Below are positions 1 through 64,000 of a stretch of DNA of 64,000 nucleotides, piece after piece. The stretch lies in contig NZ_JAGHQU010000005.1 in the NCBI RefSeq assembly GCF_017744135.1, positions 62,001 to 126,000 on the forward strand. The letters are read 5' to 3'. Position 1 is the stretch's first letter. The number at the start of each line of letters is the position of its first letter. Source of the stretch: Endozoicomonas sp. G2_2. Lineage in GTDB: Bacteria > Pseudomonadota > Gammaproteobacteria > Nevskiales > Salinisphaeraceae. A program made the translations under genes and the position numbers. The notes under the pieces were generated by a model. The model was not told the DNA's origin and ran no database searches. It worked only from the letters and a program-made list of their open reading frames with translations.

Positions 1-24
1 GCGGGCGTTTGCGATGATGCCCGC
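1..24 (-). terminator. weak candidate hairpin after mtnD
   Basis: A GC-rich inverted repeat (GCGGGC, 12-nt loop, GCCCGC) lies just past the stop of the minus-strand mtnD gene. It could end the mtnBCD transcript. There is no clear U-tract, the loop is long, and the window edge cuts the context, so this is tentative. Confidence 0.3.
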
Positions 25-39
25 CCGGATGAGGCGGTT

Positions 40-603
40 TCAGCCTTGGCCGAGCATCTGCTCGCCGGACGGCCGGAAATCACGGGCGATATCGGTACCG
101 GTGAAGTTCGCCACCCAGCCTTCCTGGTTGTTGAACAGGCGGATCACCTTGAAATGCGGCTTGTCGCCCATGTCGAACCAGTGGCGGGTGCCGGCCGGCA
201 CGCTGATCAGGTCGTTGGCCTCACAGAGCGTGGCATAGACACGGTCGCCGATATGCAGGGTGAACAGCCCGGCGCCGTCGACGAAGAAACGGACTTCGTC
301 CTCGCTGTGGGTATGTTCGTCCAGAAATTTGGCGCGCATGGCGTCTTTCTGGGGGTGTTCGGGATGCAGGCCGATGACGTCCCAGGTCGCGTAGCCGAAC
401 TGCTGCTGCAGGCGCTCGATATCGTCCGCGTAGGCCTCGCCGATCTGTTCGGGCGTGGCGTCGGCGGCTAGCTGATGGCTGGCCGGCCAGCGCTCGAAGA
501 GCACGCCCACGGTATCCAGCTCGCGCGCGATCTCGTCGGCCTCGCGGGTATCGAGAATCGGCGTGTCGGTATCGTTTTCGTTATAGACGGTCAGTTGGCT
601 CAT
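40..603 (-). CDS. mtnD: acireductone dioxygenase MtnD (methionine salvage)
   Basis: A 187-residue cupin of the acireductone dioxygenase family. It oxidises 1,2-dihydroxy-3-keto-5-methylthiopentene to formate and 2-keto-4-methylthiobutyrate (Fe form), the direct precursor of methionine. The metal ligands are visible: His97 and His99 in EHTHSEDE, Glu103, and His141 in GTRHWFD, spaced as in the family. Length is normal for bacterial MtnD. It is the last gene of a minus-strand mtnB-mtnC-mtnD run, 42 nt after mtnC, so all three chemical steps from methylthioribulose-1-phosphate are encoded together. mtnA and mtnK or mtnP are not in the window. The start codon is an ATG. The assignment is firm. Confidence 0.95.
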   Translation of the reverse strand: MSQLTVYNENDTDTPILDTREADEIARELDTVGVLFERWPASHQLAADATPEQIGEAYADDIERLQQQFGYATWDVIGLHPEHPQKDAMRAKFLDEHTHSEDEVRFFVDGAGLFTLHIGDRVYATLCEANDLISVPAGTRHWFDMGDKPHFKVIRLFNNQEGWVANFTGTDIARDFRPSGEQMLGQG

Positions 604-645
604 CGCATCACTCCGCGCGTCGGTCCAGATTCGGCCCAGGGTCGA

Positions 646-1392
646 TCAGAGCAGTTCGATATCTGCGAACGACATCACGACCGGATGGGTTTCGTTCATT
701 CTAGCCTTTTCCTGGGTGTCTTCATCACGTGCCACCCAGCACGTCTGCAGGCCGGCTGTGGCGGCGGCATCGAGCTCGTCGCCGACGTCCGACAGAAACA
801 GCAGCGACGACGGCGGCTCGCCCAGCTCGGCGGCGATCGCCTTGTAGCTGCGGCTTTTCTTCTTGGGCCCGATGCGGGTATCGAAATAGCCCGAGAAAAG
901 ATCGGTGAGATCGCCGTGATCGCTATAGGCGAACAACAGCTTCTGGGCGGCCACTGAACCCGAGGAATAGACATACAGCGCACGGCGATCGTCCGCCCAG
1001 CCCTGTAGCGCGGCCACAGCGTCTTCGTAGACATGGCCGGTGAAGTCGCCGTCGGTATAGCCCTGCTGCCAGACCATGCCCTGCAAGGCCTTGAGCGGCG
1101 TGGACTTGCGATCCTCGTCCATCCATTGCGACAGGATTCCGATCACGCGGTCTAGGTCGGCGTCCGAGGCGTCGGCCTCGGCCCGAACGTCTTCGATCAG
1201 GGCAGCGACTTCGGGGTCGTCGGCGCGGGCGCGTACGAAGTCCGGCAGGTATTCGCGGGCATAGGGGAACAGCACGTCGTGCACGAAGGCGATATCCGAG
1301 GTGGTGCCTTCGATATCGGTGATGATTGCGCGCACGTCCGGTGTGGGCTCCTCGAGGCGCAGCCGGTCGTAATCGCTCATGGTGTCGCTCAT
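646..1392 (-). CDS. mtnC: enolase-phosphatase E1 MtnC
   Basis: A 248-residue HAD-superfamily enzyme that enolises and then dephosphorylates 2,3-diketo-5-methylthiopentyl-1-phosphate, making the acireductone used by MtnD. The family motif I is DIEGTTSD near residue 26, where the Asp nucleophile is followed by Glu-Gly-Thr-Thr-Ser. Later HAD motifs are YSSGSVAAQK (motif II Ser, and Lys), and FLSDVGDELDAA (acidic motif III/IV). The ATG overlaps the mtnB stop as ATGA, so the two are translationally coupled. A second in-frame Met four codons in is an alternative start. Length is slightly above the usual 225-230 because of the N-terminal extension. Confidence 0.95.
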   Translation of the reverse strand: MSDTMSDYDRLRLEEPTPDVRAIITDIEGTTSDIAFVHDVLFPYAREYLPDFVRARADDPEVAALIEDVRAEADASDADLDRVIGILSQWMDEDRKSTPLKALQGMVWQQGYTDGDFTGHVYEDAVAALQGWADDRRALYVYSSGSVAAQKLLFAYSDHGDLTDLFSGYFDTRIGPKKKSRSYKAIAAELGEPPSSLLFLSDVGDELDAAATAGLQTCWVARDEDTQEKARMNETHPVVMSFADIELL

Positions 1393-2015
1393 CGGTCGTT
1401 CTCCAGTTGCCGGCGCTGCATTTCACAGGCGAGCAGAAATTCCCAGCCTTCCAGATGCCGGCGTGCGCTGGCCAGGTCGGCGCCCCAGGCATAGATGCCG
1501 TGGCCGCGCACCAGAAAGCCGTACGCCGCCGCGGCCTCGTCGTAGCGTTGTGCCAGGGCGTCGGCGAGTTCGTCCATGTCCTGGCTGTTGTCGAGCACGG
1601 GCAGGGTAATGCGTGCCTCGTGGCTGTCGTTGCCGGTGATTGCTTTCTGCATTTCGTAGCCCTCGAAATGCAGTTGTTGTGGCTGGCCGATGCGCGACAT
1701 CAGCGTGTTTGCCACGGAATGCACGTGCAGCACCGCGCCGATGGCCGCATCGCGCCGGTATAGCGCGAGATGCAGGCCGGTTTCGGCCGAGGGCTTGCCG
1801 TCGGCCAACAGTTCGCCGGCGGTGGTCATCGGCAACAGATCGGCTGCCGTGAGGGCGGTCTTGTCGACGCCGGAGGCGGTGATCAGCAGGCGTTCGTCAT
1901 TCAAACGCAGCGAGAAGTTGCCGCCGGTAGCTGGGCAATAGCCGCGTTGCGCGAACCAGCGCACGGTTTCGCAGAGGGCTTCGGCGCCGGCGGTCGTTGC
2001 GGCATCGCGGGTCAT
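1389..2015 (-). CDS. mtnB: methylthioribulose-1-phosphate dehydratase MtnB
   Basis: A 208-residue class II aldolase/adducin-fold protein. It dehydrates 5-methylthioribulose-1-phosphate to the diketo compound that MtnC uses. Visible family signatures are the N-terminal GYCPATGGNFSLR segment, the zinc-binding HVHSVANTLMSR segment near residue 98, EGYEMQKAI, and a C-terminal RGHGIYAWG. It is the first gene of the mtnBCD operon. Its upstream region contains no other gene for almost 1 kb, so any promoter lies between here and the structured repeat. I do not see an obvious riboswitch in the leader. Confidence 0.94.
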   Translation of the reverse strand: MTRDAATTAGAEALCETVRWFAQRGYCPATGGNFSLRLNDERLLITASGVDKTALTAADLLPMTTAGELLADGKPSAETGLHLALYRRDAAIGAVLHVHSVANTLMSRIGQPQQLHFEGYEMQKAITGNDSHEARITLPVLDNSQDMDELADALAQRYDEAAAAYGFLVRGHGIYAWGADLASARRHLEGWEFLLACEMQRRQLENDR

Positions 2016-2965
2016 TCGGCTGGCCTTTATTCAACGTCAGGCGCGCATGCTAGCGCTGGGGTGAGGGGGGGCGCCAATGTTGGGTCGTTTGATTTATAGA
2101 AGGGTGTTCGGCTCCGGCGTGGATAGGCTGAGGTGAGCGGTCGTTCGCGCTGTCTTGAGCTGGCGGCCTGTAGAAAGACGCTTGGCCGGAAAGCGCGAGT
2201 GTTCCAATCAATGGCAAGGGTTTGACCGGCTTGGGGTTTCGCACTGTTGTGCGAGTCACTTTTATTTGCTTGTCCAAATAAAAGGCACCAAAACAAAAGG
2301 CACCCTGTCTTGCGCCGATGCTATGCATCGGTTCCCTGCGCGGCTCCGGCCGAAAGAGGACAGCCGGAAACTCGCCGCGCTGCGCGCGACTCAAACATCC
2401 GGCTGTCTTTATCTCTTTCGGCCTCCACTGCTCGGCGCTACGCCCAAGGGAACCCAATACAGACAAAGACAGGCTCGCTATCGCTTCGCAACCAAGATCG
2501 CCGAGCGATCTTGGTCGGACAATGCCGCAGGCGAGTCCGACCGGAACGCAGCCAAACACCGCAATTTCGGCGTGGCAGCTGTTCCAACTCTGTTGCTGGG
2601 TAGGCCGCGCCTGTATTCGGGCCCCGTGTGGCGCGACGAGAAGCGCAGGGCCGAAGGGTGTCCGGCGCACTGCGCCGGTGCGGACAGCATGTCTGAGGAT
2701 CGCCAAAGCGATCCGAGTTCTGGCCGCATCCCTTCGGACCGAGCATCGCAGTGCACCGGCGCTTCGCGCCGGCGCGCCATCTGGGTGTCTTTTTCCTTTG
2801 CTTACTTTCTTTTGGACAAGCAAAAGAAAGTGAGTCGCACAGCAGTGCGAAACCAAAGGTCAGGCGAGCTCGTGAGCGGAGGTAAGACGCGTCGCCTGCA
2901 CCCGTGTCGCCTTCTGCCTCAACGATATCTGAGAAAGAGGCTCGCCATAACGCGAGAGCCGGCCG
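2016..2965. other. 950-bp non-coding interval between mtnB and the GST gene
   Basis: No convincing gene. Long reading frames exist on both strands, but their translations are low-complexity Arg/Ala/Ser-rich text typical of GC-rich shadow frames, and they run through strongly palindromic DNA. The interval holds the mtnB leader (about 2016-2234), the inverted-repeat element at 2235-2854 described separately, and about 110 bp downstream of the GST stop. Confidence 0.75.
2235..2854. repeat. 620-bp structured intergenic element with ~71-bp terminal inverted repeats
   Basis: The left end (2235-2305) and the right end (2783-2854) are imperfect inverted copies about 71-72 bp long, both beginning GGTTTCGCACTG and ending at CACCC when read inward. 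Each arm carries its own small palindrome (GCACTGTTGTGC, or GCACAGCAGTGC) and a hairpin with CTTGTCC at its turn, flanked by the A/T-rich pair TTTTATTTG/CAAATAAAA. Inside are further nested stems: GGCCGAAAGAG (2348 on) against CTCTTTCGGCC (to 2423), GGTTCCC against GGGAACC around it, CCAAGATCG against CGATCTTGG, GGATCGC against GCGATCC, and CCGGCGCTTCGCGCCGG. I see no transposase. From memory, elements of this style are common between genes in xanthomonads, Pseudomonas relatives and Salinisphaera-like bacteria, often mis-annotated as proteins. The function is unknown. Confidence 0.8.
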
Positions 2966-3583
2966 TCACGCTTTCGCGCTTGCCCGCGCCGAAACGCTGT
3001 CATGCCAACGCTTGAGATGCGTCTGCTCCTCGCCAATCCGCAACTTCACCACCCGCGCGAAATCGACCGTGCACAGCGCCGTGACATCGGCGACCGAGTA
3101 GGCGTCGCCGGCGATATATTCGCTATTCGCGAGATGGTTGTTCAGAAAGCCGAACATCTTGGTCGCGCGCTCGAGGCTGATTTCACCGTATTCGGTCGAG
3201 CACTTTTCGCGATCCTCGAAAGCGCGGCTGAGGTTGCGAAACGCCATGGCCACCGGGAACAGCAGGTTGAGCTCCATGCGCCGGTTCCACATCTCGATGA
3301 TGGCTTTTTCTTCCGGGTTGCTGCCCATCAGTGGCGGTTCGGGATGGATCTCCTCGAAATAACGGCTGATCGCCATCGATTCGGCGATGCAGGTGCCGTT
3401 GTCCAGCTCCAGCGTGGGCACGCCGCCGAGCGGGTTCTTCTTCTTGTATTCGTCGGTGAGATTTTCGCCCGCCATGATGTCGAGATTGATGATCTCGACC
3501 TGGTCGAGGTCGATGCCCTTCTCGGCCATGAACATGCGCGCACGGCGCGGGTTCGGGGCACGGTCGCTCTGGTACAGCTTCAT
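2966..3583 (-). CDS. glutathione S-transferase family protein
   Basis: 205 residues with an N-terminal thioredoxin-like GST domain (about 1-80) and a C-terminal helical domain. The glutathione-site motif GGVPTLELDNG with the following AESMAISRYFEE is clear, where the cis-Pro and the Glu-Ser pair bind the gamma-glutamyl group. The start is the ATG reading MKLYQSDRAPNPRRARMF; longer readings of this frame run antisense through the neighbouring gene and are not real. It lies 50 nt after the phosphotransferase gene and is probably the last gene of a four-gene minus-strand operon. The substrate is unknown; the family conjugates glutathione to electrophiles or reduces peroxides. Confidence 0.9.
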   Translation of the reverse strand: MKLYQSDRAPNPRRARMFMAEKGIDLDQVEIINLDIMAGENLTDEYKKKNPLGGVPTLELDNGTCIAESMAISRYFEEIHPEPPLMGSNPEEKAIIEMWNRRMELNLLFPVAMAFRNLSRAFEDREKCSTEYGEISLERATKMFGFLNNHLANSEYIAGDAYSVADVTALCTVDFARVVKLRIGEEQTHLKRWHDSVSARASAKA

Positions 3584-3633
3584 ATTGATACTCGCGGTGG
3601 GTTCGTTATTGTCTCGAAGGCCGTGCGGCGATT

Positions 3634-4698
3634 TCAGGCCGCGCGGATGACGCGCTCGCACTGCTCGTGCAGCACGTTCACGGCGTGGCCGAAAGTGGCG
3701 AAACGCTCGTCGCGAGTCTTGCCTTCGACATAGCGCTTGTAGATCTGTTGCAGGATCACCGCCAGCCGGAACAGGCCGAAGACCTGGTAGAACGGCCAGT
3801 CGTCGACGGCATGGCCGGTCTTGTCGCGATAGCGGGCGAGCATCTCGTCGCGGGTGAGCATGCCGGGCAGATGGGTGGGCCCCATGCGGATATCGAGCAT
3901 CGGCTGCGGGTCGTCGGCTTGCACCCAGTAGGCCATGGAGCAGGCGAAATCCATGACCGGATCGCCGAGGGTGGCCATTTCCCAGTCGAGCACGCCGATG
4001 ATGTCGTTGAGCGATTCGTCGAACACGACGTTGTCGAGCTTGTAGTCGTTGTGGATGATCGCGCGCCGGGTGACATCGGGCATGCGCGCTTCGAGCCACT
4101 GCATGAGCGCTTCGCAGTCGGGCACGTCGTCGGTGCGCGCGTTGCGATAGCGCTTGTTCCAGCCCAGCACCTGGCGCTCGATATAGCCTTCGGGCTTGCC
4201 GAAGTCGGCCATGCCGGCGGCATCGACATCCGTGGTGTGAAGCGCGGCCTGGACGTCGAGCAGCTGTTCGCACATGCGTGTGGCTGCGGCCGGCGACAGC
4301 GATACGTCGTCGGGCAGGTCGCGGCGCAGGATCACCCCGCGCAGGCGTTCCATCACATAGAACTCGGCGCCGATGACGTCTTCGTCGGTGCAGTGCACGA
4401 TCGGCGTCGGGCCGTAGTCGTAGACGCCGTCCAGGCGCGACAGCACGCCGTATTCGCGGCCCATGTCGTGGGCGGATTTCACCTGGCTGCCGAAGGGCGG
4501 ACGGCGGAGCACGTATTCGCGGTCGTCCACCTTGAGCAGATACGTCAGGTTCGACGCCCCGCCGGGGAACTGGCGGATGGTCATGTCGCCTTCGGATGGC
4601 ACCAGGGTAGGCGCGTGTTCGCGGCACCAGTGCGTGAGCGCGGCGGCGTCGATGTCTTCGCCTTCGCGGATGTCCCGTGCCTGGTCGATCGAGGTCAT
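3634..4698 (-). CDS. LvaA/ACAD10-like phosphotransferase (APH fold)
   Basis: A 354-residue kinase-fold protein of the aminoglycoside phosphotransferase superfamily. The nucleotide loop PGGASNLTYLL, the catalytic loop IIHNDYKLDNVVF (Asp base, Asn metal ligand) and the metal-binding VLDWEMATLGDP are all intact. This branch resembles the kinase half of mammalian ACAD10/11 and Pseudomonas LvaA, which phosphorylate 4-hydroxyacyl-CoAs before elimination to the enoyl-CoA, rather than antibiotic kinases. The ATG overlaps the stop of the upstream TetR gene (ATGA), with a good Shine-Dalgarno (GGAGGAG). The operon also carries a histidine phosphatase and GST. No acyl-CoA dehydrogenase is next to it, so the substrate is inferred only. 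Confidence 0.85.
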   Translation of the reverse strand: MTSIDQARDIREGEDIDAAALTHWCREHAPTLVPSEGDMTIRQFPGGASNLTYLLKVDDREYVLRRPPFGSQVKSAHDMGREYGVLSRLDGVYDYGPTPIVHCTDEDVIGAEFYVMERLRGVILRRDLPDDVSLSPAAATRMCEQLLDVQAALHTTDVDAAGMADFGKPEGYIERQVLGWNKRYRNARTDDVPDCEALMQWLEARMPDVTRRAIIHNDYKLDNVVFDESLNDIIGVLDWEMATLGDPVMDFACSMAYWVQADDPQPMLDIRMGPTHLPGMLTRDEMLARYRDKTGHAVDDWPFYQVFGLFRLAVILQQIYKRYVEGKTRDERFATFGHAVNVLHEQCERVIRAA

Positions 4699-5423
4699 GA
4701 ACGCTCCTCCGTGTCTGTTGTAGTGCCGAGACCGTCGATGCCCAGCATGGCCTGGGCGGCCGCGGTCACGGTATCGGCGTAGGCGGCGACGTCCAGGCCG
4801 CGTTCGCCGTGCTTGTGCCGCTTGAGATACCAGTCCTGCAGCATGGCCTTGATCAGCCCGGCCGCGATCTCGGGTTGCACGTCGGCATACAGCGACTGCT
4901 GCTGTCCGGCGCGGATGATGTCGGCGAAGATCCGCTCCGAGCCCTGTTCCATGACCACGGCCTTGCGGCGTTCGTCCGGCGCGAGGTGGTGGGCCTCCAT
5001 GTAGAGGAAGAAGAACCACTCGCGCAGCGCTTCGGTGGTCAGCAGGTGGGCTTCGATGGCGGTTGCCAGGCGCACACGGCTGTCGTCGATGCCGTCCAGC
5101 GCGCTGTCCATCACTTCACCGAGGGTGAGCGACACGCGCCGCTGGATCAGCCGCGCCAGTTCGTCCTTGCTGCCGATATAGGCATACAGGCCGCCCAGCG
5201 ACAGGCCGCTCTCGCCGGCGAGTTCGCGCAGCGTCATGGCGGCGAACCCCTTGCGGTTGGCGATGCGCAGGGTGGCTTCGATGATACGGGTGAGGTTCTC
5301 CGTCGCCGCCTGCGGGCTGCGCACCGCGATCGAGCCTTCGCGCGACTCGACGATCGCCGCGCACAGGCTGCGGCTGTTGAGGTGATGGCGGGCGATGAAC
5401 GCGTCGAGTGTGAGCCGGTGCAC
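4695..5423 (-). CDS. TetR-family transcriptional regulator
   Basis: 242 residues from a GTG start that lies 8 nt after the stop of the upstream phosphatase gene. An N-terminal helix-turn-helix is visible (MTLRELAGESGLSLGGLYAY followed by IGSKDEL), the classic TetR DNA-binding layout. The C-terminal two-thirds should form the ligand-binding dimer domain. Its stop overlaps the start of the phosphotransferase gene. Because it sits inside the operon it probably autoregulates, and may also control the divergent SDR gene at 6242. The ligand is unknown; an acyl-CoA or fatty acid would fit the neighbours. Longer upstream starts in this frame overlap the phosphatase gene and seem less likely. Confidence 0.88.
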   Translation of the reverse strand: MHRLTLDAFIARHHLNSRSLCAAIVESREGSIAVRSPQAATENLTRIIEATLRIANRKGFAAMTLRELAGESGLSLGGLYAYIGSKDELARLIQRRVSLTLGEVMDSALDGIDDSRVRLATAIEAHLLTTEALREWFFFLYMEAHHLAPDERRKAVVMEQGSERIFADIIRAGQQQSLYADVQPEIAAGLIKAMLQDWYLKRHKHGERGLDVAAYADTVTAAAQAMLGIDGLGTTTDTEERS

Positions 5424-5431
5424 GATCGCGC

Positions 5432-6133
5432 CTATCGAAAGGTGATCAGCGACGCGTCGCCGGCGGCACGCAGGGCCGCGATGTCGTTGAAGCCGAGCAT
5501 GCGCCAGCCGTCGCGGGTCGAGCGCAGCTCGTTGATGGCCGCGTTGTATACGCTCCAGTTGAGCTCGATGGTCTTGGCCTCGCTGGCATCCGTCGCGGTC
5601 GCAATCGATACCGCGATCGGCCCGCCCGAGGAGAACACGCCGATGCGGCTGTCCTTTGGGTAGTCGCTGCGCAGCCGTTCCAGCGCGCGCTGTACGCGCG
5701 CACGAAAATCCGCCCAGGCCTCGCACCCGGGGTGTTCGTGTGGCGTGTTCGCCAGCCAGTGGCGGGTGACTTTCTCGAACACCTTCTGAAAGACGCGCCG
5801 GTCGGTCTTGAGTTGGTCTCTGGCTTCGCCGAGCTCCGGGTGTTCGTCGAACACGCGCGGGACATAGGCCTGGAAGATGGCGTCGGCGTCGTACTCGTTG
5901 AAATCGGCGTCGGTCGCGATCTCCGGCGCGCCGGGCAGGGCCTCGCGGGCGAGTTCCGCGGTACGCCGCTGGCGCTGCATGTCGCCACAGATGAGCACAT
6001 CGAAATGCTGATTTGCGGCCGCGAGGTGACGGCCGACCAGGCGGGCCTGACGTTCACCGGTTTCGGACAGGCGGTCGTAGTTCGCCGCGCCGAAGCTGGC
6101 CTGGCCGTGGCGAATGAGCAGGAGTTGGGTCAT
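5432..6133 (-). CDS. histidine phosphatase family protein (SixA/PhoE-like)
   Basis: 233 residues of the phosphoglycerate-mutase-like histidine phosphatase superfamily. The catalytic LLLIRHGQASFG (phospho-accepting His) is at residues 4-15, and the second-half motif GVFSSGGPIAV contains Gly-Gly-Pro where many relatives have Gly-His. The second catalytic His is therefore uncertain. I chose the ATG giving MTQLLLIRHG, since this places the motif where the family usually has it. It heads the minus-strand operon with the TetR, phosphotransferase and GST genes. Similar phosphatases often sit beside ACAD10-like phosphotransferase genes. The physiological substrate is unknown. Confidence 0.87.
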   Translation of the reverse strand: MTQLLLIRHGQASFGAANYDRLSETGERQARLVGRHLAAANQHFDVLICGDMQRQRRTAELAREALPGAPEIATDADFNEYDADAIFQAYVPRVFDEHPELGEARDQLKTDRRVFQKVFEKVTRHWLANTPHEHPGCEAWADFRARVQRALERLRSDYPKDSRIGVFSSGGPIAVSIATATDASEAKTIELNWSVYNAAINELRSTRDGWRMLGFNDIAALRAAGDASLITFR

Positions 6134-6241
6134 GGCGCGACTATAGGCAGCCCGTGATTGCAGGGTCAACGGGAAACGGACGTTCGTTCGCTATACTGCT
6201 CGACCTGCATATCAAGGTCACGACCGGGGGATCAGCCCAGC

Positions 6242-7066
6242 ATGAGCCAGAACAGCACATCGGACCGGCCTGCCGGCAAGCGGATTGCGATCACCGGTGC
6301 CGGCAGCGGCCTGGGTCGGGAACTGGCGCTGCGCTATGCCCGGGAGGGCTGGCAGGTGGCGGTCACCGACATCCAGACCGGGCGCGCCCGCCGTGTCGCC
6401 GGCGAAGTCAACGAGGTCGGTGGCGAAGCCATGGCCCAGACGCTGGATACCCGCAAGCCCGAGGATTTCGACGCGCTGCTCGAGCGCATCGAACAGACCT
6501 GGGGCGGGCTCGACGTGTTCGTGAACAACGCCGGGGTGTCCAACGCCGGATCGGTGGTCGACACGCCGCTCGCCGACTGGGCGTGGATGCTCGACATCAA
6601 CCTCATGGGCACGGTGCGCGGCAGCCGCGCCGCGTTGCCCCTGCTGCGGGCCAGCCGCGGGCACCTGATCAACATCGCGTCCTTTGCCGCAATCGCAAAC
6701 GCGCCGGGGATGGCCGCCTACAACGCCGCGAAGTCCGGCGTGCTGTCGCTGTCGGAATCGATCCGCGGCGAGGAGCACGACAACGGCGTCGGCGTGACCG
6801 TTGCCTGCCCCGCCTTTTTTGCCACGAACCTGCTCGAATCCTTTCGCGGGACGAACGATCGCCAGCGCGCGATGGTTGAAAAGCTCATGCGACGGGCCAA
6901 GGTCAGTGCCGCCGACGTGGCCGACGACATCCACCGGGCGGCACGCGACAACGAGTTTCTTGTAATCTCCCATCGCACCGCGCGCTGGCAGTACCGCATG
7001 AAGCGGCTGTCGCCGGAAACCTTCTTCAACGCGGTCCTGAAGGCGACACGTTCCTTCACCCGCTAG
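6242..7066 (+). CDS. short-chain dehydrogenase/reductase (SDR)
   Basis: 274 residues of classical SDR type. The cofactor loop is TGAGSGLGRE (TGxxxGxG) near residue 19, followed by DIQTGRA, where Asp after the second beta strand suggests NAD preference. NNAGVSNAG is present, and the catalytic Ser (NIASFAA) and YNAAK Tyr-Lys pair are intact. A C-terminal stretch beyond about residue 230 is basic and aromatic, as seen in SDRs acting near membranes or on lipids. The gene is divergent from the phosphatase-TetR-phosphotransferase operon across about 108 bp, which is probably the regulated promoter region. The substrate is unknown; a hydroxyacyl compound is plausible from context. Confidence 0.9.
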   Translation: MSQNSTSDRPAGKRIAITGAGSGLGRELALRYAREGWQVAVTDIQTGRARRVAGEVNEVGGEAMAQTLDTRKPEDFDALLERIEQTWGGLDVFVNNAGVSNAGSVVDTPLADWAWMLDINLMGTVRGSRAALPLLRASRGHLINIASFAAIANAPGMAAYNAAKSGVLSLSESIRGEEHDNGVGVTVACPAFFATNLLESFRGTNDRQRAMVEKLMRRAKVSAADVADDIHRAARDNEFLVISHRTARWQYRMKRLSPETFFNAVLKATRSFTR

Positions 7067-7117
7067 CGGGGCGTTCAGGGCCGGCGGCCGATCGCGCCGC
7101 TCGATCCGAGACCGACG

Positions 7118-8179
7118 ATGACCGAACCCACCTTCATGATCTATGGCGCCTACGGCTATACCGGCGAGCTGATCGCACGTCAGGCCGTGGCGCAGGGGCT
7201 TTCGCCCGTGCTCGCCGGGCGCCGCGAGGATCAGCTCAAGCCGCTGGCCGACGCGCTTGGCCTGCGCTACAAGGCCTTCGGCATGCGCGAGGCCAGCGAT
7301 ATCGCGCCGTATCTCGACGGAGTCGATGTGCTGCTGCACTGCGCCGGCCCGTTTTCGGCGACCGCGCCGCAGGCGATCGCGGCCTGTATCCAGTCGAAGA
7401 CGCACTATCTGGACATTACCGGCGAAATCAACGTATTCGAGCATGCCTTCACCCGTCACGAGCACGCCGCACAGGCCGGGGTCGTGCTCTGTTGCGGCGT
7501 GGGTTTCGACGTGGTGCCCACCGACTGTATCGCCGCCTATCTCGTGCAAGCGCTGCCGGATGCCGCCGAGCTGGCGCTGGGCTTCGATTCGCGCTCGGGC
7601 TTTTCGCCGGGAACGGCCAAGACGTCGGTCGAGGGGCTGGCCGATGGCGGCAAGATTCGCCGCAACGGACGGATCACGACCGTGCCGCTGGCCGCCAGCG
7701 TGCGCGAGATCGATTTCGGCAACGGCGCGAAGCAGGCCATGACCATCCCCTGGGGCGATGTCTCGACCGCCTGGCATACCACCGGCATCAGCGATATCGA
7801 GGTCTACATGCCGATGTCGCCCAAGCGCATCAAGCAGGTGCAGCGTCTGAACTGGGTGCGGCCGCTGCTCGGGTTGTCGCCGGTGCAGTCGTTTCTCAAA
7901 TCGCGCGCCGCGCGCGTGGCGGGGCCCGACGAGGCCAAGCGCGAAAAAGCGACGACCCATGTCTGGGGCGAAGTCGTCAACGATCGGGGGGACCATCGCG
8001 TGGCCCGCGTGCACGTGGCGAATGGCTATGAGGTGACCGTCCACGCCAGCCTCGCCATCGTGGCGCAGCTGCTGGCGGGCGCGCCGGCTGGCGGTGCCTA
8101 TACGCCGTCACGGCTGGCAGGCAAGGAACTCGTCGAGCGGCTGCCGGGCAGCGGCCGGGTCACGATCAGCGAGGAGTAG
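7118..8179 (+). CDS. saccharopine-dehydrogenase-like NAD(P)-binding reductase
   Basis: A 353-residue protein of the saccharopine dehydrogenase/trans-acting enoyl reductase family. It opens with an NADP-binding Rossmann motif, IYGAYGYTGELIA (GxxGxxG) at about 8-20, then LAGRREDQL, where the Arg pair suggests NADP. Further conserved text is HCAGPFS and YLDITGE. Family members reduce C-C double bonds on lipid or polyketide intermediates in actinobacteria, but most proteobacterial members are uncharacterised. It follows the SDR by about 50 nt, probably as one transcript. Its 3' end overlaps the convergent mtfA-like gene by 14 nt. Confidence 0.87.
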   Translation: MTEPTFMIYGAYGYTGELIARQAVAQGLSPVLAGRREDQLKPLADALGLRYKAFGMREASDIAPYLDGVDVLLHCAGPFSATAPQAIAACIQSKTHYLDITGEINVFEHAFTRHEHAAQAGVVLCCGVGFDVVPTDCIAAYLVQALPDAAELALGFDSRSGFSPGTAKTSVEGLADGGKIRRNGRITTVPLAASVREIDFGNGAKQAMTIPWGDVSTAWHTTGISDIEVYMPMSPKRIKQVQRLNWVRPLLGLSPVQSFLKSRAARVAGPDEAKREKATTHVWGEVVNDRGDHRVARVHVANGYEVTVHASLAIVAQLLAGAPAGGAYTPSRLAGKELVERLPGSGRVTISEE

Positions 8180-8987
8180 CGGCCGTGAAATCCGCGGCCT
8201 GACCTGCGGTATCGATATCGAAATAGGCGGCCATGAGCCGATGTATGGCCGGATGCGCTGCCGCCAACGCCGCGCCGCGTTGAAAGAAGGATTCGACGGC
8301 CACGGCAAAGAACTCGGTCGGGTTCTCGGCGCCGTAGATGTCGAGTACCGGTGAGCCTGCGTCGCGCAGCTGCTCGAACGCCGTCCCGAAGGCATCCGAC
8401 CAGCTGTCGAAATCCGCCATCGGCGGCGCGCCTTCGCTCTGCGGCGCAGCGAAATCCAGCAGGTGGGCGAACTCGTGCAGGATCACGTTGTGATCGGCGC
8501 CGGCCAGCGCCTGTTCGATATCCGCCCAGGCGAGGATCACGCGGCCGCTGTCCCAGGCTTCTCCGGAGGCGAGCATGGGCAGATCGTCCACGAGCCCCTG
8601 CTCGTCGGGAAACGTCTGCGGGATGTAGAACGCGTCCGGGTAGACGAGTATCTCGCCCGGCAGATCGAACACGCCCGGCTGCGCGCCCAGGCACAACAGA
8701 CTCGCCTGGCCCGCGATCACGAGCTGCATGTCGCGCGTGATCTCCAGCCCGTTGCAGCCCACGAAACGCACGTCCGCGACCATCTGGGCGGCCAGCGAAG
8801 CGAGCCGCGTGCGCTGGCGTGCATCCAGCAATTTCGCCCACGGCAGCCGTGCGAAAAGCCGCTCACGATCCGCGTCCGAAAGCGCTGGTGGCTGCCGGCC
8901 GAGCGCACGAAGCCTTGGATAGGCGATAATACCGGCCGCGACGACCAGCGCGCCGCACAGCACCAGGACCGCGCCGGCGACGTTCAT
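8166..8987 (-). CDS. mtfA: MtfA-like zinc peptidase (M90 family)
   Basis: 273 residues with an N-terminal membrane anchor (about residues 3-23) and a gluzincin-type active site HEFAH at 171-175, followed by LLDF. A downstream Glu in TEFFAVAVESFF could be the third zinc ligand. E. coli MtfA (265 residues) binds the Mlc repressor and has aminopeptidase activity, tuning glucose PTS expression. The membrane anchor here is unlike soluble E. coli MtfA, though anchored relatives are common. No PTS or Mlc gene is in the window, so the partner is unknown. It is convergent with the upstream reductase, with a short overlap. Confidence 0.88.
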   Translation of the reverse strand: MNVAGAVLVLCGALVVAAGIIAYPRLRALGRQPPALSDADRERLFARLPWAKLLDARQRTRLASLAAQMVADVRFVGCNGLEITRDMQLVIAGQASLLCLGAQPGVFDLPGEILVYPDAFYIPQTFPDEQGLVDDLPMLASGEAWDSGRVILAWADIEQALAGADHNVILHEFAHLLDFAAPQSEGAPPMADFDSWSDAFGTAFEQLRDAGSPVLDIYGAENPTEFFAVAVESFFQRGAALAAAHPAIHRLMAAYFDIDTAGQAADFTAATPR

Positions 8988-9044
8988 TCAACAACGCCCA
9001 CGGCGCGATAGGGCGCGCGCGGCCTGACAGACAAGGAACGGTGA

Positions 9045-9644
9045 TTGCTCGTGACCTGGCTTGAAATAGGGCAAAGCATCTTCGGCACGGTGACCTCGTT
9101 CGTGATCTGGTCGCTGCTGGTCTACGCCTTCTATGTTCTGCGCAATCGCAGCCTCGAGTACAAGCTCAAGCAGCTGGTCCAGCCGGAGCGCAGCGACCCC
9201 GACGAAGACCGGGTGCACATCATCTGCGCCAACGGCACCGACGTGCGGGTGACGATACGGGACGTGCGCCTGATCACTGATGACGACGTGCACGTCAGCC
9301 TCACATATATCGGCGATACCGGCGATGTCATTCGCCCGCGCAAGCCGAACGACATCATTGCACGCCGGCGTAATCCGGTGACCACCTGGCACGAAAAGGC
9401 GGGGCTGATCGAGCGAAACTTCGTCGCCCTGCCGGCCCAGACCGCGGGCCTCTGGGCGCTGACCGCCCAGCAGGTGGAGGACGCCCGCTGGAATTTCACG
9501 ACCTGTTTTCTGGTGATCGATTATCCGACCCTGCTGAATACCCGCAAGCTCATGGTCGTGTATGCCAAGCAGGACATCGTTCAGGCGCTCAACGACGACT
9601 TCAATCGCTATATCGTCAACGCCCGCCGGCGCCATCAGGACTAG
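9045..9644 (+). CDS. membrane-anchored protein of unknown function
   Basis: 199 residues that I do not recognise. There is one predicted transmembrane segment near the N terminus (about residues 10-32, SFVIWSLLVYAFYVL), then a basic patch and a soluble domain rich in beta-type sequence (VHIICANGTDVRVTIRDVRL and on), ending in a polar tail. The start is probably TTG at 9045, because AAGGAA ends 6 nt before it; a GTG two codons later is the alternative. The stop codon TAG lies inside the CTAG that begins the inverted-repeat element downstream. Divergent from the mtfA-like gene. Confidence 0.7.
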   Translation: MLVTWLEIGQSIFGTVTSFVIWSLLVYAFYVLRNRSLEYKLKQLVQPERSDPDEDRVHIICANGTDVRVTIRDVRLITDDDVHVSLTYIGDTGDVIRPRKPNDIIARRRNPVTTWHEKAGLIERNFVALPAQTAGLWALTAQQVEDARWNFTTCFLVIDYPTLLNTRKLMVVYAKQDIVQALNDDFNRYIVNARRRHQD

Positions 9645-9926
9645 GGCCTGTTGCCGTTTCATGCGAGTCCGCGCCAAGGGCTGTTTTGTGGCAAGACAAG
9701 GCGTAGCACGCGCCGCGCAGTCATTGTCGCGCAGCGTGCTAGAACGCTGGATTGCCGGCGTATCTTTATTTTTTTTGGGCGCTTGTCCCGAAGGGTTGGG
9801 CCGCAAATCGCGCTCTGCGGCGTTGCGAGCCTTGATCGTGGCACGCCACGACCGGCGCTCGCGCCTTGCAGAACACGATTTGCGGTCTCCAACGCGGCGC
9901 TCGCATGAAACGGCAACAGGCCCTAG
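9641..9926. mobile_element. MITE-like element with perfect 27-bp inverted repeats
   Basis: Positions 9641-9667 and 9900-9926 are exact reverse complements. Each outer end is CTAG followed inward by GGCCTGTTGCCG. If CTAG is the target duplication, it fits the YTAR targets of IS5-type transposons, and the GGCCTGTTG tip resembles IS903-type ends; both are inference. The 230-bp interior has no transposase and holds more palindromes (CCGCAAATCG against CGATTTGCGG; GCACGC against GCGTGC) and a T-rich run. It occupies the whole gap between the hypothetical gene and the 5'-nucleotidase gene, and provides the stop codon of the former. Confidence 0.75.
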
Positions 9927-9944
9927 CGCTCGCGCGCGACGCGG

Positions 9945-10835
9945 TTACTCGTTGGCCACGCCGTGCGGGACGTGGCCGGCGGCGATCCGGCCGGCGGCCT
10001 TGCCGATATGGGTGGCCTGATCGTCGAAGAAGATATCGGCGCCGAAGGCTTCCAGAAACTCTGCCTTGGTCATGCCGCCGAGAAACAGCGCCTCGTCGAT
10101 CCGGATATGCCACGCACGCAGGGTGCGGATCACGCGCTCATGCGCGGGTGCGCTGCGTGAGGTGACCAGGGCCGTGCGAATCGGGCATTCGGCCGGGTCG
10201 AACTCGGCCTGAATACGCGTCAGCGCTTCCAGAAACGCCTTGAACGGGCCGCCCGGCAGTGGCTCGCCCGCCGAACTGACTTCGCTGGCCGCGAATGCCT
10301 CGAGGCCCTGTTCCTTGAAGATGCGCTCCGCATCGTCCGAGAACAGCACCGCGTCACCGTCGAAGGCGATCTTGAGCGCGCCGTCGGCACCGGCCAGCGA
10401 ATGGCCGGGCACGATGGTCGCCGCGGCACAGCCGGCCTTGAGCGCGGCGCGCACATCGTCCGGATCGGCCGACAGGAACAGATCCGCGCCGAAGGCGCCC
10501 ACATAGCGATACGGCGAACTGCCGCTGGTAAAGGCCGCGCGGGTGATCGGCAGCTTGTGGTGGGCGATGGAGTTGAACACGCGCAGACCGGTATCGGCGC
10601 TGTTACGCGACAGCAGGATCACTTCCACGCGTTCGCTTTCCGCCTCGTTGAGCGACAGCAGCTTGCGTACCAGCCCGAAGGCGACGCCCGGTTCCAGCAC
10701 GTCTTCCTCGTGCTGGATCTGGTAATTGCAGTAGGCCTCGCGGCCGTCGGTCTCGAATACTCGGTGGCTTTCCTCGAGATCGAACAGCGCGCGCGAGGAG
10801 ATGCCGATGACCAGCTTGTCGGGGCGTTTGCTCAT
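9945..10835 (-). CDS. 5'-nucleotidase (cN-I-like, PF06189 type)
   Basis: 296 residues of the cytosolic 5'-nucleotidase I family, a HAD-like group that removes the 5'-phosphate of nucleoside monophosphates. Visible features are LVIGISSRALFDLEESHRVF at the N terminus (DLE where typical HAD enzymes have DxD), SRNSADTGLRVFNSI, the segment FDGDAVLFSDDAERIF (metal-binding acidic cluster), and C-terminal LGGMTKAEFLEAF then DIFFDDQ. Length and motif order match bacterial members. It is a single-gene unit ending beside the inverted-repeat element, with the porin leader on its other side. Confidence 0.88.
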   Translation of the reverse strand: MSKRPDKLVIGISSRALFDLEESHRVFETDGREAYCNYQIQHEEDVLEPGVAFGLVRKLLSLNEAESERVEVILLSRNSADTGLRVFNSIAHHKLPITRAAFTSGSSPYRYVGAFGADLFLSADPDDVRAALKAGCAAATIVPGHSLAGADGALKIAFDGDAVLFSDDAERIFKEQGLEAFAASEVSSAGEPLPGGPFKAFLEALTRIQAEFDPAECPIRTALVTSRSAPAHERVIRTLRAWHIRIDEALFLGGMTKAEFLEAFGADIFFDDQATHIGKAAGRIAAGHVPHGVANE

Positions 10836-10924
10836 GGCGGCAAGTGTAGCGTTCGTTGCGGTGACTGTATCCCCGCGGGCGAAAAAGGCGCCTTTCAGGC
10901 TTGGTCAGCTGCTTTTCTATCGGC

Positions 10925-10940
10925 TGAGACTAAAGTCTCA
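10925..10940. promoter_or_regulatory. candidate operator palindrome TGAGACT-AA-AGTCTCA
   Basis: A perfect 7-bp inverted repeat with a 2-bp centre in the divergent region between the nucleotidase and porin genes. The form is that of a homodimeric regulator site. No assigned regulator in the window matches it. It lies about 270 bp before the porin start and 90 bp before the nucleotidase start, so it may serve either. Confidence 0.4.
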
Positions 10941-11155
10941 AGCGTTGGCGGGTCCGATATTTCAACGGATTCAGCAGCCTGGCCAGAGGCCTGTTTTTAG
11001 CAAAATTCGCTGATTGTGTGAGAAATCAGGTCATTTTTCGCCTGTAAATGCCCCTTTTGGCAGGTTGTTTGCCTTACACTCGTCTTCGAGCTTATGGCTC
11101 GGGTAACCGGCCGACCGTGGCGTACGCGCTCGCGGTGGGGTACGGTCTATATAGC

Positions 11156-11179
11156 CGGTTCGTGGTGGGACACGAACCG
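11156..11179 (+). promoter_or_regulatory. 5'-leader hairpin before the porin gene
   Basis: CGGTTCGTG, a 6-nt loop, then CACGAACCG: a perfect 9-bp stem about 30 nt upstream of the porin ATG and 20 nt before its Shine-Dalgarno (AGGGAGA). It may be an mRNA-stabilising or regulatory stem in the leader, or an operator. There is no U-tract, so it is not a terminator. Confidence 0.45.
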
Positions 11180-11209
11180 TGGGGAACAAGCTTTTCAGGG
11201 AGAAAACCG

Positions 11210-12625
11210 ATGGGGACTCATCCGTTCAATTCAGGCAAGGTGCGCGCGTCTGTGCGTAACGTGATCGGTACGGCAGTCGCCGTTCCGCTGCTGTTCTCGG
11301 CAATGCCCGCCATGGCGCAGAGCCAGCAGGAAGAGATGCAGGATCTGCGTGACCAGATCCAGCAGATGCAGCAGCGCTTCGATGAGATGCAGCAGCAGCA
11401 GGAACAAATGGCGCAGGAACAGTCGTCGCCGCGTTCCGACGACCAGTTGGTATCCAAGTCGGAAGACGGCGAAGGCTTCATGGTCGGCGACACCAACATC
11501 AAGGTGAACGGCTACTTCAAGTTCGACGCCATCTACGATTTCGAAGACGACCACGACGCCTTGCTGGGCCCGTCTGATGCGATTGGCACCCTCAACGCCA
11601 AGGGCACCGACTCGCCCGGTGACGGCGATTTTGGCGTTACCGTCAAGCAAACCCGTCTCAAGATCGCGACCACCACTCCCACTGAGTTTGGCGATCTGGG
11701 CGGTTATATCGAGATGGACTTCTATGGCAAGCCCTACGATGAGTCGTTCGACAGCGCCCCTTCTCCGCGTGTGCGTCGTGCCTATCTGACGTTTGGCAAC
11801 TGGCTGATCGGTCGCGACTGGTCCACCTTCTCGGACTTCAACTACGGCACCACGCTGAACTTCTACGGCCCGCAGGCGCAGCTGTTCGAGCGTCAGGCGC
11901 AGGTCCGCTACACGATGGCGGCTGGCGAAGATACGACCGTTGATTTCGCGCTCGAGAATCCGGGCGGTGGAACGGTCGTCGCCGGTGACACGGTACTTCA
12001 GGCGCCGGGCGCAGGTGATCCTGCCAACGACACGACGGATGGTATCGGCACTGAGAACAAGGTGCCGGATGTGGTTGTGCGGCTCCAGAGCTCAAGTGGG
12101 CCTCTGAGCTTCCAAGCAGCCGCCATTGGACGTTATCTAGAGGCAGATATTAGCGACGGCACTTTGGATGGCGACGAGCAGTCGACAGTGGGCTACGGTT
12201 TGAACCTGGGCGGTTCTCTATCGCTGCCGACCGGTACGACTTTCATGCTCTCGAGCGTCTACGGCGAAGGCATCGGCAAGTACTTTTATGCCCCCGCAGG
12301 TGGCGCCGATGCATACGTGACTACCGACGGCCAGCTCGAGGCCATCGAGCGCTACGGCTTCATCGGTACGATTTCGCAGGAGCTCACCCCGACGCTGACG
12401 ACCAATGTCATCTACGGCAAGGGCTTCTCCGAAAGCCCAGATGACTTTGTCGGCGCTACGGATGAGCTGCATGACGAGTCTTCGACTCTGGCCGTCAACC
12501 TGCTGTACACGCCGGTCGATCCGCTGACCTTCGGTATCGAGTACAACCGTGCCGAGTACGAGCAGCAGAACGGCGTCGATGCCGACGCGCAGAACGTGCA
12601 GTTCTCGACGATCTACAACTTCTAG
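11210..12625 (+). CDS. DcaP-like trimeric outer-membrane porin
   Basis: 471 residues. A signal peptide ends around AMA-QSQQ (residue 38). It is followed by a Gln/Glu/Met-rich heptad region (about 41-75) that should form a trimeric coiled coil, and then a beta-barrel starting with GYFKFDAIYDFEDDHD and ending in Phe (TIYNF), the usual outer-membrane C-terminal signature. This architecture is that of the DcaP family, known from Acinetobacter, where it imports dicarboxylic acids and other negatively charged compounds. The ATG at 11210 follows AGGGAGA. Longer in-frame upstream starts cross the leader hairpin and lack a signal peptide. It is monocistronic, closed by two hairpins. Confidence 0.88.
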   Translation: MGTHPFNSGKVRASVRNVIGTAVAVPLLFSAMPAMAQSQQEEMQDLRDQIQQMQQRFDEMQQQQEQMAQEQSSPRSDDQLVSKSEDGEGFMVGDTNIKVNGYFKFDAIYDFEDDHDALLGPSDAIGTLNAKGTDSPGDGDFGVTVKQTRLKIATTTPTEFGDLGGYIEMDFYGKPYDESFDSAPSPRVRRAYLTFGNWLIGRDWSTFSDFNYGTTLNFYGPQAQLFERQAQVRYTMAAGEDTTVDFALENPGGGTVVAGDTVLQAPGAGDPANDTTDGIGTENKVPDVVVRLQSSSGPLSFQAAAIGRYLEADISDGTLDGDEQSTVGYGLNLGGSLSLPTGTTFMLSSVYGEGIGKYFYAPAGGADAYVTTDGQLEAIERYGFIGTISQELTPTLTTNVIYGKGFSESPDDFVGATDELHDESSTLAVNLLYTPVDPLTFGIEYNRAEYEQQNGVDADAQNVQFSTIYNF

Positions 12626-12644
12626 TAGCCGTCGCTGCAGGACT

Positions 12645-12697
12645 TCGCCCGGCGTTTCGCCGGGCGACTCGAAGCCCCGGTTCGCCGGGGCTTTGTT
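12645..12697 (+). terminator. double hairpin terminator after the porin
   Basis: Two adjacent stems: TCGCCCGGCG-TTT-CGCCGGGCGA (12645-12667) and AAGCCCCGG-TTCG-CCGGGGCTT (12672-12692) followed by TTGTTGT. The second, with its UUCG-type tetraloop and T-rich tail, looks like the intrinsic terminator. Confidence 0.8.
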
Positions 12698-12743
12698 GTG
12701 TGCACACGCGCGATCGCTGCGCCGCCCACGTTAGGATGGCGCC

Positions 12744-14555
12744 ATGAGCCGTCATGCATCACCGCGCGCCCGATCCGGGGATGGATCCCGGTCGTCGACG
12801 ACACTCGCCGAGGCGGTGGCGTTGCACCGGGCCGGTCGGCTGGATGCCGCCGACGCCTGCTACCGGCGCATCAAGCGGCGCGACCCGGATTACGCCGAAG
12901 CATTGCGCCTGCGAGCGCTCATCGCCCACCGGCGGCGTCAGCCCGATGCCGCGATCAAGCTGTTGCGCCGGGCCACGGAACACCAGCCGGCCAACCCGGT
13001 GCACCATCACAGCCTGGCCGAATTGTTGCGCGTCAGCGGCGACACCCGCGCTGCGATCGCGGCCTACCGGCGCGCGTTCGCTCTTCAGCCCGAGCGCGCG
13101 GCCAACGGCCTCGACCTCGGCGATGCGCTGGCCGGCGCGGGTTTCAGCGACGATGCCCTGACGGTCTACGCCGATGTCGTCGAACGCCACCCGGCCCATA
13201 TCGATGCCTACCTGCGTAGCGCGGCCCTGATATACGAGCGCGGCGATCCGGCCGGTGCGGCTGCGCAGCTGTCGCGCGCCCAGGCGCACGTTTCTGACGA
13301 TGCCGATACGCAGTGCGCGCTGGCCGCGGCCTGGGGCGGCATCGAGGCGCACGATCGCGCCGCGGCGCTTTATGAGACCGTTGTCGCGCAGGCGCCCGAT
13401 CACGCGCGGGCCCTCGCGGGCCTGGGCAGCGCCTGCCAGAGCCGTGGCCAGTTCGCGGCTGCAGCACGGCATTTCGAGCACGCTCTCGATCGCGACCCGG
13501 GCCTGGGCTGGGTATACGCGGCGCTGATGAACAACCGCCGTTATGCCATGAGCGCGGATCGGATCGCGGCCATGCAGCGGCAGGCGGCCGATGCCGCGGT
13601 GGGCGATACGGTGCGCAGTCATATGCACTTCGCGCTTGGTCATCATTACGACGCAAACAAGGCACCCGACCCGGCATTCGCTCATTTCGAAGCGGGCAAC
13701 CGTTTGCATGCACAGCGCCATCGCTTTGCGCCGCAGGTGTTCGACGATCGTATCGAGCGCATTATCACGCAGTGCGACAGCCGATTCTTCGCCGAGCGCG
13801 CGGGTGACGCATCGGGCTGGGAGCAGCAAAGCGCGCAGCCGATATTCATTGTCGGCATGCCGCGCTCCGGCACCAGCCTCGTGGAGCAGATCGTCGCCAG
13901 TCATCCACAGGCGCATGGCGCCGGCGAACTGAACGATATCCGCCGCATGGTGCGCGAGTTGCCGGCGATCACCGGCAGCGATCGGCCCTATCCGGAATGT
14001 ATGGACCGGCTGACGCCCGCCCAGGCCGACACGCTTGCCGGGCGCTATCTCGGCGCCCTGGCGGCGCGCGCGCCCGAGGCGGCGCGGGTGACCGACAAGA
14101 TGCCGTTCAACATGCTCTGGCTGGGGCTGATCGCGCGCCTGTTCCCGAACGCCCGCGTGGTGTATTGCCGGCGCGAGGCGATGGATAACTGCCTGTCCTG
14201 TTATTTCCAGCTGTTCAACCAGGGCATGCGCTTCGCCTATGATCAGGGCCATGTCGGCCAGGTCTATCGTCAACACGAGCGGTTGATGGCGCATTGGCAG
14301 GCGCATCTGCCCCTGTCCATGCTCACCGTCGACTATGAGGCGCTGGTGGCCGAGCCCGAGGCGCAGAGCCGTCGACTGATCGCGTTCACCGGCCTGGACT
14401 GGGACGATCGCTGCCTGGATTTTCATCAGCACGGCCGCGACGTGCGTACCGCCAGCGTCTGGCAGGTTCGCCAGCCCGTATACCGTTCGTCGGTCGAACG
14501 CTGGCGCGCGTACGCGCCCTGGCTGGGGCCGCTGGAGGCCGCGCTCGCGCGATAG
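12744..14555 (+). CDS. TPR-repeat sulfotransferase
   Basis: 603 residues. The N-terminal half (about 20-290) consists of tetratricopeptide repeats (for example AVALHRAGRLDAADACYRRI, AALYETVVAQAPDHARALAG). The C-terminal half (about 360-600) is a PAPS-dependent sulfotransferase domain: the 5'-phosphosulfate loop PIFIVGMPRSGTSLVEQI starts near 366, and the 3'-phosphate segment FPNARVVYCRREAMDNCLS follows. Proteins of this TPR plus Sulfotransfer_1/3 layout are common in marine proteobacteria. The acceptor is unknown; proteins, polysaccharides or lipids are possible. It is followed 36 nt later by the MBL exonuclease gene, though the two are not obviously related. Confidence 0.88.
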   Translation: MSRHASPRARSGDGSRSSTTLAEAVALHRAGRLDAADACYRRIKRRDPDYAEALRLRALIAHRRRQPDAAIKLLRRATEHQPANPVHHHSLAELLRVSGDTRAAIAAYRRAFALQPERAANGLDLGDALAGAGFSDDALTVYADVVERHPAHIDAYLRSAALIYERGDPAGAAAQLSRAQAHVSDDADTQCALAAAWGGIEAHDRAAALYETVVAQAPDHARALAGLGSACQSRGQFAAAARHFEHALDRDPGLGWVYAALMNNRRYAMSADRIAAMQRQAADAAVGDTVRSHMHFALGHHYDANKAPDPAFAHFEAGNRLHAQRHRFAPQVFDDRIERIITQCDSRFFAERAGDASGWEQQSAQPIFIVGMPRSGTSLVEQIVASHPQAHGAGELNDIRRMVRELPAITGSDRPYPECMDRLTPAQADTLAGRYLGALAARAPEAARVTDKMPFNMLWLGLIARLFPNARVVYCRREAMDNCLSCYFQLFNQGMRFAYDQGHVGQVYRQHERLMAHWQAHLPLSMLTVDYEALVAEPEAQSRRLIAFTGLDWDDRCLDFHQHGRDVRTASVWQVRQPVYRSSVERWRAYAPWLGPLEAALAR

Positions 14556-14591
14556 CGGCCGCTCGACGTTTGACCGGAGATCGCTAGCGCC

Positions 14592-15599
14592 ATGGCTGCC
14601 GTCATCGAACTCACCGACAAGGGTCTGTACTGCGCGGCCGGCGATTTTCATATCGACCCGTGGCGGCCGGTCGAGCGCGCGCTGATCACCCACGCCCACG
14701 CCGACCACGCCCGCAGCGGCCACCGCCACTACTGGGCCACGCGGGACAGCGCGCCGATCCTGTACAAGCGCCTCGGCGGCCGGATCGAGCTCACTCCGGT
14801 GGATTACGGCGATGCACTCACCTTCGGCGGCGCGCGGGTGTCGTTCCACCCGGCCGGCCACGTGCTCGGCTCGGCCCAGATCCGGGTCGAGGTCGACGGT
14901 GAAGTCTGGGTCGCCTCCGGCGACTACAAGCGCGACGCGGATCCGACCTGCGCGGATTTCGAAGTCGTGCCCTGCGATACGTTCATCACCGAGGCCACGT
15001 TCGCGCTGCCGGTCTATCGCTGGGCGGACACCGCCGGGGTGGCGGCCGATATCCATGCCTGGTGGCAGGCCAACGCCGCCGCCGGGCGCACGAGCGTGCT
15101 GTTTTCCTACTCGCTGGGCAAGGCACAGCGCCTGCTGGCCGAGCTCGCGCGTTTCACCGACGAAACCGTCTATCTGCACGGGGCGCTCGTGCCGCTGACC
15201 GAGATCTATCGCCAGGCCGGTGTGCCCATGCTGGCCACCGAACCGGTCAGCGCGCAGGATCGAAAGGCCCATTTCGCCGGGTCGCTGGTGATGGCGCCGC
15301 CGTCGGCGGCCGGCTCGCGCTGGATGCGTCGCTTCAAGCACCACGAGACCGGCTTTGCTTCGGGCTGGATGCGCATTCGCGGCAATCGCCGCCGGCGTGG
15401 CTACGATCGCGGCTTCGTGCTGTCCGATCACGCGGATTGGCCGGGGCTGATTCGCACCATCGAGCAGACCGGTGCGCGGCGGGTGCTGGCCACCCACGGC
15501 CGCACCGATGTGCTGGTGGCCTATCTGCGTGATCAGGGGCTCGACGCGGCGCCGCTGGCCACCGAATACGCCGACAGTCTCGAGGCCGAAGACGGCTGA
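14592..15599 (+). CDS. MBL-fold 3' exonuclease of the DNA-ligase-associated type
   Basis: 335 residues. The metallo-beta-lactamase signature ITHAHADHAR at 32-41 gives metal ligands His34, His36, Asp38 and His39. HPAGHVLGSAQI and SGDYKRDADPT supply later ligands, and the C-terminal VLSDHADWPGL and ATHGRTDVL match the beta-CASP-like exonuclease family. Relatives are usually encoded beside an ATP-dependent DNA ligase and a Lhr-type helicase (the LHR-core pathway). Neither partner is present here, so they may be elsewhere or absent. The alternative reading is an mRNA 3'-end-processing-type nuclease. Confidence 0.87.
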   Translation: MAAVIELTDKGLYCAAGDFHIDPWRPVERALITHAHADHARSGHRHYWATRDSAPILYKRLGGRIELTPVDYGDALTFGGARVSFHPAGHVLGSAQIRVEVDGEVWVASGDYKRDADPTCADFEVVPCDTFITEATFALPVYRWADTAGVAADIHAWWQANAAAGRTSVLFSYSLGKAQRLLAELARFTDETVYLHGALVPLTEIYRQAGVPMLATEPVSAQDRKAHFAGSLVMAPPSAAGSRWMRRFKHHETGFASGWMRIRGNRRRRGYDRGFVLSDHADWPGLIRTIEQTGARRVLATHGRTDVLVAYLRDQGLDAAPLATEYADSLEAEDG

Positions 15600-15678
15600 C
15601 TGCGCGCTGACTCGACTGCCAGCGGCCCCGGCGTCTGCGTTATGCTGGCGAAATCGTTCCCGAATCAGGAGGCGCGCC

Positions 15679-15819
15679 ATGGCGTCAGGGCCTGCTGCTG
15701 CTTCATATGGCCCCGCGTTGCGGCCCGGAATCGTGTCAAACGAGGCGCAGCGCGCGGGCGGGTTGCGTTCTTGCAGCCGGCCGCGCGACCCCGAATATAG
15801 CGGCGGCGCGTGTTCCTGA
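15679..15819 (+). CDS. possible 46-residue small ORF
   Basis: An ATG with a near-ideal Shine-Dalgarno (AGGAGG, 6 nt upstream) opens a 46-codon frame ending before the patatin gene. A TATGCT about 35 nt upstream could be a -10 box. The peptide (MASGPAAASYG...) is Gly/Ala/Ser/Arg-rich, contains two Cys, and I do not recognise it. The good ribosome site is the only positive evidence. Confidence 0.22.
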   Translation: MASGPAAASYGPALRPGIVSNEAQRAGGLRSCSRPRDPEYSGGACS

Positions 15820-15861
15820 TCGCGGCGCATACTGCCGGCGCTCTGGTCTAGGGGACAGCGC

Positions 15862-17352
15862 ATGACCCAGTCACAGGGGGCGACCGTGGGCGCGCGCGCG
15901 AGCGATCCCGTTCGGGCCGACCGCGACGAGCGCGAACGCCTGCAACTCCAGCGCATGGAGCGCGCCCTGGTGCGCGCCTGGCTGACCGCGCCGAATGCCA
16001 TGCCCCAGGCCGACTACGAATGCCTGCGGTATGCCTTCGGCCTGGCGAAGCTGCATGTCTTTCGCGTGCCCGGCACGCGCCACGAAATCGTGGTGGACGG
16101 CGCGCGTATCGCGCCGCTGCGAGCCTGGCTGCTGGAACATCTTTATGACCGCCTGCGCGGCTCGGCGACCGCGGAACAGAAGCTGAGCTTCTGTCTCGAG
16201 GCCGTGCCGGATGCGCGCCGGCGCTGTATCGAGCTGCGCCGCGAGCTGCTCGCGCTGCACGGCGACGAATTCGCTGCCGACGATCTCGACCGCGAGGCCG
16301 GCAAACGGGCGCTGGTGATCGTGGCCGGCGGCGGCGGCGGCGCCGGCTATGTGTATGCCGGTGCGTTCGCGCGGCTCATGGAGGCCAATCTGATTCCCGA
16401 CTACATGGTCGGCAACTCCATCGGCGCGATCCTGGGGTTGTTCCGTGCCCAGCGCCGGCACGGCGACGTCAACGACTATCTCGACTTCGCCAGCAAGCTC
16501 AAGAACGGCGACATCTTCACCGGCGCCCGCCGACGCAGCGAGTTCTGTCTGCCCGGCCTGCTGCATCTGCACCTGCGCGCGCTGCACCAGCGCATGTCGA
16601 CCGGGGACCTGCGCCGGCCGCTGCGTCTGGATGAAATGGAAATTCCGCTCGATCTCGTGGTGGCGGGCATCCGGCGCCGCCCGTACGAGCGCCTGCCGTC
16701 CGACGTGCGCGCACCCCGCCAGGGCGCCGAGCGCTGGCTGCCGATGTGGATGCAGGTGGCCGCGCGGTTCACGCGGCTGCTGCAGTTCTTCAGCGCCGAC
16801 GTGGTGGAGCCCATCGTGCTCGGCCGCGATACCGACACCCGGCAGGTGCATGCCGTGGACGCCGCCGGTTTCTCGGCGGCGGTGCCCAGCATTCTCCAGT
16901 ACGAACCGGGGCCGGGCGCGGGCGTGACCCGCGAGATATTCTCCGAACTGATGGCGACGCGCGAGCTGGCGGCGATCGTCGACGGCGGCGTGGCCGACAA
17001 CGTGCCGGCGCGGGCGGCCTGGCGTGGCATCGCGGCCGGGCGCGCGGCTACACGCAATGCCTATTATCTGGCCTTCGACTGTTTCTTCCCGCGCGTCGAT
17101 GCCAAGAATTTCTGGCTCTGGCCGATCACCCAGACGGTGCAGATGCAGATGCGCGTCAACCGGGTTTATGCCGACACCATGGTGCGTTTCAATCGCACTT
17201 TGTCGCCGCTGAACATCGTGCCGAGCCCGGGTGCGCTGCACCTGTCGGTGGGTTGGGGGTATCAGGAAATGGACGAGCGCATGCCCGAGGTCGAGGAGAT
17301 GCTGCGGCCGGTCAGTCTGGTTTCCGGGCAGACGGAGGCACGTGCGTCATGA
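15862..17352 (+). CDS. patatin-like phospholipase
   Basis: 496 residues with a patatin lipase domain in the second half. The oxyanion-hole glycines GGGGGAG are at 156-162, the nucleophile elbow GNSIG has Ser186, and the dyad Asp374 is in DGG (IVDGGVADN). All three catalytic elements are intact, so an acyl-hydrolase acting on membrane or storage lipids is expected. The first 150 residues are a helical extension without a recognised domain, and there is no signal peptide, so it is cytoplasmic or peripherally membrane-bound. The stop overlaps the ATG of the following membrane protein (ATGA), so the two are translationally coupled and probably work together. Confidence 0.88.
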   Translation: MTQSQGATVGARASDPVRADRDERERLQLQRMERALVRAWLTAPNAMPQADYECLRYAFGLAKLHVFRVPGTRHEIVVDGARIAPLRAWLLEHLYDRLRGSATAEQKLSFCLEAVPDARRRCIELRRELLALHGDEFAADDLDREAGKRALVIVAGGGGGAGYVYAGAFARLMEANLIPDYMVGNSIGAILGLFRAQRRHGDVNDYLDFASKLKNGDIFTGARRRSEFCLPGLLHLHLRALHQRMSTGDLRRPLRLDEMEIPLDLVVAGIRRRPYERLPSDVRAPRQGAERWLPMWMQVAARFTRLLQFFSADVVEPIVLGRDTDTRQVHAVDAAGFSAAVPSILQYEPGPGAGVTREIFSELMATRELAAIVDGGVADNVPARAAWRGIAAGRAATRNAYYLAFDCFFPRVDAKNFWLWPITQTVQMQMRVNRVYADTMVRFNRTLSPLNIVPSPGALHLSVGWGYQEMDERMPEVEEMLRPVSLVSGQTEARAS

Positions 17353-18389
17353 GCGAAAACCAGGAACATCGCCAGGGCGCCAGCCCGTTCGATCTGGTCT
17401 CGGGCGATCGCACCCTGCGCGAGCGGCTGTTTCTTTTCTGGGATCTGGCGATCATCGTGCTGGTGTCGCTGAATCTGGCGTTGATCATATTCGACGCGCT
17501 GTTTGCGATCGGCCCGCTCGCGAACGTGTTCGAATCCGTCTGGTCGTCCGGCCACGGCTGGTACGAGTCGAACGTGCACGAGAATTTCGTGGCCATCGAC
17601 CTGGTGTTCGTGGCGATCTTCGTCACCGACGTGCTGGCCGGCTGGGCGCTCGCGATCGCCCAGAAGCGCTACTACCGCTGGTATTTCTATCCGTTCGCGC
17701 GCTGGTATGACGTGCTCGGTTGTATTCCGGTGGCGGGGTTTCGTTTTCTGCGCGTGCTGCGTGTCATCACCATCACCATGCGTCTGCAGCGTCTGGGCGT
17801 GATCGATATCCGCAACTGGGCGGTCTACAAGACCGCCATGGTCTATTACGACATCGTGGTCGAAGAGATTTCCGACCGGGTCGTGATCAAGGTGTTGTCG
17901 GGGGCCCAGGAGGAGCTGCAGAGCGGCGGCCAGGAGCTTTCGCACCGCGTCGTGCGCGAAGTGATTCAGCCGCGCCAGCAGCGTCTCGTGCAGGCAGCCA
18001 GCACGCATATCGAGAACGCCATCACCAGCGCCTATCAGGCCAATCGCGAGGAACTGCAGGCCTATGTCGCCAACGTGGTCAATCGCGGTGTGGACAACAA
18101 TGCCGCACTCCAGAATCTGGAACGCGTGCCGATGCTGGGCAGCTTCGTGTCGCGCGCGCTCGACGAGGCGATCACCGACACCGTGAACAACGTGCTCGAC
18201 GAGGCGGTCAATGGCCTGTCCTCCGCGGATTTCGATGCGCTGGTGCAGAACATCACCGACAGCGTGATTTCGCGCCTGCTCGCGGACGACATCGGCCAGA
18301 CGTCGGAGGTGCGCGACGCTGTCGTGGAAATCCTCGACCTGGTCAAGGAGCAGGTCGCCGTGCAGCGCTGGCGCGAGCATTTCGAGTAG
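17349..18389 (+). CDS. voltage-sensor-like membrane protein without a pore
   Basis: 346 residues. Four hydrophobic segments fall at about 27-54, 78-105, 111-128 and 130-148. The fourth is S4-like, with Arg at 132, 135, 138, 145 and 148, the every-third-residue spacing of voltage sensors. No S5, pore loop with TxGYG, or S6 follows. Instead residues 160-346 form a soluble, amphipathic helical domain with repeated Val/Ile-Gln-Asn patterns. Annotation pipelines may label relatives ion transporter. ATGA overlap with the patatin gene implies joint synthesis. Whether it senses potential, forms a pore by oligomerising, or merely tethers the lipase is unknown. Confidence 0.75.
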   Translation: MSENQEHRQGASPFDLVSGDRTLRERLFLFWDLAIIVLVSLNLALIIFDALFAIGPLANVFESVWSSGHGWYESNVHENFVAIDLVFVAIFVTDVLAGWALAIAQKRYYRWYFYPFARWYDVLGCIPVAGFRFLRVLRVITITMRLQRLGVIDIRNWAVYKTAMVYYDIVVEEISDRVVIKVLSGAQEELQSGGQELSHRVVREVIQPRQQRLVQAASTHIENAITSAYQANREELQAYVANVVNRGVDNNAALQNLERVPMLGSFVSRALDEAITDTVNNVLDEAVNGLSSADFDALVQNITDSVISRLLADDIGQTSEVRDAVVEILDLVKEQVAVQRWREHFE

Positions 18390-18426
18390 GATCGGATCAA
18401 CGCGCCCGATACGAGAGCCGATCGCG

Positions 18427-19479
18427 ATGCCGTCACCGCACCCAAGCCGTAAACGCCGCTTTTTCACGGTCCTGATGCTGGGTCTGCTCGTGCTTGCCCT
18501 GGCGGCCTGCGAGTGGACCGATCTGGTCGATGGCGATGACGACGAAGACGACACCGGCAGCGACAACACGCCGCCCGCGACCGAAACCAACGTGCCCGGC
18601 CTGAGCGTGGCCGTGTCGAGCAGCGATTTCGATACCACCCTCGCCGCCATCACCAGCCGCACCAGCGATCGCAATATCGCAACCGTCGACCATCAGGCGA
18701 ACGCGCAGCAAGCCGGCCGCAGCCTGCGGCCGACGACGACGGTGCTGTTCGACGACCCGAATCGCTCGTCGCCGCTGATCGCCGCCGACCCGCGCGCCGG
18801 GCTCGATCTGCCGACCCGGGTACTGGTCTATCGCGATAGCGATTCGGACGTGGCCGCGGCCTATACGAACGCGGCCTATCTCGATGCCCGCTACGACCTG
18901 GACGACGCCGAGGCCGGCGCGCTCGACGGCCTGGATGCGGATCTCGAAGCCCTGGTGGGCGACGCGACCGGCGATGACCCGGGCGCCGGCCCGGCCAGCG
19001 GCATCGGCGAAGGCGAGGGCATCGAAAGCGTGAGCAGCGATAACAGCTTCGCGGATACCGTCGACGCGCTGCTGGCCGCCATCGACGCGCGCTCCGACAG
19101 GCTCGGCTCGCCCACCACCGTGAACCAGCAGACGCGCGCGAACTCGGTCGGGCGCATGCTCGACCCGAGCACGCTGGTGCTGTTCACCGTCGCCGAGGAG
19201 GACAGCGCGCTGCTGCGCGCGAGCCAGACCAGCGGCGTGGACCTGCCGCAGAAGATGCTGGTCTCGGCCGACAGCAGCGGCGCCGTTACCGTGTATTACA
19301 ACGACCCGTCGTTCATCGCGGCCCGCCACGATATCGACGGCCGCGACGACGATATAGACGCACTCGCCGACCTGCTGGCCGATCTCGCCTCCGAAGCGGC
19401 CGGCAGCAGCACGGCGACGGCCACCCCGAACACGCCAGACACGGACGACGACACCGAGGCCGGACAGGCGTCGCCGTAA
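18427..19479 (+). CDS. lipoprotein with two DUF302 domains
   Basis: 350 residues. The N terminus is a lipoprotein signal with lipobox LAAC (Cys28), followed by an acidic linker (VDGDDDEDD). Two homologous domains follow, about 60-165 and 195-310, each with the DUF302 pattern: a PTTTVLF/PSTLVLF strand, DLPTRVLVY or DLPQKMLVS, then AAYLDARYDLDD or PSFIAARHDIDG. DUF302 proteins are small, often periplasmic and of unknown function. The gene starts 37 nt after the voltage-sensor-like gene and could share its transcript. Its Asp-rich composition is typical of exported proteins in salt-adapted bacteria. Confidence 0.85.
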   Translation: MPSPHPSRKRRFFTVLMLGLLVLALAACEWTDLVDGDDDEDDTGSDNTPPATETNVPGLSVAVSSSDFDTTLAAITSRTSDRNIATVDHQANAQQAGRSLRPTTTVLFDDPNRSSPLIAADPRAGLDLPTRVLVYRDSDSDVAAAYTNAAYLDARYDLDDAEAGALDGLDADLEALVGDATGDDPGAGPASGIGEGEGIESVSSDNSFADTVDALLAAIDARSDRLGSPTTVNQQTRANSVGRMLDPSTLVLFTVAEEDSALLRASQTSGVDLPQKMLVSADSSGAVTVYYNDPSFIAARHDIDGRDDDIDALADLLADLASEAAGSSTATATPNTPDTDDDTEAGQASP

Positions 19480-19534
19480 CGCCGCATGTGATCGACGGAC
19501 CTCAGGCGGGCCATAGCCGCCGCGACGCCGGGGT

Positions 19535-20503
19535 TTACCAGCGCGCCCGAACGCCGCGCACGTCGATATGTACGAATGGCCCGTGTGCTGCATTGGCCGG
19601 GTATACGCTCATGCCGCCGGCCAGCGACGGTTGTTCGGCAACCACGGCCTCGACGAGATCGGCGAGCCAGCGCGCATCTGCCGTATCGACCGCCGAATCG
19701 CCGTTGAGGTCATCCATGCGCCCGTCGCCGTCTGCATCCACGAAGATGTCCGCGGCACTGCCGAACAGGTGCTGACTGTAAACGGTCGTGTTGCCAATAT
19801 CCGCGTTGTACCAGGGTGTGCGGTAGCCGCTCATTACCGTAATCGTGTCGAGCGCGATGCCGGCCTCGCGCAGGGCGGCGTGGAGGTGTTCGAGTTTTTC
19901 CAACAGGCGCGGGCGCAGACGCAGGTATTTCGGCCAGTGGTCGGGCTGCTGGTGGCACAGGAACTGGCCGAGCGTGAAATGCGCTGATACCGCCATGTCG
20001 CGATTGGCCGGCGTGACCTGGATCAGTGCATCGGGCGGTGCCGAGTTGGCATCCCCGCGCAGCCCGTGCGGTTCGTAGTGCCCGATTCGATAGCCGTCTA
20101 TTTCGGTGCGGCGCGAATCGAACGGCTTCTGCACGAAAATGTTGATTCGTCGATGGCGACCGTTAGCACGGTCATGGATCACGAGCGGGTAGGCACCTGG
20201 CGCGCGCGGCGCGCGCCAACGCCAACGCGCGGCGGCAGCCTGTTCGATCACGCCGGCACCGGAAGTCTGCAAGGTTAGATCGGCATCCAAGGACAGGCTG
20301 TCGGCGGAGAGCGCCAGCACCTGGCCAGGCTTGACGAACGCCGCGCGAAGAGACTCCGCCATCGGCTCGCCGTCGATCGCGAGCGCCAAACCGGCCGCGA
20401 AACCGGATTCGGTAACGCTTGTGTCCGCCTGCGCCAGCCGGGTGTGAACGGCGGGCAGCCAGAGCGCGGCGCCCAGCAGCGCGATGGTGGCCCAGCGCTT
20501 CAA
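19535..20503 (-). CDS. M15-type murein peptidase, exported
   Basis: 322 residues with a signal peptide (about 1-27). The C-terminal half carries the D-Ala-D-Ala carboxypeptidase/endopeptidase-like pattern: SGYRTPWYN, SQHLFGSAADI (His and Asp zinc ligands) and FVHIDVRG (His ligand). Between the ligands is an acidic insert DADGDGRMDDLNGDSAVDTADA that looks like a calcium-binding EF-hand/dockerin-type loop. It likely cleaves peptidoglycan cross-bridges or stem peptides in the periplasm. The ATG overlaps the stop of the upstream L,D-transpeptidase gene by 4 nt, so the two wall enzymes form an operon. Confidence 0.85.
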   Translation of the reverse strand: MKRWATIALLGAALWLPAVHTRLAQADTSVTESGFAAGLALAIDGEPMAESLRAAFVKPGQVLALSADSLSLDADLTLQTSGAGVIEQAAAARWRWRAPRAPGAYPLVIHDRANGRHRRINIFVQKPFDSRRTEIDGYRIGHYEPHGLRGDANSAPPDALIQVTPANRDMAVSAHFTLGQFLCHQQPDHWPKYLRLRPRLLEKLEHLHAALREAGIALDTITVMSGYRTPWYNADIGNTTVYSQHLFGSAADIFVDADGDGRMDDLNGDSAVDTADARWLADLVEAVVAEQPSLAGGMSVYPANAAHGPFVHIDVRGVRARW

Positions 20504-22311
20504 CGCGAGCCGGCCGCGGTGGCCGTGGGGCCGTTGTTGACTTGGCGCATCGCGGCTTCGACGCGGTCGTCATTGTCGTAAAGGTCGGCGCGGAAATTCA
20601 CACCGGCATCATCGACAAAGGCCGTCCAATACGCGAGATAGACGGGGATGGCCTCGTCGAGCATGACCTGCTCACGCTCGCCCTCGTGAAGCGCGGTCTG
20701 GATACGTGCGCTGTCCCAATCGGCCTGACGGGAAAGCACGAATTCGGCCAGCTGATCCGGATACTGCACGCGCACGCAGCCGTGACTGAAATCGCGCTCC
20801 GCCCGGGTGAATAACTGCTCAGCAGGGCTGTCGTGGAGATAGACTGCATATTCGTTCGGAAACATGAACTTGACCAGTCCGAGCGCATTCTGGTTGCCGC
20901 CGCGCTGGCGCACGTAAAGATCACCCGCCTCCACCTTGTCGATGTTTTCCGGCGTGGCCGGCAGTATTTCGGCATCGGGCGTGAATCGGGACACGATTTC
21001 GTAGTTCTTGGCCTCGAGATAACCGGAATCCTCGCGCGCCTCGGGCACGATTTCGTCCGCTGCGATGCCCGGCGGTACGTTCCAGTAGGGGCGAAAAACC
21101 ACGTATTCCATGGCGTCCGAAAACACCGGCGTGGCCCGGTCATCGTAGGATTCGCCCACAACGACGCGCATCTCCAGTGTGGATCGGCCGCCTTCGTAGG
21201 CACGCAGGCGGTATTCGGGAATATTGACCATCACGTAGCGTTCGCCCAGATCCGCGGGCAGCCAGCGCCACCGTTCAAGATTTATCGTGATCTGACGTAC
21301 GCGCTGGCTTGCCGGCACGTTGAGCGCGGCCCGCGTGCCGGGGCCGACCTTGCCGTCGACCTTGAGCCCGTGGCGACGCTGGAAGCGTTCGACGGCCTCG
21401 GCCAGCCGGGCGTCGTAGCGCGTCGAGCGCGTATTGCTTGTCCCCTCGGCGGCGCTGTCGTCCATGGTTTCGAGCCCGTCAACCCCGTCCTCGACGTGAT
21501 CTCCCGTGCCGCTGGCCGGCGCGAGGTCGCCACTGGCCTGCAGGCGCTTGCGAAGCGCGGGCACACGCGCGTCGCGCATGCCAATCTCGAGCAGCGGCCC
21601 GTCCTCCACCATGGGCCAGCCGCCCGCATCGGCGATCGCACGATAGTCGGCCAATGCCTTGACCAGACGGGTATAGCCATCGTGCGGTGGGCGCAGCTTG
21701 TCCAGTGCCGCGCCGACATCGCCGTCCCGGGTGGCCCGGCTGAGCGCGCCCGTGTAATCCGCGGGCGGCAAATCCTCGTACCAACGCGGGCGCAGATTGC
21801 CTTCGCCGACACGGCCTTTGTGCAGATCGACGGCGTAGTTGACGAAGGCACGGCTCAGACGGACATCCAGTTCAGCCAGTTGGCCCGCGGCCAGTGCACC
21901 GGGCCCGGCTTCGGCACCTTCTATGCGGCGCGCGATAGCGTCGTAGCCGTAGTCCGCGCTGACCAGCCCTTGACGGTCGGCGCGCGACAGCGCGTCCAGC
22001 AGCGTCTTGATCGCCGGACGGGCCCGGCCTCGGGCATCGAACCAGGCGGGGGCGTTGGCGTTGCGCGCGTAGTAGCCGGCCACGGCGCTGTCGACAGTGT
22101 CTTCGGACAATGCGTCCAATTCGGACGCGATCGCGCGCGCCCGGGCCACGCGCGGTGCGCTGCCGCTGTTCGGACGATCGCTATCGGTGGTGGTCGTGCT
22201 TTGGGCCGGCGCCGCGGGCGGCGTGTCGCTGCGCTGCTGAGGCGCGGTGCTGCAGCCGGTGCCGGCCATGACGAAAAAGCCGGCCCATAGCCAGCGGTTG
22301 AAAGCATTCAC
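20500..22311 (-). CDS. L,D-transpeptidase (YcbB/LdtD-like) lipoprotein
   Basis: About 603 residues from a GTG start at 22311, which puts a hydrophobic signal directly before a possible lipid-attachment Cys in MAGTGC. A GTG at 22371 is the alternative. Domain order follows E. coli LdtD: an N-terminal scaffold domain, a peptidoglycan-binding domain (RFQRRHGLKVDGKVGPGTRAAL), and a YkuD catalytic domain with the nucleophile Cys in FSHGCVRVQYP. It would make 3-3 cross-links between diaminopimelate residues. Its stop overlaps the following M15-type peptidase gene, so synthesis and trimming of these links may be coordinated. Confidence 0.9.
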   Translation of the reverse strand: MNAFNRWLWAGFFVMAGTGCSTAPQQRSDTPPAAPAQSTTTTDSDRPNSGSAPRVARARAIASELDALSEDTVDSAVAGYYARNANAPAWFDARGRARPAIKTLLDALSRADRQGLVSADYGYDAIARRIEGAEAGPGALAAGQLAELDVRLSRAFVNYAVDLHKGRVGEGNLRPRWYEDLPPADYTGALSRATRDGDVGAALDKLRPPHDGYTRLVKALADYRAIADAGGWPMVEDGPLLEIGMRDARVPALRKRLQASGDLAPASGTGDHVEDGVDGLETMDDSAAEGTSNTRSTRYDARLAEAVERFQRRHGLKVDGKVGPGTRAALNVPASQRVRQITINLERWRWLPADLGERYVMVNIPEYRLRAYEGGRSTLEMRVVVGESYDDRATPVFSDAMEYVVFRPYWNVPPGIAADEIVPEAREDSGYLEAKNYEIVSRFTPDAEILPATPENIDKVEAGDLYVRQRGGNQNALGLVKFMFPNEYAVYLHDSPAEQLFTRAERDFSHGCVRVQYPDQLAEFVLSRQADWDSARIQTALHEGEREQVMLDEAIPVYLAYWTAFVDDAGVNFRADLYDNDDRVEAAMRQVNNGPTATAAGSR

Positions 22312-22391
22312 GTAATGGTTTGGATTCGATCCCCTGGCGATGATGCTATCGCAGGCGCCCGGGCGGATCACATCCGGGCCGGCGCCGCGCG

Positions 22392-22979
22392 CTAACCAGT
22401 GTTCTCGATCTCGACCATGGGGCGGATACGGCGCAGACGCTCGAGCGGATCGTTCGTGGCGAGCAGATCGTGCTTGGTGGCGGCATCGAAGGGCAGCAGT
22501 TCGGTCAGCCGCGCAGACAGCCAGCTCGCGGAGTCGTAGGCCGTGCCGCGCTGTTCGTAGGGCAGGCCGATCTCTTCGATGAGCGCGGCCGCCACCTGCT
22601 TGAGCTGTGAGAACTCGATCGGGCAGGCGCTATCTGCATCCTCGCGAATGAAATCGACCTCGCCCCACCACAGGCCGTTGTCGGCCTGGCGGGTGGACAC
22701 GACATCGAAACGCCGCCGCCCCTCGACGGTGATCCCCAGCGTGCCGTCGTCGAGACGGTCGAAGTCCACGATTTCCACCAGCGTGCCCACCGCCCGTGGG
22801 CTGCTGAACTCGTGATCCTTTTCTGCCGGCCGGGCGGCACATACGCCGAAGCCCGTCTGGCCCTTCATGCACATCGAAACCATGTCGAGATAGCGCGGCT
22901 CGAAGATGCGCAGCGGCATGATGCCGCCGGGAAAGATCACGGTGGTCAGGGGAAACAGCGGGTAGTCGGGATGGTCCAT
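22392..22979 (-). CDS. LON substrate-binding-domain protein
   Basis: 195 residues consisting only of the N-terminal (LAN) domain of Lon protease: YPLFPLTTVIFPGGIMPLRIFEPRYL at the start, FGVC and VGTLVEI in the middle, and ITVEGRRRFDV. No AAA or protease domain follows, so it is a free-standing member, common in gammaproteobacteria near cell-wall or metabolic genes. It may act as an adaptor or protein-binding module; the function is unproven. It ends 80 nt before the L,D-transpeptidase gene and may be co-transcribed with it. Confidence 0.88.
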   Translation of the reverse strand: MDHPDYPLFPLTTVIFPGGIMPLRIFEPRYLDMVSMCMKGQTGFGVCAARPAEKDHEFSSPRAVGTLVEIVDFDRLDDGTLGITVEGRRRFDVVSTRQADNGLWWGEVDFIREDADSACPIEFSQLKQVAAALIEEIGLPYEQRGTAYDSASWLSARLTELLPFDAATKHDLLATNDPLERLRRIRPMVEIENTG

Positions 22980-23127
22980 AGGCCGTCGGCAGGCGTCGTG
23001 CGAAATGGAGGCGGCCGCGGCGACCGCCTGTGTTTCATCTTACGCGCTTGGGCGGCACCGCGTTGCCGGTGCGTTGCCACGCGTCACGCGTGGACAGCGC
23101 GATGCGCCCGGGCTAAGGTCGCGACCC

Positions 23128-23589
23128 ATGGACGAGACGCTGGACAAGCGCGACCCGGCCGTACGCGCGGGCATCGCGGCGCGATTCAACGCGCGTATTC
23201 CCTACAACCAGGCGATCGGGCTGCGCGTGGTCGATGTCAGCACCGATCGTATCGTCACCGCGCTGGCCTATCGCGAGGATTTTCTCGGCGATCCGACGGC
23301 CGGTCTCTGGCATACCGCCGTGGGCCTGAGCGCGGCCGACAGCACCTGCGGGCTGGCGGTGTTTCTCGCCTTGCCCGGGCTGGAATCCATCGCCACGCTG
23401 GATCTGCGCATGGACTACCTGCGTCCGGCGGTAGCGGGCCACGATCTCCGGATCGAGGCCGAGTGCTATCACCTCACGCGCTGCGTGGGTTTCGTGCGGG
23501 CAACGCTGCACCAGGGCGAGCGCGAACGCGCCGTTTCGCTGTGTACCGCGGCGTTCATGCGCACCGGCCAACCCATGGCGGTCTCGTGA
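23128..23589 (+). CDS. PaaI-like hotdog thioesterase (first of a pair)
   Basis: 153 residues of the hotdog fold. The opening helix leads into IPYNQAIGLRVVDV, the central helix is TAVGLSAADSTCGLAVFLALPG, and the last strands include TLDLRMDYLRPAVAG, a typical acyl-CoA thioesterase pattern. In most PaaI-type enzymes the central helix reads HGG..., while here the residues are WHTAVGLSAAD, so the catalytic acid is probably Asp in SAADS. The substrate is unknown. The stop overlaps the GTG start of the next, related gene, which suggests a heterodimer or tetramer. Confidence 0.82.
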   Translation: MDETLDKRDPAVRAGIAARFNARIPYNQAIGLRVVDVSTDRIVTALAYREDFLGDPTAGLWHTAVGLSAADSTCGLAVFLALPGLESIATLDLRMDYLRPAVAGHDLRIEAECYHLTRCVGFVRATLHQGERERAVSLCTAAFMRTGQPMAVS

Positions 23590-24050
23590 GCGGCGTGGAC
23601 GAGCCCTCGGCCGCCATCGATGATTCCGCAGCCCTGGTCGCGGCGATTCCCTATGCGCGTTATCTGGATATCCGGATCGAGACGGCGACCGGCGAAACCG
23701 GGCGCATCTATCGCATGCCCTTTCGCGACGCGCTGATCGGCAGTCCGCGGCTGCAGGCGCTGCACGGCGGCACGGTCGCCAGCCTGTTGGAGCTGGCCAT
23801 GCAGTTCGAGGTGCTGATCGCCGAACGCCAGGCGCGCCTGCCGTATCCGGTGGATTTCTCGATCGACTACTGGCGCTCGGCCGCCGCCAGCGACTGCCAC
23901 TGCCGGTGTCGGTTGATCCGCTCGGGCCGGCGCGTTGCCCAGGTGCAGGCCGAATGCTGGCAGGACGATCCCGAGCGGCCGATCGCCTTCGCGCGCGCGG
24001 ATTTCCTGTTGCGTACGGCCGATGGGGCCGAGCCGTCGAACGACGCCTGA
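23586..24050 (+). CDS. PaaI-like hotdog thioesterase (second of a pair)
   Basis: 154 residues from a GTG that overlaps the previous stop (GTGA). It has the same hotdog plan: AIPYARYLDIRIE, the active-helix LHGGTVASLLELAMQFEVL with canonical His-Gly-Gly, and VDFSIDYWRSAAASD. Here the catalytic helix is closer to the standard form than in the partner gene, so this may be the more active subunit. Two adjacent, coupled but divergent hotdog proteins are most easily explained as duplicated subunits of one enzyme. TesB follows 143 nt later on the same strand. Confidence 0.82.
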   Translation: MSGVDEPSAAIDDSAALVAAIPYARYLDIRIETATGETGRIYRMPFRDALIGSPRLQALHGGTVASLLELAMQFEVLIAERQARLPYPVDFSIDYWRSAAASDCHCRCRLIRSGRRVAQVQAECWQDDPERPIAFARADFLLRTADGAEPSNDA

Positions 24051-24193
24051 TCGTGCCTTGCCCGCCGGCGCTGCCGGGATCGGGCAGGGATGCATTAGAC
24101 TAAGGGCTAAGAAGGGGCCGCGAGCCGGTCCCTGTTTCTTCGGTTCCAAGACGCCGTCCGCCCCGCGCCGACGGCCCGTAAGCGAGACGCACG

Positions 24194-25096
24194 ATGACAG
24201 GGGATGGGGAACGCCTGGTCAAGGATCTGCTTGATCAGCTCGATCTGGAAGCACTCGAACAGCGGCTGTTCCGCGGCAGCTCGCGGGATATCGGCGGCAA
24301 GAGCGTATTCGGCGGCCAGGTCGCCGGCCAGGCCATGGTCGCGGCCACGCGCACGGTGGACCCGTCGCAGCAGGCTCACTCCATGCATGGCTATTTCCTG
24401 CGTCCGGGCGACATGCAGGCCGCCATCGTCTACGAGGTGGACAACATCCGCGACGGCAAGAGTTTTGCCACCCGTCGCGTGCAGGCGATTCAGCACGGCC
24501 GGCCGATCTTTTCCATGCTGGTGTCGTTTCATGTGGCCGAAACCGGCTATACCCACCAGATGCCCATGCCGGACGTGCCGGGCCCGGAAGAACTGGTCAG
24601 CCACGACGAGCTGCGTCACGAATGGGTGGACGCGCTCGACCGGGTGCCGGAGTCGTTGCGCGAGGCCGTCGGCCGCGAGGTCGCCATCGACATGCGCGCG
24701 GCCAAACCCTGGAACATGCTTGCCCCCGACAAGCGCGAGCCGATCCAGCATGTCTGGTTCAAGGCCAAGGCGCCGCTGCCGGACGATCAGGCCCTGCACC
24801 GCGCGGTGCTCACCTATGCCAGCGACTTCGGCCTGCTGGCTACCTCGCTGTTCCCGCACGGCGTGTCGTTCTTCACCCCGGGCATGCAGATGGCCAGCAT
24901 CGACCACGCGCTGTGGTTTCATCGCGATCTGAAGGTGGACGACTGGCTGCTCTATGCCATGGACAGCCCCGGCGCGCAGGACGCGCGCGGTCTGTCGCGC
25001 GGGCTGATCTTCAATCGCGACGGCCAACTGGTGGCCTCGGTTGCCCAGGAAGGGTTGATCCGTCAACGCGAGCCGCAGCCGAAAAAGGACGCCTGA
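24194..25096 (+). CDS. tesB: acyl-CoA thioesterase II TesB
   Basis: 300 residues containing two tandem hotdog domains, the TesB architecture. Recognisable blocks are VFGGQVAGQAMVAATRTV, SMHGYFLRPGD, FSMLVSFH in the first half, and LTYASDFGLLATSLFPHG, MASIDHALWFHRDL (conserved catalytic Asp), LSRGLIFNRDGQLVASVAQEGLIR in the second. It hydrolyses medium- and long-chain acyl-CoAs to free fatty acids and CoA. Length (E. coli 286) and motifs match well. Together with the two preceding thioesterases it forms a run of three acyl-CoA hydrolases. Confidence 0.95.
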   Translation: MTGDGERLVKDLLDQLDLEALEQRLFRGSSRDIGGKSVFGGQVAGQAMVAATRTVDPSQQAHSMHGYFLRPGDMQAAIVYEVDNIRDGKSFATRRVQAIQHGRPIFSMLVSFHVAETGYTHQMPMPDVPGPEELVSHDELRHEWVDALDRVPESLREAVGREVAIDMRAAKPWNMLAPDKREPIQHVWFKAKAPLPDDQALHRAVLTYASDFGLLATSLFPHGVSFFTPGMQMASIDHALWFHRDLKVDDWLLYAMDSPGAQDARGLSRGLIFNRDGQLVASVAQEGLIRQREPQPKKDA

Positions 25097-25176
25097 GGGG
25101 GCGCACGACCGGTCATCGGCCCGTCATGCCGTACGGCTAGCGTGGGTGGCATCCACCGGAACAGCCGAGCTTCGCC

Positions 25177-26268
25177 ATGCGTCTCACCGCCCACTACGCG
25201 CCCCATGCCGTACTGCTACTGTTGTTGCTATGTGCGGCGCTGGCTGCCAGTGCCGCCCCGCCGATCCATGCCCCGGCGCACGGTCGGCATGACGGCGCCG
25301 GCCCCCATCACGGCAAGGAACGCGGCATGAAAAACGCCAACAGCGTCGACAAGATCGTGATCGCCCATCGCGGCGCCTCCGGCTACTTGCCCGAACACAC
25401 CTTGCCCGCCTACGCCATGGCCTACGCGCTGGGCGCGGACTATGTCGAGCCGGATCTGGTGATGACCGCGGACGAGCGGCTGATCTGCCTGCACGATATC
25501 CATCTCGAATCCACCACCGATGTCGAGCAGCAGTTTCCGGATCGCGCGCGGGCCGACGGACGCTGGTATGCCGCCGATTTCACGCTTGAAGAAATCCAGC
25601 AGCTCAACGTCAGCGAGCGCACGAACCCGGACGGCACGCGCGTGTTTCCGGGCCGCTTCAAGGCCGAGGCGAAGGGCTTCAAGGTGCCCACCTTCGTGGC
25701 GATGGTCGAGCTCGTGCAGTCGCTCAACCGCGAAACCGGTCGTGATGTCGGTATCTATCCCGAAACCAAGGACCCGGTCTTTCACGACAGCGAAGGCCTG
25801 CCGATCGAGCGCGTGCTGCTCGACACCCTGGCCGAGTACGGCTATGCCGGGCGCGAGGCGAAAGTCTATATCCAGAGCTTCGGGTTCGAGAATCTGCGCG
25901 AGATGCGCGAGGCGATGGGTTCCGACCTGCCGATGATCCAGCTCATCGGCGGCGGTGAAGCCTTCGACGATCGGGTCACGCCCGCCGGCCTCGACGAGAT
26001 CGCGACCTACGCCGACGGCATCGGCCCGGACAAGAACCGGATTGCCGACACCGACGGGGCGCTGGTCACGCTCGCCCATCAGCGCGGGCTGAAGGTGCAT
26101 CCGTACACGTTCCGTGCCGATCAGCTACCCGACGGCACGCGCCGGCTGGAAGATGAGCTGCGGCGCTACTATTTCCAGTACGACGTGGACGGCCTGTTCA
26201 CCGACTTCACCGACATCGCGGTTGGCGTGGTCCATCCGGAACGCCGGGTCCGGCTGTACCCGAAATAG
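25177..26268 (+). CDS. glpQ: glycerophosphodiester phosphodiesterase GlpQ, periplasmic
   Basis: 363 residues. The N terminus has a signal peptide (hydrophobic run about 12-25, cleavage near ASA-APP) followed by a His-rich linker (HAPAHGRHDGAGPHHGK). The GDPD domain starts VIAHRGASGYLPEHT (His and Arg catalytic, Glu metal ligand), then VEPDLVMTADERLICLHDIHLE with the second His. A GlpQ-type insertion follows, and YPETKDP is present. It degrades glycerophosphodiesters to glycerol-3-phosphate and an alcohol. Relative to E. coli GlpQ (358 residues) the length is right. The His-rich linker is unusual and could bind metal. Confidence 0.92.
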   Translation: MRLTAHYAPHAVLLLLLLCAALAASAAPPIHAPAHGRHDGAGPHHGKERGMKNANSVDKIVIAHRGASGYLPEHTLPAYAMAYALGADYVEPDLVMTADERLICLHDIHLESTTDVEQQFPDRARADGRWYAADFTLEEIQQLNVSERTNPDGTRVFPGRFKAEAKGFKVPTFVAMVELVQSLNRETGRDVGIYPETKDPVFHDSEGLPIERVLLDTLAEYGYAGREAKVYIQSFGFENLREMREAMGSDLPMIQLIGGGEAFDDRVTPAGLDEIATYADGIGPDKNRIADTDGALVTLAHQRGLKVHPYTFRADQLPDGTRRLEDELRRYYFQYDVDGLFTDFTDIAVGVVHPERRVRLYPK

Positions 26269-26292
26269 CTCGATCGGGCCGCGGCGGATGGG

Positions 26293-26964
26293 TCAGCGGG
26301 CGCGTCGAGCCAGGTTCTTGCGCCATTCCGGCGCCAGTGTGGGCAGGGCGGCGAGCGTCATCATCACCCGGCGCTGATCGGCGCCCGGCCGGCGTGCGCC
26401 GCAGGCGGTCCACATCATGGCCAGGGTGATGCCGTGATCGGCCCGCTCGATACGCTCGAGCGTATCGCCGGTCTTCACATGGCCGGGTTCGAGCACGCGA
26501 TAGAGCCAGCCGGCACGCCCTTCGCCAGCCACCGCCCGGTCCAGACCCGCCACACCCGTGCGCGCGCCGATCTTCCAGCAGGGCTGGCGCGGCTGGGCGA
26601 TCTGGATCACCGCCTCGCCGAGCGCAAAGACATCGCCGATGCCGACATCGTCCTCGGTGATGCCCTCGGTGGTGATGTTCTCGCCGAAGATGCCGGGCAG
26701 GAAGATGTCGTCGTGGCCGGGGTAACGCGCCCGCCAGACGGCGTAATGTTCGGCGGGGTAGTGGTTAAGCGCGCGCTCGGCGCCGCCGTGGTGGATCGGG
26801 TCCGCCTGTATGTCGCCGGCCACGCCGCTCGCGTCCAGCCAGCGCGGTTCGCTCACGGCGCGCTTGTCGATGCCCGTTGCCGCGCCGTCGCCCGCGAGCG
26901 GGCCGAGTGCACCGACCAGCAGCGCATTCACGCGAACGGCAAGATCGTCGGTGCTCGTGTCCAT
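26293..26964 (-). CDS. MOSC-domain protein (YiiM-like)
   Basis: 223 residues with the MOSC fold: IHHGGAERALNHYPAEHY at 56-73, FGENITTEG, and the signature QPRQPCWKIGAR holding the conserved Cys that binds sulfur or molybdenum cofactor. E. coli YiiM reduces 6-N-hydroxylaminopurine using the molybdenum cofactor. The C-terminal third (about 170-223) resembles the YiiM-specific helical tail. It converges on glpQ with only 24 nt between them and stands divergent from the MFS pair. Confidence 0.88.
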   Translation of the reverse strand: MDTSTDDLAVRVNALLVGALGPLAGDGAATGIDKRAVSEPRWLDASGVAGDIQADPIHHGGAERALNHYPAEHYAVWRARYPGHDDIFLPGIFGENITTEGITEDDVGIGDVFALGEAVIQIAQPRQPCWKIGARTGVAGLDRAVAGEGRAGWLYRVLEPGHVKTGDTLERIERADHGITLAMMWTACGARRPGADQRRVMMTLAALPTLAPEWRKNLARRAR

Positions 26965-27071
26965 GAGTCGATCCTAGCAGGCGCGCGAGCTCTTCGCGCC
27001 CGGCCACGCGGCAAGCGTTGCAGCGCAAGGCATGGCACACTCGCGGGCCTCGATTGCTGTACAGAACAACG

Positions 27072-28238
27072 ATGAATCGTATATCGGCCCACCAGCTCGG
27101 CCTGGCCGGCGGCGTCTGTACGCTGATCGGCATCGGCATGGCCCGTTTCGCCTATACGCCACTGATCCCGGCGCTGGTCGAGGCCGGCTGGTTCTCTCCG
27201 CACGACGCGGCCTATCTGGGTGCGATCAACCTGCTGGGGTATCTCATCGGTGCGGCCACGGCGCATCGGGCCACGCTCGTCTTCGGCGTGCGTGCGGTAC
27301 TGGGCGCCTGTCTCGCGATCACCGCGATGAGCTTCTATGCCTGCGCGCTCGACGCCGGTGTGTACTGGTACGGCTTCTGGCGGCTGGCCTGCGGCGTGAC
27401 CGGCGCGATGCTGGTGGTGGTCGGCGCGCCGGCCGCGTTATCCCGCGTGTCGATCGCGGAACGCGCCGGCACCAGCGCGCGCGTGTTCACCGGCATCGGC
27501 CTGGGGGTGATGGCCAGCGGCACGCTGGTGCCTTGGCTGGCCGATATCGGCGTCGCCGCGACCTGGATCGCTTTGGCGCTGGTGGCGACCGCCCTGAGCG
27601 CCTGGGCCTGGTTCGCGGTGTTGCGCGATCTGCCGCCGCTGCCGGCCACCGACAGCCGCGACGGTGCGTCGACGCGTCTGCCGTGGCTGGCGCTCTGGCT
27701 GGTCATCGGCGCCTATGGGTTGGATGCGATCGGTTTCGTGCCGCATACGCTGTTCTGGGTCGACTATATCGCCCGTGAGCTGGGCCAGGGGCTGGCTACC
27801 GGCAGTGGCTACTGGGTGGTGTTCGGCGTGGGCGCCATGTGCGGGCCGATCGTGGCCGGCATGCTCGCCGCGCGGGTGAATTTCCGCCCGGCGCTGGCGA
27901 TCGCGCTCACGATCAAGACCGCGGCGGTGAGCCTGCCGCTGATCTCCAGCCACGTGCTGTCGCTGGGCGCTTCGTCGTTTCTGGTCGGGCTGCTCGTGCC
28001 AGCCACGGTCACCCTCACCTCCGGTTCGGTCGCGTCCTTGTGCACGCCCGAACGCCAGCAACAGCTCTGGGGCTGGGCCACGCTGGCCTTCGCGTTGGCA
28101 CAGGCGGCGTCCGCCTACGGCATGTCCTGGGGTTATGAACAGTTCGGCAGCTATCGGCCGCTGTTCGTGATCGCGGTCATCGCACTCGCGGCGGCTGCCG
28201 CCAGCGCGGTCGGCGGCGCGGTTCGGCGGGTGCCGTGA
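27072..28238 (+). CDS. YbfB/YjiJ-family MFS transporter 1
   Basis: 388 residues, 12 transmembrane helices, of the YbfB/YjiJ MFS group. The N-terminal signature GIGMARFAYTPLIPALVEAGWFS is typical. The start is the ATG giving MNRISAHQLG; earlier in-frame Met codons overlap a region without a ribosome site. Its stop overlaps the GTG start of a second, homologous transporter, as GTGA. Substrates of the family are mostly unknown (sugar or drug efflux have been suggested). Confidence 0.87.
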   Translation: MNRISAHQLGLAGGVCTLIGIGMARFAYTPLIPALVEAGWFSPHDAAYLGAINLLGYLIGAATAHRATLVFGVRAVLGACLAITAMSFYACALDAGVYWYGFWRLACGVTGAMLVVVGAPAALSRVSIAERAGTSARVFTGIGLGVMASGTLVPWLADIGVAATWIALALVATALSAWAWFAVLRDLPPLPATDSRDGASTRLPWLALWLVIGAYGLDAIGFVPHTLFWVDYIARELGQGLATGSGYWVVFGVGAMCGPIVAGMLAARVNFRPALAIALTIKTAAVSLPLISSHVLSLGASSFLVGLLVPATVTLTSGSVASLCTPERQQQLWGWATLAFALAQAASAYGMSWGYEQFGSYRPLFVIAVIALAAAAASAVGGAVRRVP

Positions 28239-29434
28239 TCGATCGCTCGCCGGCTGCCGACCCGGGCTGGCGGCTGCCGCTGGCCGGCGCCGTTGCGCTA
28301 CTGCTCGGCGTGGGTCTGGGCCGCTATGCCTTCACGCCGCTGATTACGCCGCTGGTCGAACAGCACTGGTTCAGCGATGCGCAGACCGCGCGCCTGGGTG
28401 CGATCAACCTGCTGGGCTATCTGTGCGGTGCCGCCACTGCGCATCGAATCGGCCGCCGCTTCGGCGAGCGCCGCACGATCGCGGTCTGTCTGGCCACCGT
28501 GGTGGCGAGCCTGTTCGCCTGCGCGCTCGACTGGGGCATGGCCTGGTATGCGCCCTGGCGGCTGGTGGCAGGCTGGGCCGCGGCCACGCTGACCATCGTG
28601 GTCACGCCGGCGATCATGGCGCGTATGCCGGCGCGAGCGCGCCCTCGCAGTTCGGCGGTGATCTTCACCGGGATCGGCGTGGGCACGATTGCCTCCAGCC
28701 TGATCGTGCCGTGGCTGGCGGATGCCGGCATTGCCGCGGCCTGGTGTGCCGTGGGTGTGGTCGGTGGTCTGCTGGCGGCCTGGAGCTGGTTCGCCGTCTG
28801 GCGCGGCGTGCCCGATTTGCCGGCATCCGAGACGCGTCGCGTGCATACCGGCACAACCGCGGCCGTGCCGTGGCTGGCGATCACGCTGATCGTGGTCGCC
28901 TACGGCCTGAGTTCGGCCGGCTATGTGCCGCATTCGCTCTACTGGGTGGACTATATCGCCCGCGAACTGGGGCGCGGCCTGGGCAGTGGCAGCGCGTATT
29001 GGCTGCTGCTGGGTATCGGCGGCGTGGTCGGGCCGGCCGCGGCGGGGGTCACCGCGGCCCGGCTGGGTTTTCGGCCGGCGCTGATCGCGGCTTTCGTGCT
29101 GATGACGGCAGCGACGGCGCTGCCACTGGCCTCGACCCAGCCGTGGGCGCTGACGTTGTCCTCGCTGTTCGTCGGCGCGATGGTGCCGGCCATCATCACG
29201 CTCACCGCGGGTGTGGTGGTCGATCTGGCGCCGATGGGGCGCCAGCAGCAGATCTGGGGGTGGGCGACGCTGAGCTTTGCAGCAACCCAGGCGGTCGGCG
29301 GGTTCGTGATGGCGCGGTTGTACGCGCAGATCGGCCGCTATATCGACCTGATCGGTATGGGTGCGGCGATTCTGGTGATCGGCTGCGCCTGTGCGATCGC
29401 CGGCGCCGTTGCCGGTGCCCGCGCGTCGCGCTAG
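28235..29434 (+). CDS. YbfB/YjiJ-family MFS transporter 2 (tandem paralogue)
   Basis: 399 residues with 12 predicted helices, homologous to the preceding gene along its length: the two share blocks such as AINLLGYL-GAATAHR, RFAYTPLI versus RYAFTPLI, VPWLAD-GIAA, and WVDYIARELG-GL-(T/S)GS-YW. It starts at GTG inside the previous stop. Two translationally coupled full-length MFS proteins suggest either a heteromeric transporter or a recent duplication with divergence. A LysE-family exporter follows on the same strand 32 nt later. Confidence 0.87.
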   Translation: MIDRSPAADPGWRLPLAGAVALLLGVGLGRYAFTPLITPLVEQHWFSDAQTARLGAINLLGYLCGAATAHRIGRRFGERRTIAVCLATVVASLFACALDWGMAWYAPWRLVAGWAAATLTIVVTPAIMARMPARARPRSSAVIFTGIGVGTIASSLIVPWLADAGIAAAWCAVGVVGGLLAAWSWFAVWRGVPDLPASETRRVHTGTTAAVPWLAITLIVVAYGLSSAGYVPHSLYWVDYIARELGRGLGSGSAYWLLLGIGGVVGPAAAGVTAARLGFRPALIAAFVLMTAATALPLASTQPWALTLSSLFVGAMVPAIITLTAGVVVDLAPMGRQQQIWGWATLSFAATQAVGGFVMARLYAQIGRYIDLIGMGAAILVIGCACAIAGAVAGARASR

Positions 29435-29466
29435 GTTTTTGCACGAGCGATAGCGCGGGGCCCGAT

Positions 29467-30108
29467 ATGTTCGATTATTCCTATGCCCACTGGCTGGCAT
29501 TCTTCAGCGCCGCGGCGCTTTTGAACCTCGCGCCGGGGCCGGATATGGCCTATATTCTCGGCCAGTCGGCCCGCCGTGGCGTACGTTCGGGCTTCGCGGC
29601 CATGCTGGGCGCCTGGAGCGGTACCTTCGTGCACGTGGTGCTGGCCGCGCTCGGGCTGTCGGCACTGCTGGCCGCATCGGCGCTGGCGTTCGGTATCGTC
29701 AAATGGGCGGGCGCGGCGTATCTCGTCTGGCTGGGCATTCAGGCCTGGCGATCCGGCGGCGACACGCTGACGGTGACACTCGACAGCGCCCCGATCAGTA
29801 ACGCCACGATTCTGCGCCGCGGGATTCTCGTCGCGGTGCTCAACCCCAAGGTCGCGGTGTTCTTCGTAGCCTTTCTGCCGCAGTTCGTGGTGGTCGGCGC
29901 GGGGCCGGTGTCGGCGCAGCTGTTTCTGCATGGCAGCCTGATCATCGCGGTGGCGGCGTTCGTGGAGCCGCCGATGGTGCTGCTGGGTGGGCGTCTGGCC
30001 CGCACCGTGCGCAATCATCCGCGCGTCGGGCAGTGGATGGATCGCGCGCTGGGGTCGCTGTTCATCGCGCTCGGGCTGCGCCTGGCCGCCAGCGGGCGGG
30101 CGGTCTAG
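29467..30108 (+). CDS. LysE-family amino-acid/homoserine exporter (RhtB-like)
   Basis: 213 residues and about six transmembrane helices. The family signature is at residues 17-38: ALLNLAPGPDMAYILGQSAR, followed by GVRSGFAAMLGAWSG. A second conserved block, LVAVLNPKVAVFFVAFLPQF, contains NPK. These proteins export amino acids such as lysine, threonine or homoserine lactone. It lies 32 nt after the MFS pair, so all three exporters may be expressed together. I chose the ATG at 29467, as the frame upstream is antisense-like text. Confidence 0.9.
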   Translation: MFDYSYAHWLAFFSAAALLNLAPGPDMAYILGQSARRGVRSGFAAMLGAWSGTFVHVVLAALGLSALLAASALAFGIVKWAGAAYLVWLGIQAWRSGGDTLTVTLDSAPISNATILRRGILVAVLNPKVAVFFVAFLPQFVVVGAGPVSAQLFLHGSLIIAVAAFVEPPMVLLGGRLARTVRNHPRVGQWMDRALGSLFIALGLRLAASGRAV

Positions 30109-30117
30109 CGTTTTCTG

Positions 30118-30438
30118 TCAGCGCTTCGGCCGCCGGATCTGCGGGCGAAAGCCGGGCGGTTTGTCTGCCAGCCAGTCGATGAACGTGGCGATCTCGGGAT
30201 GCGCGCGCAGGGCTGCGCGGCTGTTGTAGGTCTCGGCGAGTTCCTTTTCGCCGAGCACGGCGTGGATATGGCTGTGGCAGGGCCGGCAGACATGCAGAAT
30301 GGCGGTGAGTCGCTCCTCGCGATCGAAACGCTTGCGGATGCGCTTGAGCCGATGCGTACGGCGCGGGATCAGGTGGTGGCGCGTGGTACGCACACCCGCC
30401 CGGCCGCAGAGCTCGCAGCGAGGCGGGTCAGCCGCCAT
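30118..30438 (-). CDS. small HNH-type endonuclease-like protein
   Basis: 106 residues. Cysteine pairs CELCGR (residues 8-13) and CRPCHSHIH form a zinc knuckle flanking the HNH-like core TRHHLIPR (His-His, then HVCRPCHSHIHAVL), the usual arrangement in small bacterial HNH proteins. Substrate and role are unknown; such stand-alone HNH proteins occur both on mobile elements and as housekeeping proteins. The start overlaps the 3' end of the upstream WS/DGAT gene by 11 nt, so it is probably translated from the same message. Confidence 0.82.
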   Translation of the reverse strand: MAADPPRCELCGRAGVRTTRHHLIPRRTHRLKRIRKRFDREERLTAILHVCRPCHSHIHAVLGEKELAETYNSRAALRAHPEIATFIDWLADKPPGFRPQIRRPKR

Positions 30439-31831
30439 CCGCGGCGACACCGTCGCGCCCGGTATGGGGCACGTCGGTGGGTTCCAGATCGTCCAGCGCG
30501 TCGGCCAGGAACTGCAGCATGTGCTGCATGCTGGGCACGGAGCGTCGGCAGGCGATGAGGCCGAACTCGAGAGAGTCCTGATAGCTGACCATGCTGATGT
30601 TGAGGGCCTGGCCGTCGAGCACGATGGAAACCGGATACATGCCTTCGAGCGTCGCATCGCCGTAGTAGAGCGTCTCGCTCGGCCCGGGGACGTTGGAGAT
30701 CACCACGTTGAACGACTGATGCTTCGGGGCGATGCCGGTGAGCAGGTTCACGCCCGCCGGCGTACCGAGCGCGGCGGTGAAGCCCAGGATCTGTTCGCTG
30801 GTCATGGCCTCGTAGCGGCGTTTCCAGTGATCCACCGACTGCCGGATGGTGGCCAGGCGTTCGACCGGGTCGGCGACGTCGGTGGCGAGGCTGGCGAAGA
30901 TCATGGCCACGTTGTTGCCGGTGCCGCTGTCGGCCGTATGCAAGGACACCGGCAGCATGGCGATCAGCGGCTGACCGGGCAGCGCGTCCTGTTCGATCAG
31001 ATACTCGCGCAGCGCGCTCGCGCACATGGCGAGCACGATATCGTTGACCGTGGCGTCGTAGTGTTTGGCCAGCCGCTTGATCCGGCTCAGCGAATACGAC
31101 TGCGCCGCGAAGCGCCGCGAGCCGCTGATGCGCCGGTTGAGCATGCATGACGGCGCCTGCTTGAAGGCCGTGAAACCGGGTTCGTGGCGCGCGTCCTGCC
31201 AGGCCTGCAGCACCTCGTGGCCCACCCGCGGCAGCGCCGCCAGCTGACGACCGGTGGCGCCGATCGCCTTCAGCGCCGATCGCCACGGCGGCGCCCGTCG
31301 CGCGGCTGGTGTATCACCGCCGTCGGAGGACAACGCCCAGGGTACGAGCATGCCGCCGGGGCTCGGCTGGTTGTTCAGCGAGCGGCGCATCACGCGCATG
31401 GCGCTGATGCCGTCCATGATCGAGTGATGAAACTTGGTGTAGACCGCGAAGCGATTCCCGGTCACGCCCTCGATGATGTAGGTCTCCCACATGGGCCGCG
31501 ACCGATCGAGCAACGCGCCGTGGAGCATGGAAACCAGCGCGAGCAGATCACGGATGGCGCCCGGCTGCGGCAGGGCCAGATGGCGTACGTGGTATTCCAG
31601 ATCGAAGCTGTCGTCGTCGACCCAGAACGGCTGGCCGAAGCGATACTTCAGGCGCCGGTCGAACGGCGGCTGCACGTCGGAGAAGCCGCGTGCGGTCGCC
31701 ACCAGTTCGCGCACATAGTCCGGCCCGGCGTTCTCCGGCAGCGAAAACAGCTGCAGCCCGCCGACATGCATGGGCTGGTTGCGGCGCTCGAGGCGCAGAA
31801 AGATCTGGTCGACGGGATTGAGCAGCCGCAT
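30428..31831 (-). CDS. wax ester synthase / diacylglycerol O-acyltransferase (WS/DGAT)
   Basis: 467 residues matching bacterial WS/DGATs in length and motifs. The opening LLNPVDQIFLRLERRNQPMHVGGL is the family N terminus, and HHSIMDG at 135-141 is the HHxxxDG active site. It condenses acyl-CoA with fatty alcohols or diacylglycerol to make wax esters or triacylglycerol as storage lipid, and works at the inner membrane. ATG start; the following HNH gene overlaps its end. Together with the TesB and other acyl-CoA genes it supports a lipid-storing lifestyle. Confidence 0.92.
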   Translation of the reverse strand: MRLLNPVDQIFLRLERRNQPMHVGGLQLFSLPENAGPDYVRELVATARGFSDVQPPFDRRLKYRFGQPFWVDDDSFDLEYHVRHLALPQPGAIRDLLALVSMLHGALLDRSRPMWETYIIEGVTGNRFAVYTKFHHSIMDGISAMRVMRRSLNNQPSPGGMLVPWALSSDGGDTPAARRAPPWRSALKAIGATGRQLAALPRVGHEVLQAWQDARHEPGFTAFKQAPSCMLNRRISGSRRFAAQSYSLSRIKRLAKHYDATVNDIVLAMCASALREYLIEQDALPGQPLIAMLPVSLHTADSGTGNNVAMIFASLATDVADPVERLATIRQSVDHWKRRYEAMTSEQILGFTAALGTPAGVNLLTGIAPKHQSFNVVISNVPGPSETLYYGDATLEGMYPVSIVLDGQALNISMVSYQDSLEFGLIACRRSVPSMQHMLQFLADALDDLEPTDVPHTGRDGVAADGG

Positions 31832-31918
31832 GACATCTCCTGATGGAATCGTGCGAGCGTAGCGCCTGCGCCACGGTTGCGCATAGCCCGCAGGGTTATC
31901 GCGCTTGCGGCCTGCGTT

Positions 31919-32296
31919 TTACGACAGATCGATGGCGTGGGCTTTAAGGTCCGCCAGGTCAATGATCTCCAGTGCCGCCTCATGGGTGGCGGTCAGGGCG
32001 ACGCGCGGCGCGACGCCGGCTTCCCGCGCCTCGGCCCAGCGCGCGGCGCACAGACACCAGCGGTCGCCGGCCTTCAGGCCCGGAAACTCGAATTCGGGGT
32101 GTGGCGTCGACAGATCGTTGCCGCGTCGGGCAGAGAATTCGAGAAAGTCATCGGTGACCACCGCACAGACCACGTGGCGGCCGATATCGGCCTGTCCGGT
32201 ACGGCAGAAACCGTCTCGATAGAAGCCGGTGACGGGTGCGTCGCAGCAGCCGGCGAGCGGCTCGCCGAGAACGTTACGGGTCCGGGTATCGGTCAT
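31919..32296 (-). CDS. DUF2237 family protein
   Basis: 125 residues matching the DUF2237 family: NVLGEPLAGCCDAPVTGFYRDGFC near the N terminus, DIGRHVVCAVVTDDFLEFS in the middle, LKAGDRWCLCAARW later, with several conserved Cys. The function is unknown. The ATG overlaps the stop of the upstream DUF4174 gene by 4 nt. The same minus-strand run continues upstream to a PhyH-like dioxygenase, giving a likely three-gene operon. Confidence 0.88.
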   Translation of the reverse strand: MTDTRTRNVLGEPLAGCCDAPVTGFYRDGFCRTGQADIGRHVVCAVVTDDFLEFSARRGNDLSTPHPEFEFPGLKAGDRWCLCAARWAEAREAGVAPRVALTATHEAALEIIDLADLKAHAIDLS

Positions 32297-32700
32297 TTCT
32301 CGCGCATCTCCCGCTGGCGCATGGGCATGGTATCGATCTCGTCGAAAAACGCATTGACGTCGAGTTCGTCGGTCTGGCGCGACTTCACGCCGCCGTCCTT
32401 GCCGACGAGTACGGCCTCGAACCCGTCGGCCTGGTGCAGCGCGGTCAGCGAGGCACGGTCGATGGATGTGGACAGGTTCGATTGCGTGCCGTCCGGCGTG
32501 ATCACGAACCAGGCGATATCGCGCTCGGCGATGCCGGCAGTGCGCTCGAGGGTGTCGGCGGCGTCCTGGCCGGCGGACGCGGTCGCGGTGAAGACCGCGA
32601 TCACGCGGTAATCCCATTGCAGGCTGTCGAGTGTCGCCGCACCGGCCGTGCCGGTACCGGCCAGCGCGCAGAACACGCTGGCGAGCAGAAATCTACGCAT
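32293..32700 (-). CDS. exported DUF4174 protein
   Basis: 135 residues with a signal peptide (about 1-21, cleavage at AGA-ATL). The mature part starts with LDSLQWDYRVIAVFTA and contains FEAVLVGKDGGVKSRQTDELDVNAFFDEIDTMPMRQREM, the DUF4174 pattern with a final Met-Arg-rich tail. The domain resembles a degenerate thioredoxin fold without a CxxC. It is probably periplasmic. Overlaps both neighbours (PhyH gene end by 8 nt; DUF2237 start by 4 nt). Confidence 0.87.
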   Translation of the reverse strand: MRRFLLASVFCALAGTGTAGAATLDSLQWDYRVIAVFTATASAGQDAADTLERTAGIAERDIAWFVITPDGTQSNLSTSIDRASLTALHQADGFEAVLVGKDGGVKSRQTDELDVNAFFDEIDTMPMRQREMREK

Positions 32701-33505
32701 GGTGGGCCTCGCGGATGTGAATGGGTTCGCGCCGCGCCGAGCGGCTGCCCGCGACCGGCGCGTTGTCGCGGCCGTAGTAGGTGGTCACCACGGAGAGTTT
32801 GTGTTCCTCGGTGGTGTTCGCGCCGGCGGCGTGCAGCAGGCCGGCATCGAAGAACAGCACGTCGCCCGGCGCGAGCGCGGCCTCGATCGCGGTTTCGATC
32901 AGCCGCGTGGTGTCGTCGCGGTCTTCGCGCAGGAACTGGTCTGCGTCCATCTGATCGGCGTCGAAGGCCATGCGGTGGGTGCCGGGCAGAACGCGCATGC
33001 AGCCATTGGCGGGTGTTTCATCGCCAAGCGCGAGCCAGGCGTTGACCAGGCGCGGCGTTTCGAAAGACCAGTAGCGCAGGTCCTTGTGCCAGGCGGTGGC
33101 GGTGGAATAGCGCGGCGACTTGGTCATCACGCAGTTGTGGTGATTGCGGGACAGCCAGACATCGTCGCTGTCCAGCAGCTGGGCAACGATGGCGCTCAGG
33201 CGCGCATCGGCGGCCCACTCGGCAAACAGCGGGGCGCGGTCGTAGGCCTGCAGCAGCCGCCGCGGGGTATCGCCGCCTTCGGCATCGCGGCTGACGGGCG
33301 CTCCGGGATAAGCCACGTCGGCTTCGTATTCGATGGGCGCGACGTGGGCGCTGGCCTGTTCGAGGGCGGCGGTACGCATGGCGCCGAGGCGCTCGGCGCT
33401 GGCGAGCTGCCGCATGATCAGGAAACCGTCGACCTTGAACAGTTCGCGCTGGGCCGGCGTGAGCGTGGGCTGCACGGGCGTTTCGATCGTCGCACTCATG
33501 GTCAT
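32693..33505 (-). CDS. phytanoyl-CoA dioxygenase (PhyH)-like Fe/2OG oxygenase
   Basis: 270 residues from the first of two close ATG codons (33505 or 33499). The iron triad is visible: His and Asp in AWHKDLRYW, and the distal His in DAGLLHAAGANTT, followed by the 2-oxoglutarate-contacting Arg region SARREP. PhyH-type enzymes hydroxylate acyl-CoA alpha carbons, compatible solutes (ectoine) or other small molecules; the sequence does not show which. The N-terminal FKVDGFLIMRQLASAERL is the family opening. It is divergent from the DUF4442-like gene across 45 bp and starts the operon with DUF4174 and DUF2237 genes. Confidence 0.86.
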   Translation of the reverse strand: MTMSATIETPVQPTLTPAQRELFKVDGFLIMRQLASAERLGAMRTAALEQASAHVAPIEYEADVAYPGAPVSRDAEGGDTPRRLLQAYDRAPLFAEWAADARLSAIVAQLLDSDDVWLSRNHHNCVMTKSPRYSTATAWHKDLRYWSFETPRLVNAWLALGDETPANGCMRVLPGTHRMAFDADQMDADQFLREDRDDTTRLIETAIEAALAPGDVLFFDAGLLHAAGANTTEEHKLSVVTTYYGRDNAPVAGSRSARREPIHIREAHHA

Positions 33506-33550
33506 GATTGTAGACTTGCGGGCTACTCCAAGCCTACGCAAGGACAACCC

Positions 33551-34003
33551 ATGAAGTTGCCGGATATCCGCTCGATCTATGCGCTGCCGGGCGGCAAGCG
33601 CCTGCTGTCGCGCGGGATCGGCTGGGCGGCGCCGTACTCGGGCAGCATCGGCGCGAAGGTGGAAGCGCTAGCCGACGGCCATGCTCGCCTGCGCATGCCG
33701 GATCGGCGCGGCAACCGCAACCATCTCAACAGCATCCATGCCTGTGCGCTGGCGACCCTGGCGGAGACCACCGCGGGGTTGTCGGTGCTCTACAGCCTGC
33801 CGGCGGGCATGCGCGGTATCGCCGTGTATCTGGGTACCGACTATCACGCCAAGGCCCGCGGGCCGATCACGGCCACCGCGCGCTGGTCGGTGCCGGGCGA
33901 CGGCGAGACGGTCGAGCGCGATATCGAGGTGCTCATGCACGATCGCCACGACGTGCTCGTTGCCGCGTCAGTCGTGCGCTATCGCCTCGGCCCGCGCGGC
34001 TGA
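33551..34003 (+). CDS. DUF4442 hotdog-fold thioesterase-like protein
   Basis: 150 residues with the DUF4442 arrangement: IGWAAPYSGSIGAKVEALADGHARLRMPDRRGNRNHLNSIHACALATLAETTAGLSV, where NHLNSIHACAL resembles the active helix of hotdog thioesterases, then VYLGTDYHAKARGPITATA. It may hydrolyse acyl-CoAs; DUF4442 proteins are mostly uncharacterised. ATG preceded by AGGACA. It is the fourth hotdog protein in the window and is divergent from the PhyH-like gene. Confidence 0.85.
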   Translation: MKLPDIRSIYALPGGKRLLSRGIGWAAPYSGSIGAKVEALADGHARLRMPDRRGNRNHLNSIHACALATLAETTAGLSVLYSLPAGMRGIAVYLGTDYHAKARGPITATARWSVPGDGETVERDIEVLMHDRHDVLVAASVVRYRLGPRG

Positions 34004-34066
34004 ACGCGCCGCTCATCCGCGGCGCGCCGTGTGTCGTAAAGTGCAGCAAGGCCCATCTGCGGTGTT

Positions 34067-34612
34067 ATGAACATGAAGCGACGTTATTTTCTGGGTGCGA
34101 TCGGCTCGGCTGCGGTCGGCGCGACCGTGCTGGGCCGGGCGCTGGCCGATTCCTCCGACGATCCGACAGGGGCAAGCACGGGCAAGGCGCCCGCTGGCGT
34201 GGAGATCGATACCGTGGAAAAAACCGAAGCCGAATGGCGTGAACAGCTTTCGCCGGAAGCGTTCAAGGTGCTGCGCAAGGAGGGCACCGAAGCGCCCGGT
34301 TCGAGCGAGCTCAACAACGTGAAGGCTGCCGGCGAGTACGTCTGTGCCGGCTGCGACCTGCCGTTATTCAAGAGCGACTGGAAATTCGAGTCGGGTACCG
34401 GCTGGCCGAGTTTCTACAATTTCATCGAGGGCCATCTCGGCTTCAAGACCGACTACAAGCTGCTCATGCCGCGCAAGGAGTATCACTGCGCGCGGTGCGG
34501 CGGTCATCAGGGCCATGTCTTCAATGACGGCCCCAAGCCCACCGGCAAGCGCTACTGCAACAATGGCGTCGCGCTCAGATTCGTGCCCGCCGAGCAGGGC
34601 TCGACCGGCTAG
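34067..34612 (+). CDS. msrB: peptide-methionine (R)-S-oxide reductase MsrB, Tat-exported
   Basis: 181 residues. The N terminus has a twin-arginine-type signal (KRRYFLGAIGSAAVGA), which is unusual because most MsrB proteins are cytoplasmic; it fits a periplasmic repair enzyme. The zinc site is made of Cys93/Cys96 (CAGC) and Cys141/Cys144 (CARC). The catalytic Cys164 sits in RYCNNGVALRF, and GTGWPSFY and GGHQGHVFND are family signatures. It reduces methionine-R-sulfoxide in proteins. An electron donor of the MsrQ/thioredoxin kind is not in the window. An intrinsic terminator follows within 20 nt. Confidence 0.92.
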   Translation: MNMKRRYFLGAIGSAAVGATVLGRALADSSDDPTGASTGKAPAGVEIDTVEKTEAEWREQLSPEAFKVLRKEGTEAPGSSELNNVKAAGEYVCAGCDLPLFKSDWKFESGTGWPSFYNFIEGHLGFKTDYKLLMPRKEYHCARCGGHQGHVFNDGPKPTGKRYCNNGVALRFVPAEQGSTG

Positions 34613-34628
34613 ACGCGGCCGGCGCTAA

Positions 34629-34656
34629 AAAAAGCCCCGGTCCGGCCGGGGCTTTT
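34629..34656. terminator. bidirectional intrinsic terminator
   Basis: An AAAAA run leads into GCCCCGG, a 5-nt loop, then CCGGGGC and a TTTTT run. The A/T tracts on both sides let it serve both the plus-strand msrB and the convergent minus-strand DUF2147 gene. Confidence 0.85.
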
Positions 34657-34679
34657 TCGTGTCGGCTTCGAGCGCGTAG

Positions 34680-35165
34680 CTACTGCGCAGCGCTGGTACC
34701 GGCCGACTGCAGAAGGTCCTGATGGACGTTCTCGGCATTGGGCTCGATACGCTTCCAGGTCTGCGACTTGCCGATCAGGCTGATGCCCATGTAGCCGCGG
34801 ACATCGAGCGCGTCCGGCCCGGTCTGGGTCGCTTTCGCCTTGTAGGTCTTGCCGTTGTCGGGCGAGTAGATATTGCCGCCCTCGAACTTGCCGTCGCCCA
34901 CGTACTCGAGATCCTTGAGCACGGTCACGCCGAGCAGGCGCCGGTCGCGCTTAGATTCGTCCGGGTTGTTCTTGTCGTAGCGGGCTTCGCCACTCTTGGA
35001 GCCCACGATGGTGCCCTTGTAAGTACCGCCGTCTTCGTAGACTTCCACATAGCCGCCGCTGGCCGTTTCCCAGACACCTTCGGCATCGGATGCCTGCATT
35101 TCCGCGGCCATCACGGAGCTCGCGGTGAACATCACGGCGCCCGCCAGAAGAGCGTGTTTGAACAT
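34680..35165 (-). CDS. exported DUF2147 protein
   Basis: 161 residues with a cleavable signal peptide (MFKHALLAGAVMFTASSVMA). The mature domain has the DUF2147 pattern: GVWETASGGYVEVYEDGGTYKGTIVG near the start, DRRLLGVTVLKDLEYVGDGKFEGGNIYSPDNGKTYKAKA, and LDVRGYMGISLIGKSQTWKRI, a small beta-barrel likely to bind a hydrophobic ligand. The family is often periplasmic and of unknown function, and appears in fatty-acid and envelope contexts. A good ribosome site (GAGGAGG) precedes the ATG. The palindrome at 35199-35220 in its leader is a possible operator. Confidence 0.87.
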   Translation of the reverse strand: MFKHALLAGAVMFTASSVMAAEMQASDAEGVWETASGGYVEVYEDGGTYKGTIVGSKSGEARYDKNNPDESKRDRRLLGVTVLKDLEYVGDGKFEGGNIYSPDNGKTYKAKATQTGPDALDVRGYMGISLIGKSQTWKRIEPNAENVHQDLLQSAGTSAAQ

Positions 35166-35198
35166 GGTTTTCCTCCTCAATGAAAACTCAACATAGCA

Positions 35199-35220
35199 TG
35201 CCGTACGAAACCGTACGGCA
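35199..35220. promoter_or_regulatory. palindrome TGCCGTACG-AAAC-CGTACGGCA
   Basis: Perfect 9-bp arms around 4 bp, 34 bp upstream of the DUF2147 start and 115 bp before the divergent NYN-domain gene. A third CGTACG half-site follows at about 35227. It could be a dimeric-regulator operator or a leader hairpin; no regulator is identified. Confidence 0.42.
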
Positions 35221-35333
35221 GATGAACGTACGCCGAACCGCAGGCGCCGAAAGGCGATGATTACGGCGATGCTAGACTGCGCGCACATTTCGATCGCGCC
35301 GTTGTCTTGGCGCGTGATCCCGCAGGAAAGCCC

Positions 35334-36086
35334 ATGTCCGGCGAAGCGCTGATAGCCGTGTTCATCGATTTCGAGAACCTTGCCCTCGGGGTCAAGGATC
35401 TGCCCGGCGGCGAGTTCGACATGGGGCTTATCCACAAGCGCGTGCTCGAGAAGGGCCGGCTGGTGTTCAAGCGCGCCTATTGCGACTGGAGCGCCTATCG
35501 CAACCAGATGAAATCGTTCCACGCGATGGGCATCGAGATGATCGATATCCCGCAGACGCGCATCTCGGGCAAGAACAGCGCGGATATCCGCATGGTCGTC
35601 GACGCGCTGGACCTGTGCTACGCCAAGGACCATATCGATACCTTCGTGCTGGTTTCGGGCGATTCCGACTTTTCGCCGCTGGTTTCCAAGCTCAAGGAGA
35701 ACAACAAGCGGGTGATCGGCTGTGGCGTGAAGTCGTCGACCTCGGACCTGCTGGTCGCCAACTGCGACGAGTTCATCTACTACGACGACCTGGTGCGCAA
35801 ATCCGGCCGGGCGCGCAAGCGCAAGGCGGAGTCCGGTCAGAAGCCGGACAAGGGCGCCGAGGCGCGCGACAAGGTGCTGGAGATCGTGTCCTCGCTGGAA
35901 TCGGACTACGACCCGGTCTGGGGGTCGTTGGTCAAGCAGACGATCAAGCGCGTGTATCCCGGTTTCAACGAAAGTTATTCCGGGTTCAAAAGCTTCACCG
36001 ATCTGCTCAAGTCGGCCGAGCAGCACGGCCAGATCACGCTGGAATACGACGCCGAGCGCGGCAATTACAAGGTGGCCGTGGCCTAG
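35334..36086 (+). CDS. NYN-domain protein with C-terminal LOTUS/OST-HTH domain
   Basis: 250 residues. The N-terminal PIN-like NYN nuclease domain (1-150) keeps the acidic metal site: Asp12 and Asn15 in IDFEN, Asp84 in NSADIRM, Asp110 and Asp112 in SGDSDFSPL. After a basic linker (about 148-165), residues 168-245 fit an OST-HTH/LOTUS module (ARDKVLEIVSSL, KQTIKRVYPGFNESYSGFKSF, LLKSAEQHG). This arrangement is widespread in bacteria and is thought to bind and cut RNA. Direct function is unproven. Single-gene unit ending at the hairpin at 36124. Confidence 0.87.
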   Translation: MSGEALIAVFIDFENLALGVKDLPGGEFDMGLIHKRVLEKGRLVFKRAYCDWSAYRNQMKSFHAMGIEMIDIPQTRISGKNSADIRMVVDALDLCYAKDHIDTFVLVSGDSDFSPLVSKLKENNKRVIGCGVKSSTSDLLVANCDEFIYYDDLVRKSGRARKRKAESGQKPDKGAEARDKVLEIVSSLESDYDPVWGSLVKQTIKRVYPGFNESYSGFKSFTDLLKSAEQHGQITLEYDAERGNYKVAVA

Positions 36087-36123
36087 CGCGGGCTAGAGCG
36101 GCTGCTTCGCGGCGCGCATGAAA

Positions 36124-36153
36124 AAGCCCGACGCTGGTTTCGACGTCGGGCTT
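36124..36153. terminator. intrinsic terminator, probably bidirectional
   Basis: AAGCCCGACG, a 10-nt loop, then CGTCGGGCTT; preceded by AAA and followed by ATCG. It lies between the plus-strand NYN gene and the minus-strand sodC gene, so it can close both transcripts. Confidence 0.75.
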
Positions 36154-36191
36154 ATCGTTAGCGGGTTCGTTCGAAAGCCGGTGCGGCTTGC

Positions 36192-37034
36192 TTACATGTT
36201 GTCCTCGCCGCTTTCCATGCTCGAGCCCGCACTGCTGTCGGATGCCGTGCTCGAACCGCTGCTGGCGTTGGACGTGCCCGCGTTCGAGGCGCTGTCGCCG
36301 GCCTGCGGTTCGGCGATGCCGACCACGCCGCAGGCCTGACGCGAACCGGCGGCGCCGATCGGCGGCTGGCTCGGGTCGTTCGGCTTGGCGTGGATGATCA
36401 CGCCGCGCCCGATGATCGCCTTGGCGCCGGTCAGCGACGCGCCGTCGAGCATGCCCTCGTGCGTGGCGCTGCCGTCTTCGCCTGCTTCCAGATCGCCGAG
36501 GTCGCCGGTGATGTGGTCGATGTCCTCGGGCGGATTCTTGGAGCTGCCCTTCAGGTTGAAGTGCGTGCCGGCCGATTTGCCGTCGCCGGATGAGCAGTCG
36601 CCATAGAGATGGAGATGATAGCCGTGCTTGCCGGGCTCGAGGCCTTCCGCTTCGGTCGTATAGGCCAGGCCGCCGTCCTTGGGCGTGAAGCGGATGGTGG
36701 CCGACACGCCATCGTTGCCGTCGGTCCCGTGGAGCACGGCGACCGCGGCCTTCGGCATGTCTTCGCTCGAAGCGCTGCCCATGGCGCTGCCGCTCGTGGC
36801 TGCGCTGCCATCCTGCGCATCGGCGGCCATGCTGTCCTGGGCGTCACCTGTGGTCTCGCCGCTTATCTGCGTGTCGGTGCCGCCGTCCATGGCGTTGCTG
36901 TTTTCGCTTGCCGTGTTGGTTTCGGGGGCGCTGCCCTCGTTGGCTGCGGCGTTGTCGGGTTCATCGTTATTGCCGCATGCGGCGAGGCTCATGGCCAGCA
37001 GCATGGCAGCGGAGATGGAGACTACGGATTTCAT
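36192..37034 (-). CDS. sodC: Cu/Zn superoxide dismutase-like lipoprotein
   Basis: 280 residues. The lipobox SLAAC gives Cys20. A long acidic/Ser/Ala spacer (21-90) is followed by the SOD domain (about 92-232) and another Ser-rich tail. Copper ligands His140 and His142 (GYHLHLYGDC), the bridging His158 (GTHFN) and His205 (VIIHAKPND) are present. Cys147 and Cys225 can form the disulfide, and the active Arg222 is kept. For zinc, His174 and Asp178 are visible, but the position usually carrying another His (KHGGP-type) reads KNPPE, so the zinc site may be altered. It dismutates superoxide in the periplasm. The low-complexity tails are unusual. Confidence 0.87.
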   Translation of the reverse strand: MKSVVSISAAMLLAMSLAACGNNDEPDNAAANEGSAPETNTASENSNAMDGGTDTQISGETTGDAQDSMAADAQDGSAATSGSAMGSASSEDMPKAAVAVLHGTDGNDGVSATIRFTPKDGGLAYTTEAEGLEPGKHGYHLHLYGDCSSGDGKSAGTHFNLKGSSKNPPEDIDHITGDLGDLEAGEDGSATHEGMLDGASLTGAKAIIGRGVIIHAKPNDPSQPPIGAAGSRQACGVVGIAEPQAGDSASNAGTSNASSGSSTASDSSAGSSMESGEDNM

Positions 37035-37079
37035 CGTTTGCCTTCCTTTCTTTTTTGAAAACATGCGCGTAGGGCTGTG

Positions 37080-37502
37080 CTAGCCGCGTCGCGCGACAAT
37101 GCGGTCGACGATCGCCGCGGCATTGGTATCGTCGGCGAAAAGCTCGCCGTGGTGGGCCTGCATCCACGGGCCGAGATCGGTGCTTTCGCCGTCGCCGAGC
37201 AGGCTGGCGAGTGCGTCGATATGCTCGCCGCCACCGGTGGCGGCTTCACGGCTGAGCGGATCGCGCTGGGAGTCGACAAAGGCGACCGCCTGTCGATGAC
37301 GCGGCGTGTTCGGCTCAGTGACCGAGGCATCGGTCGATGCCCGGCTGGACGCCAGCAGGCCGTCAGCGGCGGTATGGGCCGCTTCCGCGGCGGTATTCGT
37401 CGTACTCGTGATGGCCGAGCAACCGCCCAGCAACAACGCGAGCGTGGCCGCCGCCGCGGCCATGTACAGGCTCTGCGGCCTGAATGGCGAATGGCTGATC
37501 AC
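37080..37502 (-). CDS. small lipoprotein, DUF3015-like
   Basis: About 140 residues from a GTG at 37502, chosen because AGGG precedes it at proper spacing; a GTG at 37535 and an ATG at 37463 are in frame. The lipobox LGGC follows a hydrophobic stretch. The mature part ends in TGGGEHIDALASLLG and LGPWMQAHHGELF, the pattern of DUF3015-like proteins. Function unknown. It sits upstream of sodC on the same strand, 45 nt apart, so the two envelope proteins may be co-transcribed. Confidence 0.7.
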   Translation of the reverse strand: MISHSPFRPQSLYMAAAAATLALLLGGCSAITSTTNTAAEAAHTAADGLLASSRASTDASVTEPNTPRHRQAVAFVDSQRDPLSREAATGGGEHIDALASLLGDGESTDLGPWMQAHHGELFADDTNAAAIVDRIVARRG

Positions 37503-37526
37503 GATAACCCTGGTGACTGTCGTGTT

Positions 37527-37559
37527 TGCTGACACGCTAGCGTCTGCGTCGTGTCAGCA
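37527..37559. promoter_or_regulatory. palindrome TGCTGACACG-N13-CGTGTCAGCA
   Basis: Exact 10-bp inverted repeats separated by 13 bp, in the divergent region between the DUF3015-like lipoprotein and the haloalkane dehalogenase gene. Spacing fits a dimeric or tetrameric regulator site. The site also supports choosing a lipoprotein start downstream of it. Confidence 0.45.
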
Positions 37560-37706
37560 CAATACGTGTCTTTCGCCAGTCGCGGTGCGGCAAAACGCTT
37601 TCGATCGTCGCGGCACGCGGTTTAATCTGGCATTCAGCATGGCATCGCCAATTTAGGATCGTTTGGACGTGTCCACCCACTCAAGCCCAAAAGCCGAGGA
37701 GCCCGT

Positions 37707-38606
37707 GTGACGCGAGAGGTCTTTCGTACCCCCGAAGAGCGTTTTGCCCGCCTGCCGGGGTTTGCCTACGCCCCGCACTATGTCGAGGTGGATGGGCTGC
37801 GGATGCACTATGTCGATGTCGGCCCGCGCAATGGCCCCGCCGTGGTGCTCATGCACGGCGAGCCGACATGGGCCTATCTCTACCGGCACATGATCGAGCC
37901 GTTGGCGGCGGCCGGTTATCGCGTGCTCGCCCCTGACCTGATTGGCTGCGGGCGTTCCGACAAGCCGGGTGCGATAGCCGACTACAGCTATGCGAAGCAC
38001 GTGGCGTGGACCTGGGCCTGGTTCGAGCAGCTCGAACTGGCCGGCGTCACGCTGTTCTGTCAGGACTGGGGTTCGCTCATCGGCCTGCGACTGGTGGCCG
38101 AGCATTCGGACACCTTCGCCCGCGTGTTCGTGGGCAACGGTTTTCTGCCGACCGGCGATCAGCGCATGCCCCGGGTGTTCTCCCTCTGGCGCGGTTTCGC
38201 GCTGCGCAGCCCGGTGTTTCCCGTGGGCGCGATCCTGCAGGCTGGCAGCAAGCGCTGGCTGTCACGCGACGAACGCGCCGCCTATATCGCCCCGTTTCCC
38301 GACAAACGCTATATGGCGGGCATTCGCGCCTTCCCCGCGCTCGTGCCGATCGCCCCGGACGACCCGGCCACCCCGGACAACCGCGCGGCCTGGGCGTCGC
38401 TGGAGAAATTCTCGCGCCCGTTTCACACCTGCTTCGCCGACGGCGACCCGATCACCCGGGGCGCGGACAAGGCCCTGCGCCGGCGTGTGCCCGGTGCGGC
38501 CGAGGCCGAGCACACCACCATTCGCGGTGCCCGGCATTTCCTGCAGGAGGATCAGGGGGCGGCGATCGCGCAATTCATGCTGGCGCAGATGGCGCCTGCG
38601 CGCTGA
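37707..38606 (+). CDS. haloalkane dehalogenase (HLD-I type)
   Basis: 299 residues of the alpha/beta-hydrolase fold. The oxyanion/halide motif HGEPTW is at 50-55, the nucleophile Asp120 is followed by the halide-binding Trp121 (CQDWGS), the catalytic acid is probably Asp247 (FADGDPITRG), and the base His277 (HFLQED). This set defines haloalkane dehalogenases of subfamily I (DhlA/DmmA-like), which turn haloalkanes into alcohols plus halide. The start is GTG at 37707 with AGGAG upstream. Related epoxide hydrolases lack the Trp. Marine bacteria often carry such enzymes; the natural substrate is unknown. Divergent from the lipoprotein, with a palindrome between. Confidence 0.87.
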   Translation: MTREVFRTPEERFARLPGFAYAPHYVEVDGLRMHYVDVGPRNGPAVVLMHGEPTWAYLYRHMIEPLAAAGYRVLAPDLIGCGRSDKPGAIADYSYAKHVAWTWAWFEQLELAGVTLFCQDWGSLIGLRLVAEHSDTFARVFVGNGFLPTGDQRMPRVFSLWRGFALRSPVFPVGAILQAGSKRWLSRDERAAYIAPFPDKRYMAGIRAFPALVPIAPDDPATPDNRAAWASLEKFSRPFHTCFADGDPITRGADKALRRRVPGAAEAEHTTIRGARHFLQEDQGAAIAQFMLAQMAPAR

Positions 38607-38644
38607 GCCGGGGTGCGCGCCGCGCGGCGCGGATCAGCGTCCGA

Positions 38645-39376
38645 TCAGCGGATTTCCTTGTAGAGCGCCTTGTATTGCGCGGCCGCCCGGCTGCGCGGCG
38701 CATACACGCGGATCGGCGCGCGATGCGCACCCATTTGTTCCACGTGCGTGCTGTAGTCGATGAACGTCTTGGGTGCCTTTTTCATCGTCTCCGGCGGCGA
38801 CTCGATCATCTCGCGGTGCATCTTGCGCCGCCGATCGGCCATGGAGAAGAAGGGCGTGACGCGCGTCTTGCCGACTTTCTTGTCCCCCACGTGTTCGAGT
38901 ACCTCGTCGAGCGCGCGCAACGACAGCGGCGTGGGCACCGTTGGCACCAGCACCCGATCGGCCGCACGCAGCACCGATGTCGCCAGCGCGCCAATACCGG
39001 GGGGACAATCGAGCACCAGCAGCGAATAACTCTCCGAGAACGGTTCGATCAGGCTCTCGAGCACCTTGCGTGGCTGCTTCGCGGCGTGAATCTGTGCGTC
39101 CCAGTCGCGATAGCCGCGATCGCCGGGCAATACCGACAGCCGATCGTGCTCGGTCGCCTGCACGTGGCGCCCCAGGGCTTCCTTGCCGGCGACCACCCGC
39201 TTGGCGGAAATCTCCGGCGCCGCATCGACGCCGAGATACCAGCTGGCCGCGCCCTGCGGGTCCAGATCCCACAGCAGTACATGCTTGCCGGACGCCGCCG
39301 CTTCGTAGGCGAGATTGACCGCGGCTGCGGTCTTGCCGACGCCGCCCTTCAGGCTGTAGATCGCGAGTGTTTTCAT
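38645..39376 (-). CDS. ParA/MinD-family ATPase (orphan)
   Basis: 243 residues with a deviant Walker A SLKGGVGKTAAAVNLA at 8-23, Walker A' LLWDLDPQGAASWYL and LLVLDCPPGIG. The C-terminal half is unlike the chromosomal ParA/Soj and has no DNA-binding helix-turn-helix, resembling the small stand-alone ParA type. No parB or parS-like site lies nearby. It might place a protein cluster or be an MipZ-like regulator; function unknown. It ends 38 nt after the convergent dehalogenase gene. Confidence 0.85.
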   Translation of the reverse strand: MKTLAIYSLKGGVGKTAAAVNLAYEAAASGKHVLLWDLDPQGAASWYLGVDAAPEISAKRVVAGKEALGRHVQATEHDRLSVLPGDRGYRDWDAQIHAAKQPRKVLESLIEPFSESYSLLVLDCPPGIGALATSVLRAADRVLVPTVPTPLSLRALDEVLEHVGDKKVGKTRVTPFFSMADRRRKMHREMIESPPETMKKAPKTFIDYSTHVEQMGAHRAPIRVYAPRSRAAAQYKALYKEIR

Positions 39377-39477
39377 GGTCGGAATCTTAAGCAGAAAATA
39401 CGCTGCGCATCTATCGTGCGAAAGCGACGCGTGCGCATCGATTGACTACCGCGGCGCAACGGTTAGGCTGCCGCCCA

Positions 39478-39966
39478 ATGCGAATTGCCCTGATTGCCGA
39501 TACGCACGGCGCGCTCGATGCGCGTATCGCCGAGGCTGTGAACGGCGTCGATGTGCTGGTCCACGCCGGCGATGTCGGCGACGGCGTGGTCGCCGCGATG
39601 GCGTCGCTGTCCGAGCGGCTGGTGATCGTGCACGGCAACAACGATCCCGACGGTTCGGGCTGGCCCGAGCGCGAAACCCTCGACCTGCCGGGCGGCGAAC
39701 TGGTCGTGGTCCATGGTCATCAGTGGCCGGCCAGAACGCGTCATCGCAAGCTGCGCGAACAGTTTCCCCAAGCGCGGGCTATTGTCTGCGGCCACAGCCA
39801 TCGCCGCGTCGTCGATCGGGAGACCGACCCATGGGTACTCAATCCCGGCGCCGCCGGGCGCACGCGTGCCTATGGCGGGCCGGGGTGGATCGAGCTGACT
39901 GTCGGCACGCGCGACTGGCAAGTGCGCGCCAGCGACCTCGAGCCGCTTAAACCGAAACGGCGGTGA
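39478..39966 (+). CDS. YfcE-like metallophosphoesterase
   Basis: 162 residues of the calcineurin-like phosphoesterase fold (MJ0936/YfcE group). Metal-binding motifs are complete: IADTHG (Asp, His), HAGDVGD, HGNND, VVHGHQW and CGHSHRRVV. It should act as a phosphodiesterase in the cytosol; the physiological substrate of the family is unknown. The ATG giving MRIALIADTHG is used. It is divergent from the ParA gene over about 100 bp. A strong terminator follows. Confidence 0.88.
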   Translation: MRIALIADTHGALDARIAEAVNGVDVLVHAGDVGDGVVAAMASLSERLVIVHGNNDPDGSGWPERETLDLPGGELVVVHGHQWPARTRHRKLREQFPQARAIVCGHSHRRVVDRETDPWVLNPGAAGRTRAYGGPGWIELTVGTRDWQVRASDLEPLKPKRR

Positions 39967-39998
39967 TCGACCGCCTGGTGCTGTTCTCGCGTCGCCGA

Positions 39999-40025
39999 AA
40001 GGCGGCCGATGGGCCGCCTTTTCAT
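39999..40025 (+). terminator. intrinsic terminator after the phosphoesterase gene
   Basis: AAGGCGGCC, loop GATG, GGCCGCCTT, then TTCATTTTT. It is a strong 9-bp stem with a T-rich tail on the plus strand. Confidence 0.85.
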
Positions 40026-40123
40026 TTTTCGCGCCTATTCGGCTTCGAATCAGAACGCCGCGCCCTGGGATTTGTCACGGCGCCGTCCGCCCCTTATCAG
40101 GCCGGACGGCCCGGTGTGATCGG

Positions 40124-40750
40124 TCAGAAACGGGCTGTAACCGCGTTCGCCCCATCAACGGGATTCGAGTGATCCAGCAGCGTATGGGCGAGCTCCGTCA
40201 CCCGGTCGGTGTTGGCGGCATTGATTTCGAGCGCGGCCAGCAGGTTCGAGAAGGATTCGTCGTCGGTGGGCCGAGACGTGGCCGCAGCGGAGCGCAGCTC
40301 GCCGTAGGTGACCACCACGAATCGCTCGAGCGACTGATTCTTGTCCAGAATGCCGGCACTGCCCACCGGCGGCAGGGTGACGAAATACTGGTCGGGGCTG
40401 TACTCGTAGATGGCACCGGAGGCGAAGTCCGTGGTCGAGCCGAACAGGCCGCCGATGATGATATTGCCGAAGAACCAGGGATCCGTTTTCGTGGCCAGCG
40501 ATTGAGAAACGGTCCGATAGCCTTCCATTTCGAAGGAAACGGTCTGGTCGTTCTTCTTGTCGAGTCGCGCGCTGACCGGCGTCTGGCCGATCACTTTTCC
40601 GGCCACGCGAACTGTCGCGCCCTCGGGTTCCGAGTCGAACGACACGTTCTGATTGGTGCCGCTGGCGATCGTGGCACAGCCGGTGGAAAAACCGGCGACG
40701 ATCAACAGTACGGCCGCGACCGGCGCAGCCTTGCCTACCCCAAACTTCAT
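40124..40750 (-). CDS. PEGA-domain lipoprotein
   Basis: 208 residues. Signal peptide with lipobox STGC (Cys25) followed by ATIASGTNQNV. A PEGA domain covers about 35-85 (SEPEGATVRVAGKVIGQTPV and SFEMEGYRTVSQSL), and a hydrophobic glycine-rich stretch (NIIIGGLFGSTTDFASGA) follows. PEGA domains are surface or envelope carbohydrate- or protein-binding modules. The function is unknown; relatives are often named lipoprotein or PEGA domain protein. It lies 175 nt downstream of oligopeptidase B. Confidence 0.83.
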   Translation of the reverse strand: MKFGVGKAAPVAAVLLIVAGFSTGCATIASGTNQNVSFDSEPEGATVRVAGKVIGQTPVSARLDKKNDQTVSFEMEGYRTVSQSLATKTDPWFFGNIIIGGLFGSTTDFASGAIYEYSPDQYFVTLPPVGSAGILDKNQSLERFVVVTYGELRSAAATSRPTDDESFSNLLAALEINAANTDRVTELAHTLLDHSNPVDGANAVTARF

Positions 40751-40925
40751 ACAGTCCCCCAGTGAAGCGTTTGTTTTTATTGGCGGGTCGAGCCTAGCGA
40801 GTTGGCAAGCCGAGTACGAGGCCACCAATGGTCGCATTGCGGCCGTCAGCCGAAATTTGCTGGCGATACGAGCTGCTGCCTGCTCGCACCGTATATCCGG
40901 CCCGTCTTGGTTTGGCAGGGTTGGC

Positions 40926-43127
40926 TCAATACATCTGATCGCCGCGAATCGGGGCCGCTGCGCGTTCGACGGGGCCAGCCGCGCCGGCGGCGTGGTCGCG
41001 GTCGAGCGCATCGAGCACGAAGGCATAGATCAGCGCGGTTTCCTCGAGGGCCGTGAAGCGCCCGGGCAGGCCGCCGTGGCCGGCAGCCATATGGGTCTTG
41101 AGCAACAGCGGGTTGGTATCGGTCTTGTGGGCGCGCAGCTTGGCGACCCATTTGGCCGGCTCCCAGTAGGTGACCCGCGGGTCGGATACGCCGGCGATCA
41201 CCAGCGTGGGCGGGTAATCCTGCGCGCTGACGTTCTGGTACGGGCAGTAGCTGCGGATGGTCTCGAAGGCCTGGGCGTCGTCGCGCGGGTTGCCCCATTC
41301 CGGCCATTCCGGCGGGGTGAGCGGCAGGGTCTCGTCCATCATCGTGTTGAGCACGTCGACGAAGGGCACGTCCGCGATCGCTGCGCCCCAGAGATCAGGG
41401 CGCTGGTTGAGCACCGCGCCGACCAGCATGCCGCCGGCGCTGCCGCCGTGCGGCACGATCGCGCCGCGATGGGTATAGCCGGCCTCCGCCAGATGTTCGG
41501 CGACGGCGATGAAGTCGCTGAAGGTGTTGGGCTTGTGTTCGAGCTTGCCGTTGGCATACCAGCGATAGCCGCATTCCTTGCCGCCGCGCACATGGGCGAT
41601 GGCGTGCACGAAGCCGCGATCGATGAGCGAAAACCGGCTGGAGGCAAAGGCCGCGGCTTCCGAAATACCGTAGGCGCCATAGCCGTGGAGCAGGCAGGGC
41701 GCGCTGCCGTCGATCGGTGTATCCACGTGATGGACAAGGGTGATCGGCACCTCGGCGCCGTCGCCGGCCGTCGCATGCAAACGCTTGACCACGTAGACCT
41801 CGGGCGTGAAACCGCTGGGCACGATACGGCGCTTGCGCAGGGTACGCCGGCGGCTGGCCATGTCGTAGTCGTAGGTTTCGTCGGGCGTGTTCGGGGCGCT
41901 GTAGATGAAGCGCAGGGTGTGGGTGGCGTGTTCGTAGCCAGGGGCGACGCCCAGGCTGTAGGCCTCGGCGTCGAAGCGGATGGCGTGGTCTTCGCCGCTG
42001 CGCTTGTCGGTAATGACGACTCGCGGCAGGGCATCCGCGCGCTCGATGCGCACACGGAAATCGGCGAATTCGAGGTGGTCGAGAATCAGACGACCGGGCA
42101 CGTGTTCGACGATCGTGTGCCAGTGTTCGCGTGACGGTGTGGCGATGGGCACGCGCACAAGCTTGAAGTCCTCGGCGCCGTCGGCGTTGGTGAGCAGCAC
42201 GAAGTCGTCGCCGTCGTCCTCGACGTCGTACTCCCGGCCTTCGACGCGTTCGGCGATCAGACGCGGCGCCTTCCACGGCGAGGCAGAGTCGATGAACCGG
42301 GTCTCGCTGGTGGCGTGGTCGTGGGCGTTGATCAGGATAAAGCGATCGCTTTGGGTCGTGTCCACGGACACGAAAAAGCCCGGATCGGGCTCGGAATAGA
42401 CCAGCTCGGCCGCGTCCGGCGCGTCGCCGAGCGCCAGCCGCCAGACCTTGCAGGGGCGGTGATTGTCGTCGAGCGTGGTGAAGAACAGCGTGGCGCTGTC
42501 GGCCGACCACATCAGGTTACCGGTGGTGTTGGTGATCGGCGGCTGAATCTCCTCGCCAGTCTCGATATCGCGCACGTGCAGCGTATAGGCCTCGGAGCCG
42601 CGTTCGTCGAGCGCGAAGGCGAGCAGCCGGTGATCGCGGCTGTGGTTGACCGTGCCGAGGCTGAAATAGCTGCGGCCCTCGGCTTCCGTATCGCCGTCGA
42701 GCAGGATCTGTTCATCGGGCAGCGGCTCGCCGGGTGGCGTGTCGTCACCGCCTGAACGCGGTGCACGGCAGAAGATCGGATGCTGGCCGGCTTCGCGAAA
42801 ACGCACGTAGTAGAACCAGTCGCCATCCGGTGTGGGTACGCTCGCGTCGCGTTCGGCGATACGGGCGCGCAGTTCGGCGACCAGGTTCTGGCGCAGCGTG
42901 GCCAGCGGCGCCATGTGCGCATCGGTATGCGCGTTCTCGGCGTCCAGATAGGCGGTGATGTCCGCGCGCAGCAGCGACGGCTCGTGCATGGCCTCGCGCC
43001 AGTTTGCGTCGCGCAGCCAGGCGTAGTCGTCGACCAGGGTCATGCCGTGACGCTGGTCGCGCGTGGGGCGGCGTTCGGCAATCGGCGGGGCAGCGGTCTC
43101 GCGGCGCGGGTCGGACAAATCGGTCAT
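40926..43127 (-). CDS. ptrB: oligopeptidase B (S9A prolyl-oligopeptidase family)
   Basis: 733 residues, near the 686 of E. coli PtrB. The N-terminal beta-propeller contains DDYAWLRDANW, and the C-terminal alpha/beta-hydrolase domain has the catalytic Ser in PHGGSAGGMLVG, Asp in NPRDDAQAF-type context, and His in HMAAGHGGLPGR. It cleaves basic oligopeptides after Arg and Lys, in the cytosol. The propeller restricts entry to small peptides. It sits with the DUF2254 gene upstream and the PEGA lipoprotein downstream on the same strand, with large gaps. Confidence 0.92.
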   Translation of the reverse strand: MTDLSDPRRETAAPPIAERRPTRDQRHGMTLVDDYAWLRDANWREAMHEPSLLRADITAYLDAENAHTDAHMAPLATLRQNLVAELRARIAERDASVPTPDGDWFYYVRFREAGQHPIFCRAPRSGGDDTPPGEPLPDEQILLDGDTEAEGRSYFSLGTVNHSRDHRLLAFALDERGSEAYTLHVRDIETGEEIQPPITNTTGNLMWSADSATLFFTTLDDNHRPCKVWRLALGDAPDAAELVYSEPDPGFFVSVDTTQSDRFILINAHDHATSETRFIDSASPWKAPRLIAERVEGREYDVEDDGDDFVLLTNADGAEDFKLVRVPIATPSREHWHTIVEHVPGRLILDHLEFADFRVRIERADALPRVVITDKRSGEDHAIRFDAEAYSLGVAPGYEHATHTLRFIYSAPNTPDETYDYDMASRRRTLRKRRIVPSGFTPEVYVVKRLHATAGDGAEVPITLVHHVDTPIDGSAPCLLHGYGAYGISEAAAFASSRFSLIDRGFVHAIAHVRGGKECGYRWYANGKLEHKPNTFSDFIAVAEHLAEAGYTHRGAIVPHGGSAGGMLVGAVLNQRPDLWGAAIADVPFVDVLNTMMDETLPLTPPEWPEWGNPRDDAQAFETIRSYCPYQNVSAQDYPPTLVIAGVSDPRVTYWEPAKWVAKLRAHKTDTNPLLLKTHMAAGHGGLPGRFTALEETALIYAFVLDALDRDHAAGAAGPVERAAAPIRGDQMY

Positions 43128-43210
43128 GGGGGCGGGCGGCTGTGGGTCTGAAAAGGCGAACCGCCGATAATCGGGGCCCGGCGCGGTCTAATCAAGCGCC
43201 CATGCGTTAC

Positions 43211-44536
43211 CTAGCGCGCGGGCCGTGCATTGATCCGGCGCAGCGCGCGCCGATAGGCCTGTTCCACGGCGTGGCGGTCGCGTTCGCTGGTCATTGCCTG
43301 CGCGGCGGCCTCGTGCAGCGCGTCGGCCTGGGCCTGCATGAGTTTGCGCTGGTCGGCGCTGCGCAGGAATTCGCCGGTGTCGCCCATGCGTTCGAGCATG
43401 TGCACGCTCGCGTTGCGATCGCCGGCGAAATAGGCGCGCAGCTGGTCGAACACGGCCGATACGAGCGCTTCGAAATCGAAGCCCCGGGCCCAGACGCGCA
43501 GCCGGTCGTCGCCGTCGAAACCGTGCCGGCTGGCGATATCGTGGCGGGCCACGCGGTGAATTGCCACGCTCAGCCAGTCCAGGCAGCCCATGGCGGTGTA
43601 GGGGTCGTTGATGCCGGGCGACAGCGCGCGTGCGGCGATCTCCACGAGTTCGTTGACCAGGAAGAACACGTCCTGCGACTGGGTGCGCTGTCGGCCCCAG
43701 GCATAGGCATCGACGAGCGCGGCGGCCGTGTCGTCATCCACACGTGCTTTCGGCCAGGCCCAGAGCAACGTCTGGCCCGTGGCCACGAAATCACCCGGCG
43801 TGCGCTCCAGGCGGAGAACGAGATCCTTCGATGTCGCCGTACTCACGAGCGAACCGAACACCAGATTCTGGATATAGCCATCGCCGTCGGCGCGCACCGC
43901 GATCGACTGTTCGGCGAAGTCCGCCGGCAGGTTGGCCGGCGGCTTCTCGCGATCGGCCTCGACGCGTGTTTCGTAGGCGTCGATGGCCGCGTCCAGATCG
44001 CGGGCGACGTTGGCCACCACGTTGGACACATGCAGCGACTCGGTGATGTGGTGGATGAAATAGATCAGCACCGCCAGGCTCGCCACCGCCAGGCCCACCG
44101 CGAATACCAGCGACAGATGCGGCACGAAGGCCGCGTTGTCCTCGTGACCGGCCTGCACCACGCGCAGCAGCAGCAGGCAGTAGACGAAAGTGGATACGAA
44201 CGTGCCCAGGGTAATCTGGTTGCCCCGGTCGTTCATGAAGTTGGTGAGCAGGCGCGGGCCCAGCGTCGACGTCGTATACGACAGCGCCGCGATGGTGATG
44301 GAGAACGTTACGCCGGCCACGCCGATCATCGAACCCGCGACGGTCGTCAGCAGCCCGCGCGCGCCGTCGGCCTGGATGCTGTAGATCCAGGGGATGTTGG
44401 CCACCCAGGCGTTGCCGATCCGGCTGTCGACGGCCGTGAACGCGAACGACAGCAGCGCCGCCACGATCGACATCACGGTGGGAATGAACCAGTAGCTGCC
44501 CTTGAGGGTATTCCAGTACTTGATCAGTTGCGCCAT
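43211..44536 (-). CDS. DUF2254 membrane protein
   Basis: 441 residues with N-terminal transmembrane segments (about 15-35, 60-85, 105-130, 135-160) and a soluble C-terminal half. Family blocks include SMIGVAGVTFSITIAALSYTTSTLGPRLLTNFM near residue 70 and a C-terminal LSPGINDPYTAMGCLDWL. DUF2254 proteins are predicted inner-membrane proteins of unknown function. It is divergent from the macro-domain gene across 64 bp. Confidence 0.86.
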   Translation of the reverse strand: MAQLIKYWNTLKGSYWFIPTVMSIVAALLSFAFTAVDSRIGNAWVANIPWIYSIQADGARGLLTTVAGSMIGVAGVTFSITIAALSYTTSTLGPRLLTNFMNDRGNQITLGTFVSTFVYCLLLLRVVQAGHEDNAAFVPHLSLVFAVGLAVASLAVLIYFIHHITESLHVSNVVANVARDLDAAIDAYETRVEADREKPPANLPADFAEQSIAVRADGDGYIQNLVFGSLVSTATSKDLVLRLERTPGDFVATGQTLLWAWPKARVDDDTAAALVDAYAWGRQRTQSQDVFFLVNELVEIAARALSPGINDPYTAMGCLDWLSVAIHRVARHDIASRHGFDGDDRLRVWARGFDFEALVSAVFDQLRAYFAGDRNASVHMLERMGDTGEFLRSADQRKLMQAQADALHEAAAQAMTSERDRHAVEQAYRRALRRINARPAR

Positions 44537-44600
44537 GGGCTTGGCTCGACGCGCTCGGCTCGGGATGATGACCGCACCTTACCCGAATACAGGTTTAGCC

Positions 44601-45128
44601 ATGCAGCGTGAAATCAACGGGATGACCATCGAATGCCGCCAGGGCGACATTACCGACCAGCCGGATATCGACATCATCGTCAACGCTGCCAACAAGCAGC
44701 TCAAGGGTGGCGGCGGCGTGGACGGCGCCATCAACCGCGCCGCCGGGCCGAAGCTCGTCGAGGCGAGTCTGAAGCTCGCGCCCATCGAGGCCGGCGAGGC
44801 CGTGATCACCGATGCCTTCGAGCTGCCCAACCGGCATGTGGTGCACTGCGTCGGCCCGGTCTACAGCCAGAGTCAGCCGGTCGCCGCGCAGCTGGCCAGT
44901 TGTTATCGAACGGCGATGCAGCTCGCCGAGGATCATGCCGCCGCCTCGATCGCCTTTCCGGCCATTTCCTGCGGTGTCTATGGATACCCGCTGGACGAGG
45001 CGGCCGACATCGCGCTGGGCACGGTCGCTGACTGCGCCTCGCGTGCGCAATCGGTAAAGACCGTGCGGTTCGTGCTGTTCTCGCAAGACGTATTGGCCGC
45101 GTTCGAGCGCGCATTGTCCGCGCACTGA
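44601..45128 (+). CDS. macro-domain O-acetyl-ADP-ribose deacetylase (YmdB-like)
   Basis: 175 residues. The macro domain binds ADP-ribose: IIVNAANKQLKGGGGVDGAI at 25-44 gives the NAAN and GGGGVDGAI loops, and ISCGVYGYP at 122-130 is the phosphate loop. Enzymes of this class remove the acetyl group of O-acetyl-ADP-ribose, or reverse ADP-ribosylation. E. coli YmdB also modulates RNase III. ATG follows TAGCC, with a weak ribosome site. Single-gene unit divergent from the DUF2254 gene. Confidence 0.9.
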   Translation: MQREINGMTIECRQGDITDQPDIDIIVNAANKQLKGGGGVDGAINRAAGPKLVEASLKLAPIEAGEAVITDAFELPNRHVVHCVGPVYSQSQPVAAQLASCYRTAMQLAEDHAAASIAFPAISCGVYGYPLDEAADIALGTVADCASRAQSVKTVRFVLFSQDVLAAFERALSAH

Positions 45129-45255
45129 TCGGGCGAATGGCGCGACGCTGGCGGCGTCACCGGGATGTCATGCAAGCCGTCTAGCGTGCGGTGGGTCCGA
45201 AGCGTGCCGCGAAGTGCGCGCGCGGATTTTACAACGAAACCACCGAGGGCGGACC

Positions 45256-47508
45256 ATGAGCGAGGAAATCGAAGACCATCGTTTGTTCAACCACAGCGAG
45301 AACGAACCGTTCTCCTCCGTGCTGGAGCGGCGCATCGCGCGACGCAGCGTGCTGCGCGGCGGACTGGGTGTCGCGGCCGCGACCATGCTGGGCGGTTTCG
45401 GCCTGGCCGGCTGCAGCAGCGACAGCGATGGCGACGACGACGATGGCGATATGGCCGCGGCGATGATGCTGGCTTTCGAGGCGATCGCCGGCTCCCAGCA
45501 GGATGCCGTGGTCGTGCCCGGCGCAACCGCGCAGGACGACGCAGCGGTAGGGGCGGGCATGGCCGCCGCGGTGGCTGCAAGTGGCTATACCGCGCAGGTC
45601 GTGGTGCCCTGGGGCACGCCGATCACCAGCGATGGCGCGCCGTGGCGTGCAGATCTCGCCTTCACGCCCTCGATCCAGGAAAACGCGGTAGGCATGCACC
45701 ATGACGGCATGTGGCACTTCCCGATCAGCGAGGAGACGGCCTCGAGCAACTTCATCTTTGCCCTCAACAACGAGTACATCGATCAGTTGGCGCTGTTCGC
45801 GACCAACCCCGGCGGCCTGCCGACGGGTTATGCAAGAGACGCGGACGGCAACGTCGACTACCAGGGTGGCGGGCGCGATGCCGACGAAGTGCGCACGGAA
45901 ATCAATGCCCACGGGGTGACCATCGTCGAGCTGCGCCGCGGCGACGACGGCCAGTGGTCGCATGTTATGGATTCCACGTATAACCGTCGCTTCACCAGCG
46001 CGACGCCGATGAACCTGAGCGGTCCGGTCGCGGGCTCGGATTACGTCAAGACAGCTTATTCGCCCACCGGTACCGAAACGCGCGGCACGAACAACAACTG
46101 CGCGAACGGTTACACGCCCTGGGGCACCTATCTGACCTGCGAAGAAAACTGGCCGAATGTTTTCCGCAAGGATGAAGGCCGCGAAAACGACGATAACCGT
46201 CTCGGCATCCCGAGTGGCGGCACCCGTTACTACTGGGAGGCACCGGCCGGCGACGCATCGGAAGTCGACGGCGAGTTCGCGCGGTTCAACGCCACGCCGA
46301 GCGCCGACGATGCGACCGGCGACTACCGCAACGAACCCCGTACCTTCGGCTATATCGTCGAGATCGACCCGTACACCAACACGCGTGCGGTCAAACGCAC
46401 CGCGCTCGGGCGTTTCCGCCACGAAGGCTGTTGGGTCGGCAAGCTCGTCGAGGGCGAGCCGGTGGTGTTCTACTCCGGGCACGATTCGCGCAACGAGTAC
46501 ATCTACAAATATGTCTCGGACGCGATGTGGGACCCGAGCGATGCCAACCGCACCGACATGACGCGCAGCGATCGTCTGGCGATCGGCGACAAGTACATGG
46601 ATAGCGGCACGCTCTACGCCGCAAGATTCAATGCCGATGGCAGCGGCGCATGGCTCCCGCTGACACCGGAGACGATGGTGCCCGACGGTTCGCAGACGTT
46701 GGCCGCGGCGCTGGGTCTCGAACCGGGCGACCTGGCCGGTGTGATCATCAACACCTGCGACGCGGCCGACATCATGGGCGCGACGCCGATGGATCGCCCG
46801 GAATGGGGCGCAGTCGACCCGACCTCGGGCGAGGTCTATATGACGCTGACCAACAATTCGGACCGTACCGCCGAAGGTACCGATCCCACGTACACCAACG
46901 GCGGCACCAGCGATGACGAACTGGGCGTTGGGTTCTCGAAGGCGCCGGTCAATGCGGCCAATCCGCGCCCGAATAACAGCGACGGCCAAGTCATCCGCTG
47001 GCGCGAACCCACGCCGGGCGAGACGACATTCGACTGGGAGATCTTCGTTTTCGGCAAGGTGCCGAGCACGGACGATGAGAATATCTCGGGTCTAAGCGAC
47101 CAGAATTACTTCTCGAGCTGCGACGGCCTCTGGTACGACGATCGCGGCGACGGCAACGGCATCCTGTGGATCGAGACCGATACCGGGGGCACCGACTACA
47201 CCAACGATCAAGTGCTTGCCGTCGTCCCGCAGGGTTTGAATAAGGGCGACAGCGGGGCAGTGGTGAACGAAAGCAACCAGTCCCAGCTTAAGCGCTTCGC
47301 CGTCGGCCCGAACGGCTGTGAAGTCACCGGCATCTTTGCCACGCCCGACAGAACGGCGTTGTTCATCAACATCCAGCATCCGAGCAACTGGCCGGCGGAT
47401 GACTCGGTGAACGAACAGGATGCGACCGCGGTCACGTCGGGCGAAGTGCGCCCGCGGGCGTCGACCGTGGTCATCCAGAAGAGCGACGGCGGCCAGATCG
47501 CGGTCTGA
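45256..47508 (+). CDS. PhoX-like phosphatase (DUF839), Tat/lipoprotein
   Basis: 750 residues. A Tat-type signal (RIARRSVLRGGLGVAAA) ends in LAGC, so the protein may be exported folded and then lipid-anchored. A long acidic spacer (SSDSDGDDDDGD) follows. The rest fits the PhoX family: NNCANGYTPWGTYLTCEENW, GRFRHEGCW, YSGHDSRNEYIYKYVS, and a C-terminal CDGLWYDDRG-type block, with many Asp/Glu/His that bind iron and calcium in known PhoX. PhoX hydrolyses phosphomonoesters outside the cytoplasm when phosphate is short. No Pho box was found by eye. A terminator follows. Confidence 0.87.
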   Translation: MSEEIEDHRLFNHSENEPFSSVLERRIARRSVLRGGLGVAAATMLGGFGLAGCSSDSDGDDDDGDMAAAMMLAFEAIAGSQQDAVVVPGATAQDDAAVGAGMAAAVAASGYTAQVVVPWGTPITSDGAPWRADLAFTPSIQENAVGMHHDGMWHFPISEETASSNFIFALNNEYIDQLALFATNPGGLPTGYARDADGNVDYQGGGRDADEVRTEINAHGVTIVELRRGDDGQWSHVMDSTYNRRFTSATPMNLSGPVAGSDYVKTAYSPTGTETRGTNNNCANGYTPWGTYLTCEENWPNVFRKDEGRENDDNRLGIPSGGTRYYWEAPAGDASEVDGEFARFNATPSADDATGDYRNEPRTFGYIVEIDPYTNTRAVKRTALGRFRHEGCWVGKLVEGEPVVFYSGHDSRNEYIYKYVSDAMWDPSDANRTDMTRSDRLAIGDKYMDSGTLYAARFNADGSGAWLPLTPETMVPDGSQTLAAALGLEPGDLAGVIINTCDAADIMGATPMDRPEWGAVDPTSGEVYMTLTNNSDRTAEGTDPTYTNGGTSDDELGVGFSKAPVNAANPRPNNSDGQVIRWREPTPGETTFDWEIFVFGKVPSTDDENISGLSDQNYFSSCDGLWYDDRGDGNGILWIETDTGGTDYTNDQVLAVVPQGLNKGDSGAVVNESNQSQLKRFAVGPNGCEVTGIFATPDRTALFINIQHPSNWPADDSVNEQDATAVTSGEVRPRASTVVIQKSDGGQIAV

Positions 47509-47531
47509 TCGATCTTCGCGTGGATGATTTA

Positions 47532-47561
47532 GGGGCTGCCTCTGGGCGGCCCCTTTTTATT
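47532..47561 (+). terminator. intrinsic terminator after the PhoX-like gene
   Basis: GGGGCTGCC, short loop, GGGCGGCCCC, then TTTTTAT: one mismatch in the stem and a strong T-tract. Confidence 0.75.
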
Positions 47562-47789
47562 CCGGCTCCACGTGAAACATCGTTTATAGCGATACGCGCG
47601 GGCGCAGGCGCGCATGGCTCATATCGGCAAACCGTGGGCAAACGCCAAGCGCGCTGCGCAATCACTGCGATATGGATCGTTGTAGCAGCGCGGGTCTGGC
47701 GCAACGTTGTACGAGGCTTGCCGATGATTTCTGTTTGGGTCGCAACGCCCTTTCGCGATTTACCAGCGTGTGCGGCGACTGGACCGCGT

Positions 47790-49805
47790 TTAGTAGAGAA
47801 AACAGCGCGCCGTATGCCCGCCGCCGAAATCGCGGGCTTTGGGGTCCTCGCGTTTGCAGCGATCCATCACATGCGGGCAACGCGGATGGAAATGACAGCC
47901 GGTCGGCGGGTTGGCCGGTGAGGGCAGATCGCCCGCCAGGCGGATGCGCTCGCCCTCGCGCGCGTTCATGCTCGGCATCGCCGACAGCAACGCCTGGGTA
48001 TAGGGATGTTTCGGCTCGCGCAGTACCTGCTCGGCGGGTCCGCGCTCGACGAGACGGCCGAGATACATCACCGCGATATCGTCGGCCAGATAGCTCACCA
48101 CCGCCATGTCGTGGGTGATGAACAGATAGGCCAGCCCGCGTTCGGCCTGCAGGCGCTTGAGCAGGTTGAGCACCTGGGCCTGAACCGAAACATCGAGCGC
48201 GCTGGTCGGCTCGTCGCAGATCAGCAGGCTGGGTTCGAGCGCGAGTGCGCGGGCAATACAGATGCGCTGGCGCTGACCGCCCGAGAATTCGTGGGGGTAG
48301 CGATCGAGCGCGGCTTCGGGCAGCCCGACATCGGCAAGTAGTTCGGCGGCGATTGTGCGTCGATCCGTGGCGCTCCTGCCGATATTCTGCGCGACAAGTC
48401 CTTCGGCAATGATCTCGCCGACCAGCATGCGCGGATTCATCGCCGAGAACGGGTCCTGAAAGACCATCTGCAGATGACGGCGCGCCCGGCGCAGCGACTT
48501 GCCACGCAGCGCGGCCAGGTCGTCGTCGCCGAAGCGCATGGTGCCGCGGGTCGGGTCGATCAGCCGTGCGAGTGCCCGGCCGAGCGTGGTCTTCCCGCAG
48601 CCGGATTCGCCCACCAGCGCGAGCGTGCGCCCGCGTTGGATGGTCAGCGATACGCCGTCGACTGCGCGGACATGGCCGACCGTGCGCTTGAAGATGCCCT
48701 GGGTGATCGGGAAATGGACTGCGATGTCCTCGGCCTCGAGCAGTGTTCCCTGCGCCGCGTCACGATTCGTATCGTCGTCGCGAACGGCTTCGGCCTGTTC
48801 CAGCGCGGCCGGCAACGGCTCGCCGGCCTGAGACGGATCGTAGAGGTGACAGCGCACCCGCGAGCCCGAGTTCTCTCGCCAGGCCGGCGGCGTTTCCCGG
48901 CAGGCCGCCCAGGCATGTTCACAGCGATCCGCGAAGCGACAGGCCGGCAGGTTCGCGGTCAACGGCGGCACCGTGCCCGGAATCGCCGCGAGCCGCTGGC
49001 CGCGCTGAGCCGCGCCGGGCAGGGAAGCGAACAGTTTGCGCGTATACGGGTGGCGCGGTGCGGCAAACAGCGTGTCCCGGTCGGCGAGCTCCACAATATG
49101 CCCGGCATACATCACCGCGACGCGGTCGGCGACTTCGTTGACCACGGCCAGGTCATGGGTGATCAACAGCAATGCCATGCCGCGCTCGCGCTGCAGGCGT
49201 TCAAGCAACGCGAGAATCTGTGCCTGGATGGTCACGTCGAGCGCGGTGGTCGGCTCGTCGGCAATCAACACCTCGGGCTCGCCCGCCAGCGCGATCGCGA
49301 TCACCACGCGCTGCTTGAGCCCGCCGGAAAGCTGGTGCGGGTAGGCATCCCAGCGTCCGGCCGGGTCCGGCATGCCCACTTCGGCGAGCAGGGCGAGGCC
49401 GCGTTCGCGCATCTGCTTGCCGCGCAGTTTCAGATGGGTGGCCAGCGCCTCGCCGATCTGCTGGCCAACCGTAAGCACCGGGTTGAGCGCGCTCATCGGC
49501 TCCTGAAACACCATGCCGATACGCGCGCCGCGGCGTTCGCGCATCGCGGCTTCGGACAAACCCAGCAGATCCTCGCCGCCCAGACGCACGACGCCGTCGA
49601 GCACACGCGTGGCCGGGCGCGGCGCCAGCCCCATGAGCGACAGCGCGGTCATCGACTTGCCGCAGCCGGATTCACCCAGCAGCGCCAGCGTTTCGCCGGG
49701 CGCAATGGAAAAACTCACGTCGTCGACCGCGCGCAGCAGGCCGGCCGGCGTGTCCAGATGCGTGCGCAGGGCGTCGACTTCGAGCAGCGGAGGATTCGAG
49801 GTCAT
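47790..49805 (-). CDS. fused dipeptide/oligopeptide ABC transporter ATPase (DppD-DppF/YejF-like)
   Basis: 671 residues with two complete ABC modules. The first has Walker A GESGCGKS at 44-51 and signature LSGGLKQRV; the second has GESGCGKT and FSGGQRQRI. Each is followed by an oligopeptide/dipeptide C-terminal region with Cys clusters ([28 protein letters not shown]), which in relatives may bind an iron-sulfur cluster. Fused ATPases of this type energise peptide importers such as YejABEF. Its solute-binding protein and both permeases are about 6-13 kb away on the same strand, separated by a plus-strand block. It is very probably their ATPase. Confidence 0.92.
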
Positions 49806-49994
49806 GCCATGAGTAGATCATCGGCGCGGCCAAAACGAAACCGTAGCTCATGCCGGGTATCGGCGCGTTTGTCGGCCGCCCTGGCGATGGCGCCGCACCA
49901 AGGTAGGGGACTACTCGTTTCGACAGTTACATTTTTTAGTGATAGGTTGCCATTGATTGATGTAAATAAGGCGTGTGTCGCCTCAGGAGTGAAC

Positions 49995-50927
49995 ATGGCA
50001 GCTGTGATGGACTCGTCGGCCCAGGACCAAACAGCGCAGCAGAAGAAAGAGATGCCGGTTCGTCATCTCGACTTCGAATTCGATGGCAAGGATGTCGACA
50101 CCGTTTTCTATCGCGACAGTGAGTTGGCTTCGGCTTACTTTCATGCACTGTCGATCTTCCTGACCTTCGGCGAGGATCTGGTCATCGACACGGCCCGTCA
50201 TCATCGCCAGTTCCTCAGCGATCCCGAGCTCAAGCGTCGCGTGACCGCGCTGATCGGCCAGGAAGCCGTGCACTCCAAGGTTCACGATCAGTTCAACGAC
50301 ACCCTGGTCGAATATCACTACCCGCTGAATCTCTATCGCTGGCTCGCCGACAAGGTGTTCACCTATGGCTTCAACCGGCTGCCGCATCCCATGCAGCTGT
50401 CCATGATGGCCGGCATCGAGCATTACACCGCGGTGCTCGCCGAGTTCATGATGAAGCACGAGGAAGTCTTCTACGCCAGCCACGATGAAAAACAGCGTGC
50501 GCTATGGATGTGGCACATGCTCGAGGAATCCGAGCACAAGGATATCGCCTACGACGTCTTCCAGGAGCTGTCCGGCAACTACGCGCTGCGCCAGAGTGGA
50601 TTTGCCGTTGCCACGGTCACGATCCTGTTTCTGGTGGCGCTCGGCGGCGCGATGATTCCGCCGTTTCGCGAGCCGCGCAAGCTGTTCAGCCGTTCCTACT
50701 GGAAGGGCCTGGCTCGCGGTGCCGTGCTGCTCTACGGCCCGCGGGAAGGCGTCTATGGCAGCACGGTCGCCCATATCCTCGATTATCTGCGGCCGGGCTT
50801 TCACCCCAACGATCACGACGTCAGCGAGCACCTCGACTACTACGAGAAGAAGCTGCTGGACCCGGACAACGGGCTGCTCACGAAGTATCTCACCAAGGAG
50901 TTCTATCCGAAGCTGAGAACGGCCTGA
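49995..50927 (+). CDS. metal-dependent hydrolase (PF10118 type)
   Basis: 310 residues matching the uncharacterised metal-dependent hydrolase family PF10118. Conserved acidic-His positions are seen in GQEAVHSKVHDQF, IEHYTAVLAEF and LEESEHKDIAYDVFQ, which would bind a diiron or dimetal centre in a four-helix bundle. One hydrophobic stretch (VATVTILFLVALGGAMIPP) suggests a membrane association. ATG with AGGAG 5 nt upstream. It leads a plus-strand run with two SDRs and a Baeyer-Villiger monooxygenase; in other proteobacteria this hydrolase is likewise found beside BVMO and SDR genes. Confidence 0.85.
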   Translation: MAAVMDSSAQDQTAQQKKEMPVRHLDFEFDGKDVDTVFYRDSELASAYFHALSIFLTFGEDLVIDTARHHRQFLSDPELKRRVTALIGQEAVHSKVHDQFNDTLVEYHYPLNLYRWLADKVFTYGFNRLPHPMQLSMMAGIEHYTAVLAEFMMKHEEVFYASHDEKQRALWMWHMLEESEHKDIAYDVFQELSGNYALRQSGFAVATVTILFLVALGGAMIPPFREPRKLFSRSYWKGLARGAVLLYGPREGVYGSTVAHILDYLRPGFHPNDHDVSEHLDYYEKKLLDPDNGLLTKYLTKEFYPKLRTA

Positions 50928-50970
50928 GCCACCGCCGCCGCTTATCCCTGAACCGCCGACGGATGACTTC

Positions 50971-51804
50971 ATGATCGGATTATTCAAGGCGCGTCCGCGC
51001 CCCAGCCATAACGCCTGCGCGGTCGTGACCGGCGCGGGCAGCGGTATCGGCCGCAGTTTCGCGCTCACGCTCGCTAGACGGGGTGGAGCTGTGCTCTGTG
51101 CGGATATCGACCTCGCCGCGGCCGAGGAAACCGTTGCGTTCGTCAGCGAAGCAGGCGGGACCGGCGTAGCCTTCGAGTGTGATGTCTCCAAGGCGGCCCA
51201 GGTGCGCCGGCTGGCTTCGCAGGCCGAGAAGCTGCTCGGTCAGCCGGTCACACTGCTGGTGAACAACGCCGGCGTGGGCCTGGGCGGCAAGATCGACGAC
51301 ATGTCGCTGGACGACTGGAAATGGTGCATGGGCATCAATCTCTGGGGCGCGATCCACGGCTGTCATTACTTCGTGCCAAAGTTCAAGCAGCAGGGCTTCG
51401 GAGCCATCGTCAACGTGGCCTCCGCCGCGTCCTACACCGCGGCACCGGAGATGAGCGTTTATAACGTCACCAAAGCAGGCGTGGGCGCGCTGTCGGAAAC
51501 GCTGTCCGCCGAGCTTCGCAAACACAATATCCGCGTCAACGTGCTCTGCCCGACGCTGGTACCCACGAATATCATCAAGTCGGGCCGGATCCCCGGGCGC
51601 TACGCCAAGCTCGCCGATACCGCGCTAATGAACTATGCGCTGACCACCAGCGACAAGGTGGCCAAGCTCACGCTGGATCGCCTGGACAAGGGGTATCTCT
51701 ATACCACGCCGCAGGTGGACGCGAAGCTGTTCTGGTGGTTCAAGCGCGCCTCGCCGTCGCTCTACGCGCGCTTTCTGGGTTTTTCCTACCGTTTCGTGAG
51801 CTAG
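50971..51804 (+). CDS. SDR-family oxidoreductase 1 of the BVMO cluster
   Basis: 277 residues with TGAGSGIGRS (cofactor loop), CADIDLAAAEE (Asp after strand two, NAD type), NNAGVGLGG, the catalytic Ser in NVASAAS, and YNVTK (Tyr-Lys). The C terminus beyond 230 is basic and hydrophobic, as in membrane-linked SDRs acting on lipids. It follows the hydrolase gene by 43 nt and the next SDR gene by 4 nt, so all are on one transcript. The likely role is oxidation or reduction of the alcohol-ketone pair handled by the monooxygenase. Confidence 0.88.
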   Translation: MIGLFKARPRPSHNACAVVTGAGSGIGRSFALTLARRGGAVLCADIDLAAAEETVAFVSEAGGTGVAFECDVSKAAQVRRLASQAEKLLGQPVTLLVNNAGVGLGGKIDDMSLDDWKWCMGINLWGAIHGCHYFVPKFKQQGFGAIVNVASAASYTAAPEMSVYNVTKAGVGALSETLSAELRKHNIRVNVLCPTLVPTNIIKSGRIPGRYAKLADTALMNYALTTSDKVAKLTLDRLDKGYLYTTPQVDAKLFWWFKRASPSLYARFLGFSYRFVS

Positions 51805-51808
51805 CGGC

Positions 51809-52738
51809 GTGCGTTACGACCTGAACGACAAGGTGGTGTTGATAACCGGCGCGTCCGGCGGTATCGGGGCCGCCACGGCGCGCGCACTGTACGATCGCGG
51901 CGCGTATCTCGTGCTGGCTGACCATAACGCCGATGCCGTCGAGCGACTCGCGGGCGAGTTCGACGCCGAGCGGGTGCTGGCCGCGCCCCTGGACGTGACC
52001 GACGCCCCGGCCACACGGGCGCTGGTTGCGCGGGCTGTCACTCGATTTACACGTGTCGATGTGGTGATAGCCAATGCCGGCATCGCCTGGCGCGATGGTC
52101 CGGCCACCCTCTCCAGCTGCGACGAGGCCGAGTTCGAGCGTATCGTCGATGTCGATCTATTCGGCGTCTGGCGCACCGTGCGCGCGGCGTTGCCCGAGGT
52201 CACGCGCAATCGCGGCCAGATTCTGATCACGTCGTCGATCTATGCCCTGCTCAACGGCATGGCCAATGCCCCGTATGCCGCGTCCAAGGCCGCGGTGGCG
52301 ACGCTCGGACGCACCTTGCGCACGGAGTTGGCCGGCACCGGCGCGAGTGCTGGGGTGATCTATCCCGGCTGGACGGCGACGCCGATCGCCGAGATCGCCT
52401 TTGGCGGCAACGCGCTGGCCACGCGTCTGAACGCCACCGCGCTGCCCCGGCTGCTGCGCGCGCGAGTCGCGCCCGAGACGGTGGCCGAGGCGATCGTCGC
52501 CGGCCTCCAGCGGCGCGCCCCCCGAATCGTCGTGCCTGCCCGTTGGCGGGCCGTGTTCGCCCTGCGCGGCGTGCTCGATCCGCTGCTCGATCGCTGGCTG
52601 GACGGCCACACCCAAATCCACGGCCTGCTGCGACAGGTGGCCGGCGAGAAACCGCGCGCAGATGAACCGCGTGGCGCGCCTGCCGCCAACGATGCACCGG
52701 CCCAGGGAGGAGAACGTCTCAATGAACACTCATCATGA
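51809..52738 (+). CDS. SDR-family oxidoreductase 2 of the BVMO cluster
   Basis: 309 residues from a GTG start 4 nt after the previous stop. TGASGGIGAA, ADHNADA (Asp), ANAGIAW in place of NNAG, the Ser in ITSSIYA, and YAASK confirm an active classical SDR. The final 40 residues are a polar tail without recognised features. It overlaps the BVMO start by 17 nt, implying coupled translation. It is clearly a different subgroup from the first SDR, so the two may act at different steps of one pathway. Confidence 0.87.
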   Translation: MRYDLNDKVVLITGASGGIGAATARALYDRGAYLVLADHNADAVERLAGEFDAERVLAAPLDVTDAPATRALVARAVTRFTRVDVVIANAGIAWRDGPATLSSCDEAEFERIVDVDLFGVWRTVRAALPEVTRNRGQILITSSIYALLNGMANAPYAASKAAVATLGRTLRTELAGTGASAGVIYPGWTATPIAEIAFGGNALATRLNATALPRLLRARVAPETVAEAIVAGLQRRAPRIVVPARWRAVFALRGVLDPLLDRWLDGHTQIHGLLRQVAGEKPRADEPRGAPAANDAPAQGGERLNEHSS

Positions 52739-54206
52739 CATCGTGATTGTCGGCGCCGGTTTTTCCGGTATCGGTACGGCTATCAAGCTGCGCGAGGCCG
52801 GTTTCGACGACATTCTGCTCATTGACGATGCCGACGGCCCCGGCGGGGTCTGGCACTGGAACACCTACCCAGGTGTGGCCGTCGATATTCCGTCGTTCAG
52901 CTATCAGTTCTCCTTCGAACAGGCGTCGAACTGGACACGGACCTATGCGCCCGGGCGCGAGCTCAAGCATTACGCCGAGCGCTGTGTGGCCAAATACGAC
53001 CTGGCACGACATATTCAATACAGCACACGGGTAACGCGGGCCGAGTTCGACGAGCCGAGCGATCGCTGGGCCATCGAAACCAGCCGCGGCGACCTATCCG
53101 CCCGCTGGATGATTCACGCCGGCGGTCCCCTCAGCCAGCCCAGCCGGCCGGCGATCGACGGTATCGACGATTTCGCCGGCCAGATCATGCACACCAGCCG
53201 CTGGGATCACGATATCGACCTGGCCGGCCAGCGTGTGGGTATCATCGGGACCGGCGCTTCCGCTGTTCAGGTGATTCCCGAAATCGCGCCCGAGGTCGCG
53301 CATCTCACCGTGTTCCAGCGCACGCCGATCTGGTGTCTGCCCAAGCCGGACCTGGCCTTGCCGCGGGCTGCGCGCGCCGCGCTTTCGGCCGTGCCCGGCG
53401 CGAAATCGGCGGCGCGGCTGGTCAGCCAAGCGTTCGTGGAGTTCACCTTTCCCGGCATCGCGCACTATTACGCCCGTATCCCCGGCGTCGGCCAGGTCGA
53501 AAAAGCGGCCCGTGCCTGGCTCGCCAGTCAGGTGCGTGACCCCGAGACACGCGCGAAACTCACGCCGGACTACACCTTGGGCTGCAAGCGGCCGAGTTTT
53601 CACAATGGCTATCTGAAGACGTTCAATCGCGAGAACGTGACGTTGGAGACGGATTCCATCGCCCGGGTTACCGCCGACGGCATTCGCACCGAGGCCGGCA
53701 ACGAGCACACGCTGGACGTGCTAATCCTGGCGACCGGGTTCAAGGTGACGGACAAGGACGCCATGCCCAGCTACCCGGTCGCCGGGCGTGGCGGCGCGGA
53801 TCTGGGTGATCACTGGGACACCTACCGTCACCACGCCTATCAGGGCGTGTCTACGGCCGGCTTCCCGAATTATTTCACCACCTTCGGGCCGTACGGCTAC
53901 AATGGCGCGTCGTTCTTTACGCTGATTGAAGCCAGCGCAGCGCATATCGTGCGCGTGCTCGAGGCCGCGCGCGAGCGCGAGGCCTCGCGCGTTGAAGTGA
54001 CCGAGGCGGCCCAGGAAGCCTTCATTGCCGACATGCACGCCCGCGGCCATCGGCAGGTCTTCCGCCAGGGCGCTTGCGCGAACGCCAACAGCTATTACTT
54101 TACCCGCCATGGTGATGTGCCTTTCCGGGCCGCGACCACCCCGGAAATCCAGTGGAAAAGCCGGCATTTTCCGCTCGACGACTATGCGTTCATGAAAGCC
54201 GGCTGA
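52722..54206 (+). CDS. type I Baeyer-Villiger monooxygenase
   Basis: 494 residues with two Rossmann motifs: GAGFSG (FAD, 11-16) and GTGASA (NADPH, about 176-181). Between them lies the BVMO fingerprint FxGxxxHxxxW, seen as FAGQIMHTSRW at 151-161, which separates these from simple flavin monooxygenases. A final LATGF motif is also present. It inserts one oxygen next to a carbonyl group, making esters or lactones from ketones. Start ATG with GGGAGGAG upstream, inside the end of the second SDR. The gene set resembles ketone- or fatty-ketone-degradation clusters of Acinetobacter and mycobacteria. Confidence 0.92.
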   Translation: MNTHHDIVIVGAGFSGIGTAIKLREAGFDDILLIDDADGPGGVWHWNTYPGVAVDIPSFSYQFSFEQASNWTRTYAPGRELKHYAERCVAKYDLARHIQYSTRVTRAEFDEPSDRWAIETSRGDLSARWMIHAGGPLSQPSRPAIDGIDDFAGQIMHTSRWDHDIDLAGQRVGIIGTGASAVQVIPEIAPEVAHLTVFQRTPIWCLPKPDLALPRAARAALSAVPGAKSAARLVSQAFVEFTFPGIAHYYARIPGVGQVEKAARAWLASQVRDPETRAKLTPDYTLGCKRPSFHNGYLKTFNRENVTLETDSIARVTADGIRTEAGNEHTLDVLILATGFKVTDKDAMPSYPVAGRGGADLGDHWDTYRHHAYQGVSTAGFPNYFTTFGPYGYNGASFFTLIEASAAHIVRVLEAAREREASRVEVTEAAQEAFIADMHARGHRQVFRQGACANANSYYFTRHGDVPFRAATTPEIQWKSRHFPLDDYAFMKAG

Positions 54207-54280
54207 TGTGGTATCGACGCATGTTTCGCTGGGCGACGTCGGTTTCGGGCGATCGACGGGTAGCGTGTTTTCGACGAAAC

Positions 54281-54338
54281 GCTTTAAATGCTTTTTAGGC
54301 ATATAAAATAAAAATAATATTCTTTTTATAAAATAATC
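54281..54338. promoter_or_regulatory. AT-rich island upstream of the TSUP exporter
   Basis: A stretch of about 58 bp that is mostly A and T (ATATAAAATAAAAATAATAT and continuing), in a genome that is otherwise GC-rich. It probably holds the promoter or an UP-like element of the gene at 54383, or is a nucleoid-protein target. No exact -35/-10 pair is claimed. Confidence 0.5.
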
Positions 54339-54382
54339 GTCGTGCTTAAAGTGCGTTAACCGTCTCGCTCTGGCACGACCCC

Positions 54383-55261
54383 ATGCAAAAACTTCTGCTC
54401 TTCGGTATCGCCGGGTTCATCGCCCAACTGGTCGACGGCTCGCTCGGCATGGGCTACGGCCTGACGTCCTCGACCATGCTGATCGCGCTCGGCATCAGCC
54501 CCGCTGTCGCCTCGGCATCGATTCATTTCGCGGAGATCGCGACCACGGCCGCCTCCGGTACCGCCCATTATCGTTTCGGCAACGTGGACGTCGCCCTGCT
54601 CAAGCGCATGGTGCTGCCGGGTGCCATCGGCGCGTTTGTGGGGGCGCTGTTTCTAGGCTCCATTTCGGGTGATCTGATCAAGCCATTCGTATCGGCATTT
54701 TTGCTGTTACTCGGCGTATACGTGACCGCGTCCGTGCTGTTCGGCTTACGCAATAAGCGTGAAAAGAAGCTCTTGTCGCATTGGAAGACCGTGCCGCTAT
54801 CGATCGTGGCCGGCTTTTTCGACAGCGTCGGTGGCGGCGGTTGGGGGCCGATCGCCACGCCCACGTTGATGGCGCATACCGCGATGTCGCCGCGCCGTGT
54901 CGTCGGCACCGTGGATGCCAGCGAGTTCGCCGTCACGCTGGCGGGTTCGGCCGGTTTTCTGCTGGTGTTGGGCCTGCACGGCATCAACTGGTCCTGGGTG
55001 GCGATCTTCGCGGCCAGCGGGCTGGTCGCGGCACCGATTGCGGCGGCGCTCGTACGCTATTTGCCGGCCCGGGTGCTGGCGGCGATTGTGGGCGGCGCGA
55101 TCATTCTCACCAACGCGCGTACCGTGCTCGGATCATTGAGCGTCGATCCCGCGATCGTGAGCTCGCTGCTGCTGGGAGGGCTCGTGCTGTGGGTCGCGCT
55201 TGTGGTTTTCGTCGTGCGCCAGCACCGTCGCACGGCGACAGTGACCGCGGCCGCAGGCTGA
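54383..55261 (+). CDS. TauE/SafE-type sulfite exporter (TSUP family)
   Basis: 292 residues, about eight transmembrane helices, of the TSUP family. The first half contains GFIAQLVDGSLGMGYGLTSS, and the repeat in the second half GFFDSVGGGGWGPIATPTLM shows the internal duplication of the family. Members export sulfite, sulfoacetate or other organosulfur anions, but many are unassigned. It is 176 nt downstream of the BVMO, after an AT-rich segment, so it is likely its own transcript. Convergent with the ABC permease, with 3 nt between stops. Confidence 0.88.
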   Translation: MQKLLLFGIAGFIAQLVDGSLGMGYGLTSSTMLIALGISPAVASASIHFAEIATTAASGTAHYRFGNVDVALLKRMVLPGAIGAFVGALFLGSISGDLIKPFVSAFLLLLGVYVTASVLFGLRNKREKKLLSHWKTVPLSIVAGFFDSVGGGGWGPIATPTLMAHTAMSPRRVVGTVDASEFAVTLAGSAGFLLVLGLHGINWSWVAIFAASGLVAAPIAAALVRYLPARVLAAIVGGAIILTNARTVLGSLSVDPAIVSSLLLGGLVLWVALVVFVVRQHRRTATVTAAAG

Positions 55262-55264
55262 TTC

Positions 55265-56719
55265 TTAGCGCGCGCCGCCGGCGGGCTTCGCGGGCGCCTT
55301 GCGCTTGAGCGCACGCCCGCCCTCGTCGCCGCGCAGGCGCGGATCGAAGGCGTCCCGTACCACGTCCGCGAACAGGTTGGCGGCGAGTACCAGCACCAGC
55401 ATGAACACGAACGCGCCGCCCAGGCGCCACCACACGATCGGATCGCGCGCCATTTCCAAGCGCGCGGCGTTGATCATGTTGCCCCAGCTGTCCATGGTCG
55501 GGTCCACGCCGACGCCGATATAGCTGAGCACGGCCTCGGCGAGCACCAGCGCAGAAAAATCCAGCACCACCTGGATGAGCACGATATGCATCACGTTCGG
55601 CAGCATATGCTTGCCGAGGATGCGCATCGGCGACGTGCCCAGACCGCGCGCCGCGCTCACGTAGTCTAGCTCCGAGAGCTTGCGCACCTCGGCACGCAGC
55701 AGTCGGCACAGCCCCGTCCAGCTGGTGATGCCGAGAGTCAGGCACAGGAACAGCAGCCGTAGATCGGCCCGCGCCGTGGTCGAGCCGAACGCCTCGGCGT
55801 GGTTTTCCATATAAACCTGCATCATCAGCACTGCGGCCGCGATGAGCAGTACGCCGGGGATCGAGCTAAGCGTGGTGTAGAGATACTGGATGACGTCATC
55901 CACCCAGCCGCGGAAATAGCCGGCCAGCGTGCCGAGCAGCAGGGCGAAGGGCAGCATCACTAGCGTGGTCAGCGTGCCGATCGCCAGCCCCGTGCGGATA
56001 CTCTTTACGGCTTGATAGAGCACGTCCTGGCCGACCTTGTCGGTGCCGAGCACGTGGTATTCCGCGGCCAGCGACGCCGTCACGCCGACGATGACCGCCA
56101 GCACGCCCGCAGTCACAAGCGCGGCCCGCCAGGCCAGCGGCGTCGCGTCACGGGCGATGTCGCGGACGACGTTTCGTGGCGAAGTTCGACAGTGCGCGGC
56201 GATCAGCCCGATCAGCGGTACACACAGCGCCAGCCATGCCACGAGGCCCCACGCCGCGCCCTTGGCCGCCCGCCGGGCGATATCCTCGCCGCGGGTCAGC
56301 CCGCTCTCGTCGAGCGACGTCCCCGCATGCGCGAGCCGCGGATAGACCTGCGCCTTGCTGCCGTCGGCCGCGGTCACCACCTGCTGCACATAGGAGCGCA
56401 ACGCGAACGGTGCGGAGTAGGTGTATTCGGTGTCCTCGATCAACGGCGCGGCGATCGCATCCAGCACGCTGACCACCTCGCCGGATACGCGCGTCTCGCC
56501 CGCATCGTTGGTTACCGTCGGCCGGTAGTGGATGCTGTCGAGCACGCCCACCGCCGTATACGCCAGCAGGATCACCAGCGTGATCATCCCCACCGGCCGC
56601 GCGAACACCCGCAGCCACGGTACGGCCAACGGCTTGCTGCGCGACGCGACCACCACGAACACGGCGATCGCAATAAGCAGCAGGTAGATCAGCGCGTCGG
56701 TGTAGAGGAGGACGTACAT
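55265..56719 (-). CDS. peptide ABC transporter permease (DppC/YejE-like)
   Basis: 484 residues, longer than the usual 300-340. The C-terminal 260 residues form a standard binding-protein-dependent permease with five helices and the coupling segment EVRKLSELDYVSAARGLGTSPMRILGKHMLPN. The N-terminal 200 residues hold two additional hydrophobic segments (5-25, 40-62) separated by a soluble region with residues 70-140. That extension is typical of a subgroup found with large solute-binding proteins. On this strand it follows the DUF3800 gene, which interrupts the operon between the two permeases. Confidence 0.88.
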   Translation of the reverse strand: MYVLLYTDALIYLLLIAIAVFVVVASRSKPLAVPWLRVFARPVGMITLVILLAYTAVGVLDSIHYRPTVTNDAGETRVSGEVVSVLDAIAAPLIEDTEYTYSAPFALRSYVQQVVTAADGSKAQVYPRLAHAGTSLDESGLTRGEDIARRAAKGAAWGLVAWLALCVPLIGLIAAHCRTSPRNVVRDIARDATPLAWRAALVTAGVLAVIVGVTASLAAEYHVLGTDKVGQDVLYQAVKSIRTGLAIGTLTTLVMLPFALLLGTLAGYFRGWVDDVIQYLYTTLSSIPGVLLIAAAVLMMQVYMENHAEAFGSTTARADLRLLFLCLTLGITSWTGLCRLLRAEVRKLSELDYVSAARGLGTSPMRILGKHMLPNVMHIVLIQVVLDFSALVLAEAVLSYIGVGVDPTMDSWGNMINAARLEMARDPIVWWRLGGAFVFMLVLVLAANLFADVVRDAFDPRLRGDEGGRALKRKAPAKPAGGAR

Positions 56720-56743
56720 GATTGTCTAGGTCTACCCAGCAAG

Positions 56744-57538
56744 CTATGCAGTGATCGATTGGTGCGCGTTTATCCCTGATTCGCCAAGGAACTTCTTAAG
56801 AGAGGCGTATTGCTGGCGGTACCTTGGAACGCGGATTGATTTCGGACTAAAGAACAGCGACGTCTCGGCGATTTCGCCGCTCTGGTCTCTTTCGTAGAGC
56901 GGCGCGATAAGTGAGAGAAGGTTTTGTGCACTGTCGCTAAGCTTTGTATTCCCTCGGCAATGGACGTTGAGAGCAAACCTAACGGAGCCAATAACTATAT
57001 CCACTACGCTTGCGAAGTGAGCTTGTCCCATCGCGGAGTAATGAAAGCCTAAGATGTTGTTCAGTCGCAGCTCACGCGCGTGAGGCAGCCCAGTTACGCC
57101 TATCGAAAACTTCTCTCTCAAATGGGAGTCAATTTGTCGGTCATCGAATCTGTCTAGTAGGACTAGGCCACACTCATTTTCACGTTCTAACAGTTGGTCG
57201 AAGTTGTAGCAGACTCGATTAATTTCGTTTCGCCGTGCTTCGTTAGGGTTCCTTGCGATATCGTGAGATATAAAGGACGTGATTAATGTTGCCCCGCATC
57301 CGGCTGCGGCTTCTAATACGGATTGTTTCAGATCAATAAAATTTTGATGGCTAAGGTGATCTGGGCCAGGATTGAACTTGAGCTGGAAACTCTTATCAAT
57401 TCCGGCCCCTCTGCGAATTGCTTCGATCCGTTTGGATAGTGCTGATGCGGCGCCGCCTCGAATTACAAGGCCACCGTAGACGAAAAAATCTCCGGGGCGC
57501 GATTCTAGGTTCGATTCGTCGCAATAGAATAAATGCAT
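56744..57538 (-). CDS. DUF3800 protein inserted in the transporter operon
   Basis: 264 residues. The N terminus MHLFYCDESNLESRPGDFFVYGG matches the DUF3800 opening with the acidic DE pair (Asp7-Glu8), and later LLDRFDDRQ and LSDSAQNLL fit the RNase-H-like fold assigned to this family. Function unknown; relatives appear on mobile elements and in defence islands. Base composition is clearly lower in GC (about 47-55% by eye in sampled lines) than its neighbours, and codon usage is different (many ATT, AAT, TTC/TTT). It sits between two permease genes of one operon, 25 and 19 nt from each, which indicates recent insertion. Confidence 0.8.
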   Translation of the reverse strand: MHLFYCDESNLESRPGDFFVYGGLVIRGGAASALSKRIEAIRRGAGIDKSFQLKFNPGPDHLSHQNFIDLKQSVLEAAAGCGATLITSFISHDIARNPNEARRNEINRVCYNFDQLLERENECGLVLLDRFDDRQIDSHLREKFSIGVTGLPHARELRLNNILGFHYSAMGQAHFASVVDIVIGSVRFALNVHCRGNTKLSDSAQNLLSLIAPLYERDQSGEIAETSLFFSPKSIRVPRYRQQYASLKKFLGESGINAHQSITA

Positions 57539-57556
57539 TCGATTTACGCTAGGTAT

Positions 57557-58531
57557 TTATAACCGTATCCGCGGATCAAACAGCGTATAGCTGATATCGG
57601 TCAGCAGCAGGCCGACGATATAGAGTACGGAGCCGAGAAATACCATCGCCCGCACGATGGCGAAGTCCTGCTGGTTGATGGCTTCGATGGTGTAGCTGCC
57701 CAGCCCCGGGATGCCGAAGAAGGACTCCATGATCAGGCTGCCCATGAACAGCAGCGGCAGAAGCACGACCACGCCGGTGAGGATCGGGATCATGCCGTTC
57801 TTGAGCACGTGCACGAACAGGATGCGCAGATCGCTCAGGCCCTTGGCGCGGGCGGTGCGGACATAGTCCTTGCCGTATTCCTCCATGAAAATCGTGCGAT
57901 ACCAGCGGGTGCCGGAGCCGATGCCGCCGACCACGCCGATGATCACCGGCAGGATCAAAAACTTCGCCATGTCCCAGCCGGCATCAAAGCCGGAAATGGG
58001 CACTAGATTCATGAGCTTACCGGCGACGTACTGGCCGGCAATGATGTAGAACAGCGGCGAGATCGACATCAGCAGCACGCAGAGCACGACGCCGCCCCAG
58101 TCGATCGCGGTGGAGCGAAAGAACACCAGCAGCAGCCCGAAGGTGATGTTCACCAGCATGCCGACGATGAGCGTAGGCACGGCCAGCGCCAGGCTCGGGC
58201 CCATGCGTTCGAGAATGTCGGACGAGATCGAACGGCCCGCGTCGGACTGGCCGAAGTCGAAGGCGATCACCTTCACCGATTTCTGGAAGAACAGCGTCTG
58301 AGTAACGCTATCCAGCCCGTCGGCCTGTTCGTTATAGAGATAGGGCAGGTCGTAGCCGTGGGTGGCTTTCCAGGTTTCGATCGCCTCCGGGGTGACGCGC
58401 TTGAAGCCGAGCTGCATGCGGGCGATGTCGTCCGGCGTGTTGACCACGAAGAACAGCAGAAACGTGATCAGGTTCACGCCGATAAGCACCGGAATGGCGT
58501 AGAGCGCGCGGCGGATGATGTAGGCCAGCAT
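57557..58531 (-). CDS. peptide ABC transporter permease (DppB/YejB-like)
   Basis: 324 residues, six transmembrane helices. The N terminus AYIIRRALYAIPVLIGVNLITFLLFF is the DppB/OppB family start, and the coupling motif is EYGKDYVRTARAKGLSDLRILFVHVLKNGM. It partners with the downstream YejE-like permease, the solute-binding protein encoded 3 nt upstream, and the fused ATPase at 47790. Its stop is followed by the DUF3800 gene, which separates it from its partner permease. Confidence 0.9.
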   Translation of the reverse strand: MLAYIIRRALYAIPVLIGVNLITFLLFFVVNTPDDIARMQLGFKRVTPEAIETWKATHGYDLPYLYNEQADGLDSVTQTLFFQKSVKVIAFDFGQSDAGRSISSDILERMGPSLALAVPTLIVGMLVNITFGLLLVFFRSTAIDWGGVVLCVLLMSISPLFYIIAGQYVAGKLMNLVPISGFDAGWDMAKFLILPVIIGVVGGIGSGTRWYRTIFMEEYGKDYVRTARAKGLSDLRILFVHVLKNGMIPILTGVVVLLPLLFMGSLIMESFFGIPGLGSYTIEAINQQDFAIVRAMVFLGSVLYIVGLLLTDISYTLFDPRIRL

Positions 58532-58534
58532 CGC

Positions 58535-60715
58535 CTAGCCTCTATCCGTTCGACGCACGGCGCCGCGCTCGCGCCGGCGATAGATCCATAGCCCCGGCGC
58601 AAGGGCGAGGGCGAGCAACAGCAGGCCGAGGCCCACCGGCCAGATCACGGGGTCGTTCCATTCGCGGCGTTTCGCGGCGCGAAGGTCGGCGTCGAGGCGC
58701 AGGTACTTGAGCGAACTCTGGAGCATGCCGTTGGGCTTGGTGTTGTGCAGCCACTGGTGATACAGCGAATACTGGCGCGGGAAGAAGCCCCAGTACCAGG
58801 GCGCGTCGCAGCGCACCATGGCGAGCATTTCGTCGATCACGGCCTGGCGCTCGGGGCCGTTCTCCATATTGCGCATCTGGCGGAACAGCGCATCGTATTC
58901 CGGGTTGTCGTAGTTGGCGTAGTTCGAACCGGAATGTTCGGCGGTGCCGTTCGGCCCGTAGAGCTGGGAGAGGAAATTCTCCGGGTCCGGGTAGTCGGCC
59001 ATCCAGCCGCTGCCGAAATAGATCTGCGTGTTGCCTTCGGCGATTTTCTGCTGAAACCGCGGCCAGGTGCTGGCACGCACGACAAGCTGAATGCCGAGCT
59101 GGTCGAACTGCTGGCGCATCCAGTCCATCTGCGTCTTGAACTCGGGGCCGGTGGCAGGCGTGTCGATATTCACCAGCAGCGATTGGCCCGTGTCCGGATC
59201 GATGCCGTTGGGGTAGCCGGCTTCGGCGAGGAGCTTGCGCGCGGCCTCGATCGACTTGCGCTGAGGTTCGCCATCCACCCAGTCATAGACCACCGGGTTC
59301 ATGCCGGCCCGGCCGTCCTCATAGCCGAACAGCCCCGGCGGGATCGGGCCCTGCGCGACGATGCCGCGGCCGTTCAGGAACAGCGGGATATAGCTTTCCA
59401 GATCGACGGCAATGGAAATCGCCTGGCGCAGCTTGCGGCCCGAGGCGTCGCGACCGCCGACCACATCGTCGTTCATGTTGAAGCCGAGGTAATAGATGCC
59501 GGGCAGCACAGTGGTTGCCAGGTCCATGCCGCGTTCGGTCATGGTCTGGGTCAGATGCGGGTTGCCTTCGGCGTCGATACGAATCGCCTGGCCGAAGGCA
59601 TCGTCGCTGATGCCCGAGGTGTCGTAATAGCCCTGCAGGAACTTGTTCCAGTACGGGATCGACTCCTTCTCGCGTGAATAGACCGCGCGCTGGATGAAAG
59701 GCAGCGGCTTGCCGGCATCGGCGAGCAGGCCGGCTTCGCGGTCGCCGGGTTCGCCCTCGCTGGGATAACGCTGGCCGTGGAAGTTGGGGTTGGCCGTCAT
59801 CACCATGCGCCGGTTCGGGTTGTTTTCGGTGAGCATGTACGCGCCGGTACCCACCGGGAACGTATCCAGCGTGATGTTCTTGGCCTTGAGTGCCGGCTGG
59901 TCGTAGAAGCGCGTGACCTCGGGCGCCACCGGGGCAAAGAAGGCCAGCGCCAGCCAATAGCGCAGCTGCGGATACACGCCGTCGACACGAATTTCATAGG
60001 TGTGTTCGTCGACGACTGTCGCGCCCTCGAAATCGAAGGCGGTGAGATCGAGCGATTCGCCCGGCGCCAGCTGCTTGCGCGCGGCTTCGAGGCGCTCGCG
60101 CAGATCGCCCAGGCCCGCGATATGCGCACTCATCAGCCCGAAGATCGGCGAGTTCACCTCCGGGCTCGCCAGGCGCTTGATTTCGTGCACGTAATCGCGC
60201 GCGTGCAGCTCGCGCGTGCCCTGATGCTCGAAATCCGCCGGCGAGGTGATGCCGGCCATGTCGGCTTCGGTGAGGTCGCGATAGCGCGGCTTGCCGGCAT
60301 CGTCTTTCGCGAACGCCGGATGCGGCTGATAGCGAATGCCCGGCTCGAGTTCGATGGTATAGACGCTGGTGGCGACATCTTCCGGCGGCGTGTCCGCGGG
60401 CAATGGCTCGCCCTCGGCGTCCAGGTATTGCGGCTCGGGCACGTCGGTCGCGGTGGCGGGAATCAGCGTGTAGGGGCGCTTCAGATAGTGATACTGCAGC
60501 GGCGGCTCGTAGATCGCGCCGGTGAAGCTGGCTTCGTCCGTGGCGTAGGAGCGGGCCGGGTCCAGATGCCGGGGCGACTCGCGAAACGAGCTGTAATAGA
60601 TCGCGTTTTCGCTTTCGGCGTCCGGGTAGGGGTTGTTCCACGGCCCGTCACAGGCGGCGGTCGCCAGCACGAACAGCAGACACACGGCCAGCCGAAGGCC
60701 GTTCAGGCGTTGCAT
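58535..60715 (-). CDS. peptide-binding lipoprotein (SBP_5) of the ABC transporter
   Basis: 726 residues. The signal peptide ends in lipobox TAAC (Cys23), so the protein is anchored in the membrane. The rest has the SBP_5 fold: YYSSFRESPRHLDPARSYATDEASFTGAIYEP, FLNGRGIVAQGPIPPGLFGYEDG, and a C-terminal FGSGWMADYPDPENFLSQL, the hallmark dipeptide/oligopeptide-binding block. A C-terminal hydrophobic segment near residues 695-715 (VGLLLLALALAPGLWIY) is unusual, adding a second membrane anchor. It is larger than DppA (535). ATG chosen to give the clear signal. It is the first gene of the split transporter operon. Confidence 0.88.
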   Translation of the reverse strand: MQRLNGLRLAVCLLFVLATAACDGPWNNPYPDAESENAIYYSSFRESPRHLDPARSYATDEASFTGAIYEPPLQYHYLKRPYTLIPATATDVPEPQYLDAEGEPLPADTPPEDVATSVYTIELEPGIRYQPHPAFAKDDAGKPRYRDLTEADMAGITSPADFEHQGTRELHARDYVHEIKRLASPEVNSPIFGLMSAHIAGLGDLRERLEAARKQLAPGESLDLTAFDFEGATVVDEHTYEIRVDGVYPQLRYWLALAFFAPVAPEVTRFYDQPALKAKNITLDTFPVGTGAYMLTENNPNRRMVMTANPNFHGQRYPSEGEPGDREAGLLADAGKPLPFIQRAVYSREKESIPYWNKFLQGYYDTSGISDDAFGQAIRIDAEGNPHLTQTMTERGMDLATTVLPGIYYLGFNMNDDVVGGRDASGRKLRQAISIAVDLESYIPLFLNGRGIVAQGPIPPGLFGYEDGRAGMNPVVYDWVDGEPQRKSIEAARKLLAEAGYPNGIDPDTGQSLLVNIDTPATGPEFKTQMDWMRQQFDQLGIQLVVRASTWPRFQQKIAEGNTQIYFGSGWMADYPDPENFLSQLYGPNGTAEHSGSNYANYDNPEYDALFRQMRNMENGPERQAVIDEMLAMVRCDAPWYWGFFPRQYSLYHQWLHNTKPNGMLQSSLKYLRLDADLRAAKRREWNDPVIWPVGLGLLLLALALAPGLWIYRRRERGAVRRTDRG

Positions 60716-60887
60716 CCGATCAAGCGTCGCGGCAGCTGCATGCCGCCAATGTAGACGATCGGGAAACAGGCCCCAAGTCGTTTCGTTGCTGTGGTGCGGC
60801 GCACTCGCCACCTTGGTCGTATGGAGCGCGCGCAAGCGACGCTGGCACATTGGGCCGGATAACAAGATCGAAACGGTGAGGAGCAAC

Positions 60888-62789
60888 ATGTCCTATCAGG
60901 GCGAATTCCAGCAGGCGTTGGACGATCCACAGGGATTCTGGCGCGAGGCCGCGGGCGCGATTCGCTGGCACCGCGAGCCGCAGCAGATTCTCGACGACAG
61001 CCGCGCGCCGTTCTATCGCTGGTACCCGGACGGCGAGCTCAACACCGCCGACAATTGTCTCGACCGTCACGTGGACGAAGGCCGGGGCGATGTCACCGCG
61101 CTCATCCACGACAGCGCCGTCACCGATTCCCAGCAGCGTTATACGTACGGCGAGCTGCGCGATGCGGTGGCGAAGTTCGCGGGCGTGATCCGCAACCAGG
61201 GCGTGGAGAAGGGTGATCGCGTGATCATCTACATGCCGATGATTCCGGAAAGCCTCATCGCCATGCTTGCCTGTGCGCGCATCGGCGCCGTGCATTCCGT
61301 GGTGTTCGGCGGCTTCGCCGGCGCGGAGCTGGCCAAGCGCATCGACGACGCCACGCCGAAGCTGGTGCTGTCTGCCTCCTGCGGTATCGAGCCGAGCCGG
61401 GTGGTGGAATACAAGCCGCTGCTCGATCGCGGCCTGGAACTGGCCGAGCACAAGGTCGAGCGCTGCGTGATCTTCCAGCGCGATACCCAGCGCTGCGAAC
61501 TCACGCCCGGCCGCGACGTCGACTGGCTGGACGCCCTGGCCGACGCCCAGCCGGCGGACTGCGTGCCGGTAGCCGCGACCGATCCGCTCTATATCCTGTA
61601 TACCTCCGGCACCACCGGCAAGCCGAAAGGCGTGGTACGCGACAACGGCGGCCATGCCGTGGCCATGCACTACTCCATGCGCGCGGTCTATGGGCTGTCG
61701 AAGGACGACGTGTTCTGGACCGCCTCAGACGTGGGCTGGGTGGTCGGCCATTCCTATATCGTCTATGCGCCGCTGCTGCTCGGCTGCACCTCGGTGATGT
61801 ACGAAGGCAAGCCGGTGGGCACGCCGGATGCGGGCGCGTTCTTCCGCGTGATCGCCGAGCACAAGGTGGACGTGTTCTTCACCGCACCCACGGCCTTTCG
61901 CGCGGTCAAGAAAGTGGATCCGAACGGCGAACTGGCGAAGCAGTACGACGTGTCGAGTCTGCGCGCGCTGTTTCTGGCCGGTGAACATACCGACCCGGAC
62001 ACCGCGATCTGGGCCGGCGAAAAGCTCGGCGTGCCGGTGGTCGATCACTGGTGGCAGACCGAGACCGCCTGGCCGATGAGCGCCAACCCGCTCGGCATCG
62101 AAAGGCTCGACGTGCCGCTCGGCTCTGCGGGCCGGCCTATTCCCGGCTACGACACCCACGTGCTCGCGCCCGACGGCGCAGAAGTACCCAACGGCGAAAT
62201 GGGCGATATCTGCGTGAAGCTGCCGTTGCCGCCCGGCTGCTTTCCCACCCTCTGGCAGAACGACGAGCGCTACAAGTCCTCGTATCTGGAGCAGTTTCCT
62301 GGCTACTACCGCTCGGGCGACGCCGGGTATTTCGATACCGACGGCAATCTGTGGGTGATGAGCCGGGTCGACGACATCATCAACGTCGCCGGCCATCGCC
62401 TGTCCACCGGCATGATCGAGGAAGTCATCGCCGCCCACCCGGACGTGGCCGAGGCCGCAGTGGTGGGCGCAGCGGATGCCGACAAGGGCCAGCTGCCGGT
62501 GGCGATGGTGGTGCTCAAGTCGAGCGCGAGCCGCGCCGCGGACGAGATCGTCGCCGAACTGATCGCCAACGTGCGCGAACAGATCGGCCCGGTCGCGGCC
62601 TTCAAGCATGCCGCGATCGTCGATCGCCTGCCCAAGACGCGTTCCGGCAAAGTGGTCAGGGCCACGCTGCGCCAGATCGCCGACGGCAAGGAATGGGCAA
62701 CGCCGGCGACCATCGACGACCCGGCGATTCTCACCGAAATAGAAGAGCAGCTGAGTCACATCGGTTACGCAAACAAGCGCGCGGACTGA
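60888..62789 (+). CDS. prpE: propionyl-CoA synthetase (PrpE-like)
   Basis: 633 residues of the AMP-forming acyl-CoA synthetase family. The P-loop is YTSGTTGKPKGV, with WQTE and YRSGDAGYFDTDGNLW (adenylate-binding) and the C-terminal catalytic Lys in KTRSGKVVRA. Length and motifs (for example VVFGGFAGAELAKRIDDATPK and VGHSYIVYAPL) match PrpE more closely than Acs; propionate or another short-chain acid is the expected substrate. ATG at 60888 with GGTGAGGAG upstream. It is divergent from the solute-binding protein gene, with about 170 bp between the two starts. Confidence 0.89.
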   Translation: MSYQGEFQQALDDPQGFWREAAGAIRWHREPQQILDDSRAPFYRWYPDGELNTADNCLDRHVDEGRGDVTALIHDSAVTDSQQRYTYGELRDAVAKFAGVIRNQGVEKGDRVIIYMPMIPESLIAMLACARIGAVHSVVFGGFAGAELAKRIDDATPKLVLSASCGIEPSRVVEYKPLLDRGLELAEHKVERCVIFQRDTQRCELTPGRDVDWLDALADAQPADCVPVAATDPLYILYTSGTTGKPKGVVRDNGGHAVAMHYSMRAVYGLSKDDVFWTASDVGWVVGHSYIVYAPLLLGCTSVMYEGKPVGTPDAGAFFRVIAEHKVDVFFTAPTAFRAVKKVDPNGELAKQYDVSSLRALFLAGEHTDPDTAIWAGEKLGVPVVDHWWQTETAWPMSANPLGIERLDVPLGSAGRPIPGYDTHVLAPDGAEVPNGEMGDICVKLPLPPGCFPTLWQNDERYKSSYLEQFPGYYRSGDAGYFDTDGNLWVMSRVDDIINVAGHRLSTGMIEEVIAAHPDVAEAAVVGAADADKGQLPVAMVVLKSSASRAADEIVAELIANVREQIGPVAAFKHAAIVDRLPKTRSGKVVRATLRQIADGKEWATPATIDDPAILTEIEEQLSHIGYANKRAD

Positions 62790-62858
62790 AACGCGCGCTT
62801 TTCCCAATCGACAGAAACAGGTGTCCGGCCGCCGCAGTTGCGCTACCGTAGCGGCGTG

Positions 62859-64000
62859 ATGGATTTGGATTCGAGGGGGCCGGGCTTGCGTCTCGGGTGG
62901 CGGATCGCCCTTGTGGCGGTCGTGATGATCTCGTGTCTGCCGGCCGTGGCGGCCGCCGACTATGCCGAGGGCGCGCGGGCCTTCGAGCGCCGCGACTATG
63001 CGGCCGCGCACACGATCTGGGCGCCGCTCGCCGAGGCCAACGACCCGCGCGCGCAATATGGTCTGGGCCTGCTGCATGCCAACGGCTGGGGCACGGACCG
63101 GGACGCGCTGCGCGCCCAGCACTGGTACACCATGGCGGCCGAACGCGGGCATCCGGGCGCCCAGTACAATCTCGCGGTGATGCGCGATACCGGCAACGGC
63201 ATTCCCCGCGACTCGGCCCAGGCCGGGTTCTGGTACACGGAGGCCGCCCGCCAAGGCTTGCCGTCGGCGGCCTACAACCTCGCGCTCATGACGCTGGCCG
63301 GCGACGGGCTGCGCCGCGAGCCGGCGAAGGCGGTGGCGTGGCTGGACCGGGCGCGGCCAATGGATCGGGCACGCCTGATCGCCGCATTGCCCGAGGTGGA
63401 AGTCGCCGTGCGAGCGGCCAATATCCGTGCGAAACCGGCGCGCGATGCGGAGATCGTCGGCAACGCGCGGCGCGGCGAGCGCCTGCGCGTGTTCGCCCGC
63501 CAGGGCGACTGGCGCGAGATATGGCAGATGAACGCCGAGGGCGCGACGCGCGCCATTGGCTGGATCGCCGCACGGCTGTTGAATGGCCTGCCGGCCGCCG
63601 ATGCCGCGGCCGTACGCCTCGACCGATTCGAATATGGCCCGCTCACCGATCTGAAGGCACGTTGGGCCCGCCGTCCGGCGCCGCCCACGGTCGCCACGAC
63701 CACCGCCGGCGGCGATGCCCCGCCGGCCTCCGGGCGCCTGTTGCGCAACTCGGGCTGGCTCGCGGGCTTCGACGCCTTCGACGTGGGCGAGACACGCGGG
63801 CGTGCCGTGCGGGTGGCCACCGAGCGGCTGAACGTGCGAGCCGCGCCGTCCACGAACGCCGCGGTACTGCTGCAGCTGGGCCACGACGATATCGTGCAGG
63901 TGGTCGGGCGCCGCAGTGGTTGGCGGCGGATTCTGCTGCCCGGTCAGGCCGGTAGCGGTTGGGTCGCCGCGTTCCTGCTTGGCGATTACCAGCCGCCGCC
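62859..64000 (+). CDS. exported Sel1-repeat protein with two SH3-like domains (partial)
   Basis: The reading frame opens at ATG 62859 (GTG three bases earlier also possible) and runs past the window end, giving 380 codons so far. A signal peptide (about 14-34, ending AVAA-ADY) is followed by two to three Sel1-like repeats (ARAFERRDYAAAHTIWAPLAE, AQYGLGLLHANGWGTDRDAL, AQYNLAVMRDTGNGIPRDSA). Next are two bacterial SH3-like modules (VEVAVRAANIRAKPARDAEI; VATERLNVRAAPSTNAAVL), each starting with Asn-x-Arg-x-x-Pro. The layout suggests an envelope protein binding peptidoglycan or a partner. Its 3' end is missing. Confidence 0.85.
   Translation, partial: MDLDSRGPGLRLGWRIALVAVVMISCLPAVAAADYAEGARAFERRDYAAAHTIWAPLAEANDPRAQYGLGLLHANGWGTDRDALRAQHWYTMAAERGHPGAQYNLAVMRDTGNGIPRDSAQAGFWYTEAARQGLPSAAYNLALMTLAGDGLRREPAKAVAWLDRARPMDRARLIAALPEVEVAVRAANIRAKPARDAEIVGNARRGERLRVFARQGDWREIWQMNAEGATRAIGWIAARLLNGLPAADAAAVRLDRFEYGPLTDLKARWARRPAPPTVATTTAGGDAPPASGRLLRNSGWLAGFDAFDVGETRGRAVRVATERLNVRAAPSTNAAVLLQLGHDDIVQVVGRRSGWRRILLPGQAGSGWVAAFLLGDYQPP

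Follow-up and report, generated by a model that had tools for sequence, protein, structure and literature searches.

The gene that follows a patatin gene in the window (the whole 64,000-nt stretch of DNA analysed) encodes a membrane protein belonging to a widespread gammaproteobacterial family. Sequence comparison supports homology between its membrane part and the S1-S4 half of bacterial cation channels; the pore half is missing, and a conserved helical cytosolic domain appears to stand in its place. The protein is very probably a pore-less voltage-sensor homologue with a general function independent of patatin, and the adjacency of the two genes is confined to Salinisphaera.

The overlapping patatin and membrane-protein genes

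Gene 1 (patatin) and gene 2 (encoding the membrane protein, hereafter the sensor-like gene) lie on the same strand, and their features are collected in Table 1. The initial annotation had reported an ATGA overlap, which is present, and had called the two genes 'translationally fused', which is not borne out: they are separate ORFs sharing four nucleotides, and gene 2 has its own ATG with GGAGG 10 nt upstream, so two separate proteins, and no fusion, are expected. The 4-nt overlap is kept at 12 of the 13 Salinisphaera loci. The other (L067, from the Salinisphaera sp. GH4 MAG) is the only one with a 16-bp gap, and past the metallo-beta-lactamase-fold gene other genes take the place of its usual flanks. 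Purifying selection acts on gene 1 and gene 2 alike (pN/pS 0.13-0.22 versus the closest species), at a strength comparable with that on neighbouring genes.

Table 1 Features of the patatin gene and the adjoining sensor-like gene, in window positions.
Feature	Position	Strand	Basis
Patatin-like acyl hydrolase gene (gene 1), 496 aa	15862..17352	+	PF01734, hydropathy, homologue alignment
Predicted patatin oxyanion loop, residues 156-167, GGGGGAGYVYAG	16327..16362	+	Alignment of 22 homologues
Nucleophile elbow GNSIG with catalytic Ser186	16411..16425	+	Ser186 invariant in 22 homologues
Catalytic Asp374 within DGG motif	16981..16989	+	Asp374 invariant in 22 homologues
GGAGG, Shine-Dalgarno-like, 10 nt upstream of the gene 2 ATG, within the end of the patatin gene	17334..17338	+	Sequence
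ATGA, where the gene 1 stop and the gene 2 start overlap	17349..17352	+	Sequence
Pore-less voltage-sensor-like membrane protein (gene 2), 346 aa	17349..18389	+	Family alignment, profile comparisons
S1, residues 27-52; Asp32 (96% D), Asp49 (94% D/E)	17427..17504	+	51-sequence alignment
S2, residues 80-104; D84-x6-F91-x2-D94, charge-transfer-centre pattern	17586..17660	+	51-sequence alignment
S3, residues 117-128, ARWYDVLGCIPV; unusually short; position 121 always acidic, Pro127 invariant	17697..17732	+	51-sequence alignment
S4, residues 129-150; Arg132, 135, 138, 145, 148	17733..17798	+	51-sequence alignment
Cytosolic helical tail, residues 156-346; EEISDRV motif and Pro261 conserved; no known domain	17814..18386	+	Alignment, prediction, hydropathy

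Patatin is the sole significant Pfam domain of the gene 1 product (PF01734, E 1.2e-18, residues 154-387). Beside the catalytic Ser and Asp, Gly156-160, Tyr165 and Gly167 of the oxyanion loop are invariant in the 22 homologues, in agreement with the earlier description of an intact patatin gene; the features by which the family is recognised (Gly-rich oxyanion loop, Ser in GxSxG, Asp in DGG/A) are thus all found. Hydropathy indicates a soluble protein, with neither a signal peptide nor a membrane helix apparent, and most simply gene 1 encodes a predicted cytosolic acyl hydrolase. It has the oxyanion loop, GxSxG and DGG in common with patatin-like phospholipases (PF01734), but differs from them in a conserved N-terminal stretch of ~140 aa of its own. 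PlpD (5fqu; E 8e-4) is the nearest solved relative, and no counterpart of the PlpD secretion barrel domain was found among significant Pfam domains. The N-terminal stretch (residues 1-150, window 15862-16320) precedes the patatin domain, lies outside the Pfam match and carries the motifs LQRME..LVRA and LRYxLxxARL in the window protein and its homologues.

This patatin family was seen only in the order of the window, in one other gammaproteobacterium (G492) and in Myxococcota, and a plasmid search for it gave no matches. Members from two Myxococcota MAGs (L072, L073; 37% identity) have no membrane protein in the flanks shown. At a further locus (L100, G060:C2:602107-608432) the patatin gene is interrupted: ~4.9 kb containing several ORFs separates its two pieces, which looks like an insertion. 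Gene calls were mechanical and starts may be misplaced; the patatin gene of G024 (L098) was absent from the calls and was recovered by protein search.

Voltage-sensor homology of the gene 2 family

The membrane-protein family was aligned from 51 homologues of about a dozen families, with 20-85% overall identity. The five Arg that the initial annotation had placed at 132, 135, 138, 145 and 148 are all there: R132 and R138 are invariant, R135 is kept in 96% and R145 in 98% of the sequences, and position 148 is R/K in 78%. R132, R135 and R138 occupy every third position, with R145 and R148 out of step by one. In S2 and S3, F91 (90%), D/E94 (98%) and D/E121 (100%) are similarly retained, as are the acids at both ends of S1. 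D84-x6-F91-x2-D/E94 is presumably the charge-transfer-centre pattern, as in Shaker and NavAb. A review gives a second basis for this reading (PMC13095418). Potassium channels with TVGYGD from related bacteria (L162, L163) carry the same S2 pattern, and D84, F91, D/E94, D/E121, P127 and R132/135/138/145 align with them.

Profile comparisons point the same way. The family profile matched a profile of real channels over S1-S3 with 97% probability (hhalign, E 8.4e-11), and PDB profile searches gave NaChBac as one of their matches, though a weak one (E 0.03). Of seven short homologues scanned from the order (249-279 aa), five exceed the Ion_trans (PF00520) cut-off (27-41 bits versus 25; best E 1.5e-10). 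In every case the match covers positions 3-114 of the 241 in the profile; a true channel of the same genome matches positions 2-234. The window protein alone scores 13.3 bits (E 0.047), under the Pfam cut-off, and Ion_trans membership of this long form therefore rests on the family alignment.

Since the Ion_trans match stops at about position 114, the pore half appears to be missing from the family as sampled. No S5-pore-S6 is present, no filter motif was found in the 51 sequences, and the hydropathy of the window protein's tail shows nothing like a membrane segment (0.88 at most over 19 residues). The tail of ~190 residues is, as first described, predicted to be helical; a Pfam scan gave it no identity. 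The earlier view of a voltage-sensor-like protein without a pore is accordingly borne out by sequence homology (family alignment, profile comparison and the Ion_trans half match). Its four clear membrane helices are less secure: hydropathy merges S3 and S4 of the window protein into one stretch (122-140), and two AF2 models (from 26 and 46 sequences) are weak, with mean pLDDT of 60 and 73 and about 52-68 over S3-S4. Foldseek gave no significant match, NavAb being the top match for the first model at E 0.43, and no channel was among the matches listed for the second. Structure prediction thus leaves the fold unconfirmed, and the four-helix reading is a putative one drawn from homology.

Relative to voltage-gated cation channels (bacterial Kv, NavAb, NaChBac), to which homology is detectable, the gene 2 product has the same S1-S4 order, S2 D-x6-F-x2-D/E, an acid followed by Pro in S3 and the S4 Arg triad, but it has a short S3 and, instead of S5-pore-S6, the conserved cytosolic helical domain. 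Eukaryotes are known to have voltage sensors that lack a pore (Hv1 and VSP). At the level of sequence, gene 2 resembles Hv1 in having a stand-alone voltage-sensor domain and a helical C-terminus; however, Hv1 is eukaryotic and the gene 2 tail is longer and differently conserved. In Ci-VSP, likewise, a cytosolic domain comes after the voltage-sensor domain where a channel would have its pore, but the gene 2 tail, predicted to be all-helical and of no known fold, gives no Pfam phosphatase match that would point to a PTEN-like catalytic domain. According to a 2023 review that included a database check, each prokaryotic voltage-sensing domain so far known is accompanied by a pore domain (PMC10377628); the gammaproteobacterial family described here, conserved and pore-less, contradicts this statement at the sequence level. 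No description of a pore-less bacterial voltage-sensor family was found in open-access full text, nor anything relevant on a patatin with a voltage sensor in the open-access literature, and the gene 2 family is seemingly undescribed. Some gammaproteobacterial members are annotated as 'preprotein translocase subunit SecA', among them a homologue in Acinetobacter (CP035931) that belongs to the same family (26.6% identity over 93% of the length); no family member matches SecA in a Pfam scan, and this annotation looks wrong.

Distribution and neighbours of the two genes

The survey covered 85 genomes of the order and 27 other genomes carrying the sensor-like gene. Within the order, the sensor-like gene is present as a single copy in 71 genomes (19 of 21 genera), and patatin in 33 (8 genera). 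The window itself belongs to a Salinisphaera genome, loci homologous to it at 61-88% identity being named Salinisphaera. Among 61 related genomes, the two are adjacent and co-directional in all 13 Salinisphaera having them, and adjacency was seen only there. A further 19 genomes of the order, outside Salinisphaera, hold both genes, but no adjacency was seen in them: the two lie on separate contigs or, where they share one contig, 300-720 kb from each other; in one of these (G817) the patatin gene is truncated at a contig end, leaving adjacency possible. Only one of the 27 other carriers (G492) has patatin, 331 kb away, and the sensor-like gene occurs in other gammaproteobacterial families, including those of Acinetobacter and Halomonas. 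Outside Salinisphaera, homologues are single or unlinked in nearly all genomes, which is the pattern that the initial annotation itself had named as counting against a special lipase and sensor system, and that proposal is therefore not upheld.

Sister genera have the sensor-like gene at the same locus without patatin. At one such locus (L076) it follows an MsrA-like gene and the metallo-beta-lactamase-fold gene that is also upstream in Salinisphaera, and at another (L075) it is followed, as in the window, by genes for an M15-type peptidase, an L,D-transpeptidase, a LON-domain protein and a thioesterase. The sensor-like gene therefore holds its place with or without patatin.

Elsewhere the upstream neighbour varies with lineage: a 4HBT thioesterase gene in most Halomonas-like genomes, an acyltransferase gene in Acinetobacter and a relative, a cobalamin adenosyltransferase gene in two genera of one family, an exonuclease III gene in another family and a LysM/SLT (lytic) transglycosylase gene in a third, with no close upstream partner in several lineages. 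The cobalamin adenosyltransferase and exonuclease III genes overlap the sensor-like gene by 4 nt (L148, 5687-7299; L149, 5198-6813; L152, 2884-4715), and such an overlap with unrelated genes is therefore uninformative on pairing. In Acinetobacter baumannii CP035931 (L141, 5007-6996), the homologue starts 16 bp after the acyltransferase gene (PF01553) and is directly followed by a minC-like gene and then minD/minE; another locus (L157) shares both the acyltransferase neighbour and the min genes. Acyl-lipid enzymes are recurrent neighbours in three lineages (patatin, thioesterase, acyltransferase), a tally made post hoc that is suggestive.

A dedicated operon for a lipase-sensor pair was rejected, as adjacency is confined to Salinisphaera and the same gene adjoins unrelated genes in other families. 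A role in defence or damage (CapV of CBASS and similar) was likewise rejected: neither protein gave a PADLOC match at E 0.1, and the damage-responsive effector proposed earlier found no support.

Proposed function and alternative explanations

The preferred explanation, which taken as a whole we hold with some confidence, is that patatin and the sensor-like protein are two independent proteins whose genes come together in an operon-like arrangement in Salinisphaera alone. Membrane potential would shift or strain S4 of the gene 2 product, S4 motion would move the attached helical domain, and this domain would act on a partner, cytosolic or in the membrane, that these bacteria have in common; patatin is not that general partner. 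The analysis shows the homology, the lack of a pore, the conserved charges and a distribution independent of patatin, while both the voltage response and the role of the tail as an effector or adaptor are inferred. Real voltage sensing is a tentative part of this account: S3 is short and the S4 register breaks after R138 (the next Arg being 145), and sensing may therefore be lost or altered. Somewhat doubtful, too, is the broadest form of the proposal, in which working pore-less sensors of a widespread bacterial family, near-core throughout an order and wrongly annotated outside it, would pass potential changes to a cytosolic helical effector. If true, they would be a prokaryotic analogue of voltage-sensing phosphatases, and the family makes testable the idea that membrane potential serves as a direct bacterial signal to a cytosolic domain. 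The pairing with a lipase is an ordinary, local neighbourhood at the level of a genus.

The main rival is a degenerate channel remnant serving as a static membrane anchor, with charges kept for folding and a tail that works without voltage dependence. The short S3, the broken S4 register and the conserved tail motifs (EEISDRV, Pro261) are all as such a remnant would have them, whereas counter-charges, the S2 Phe and three S4 Arg that stay almost invariant at 20-85% identity are more than an anchor seems to need; the reading is a possible one, on which we remain sceptical. A stand-alone S1-S4 domain with acids at both S1 ends, an S4 Arg ladder and a helical C-terminal region could, by analogy with Hv1, itself conduct, giving a voltage-gated proton or cation leak with the tail used for assembly. 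Hv1 has an invariant Trp in S4 (PMC10377628), however, and the S4 Arg stretch lacks Trp both in the window protein and in its aligned homologues, making Hv1-like conduction less likely; the tail is also long and shows conservation of its own, and of the alternatives weighed here a leak seems the most improbable.

Two further alternatives concern patatin. In Salinisphaera the sensor-like protein might recruit or potential-switch the lipase for regulated lipid remodelling, and constant adjacency there (13 of 13, co-directional, with the overlap in 12), persisting even in L067 where most flanking genes differ, would be compatible with a functional link confined to this genus. In favour of such a module, too, the sensor-like gene lies beside genes for acyl-lipid enzymes (4HBT thioesterase, acyltransferase) in two other lineages. 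The module is nevertheless improbable: adjacency was not found in the 19 genomes of the order that have both genes outside Salinisphaera, patatin is absent from 26 of the 27 other carriers, the domain content of each protein is the same whether or not the two are paired, cobalamin adenosyltransferase and exonuclease III genes show the same 4-nt overlap, and the metallo-beta-lactamase-fold gene adjoins patatin just as constantly. Patatin could instead be a triacylglycerol or wax-ester lipase in storage-lipid turnover, matching a WS/DGAT gene, with the sensor-like protein as a passenger. The WS/DGAT gene is real (30428-31831; PF03007, E 1.5e-74), and the stretch that separates it from patatin includes three acyl-CoA thioesterase genes, but this stretch spans 13 kb and also holds unrelated genes, and a storage-lipid role appears unlikely.

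Independently of the two-protein explanation preferred here, the three acyl-CoA thioesterase genes (23128-25096) and the WS/DGAT gene (30428-31831) make this part of the window a lipid-rich neighbourhood.
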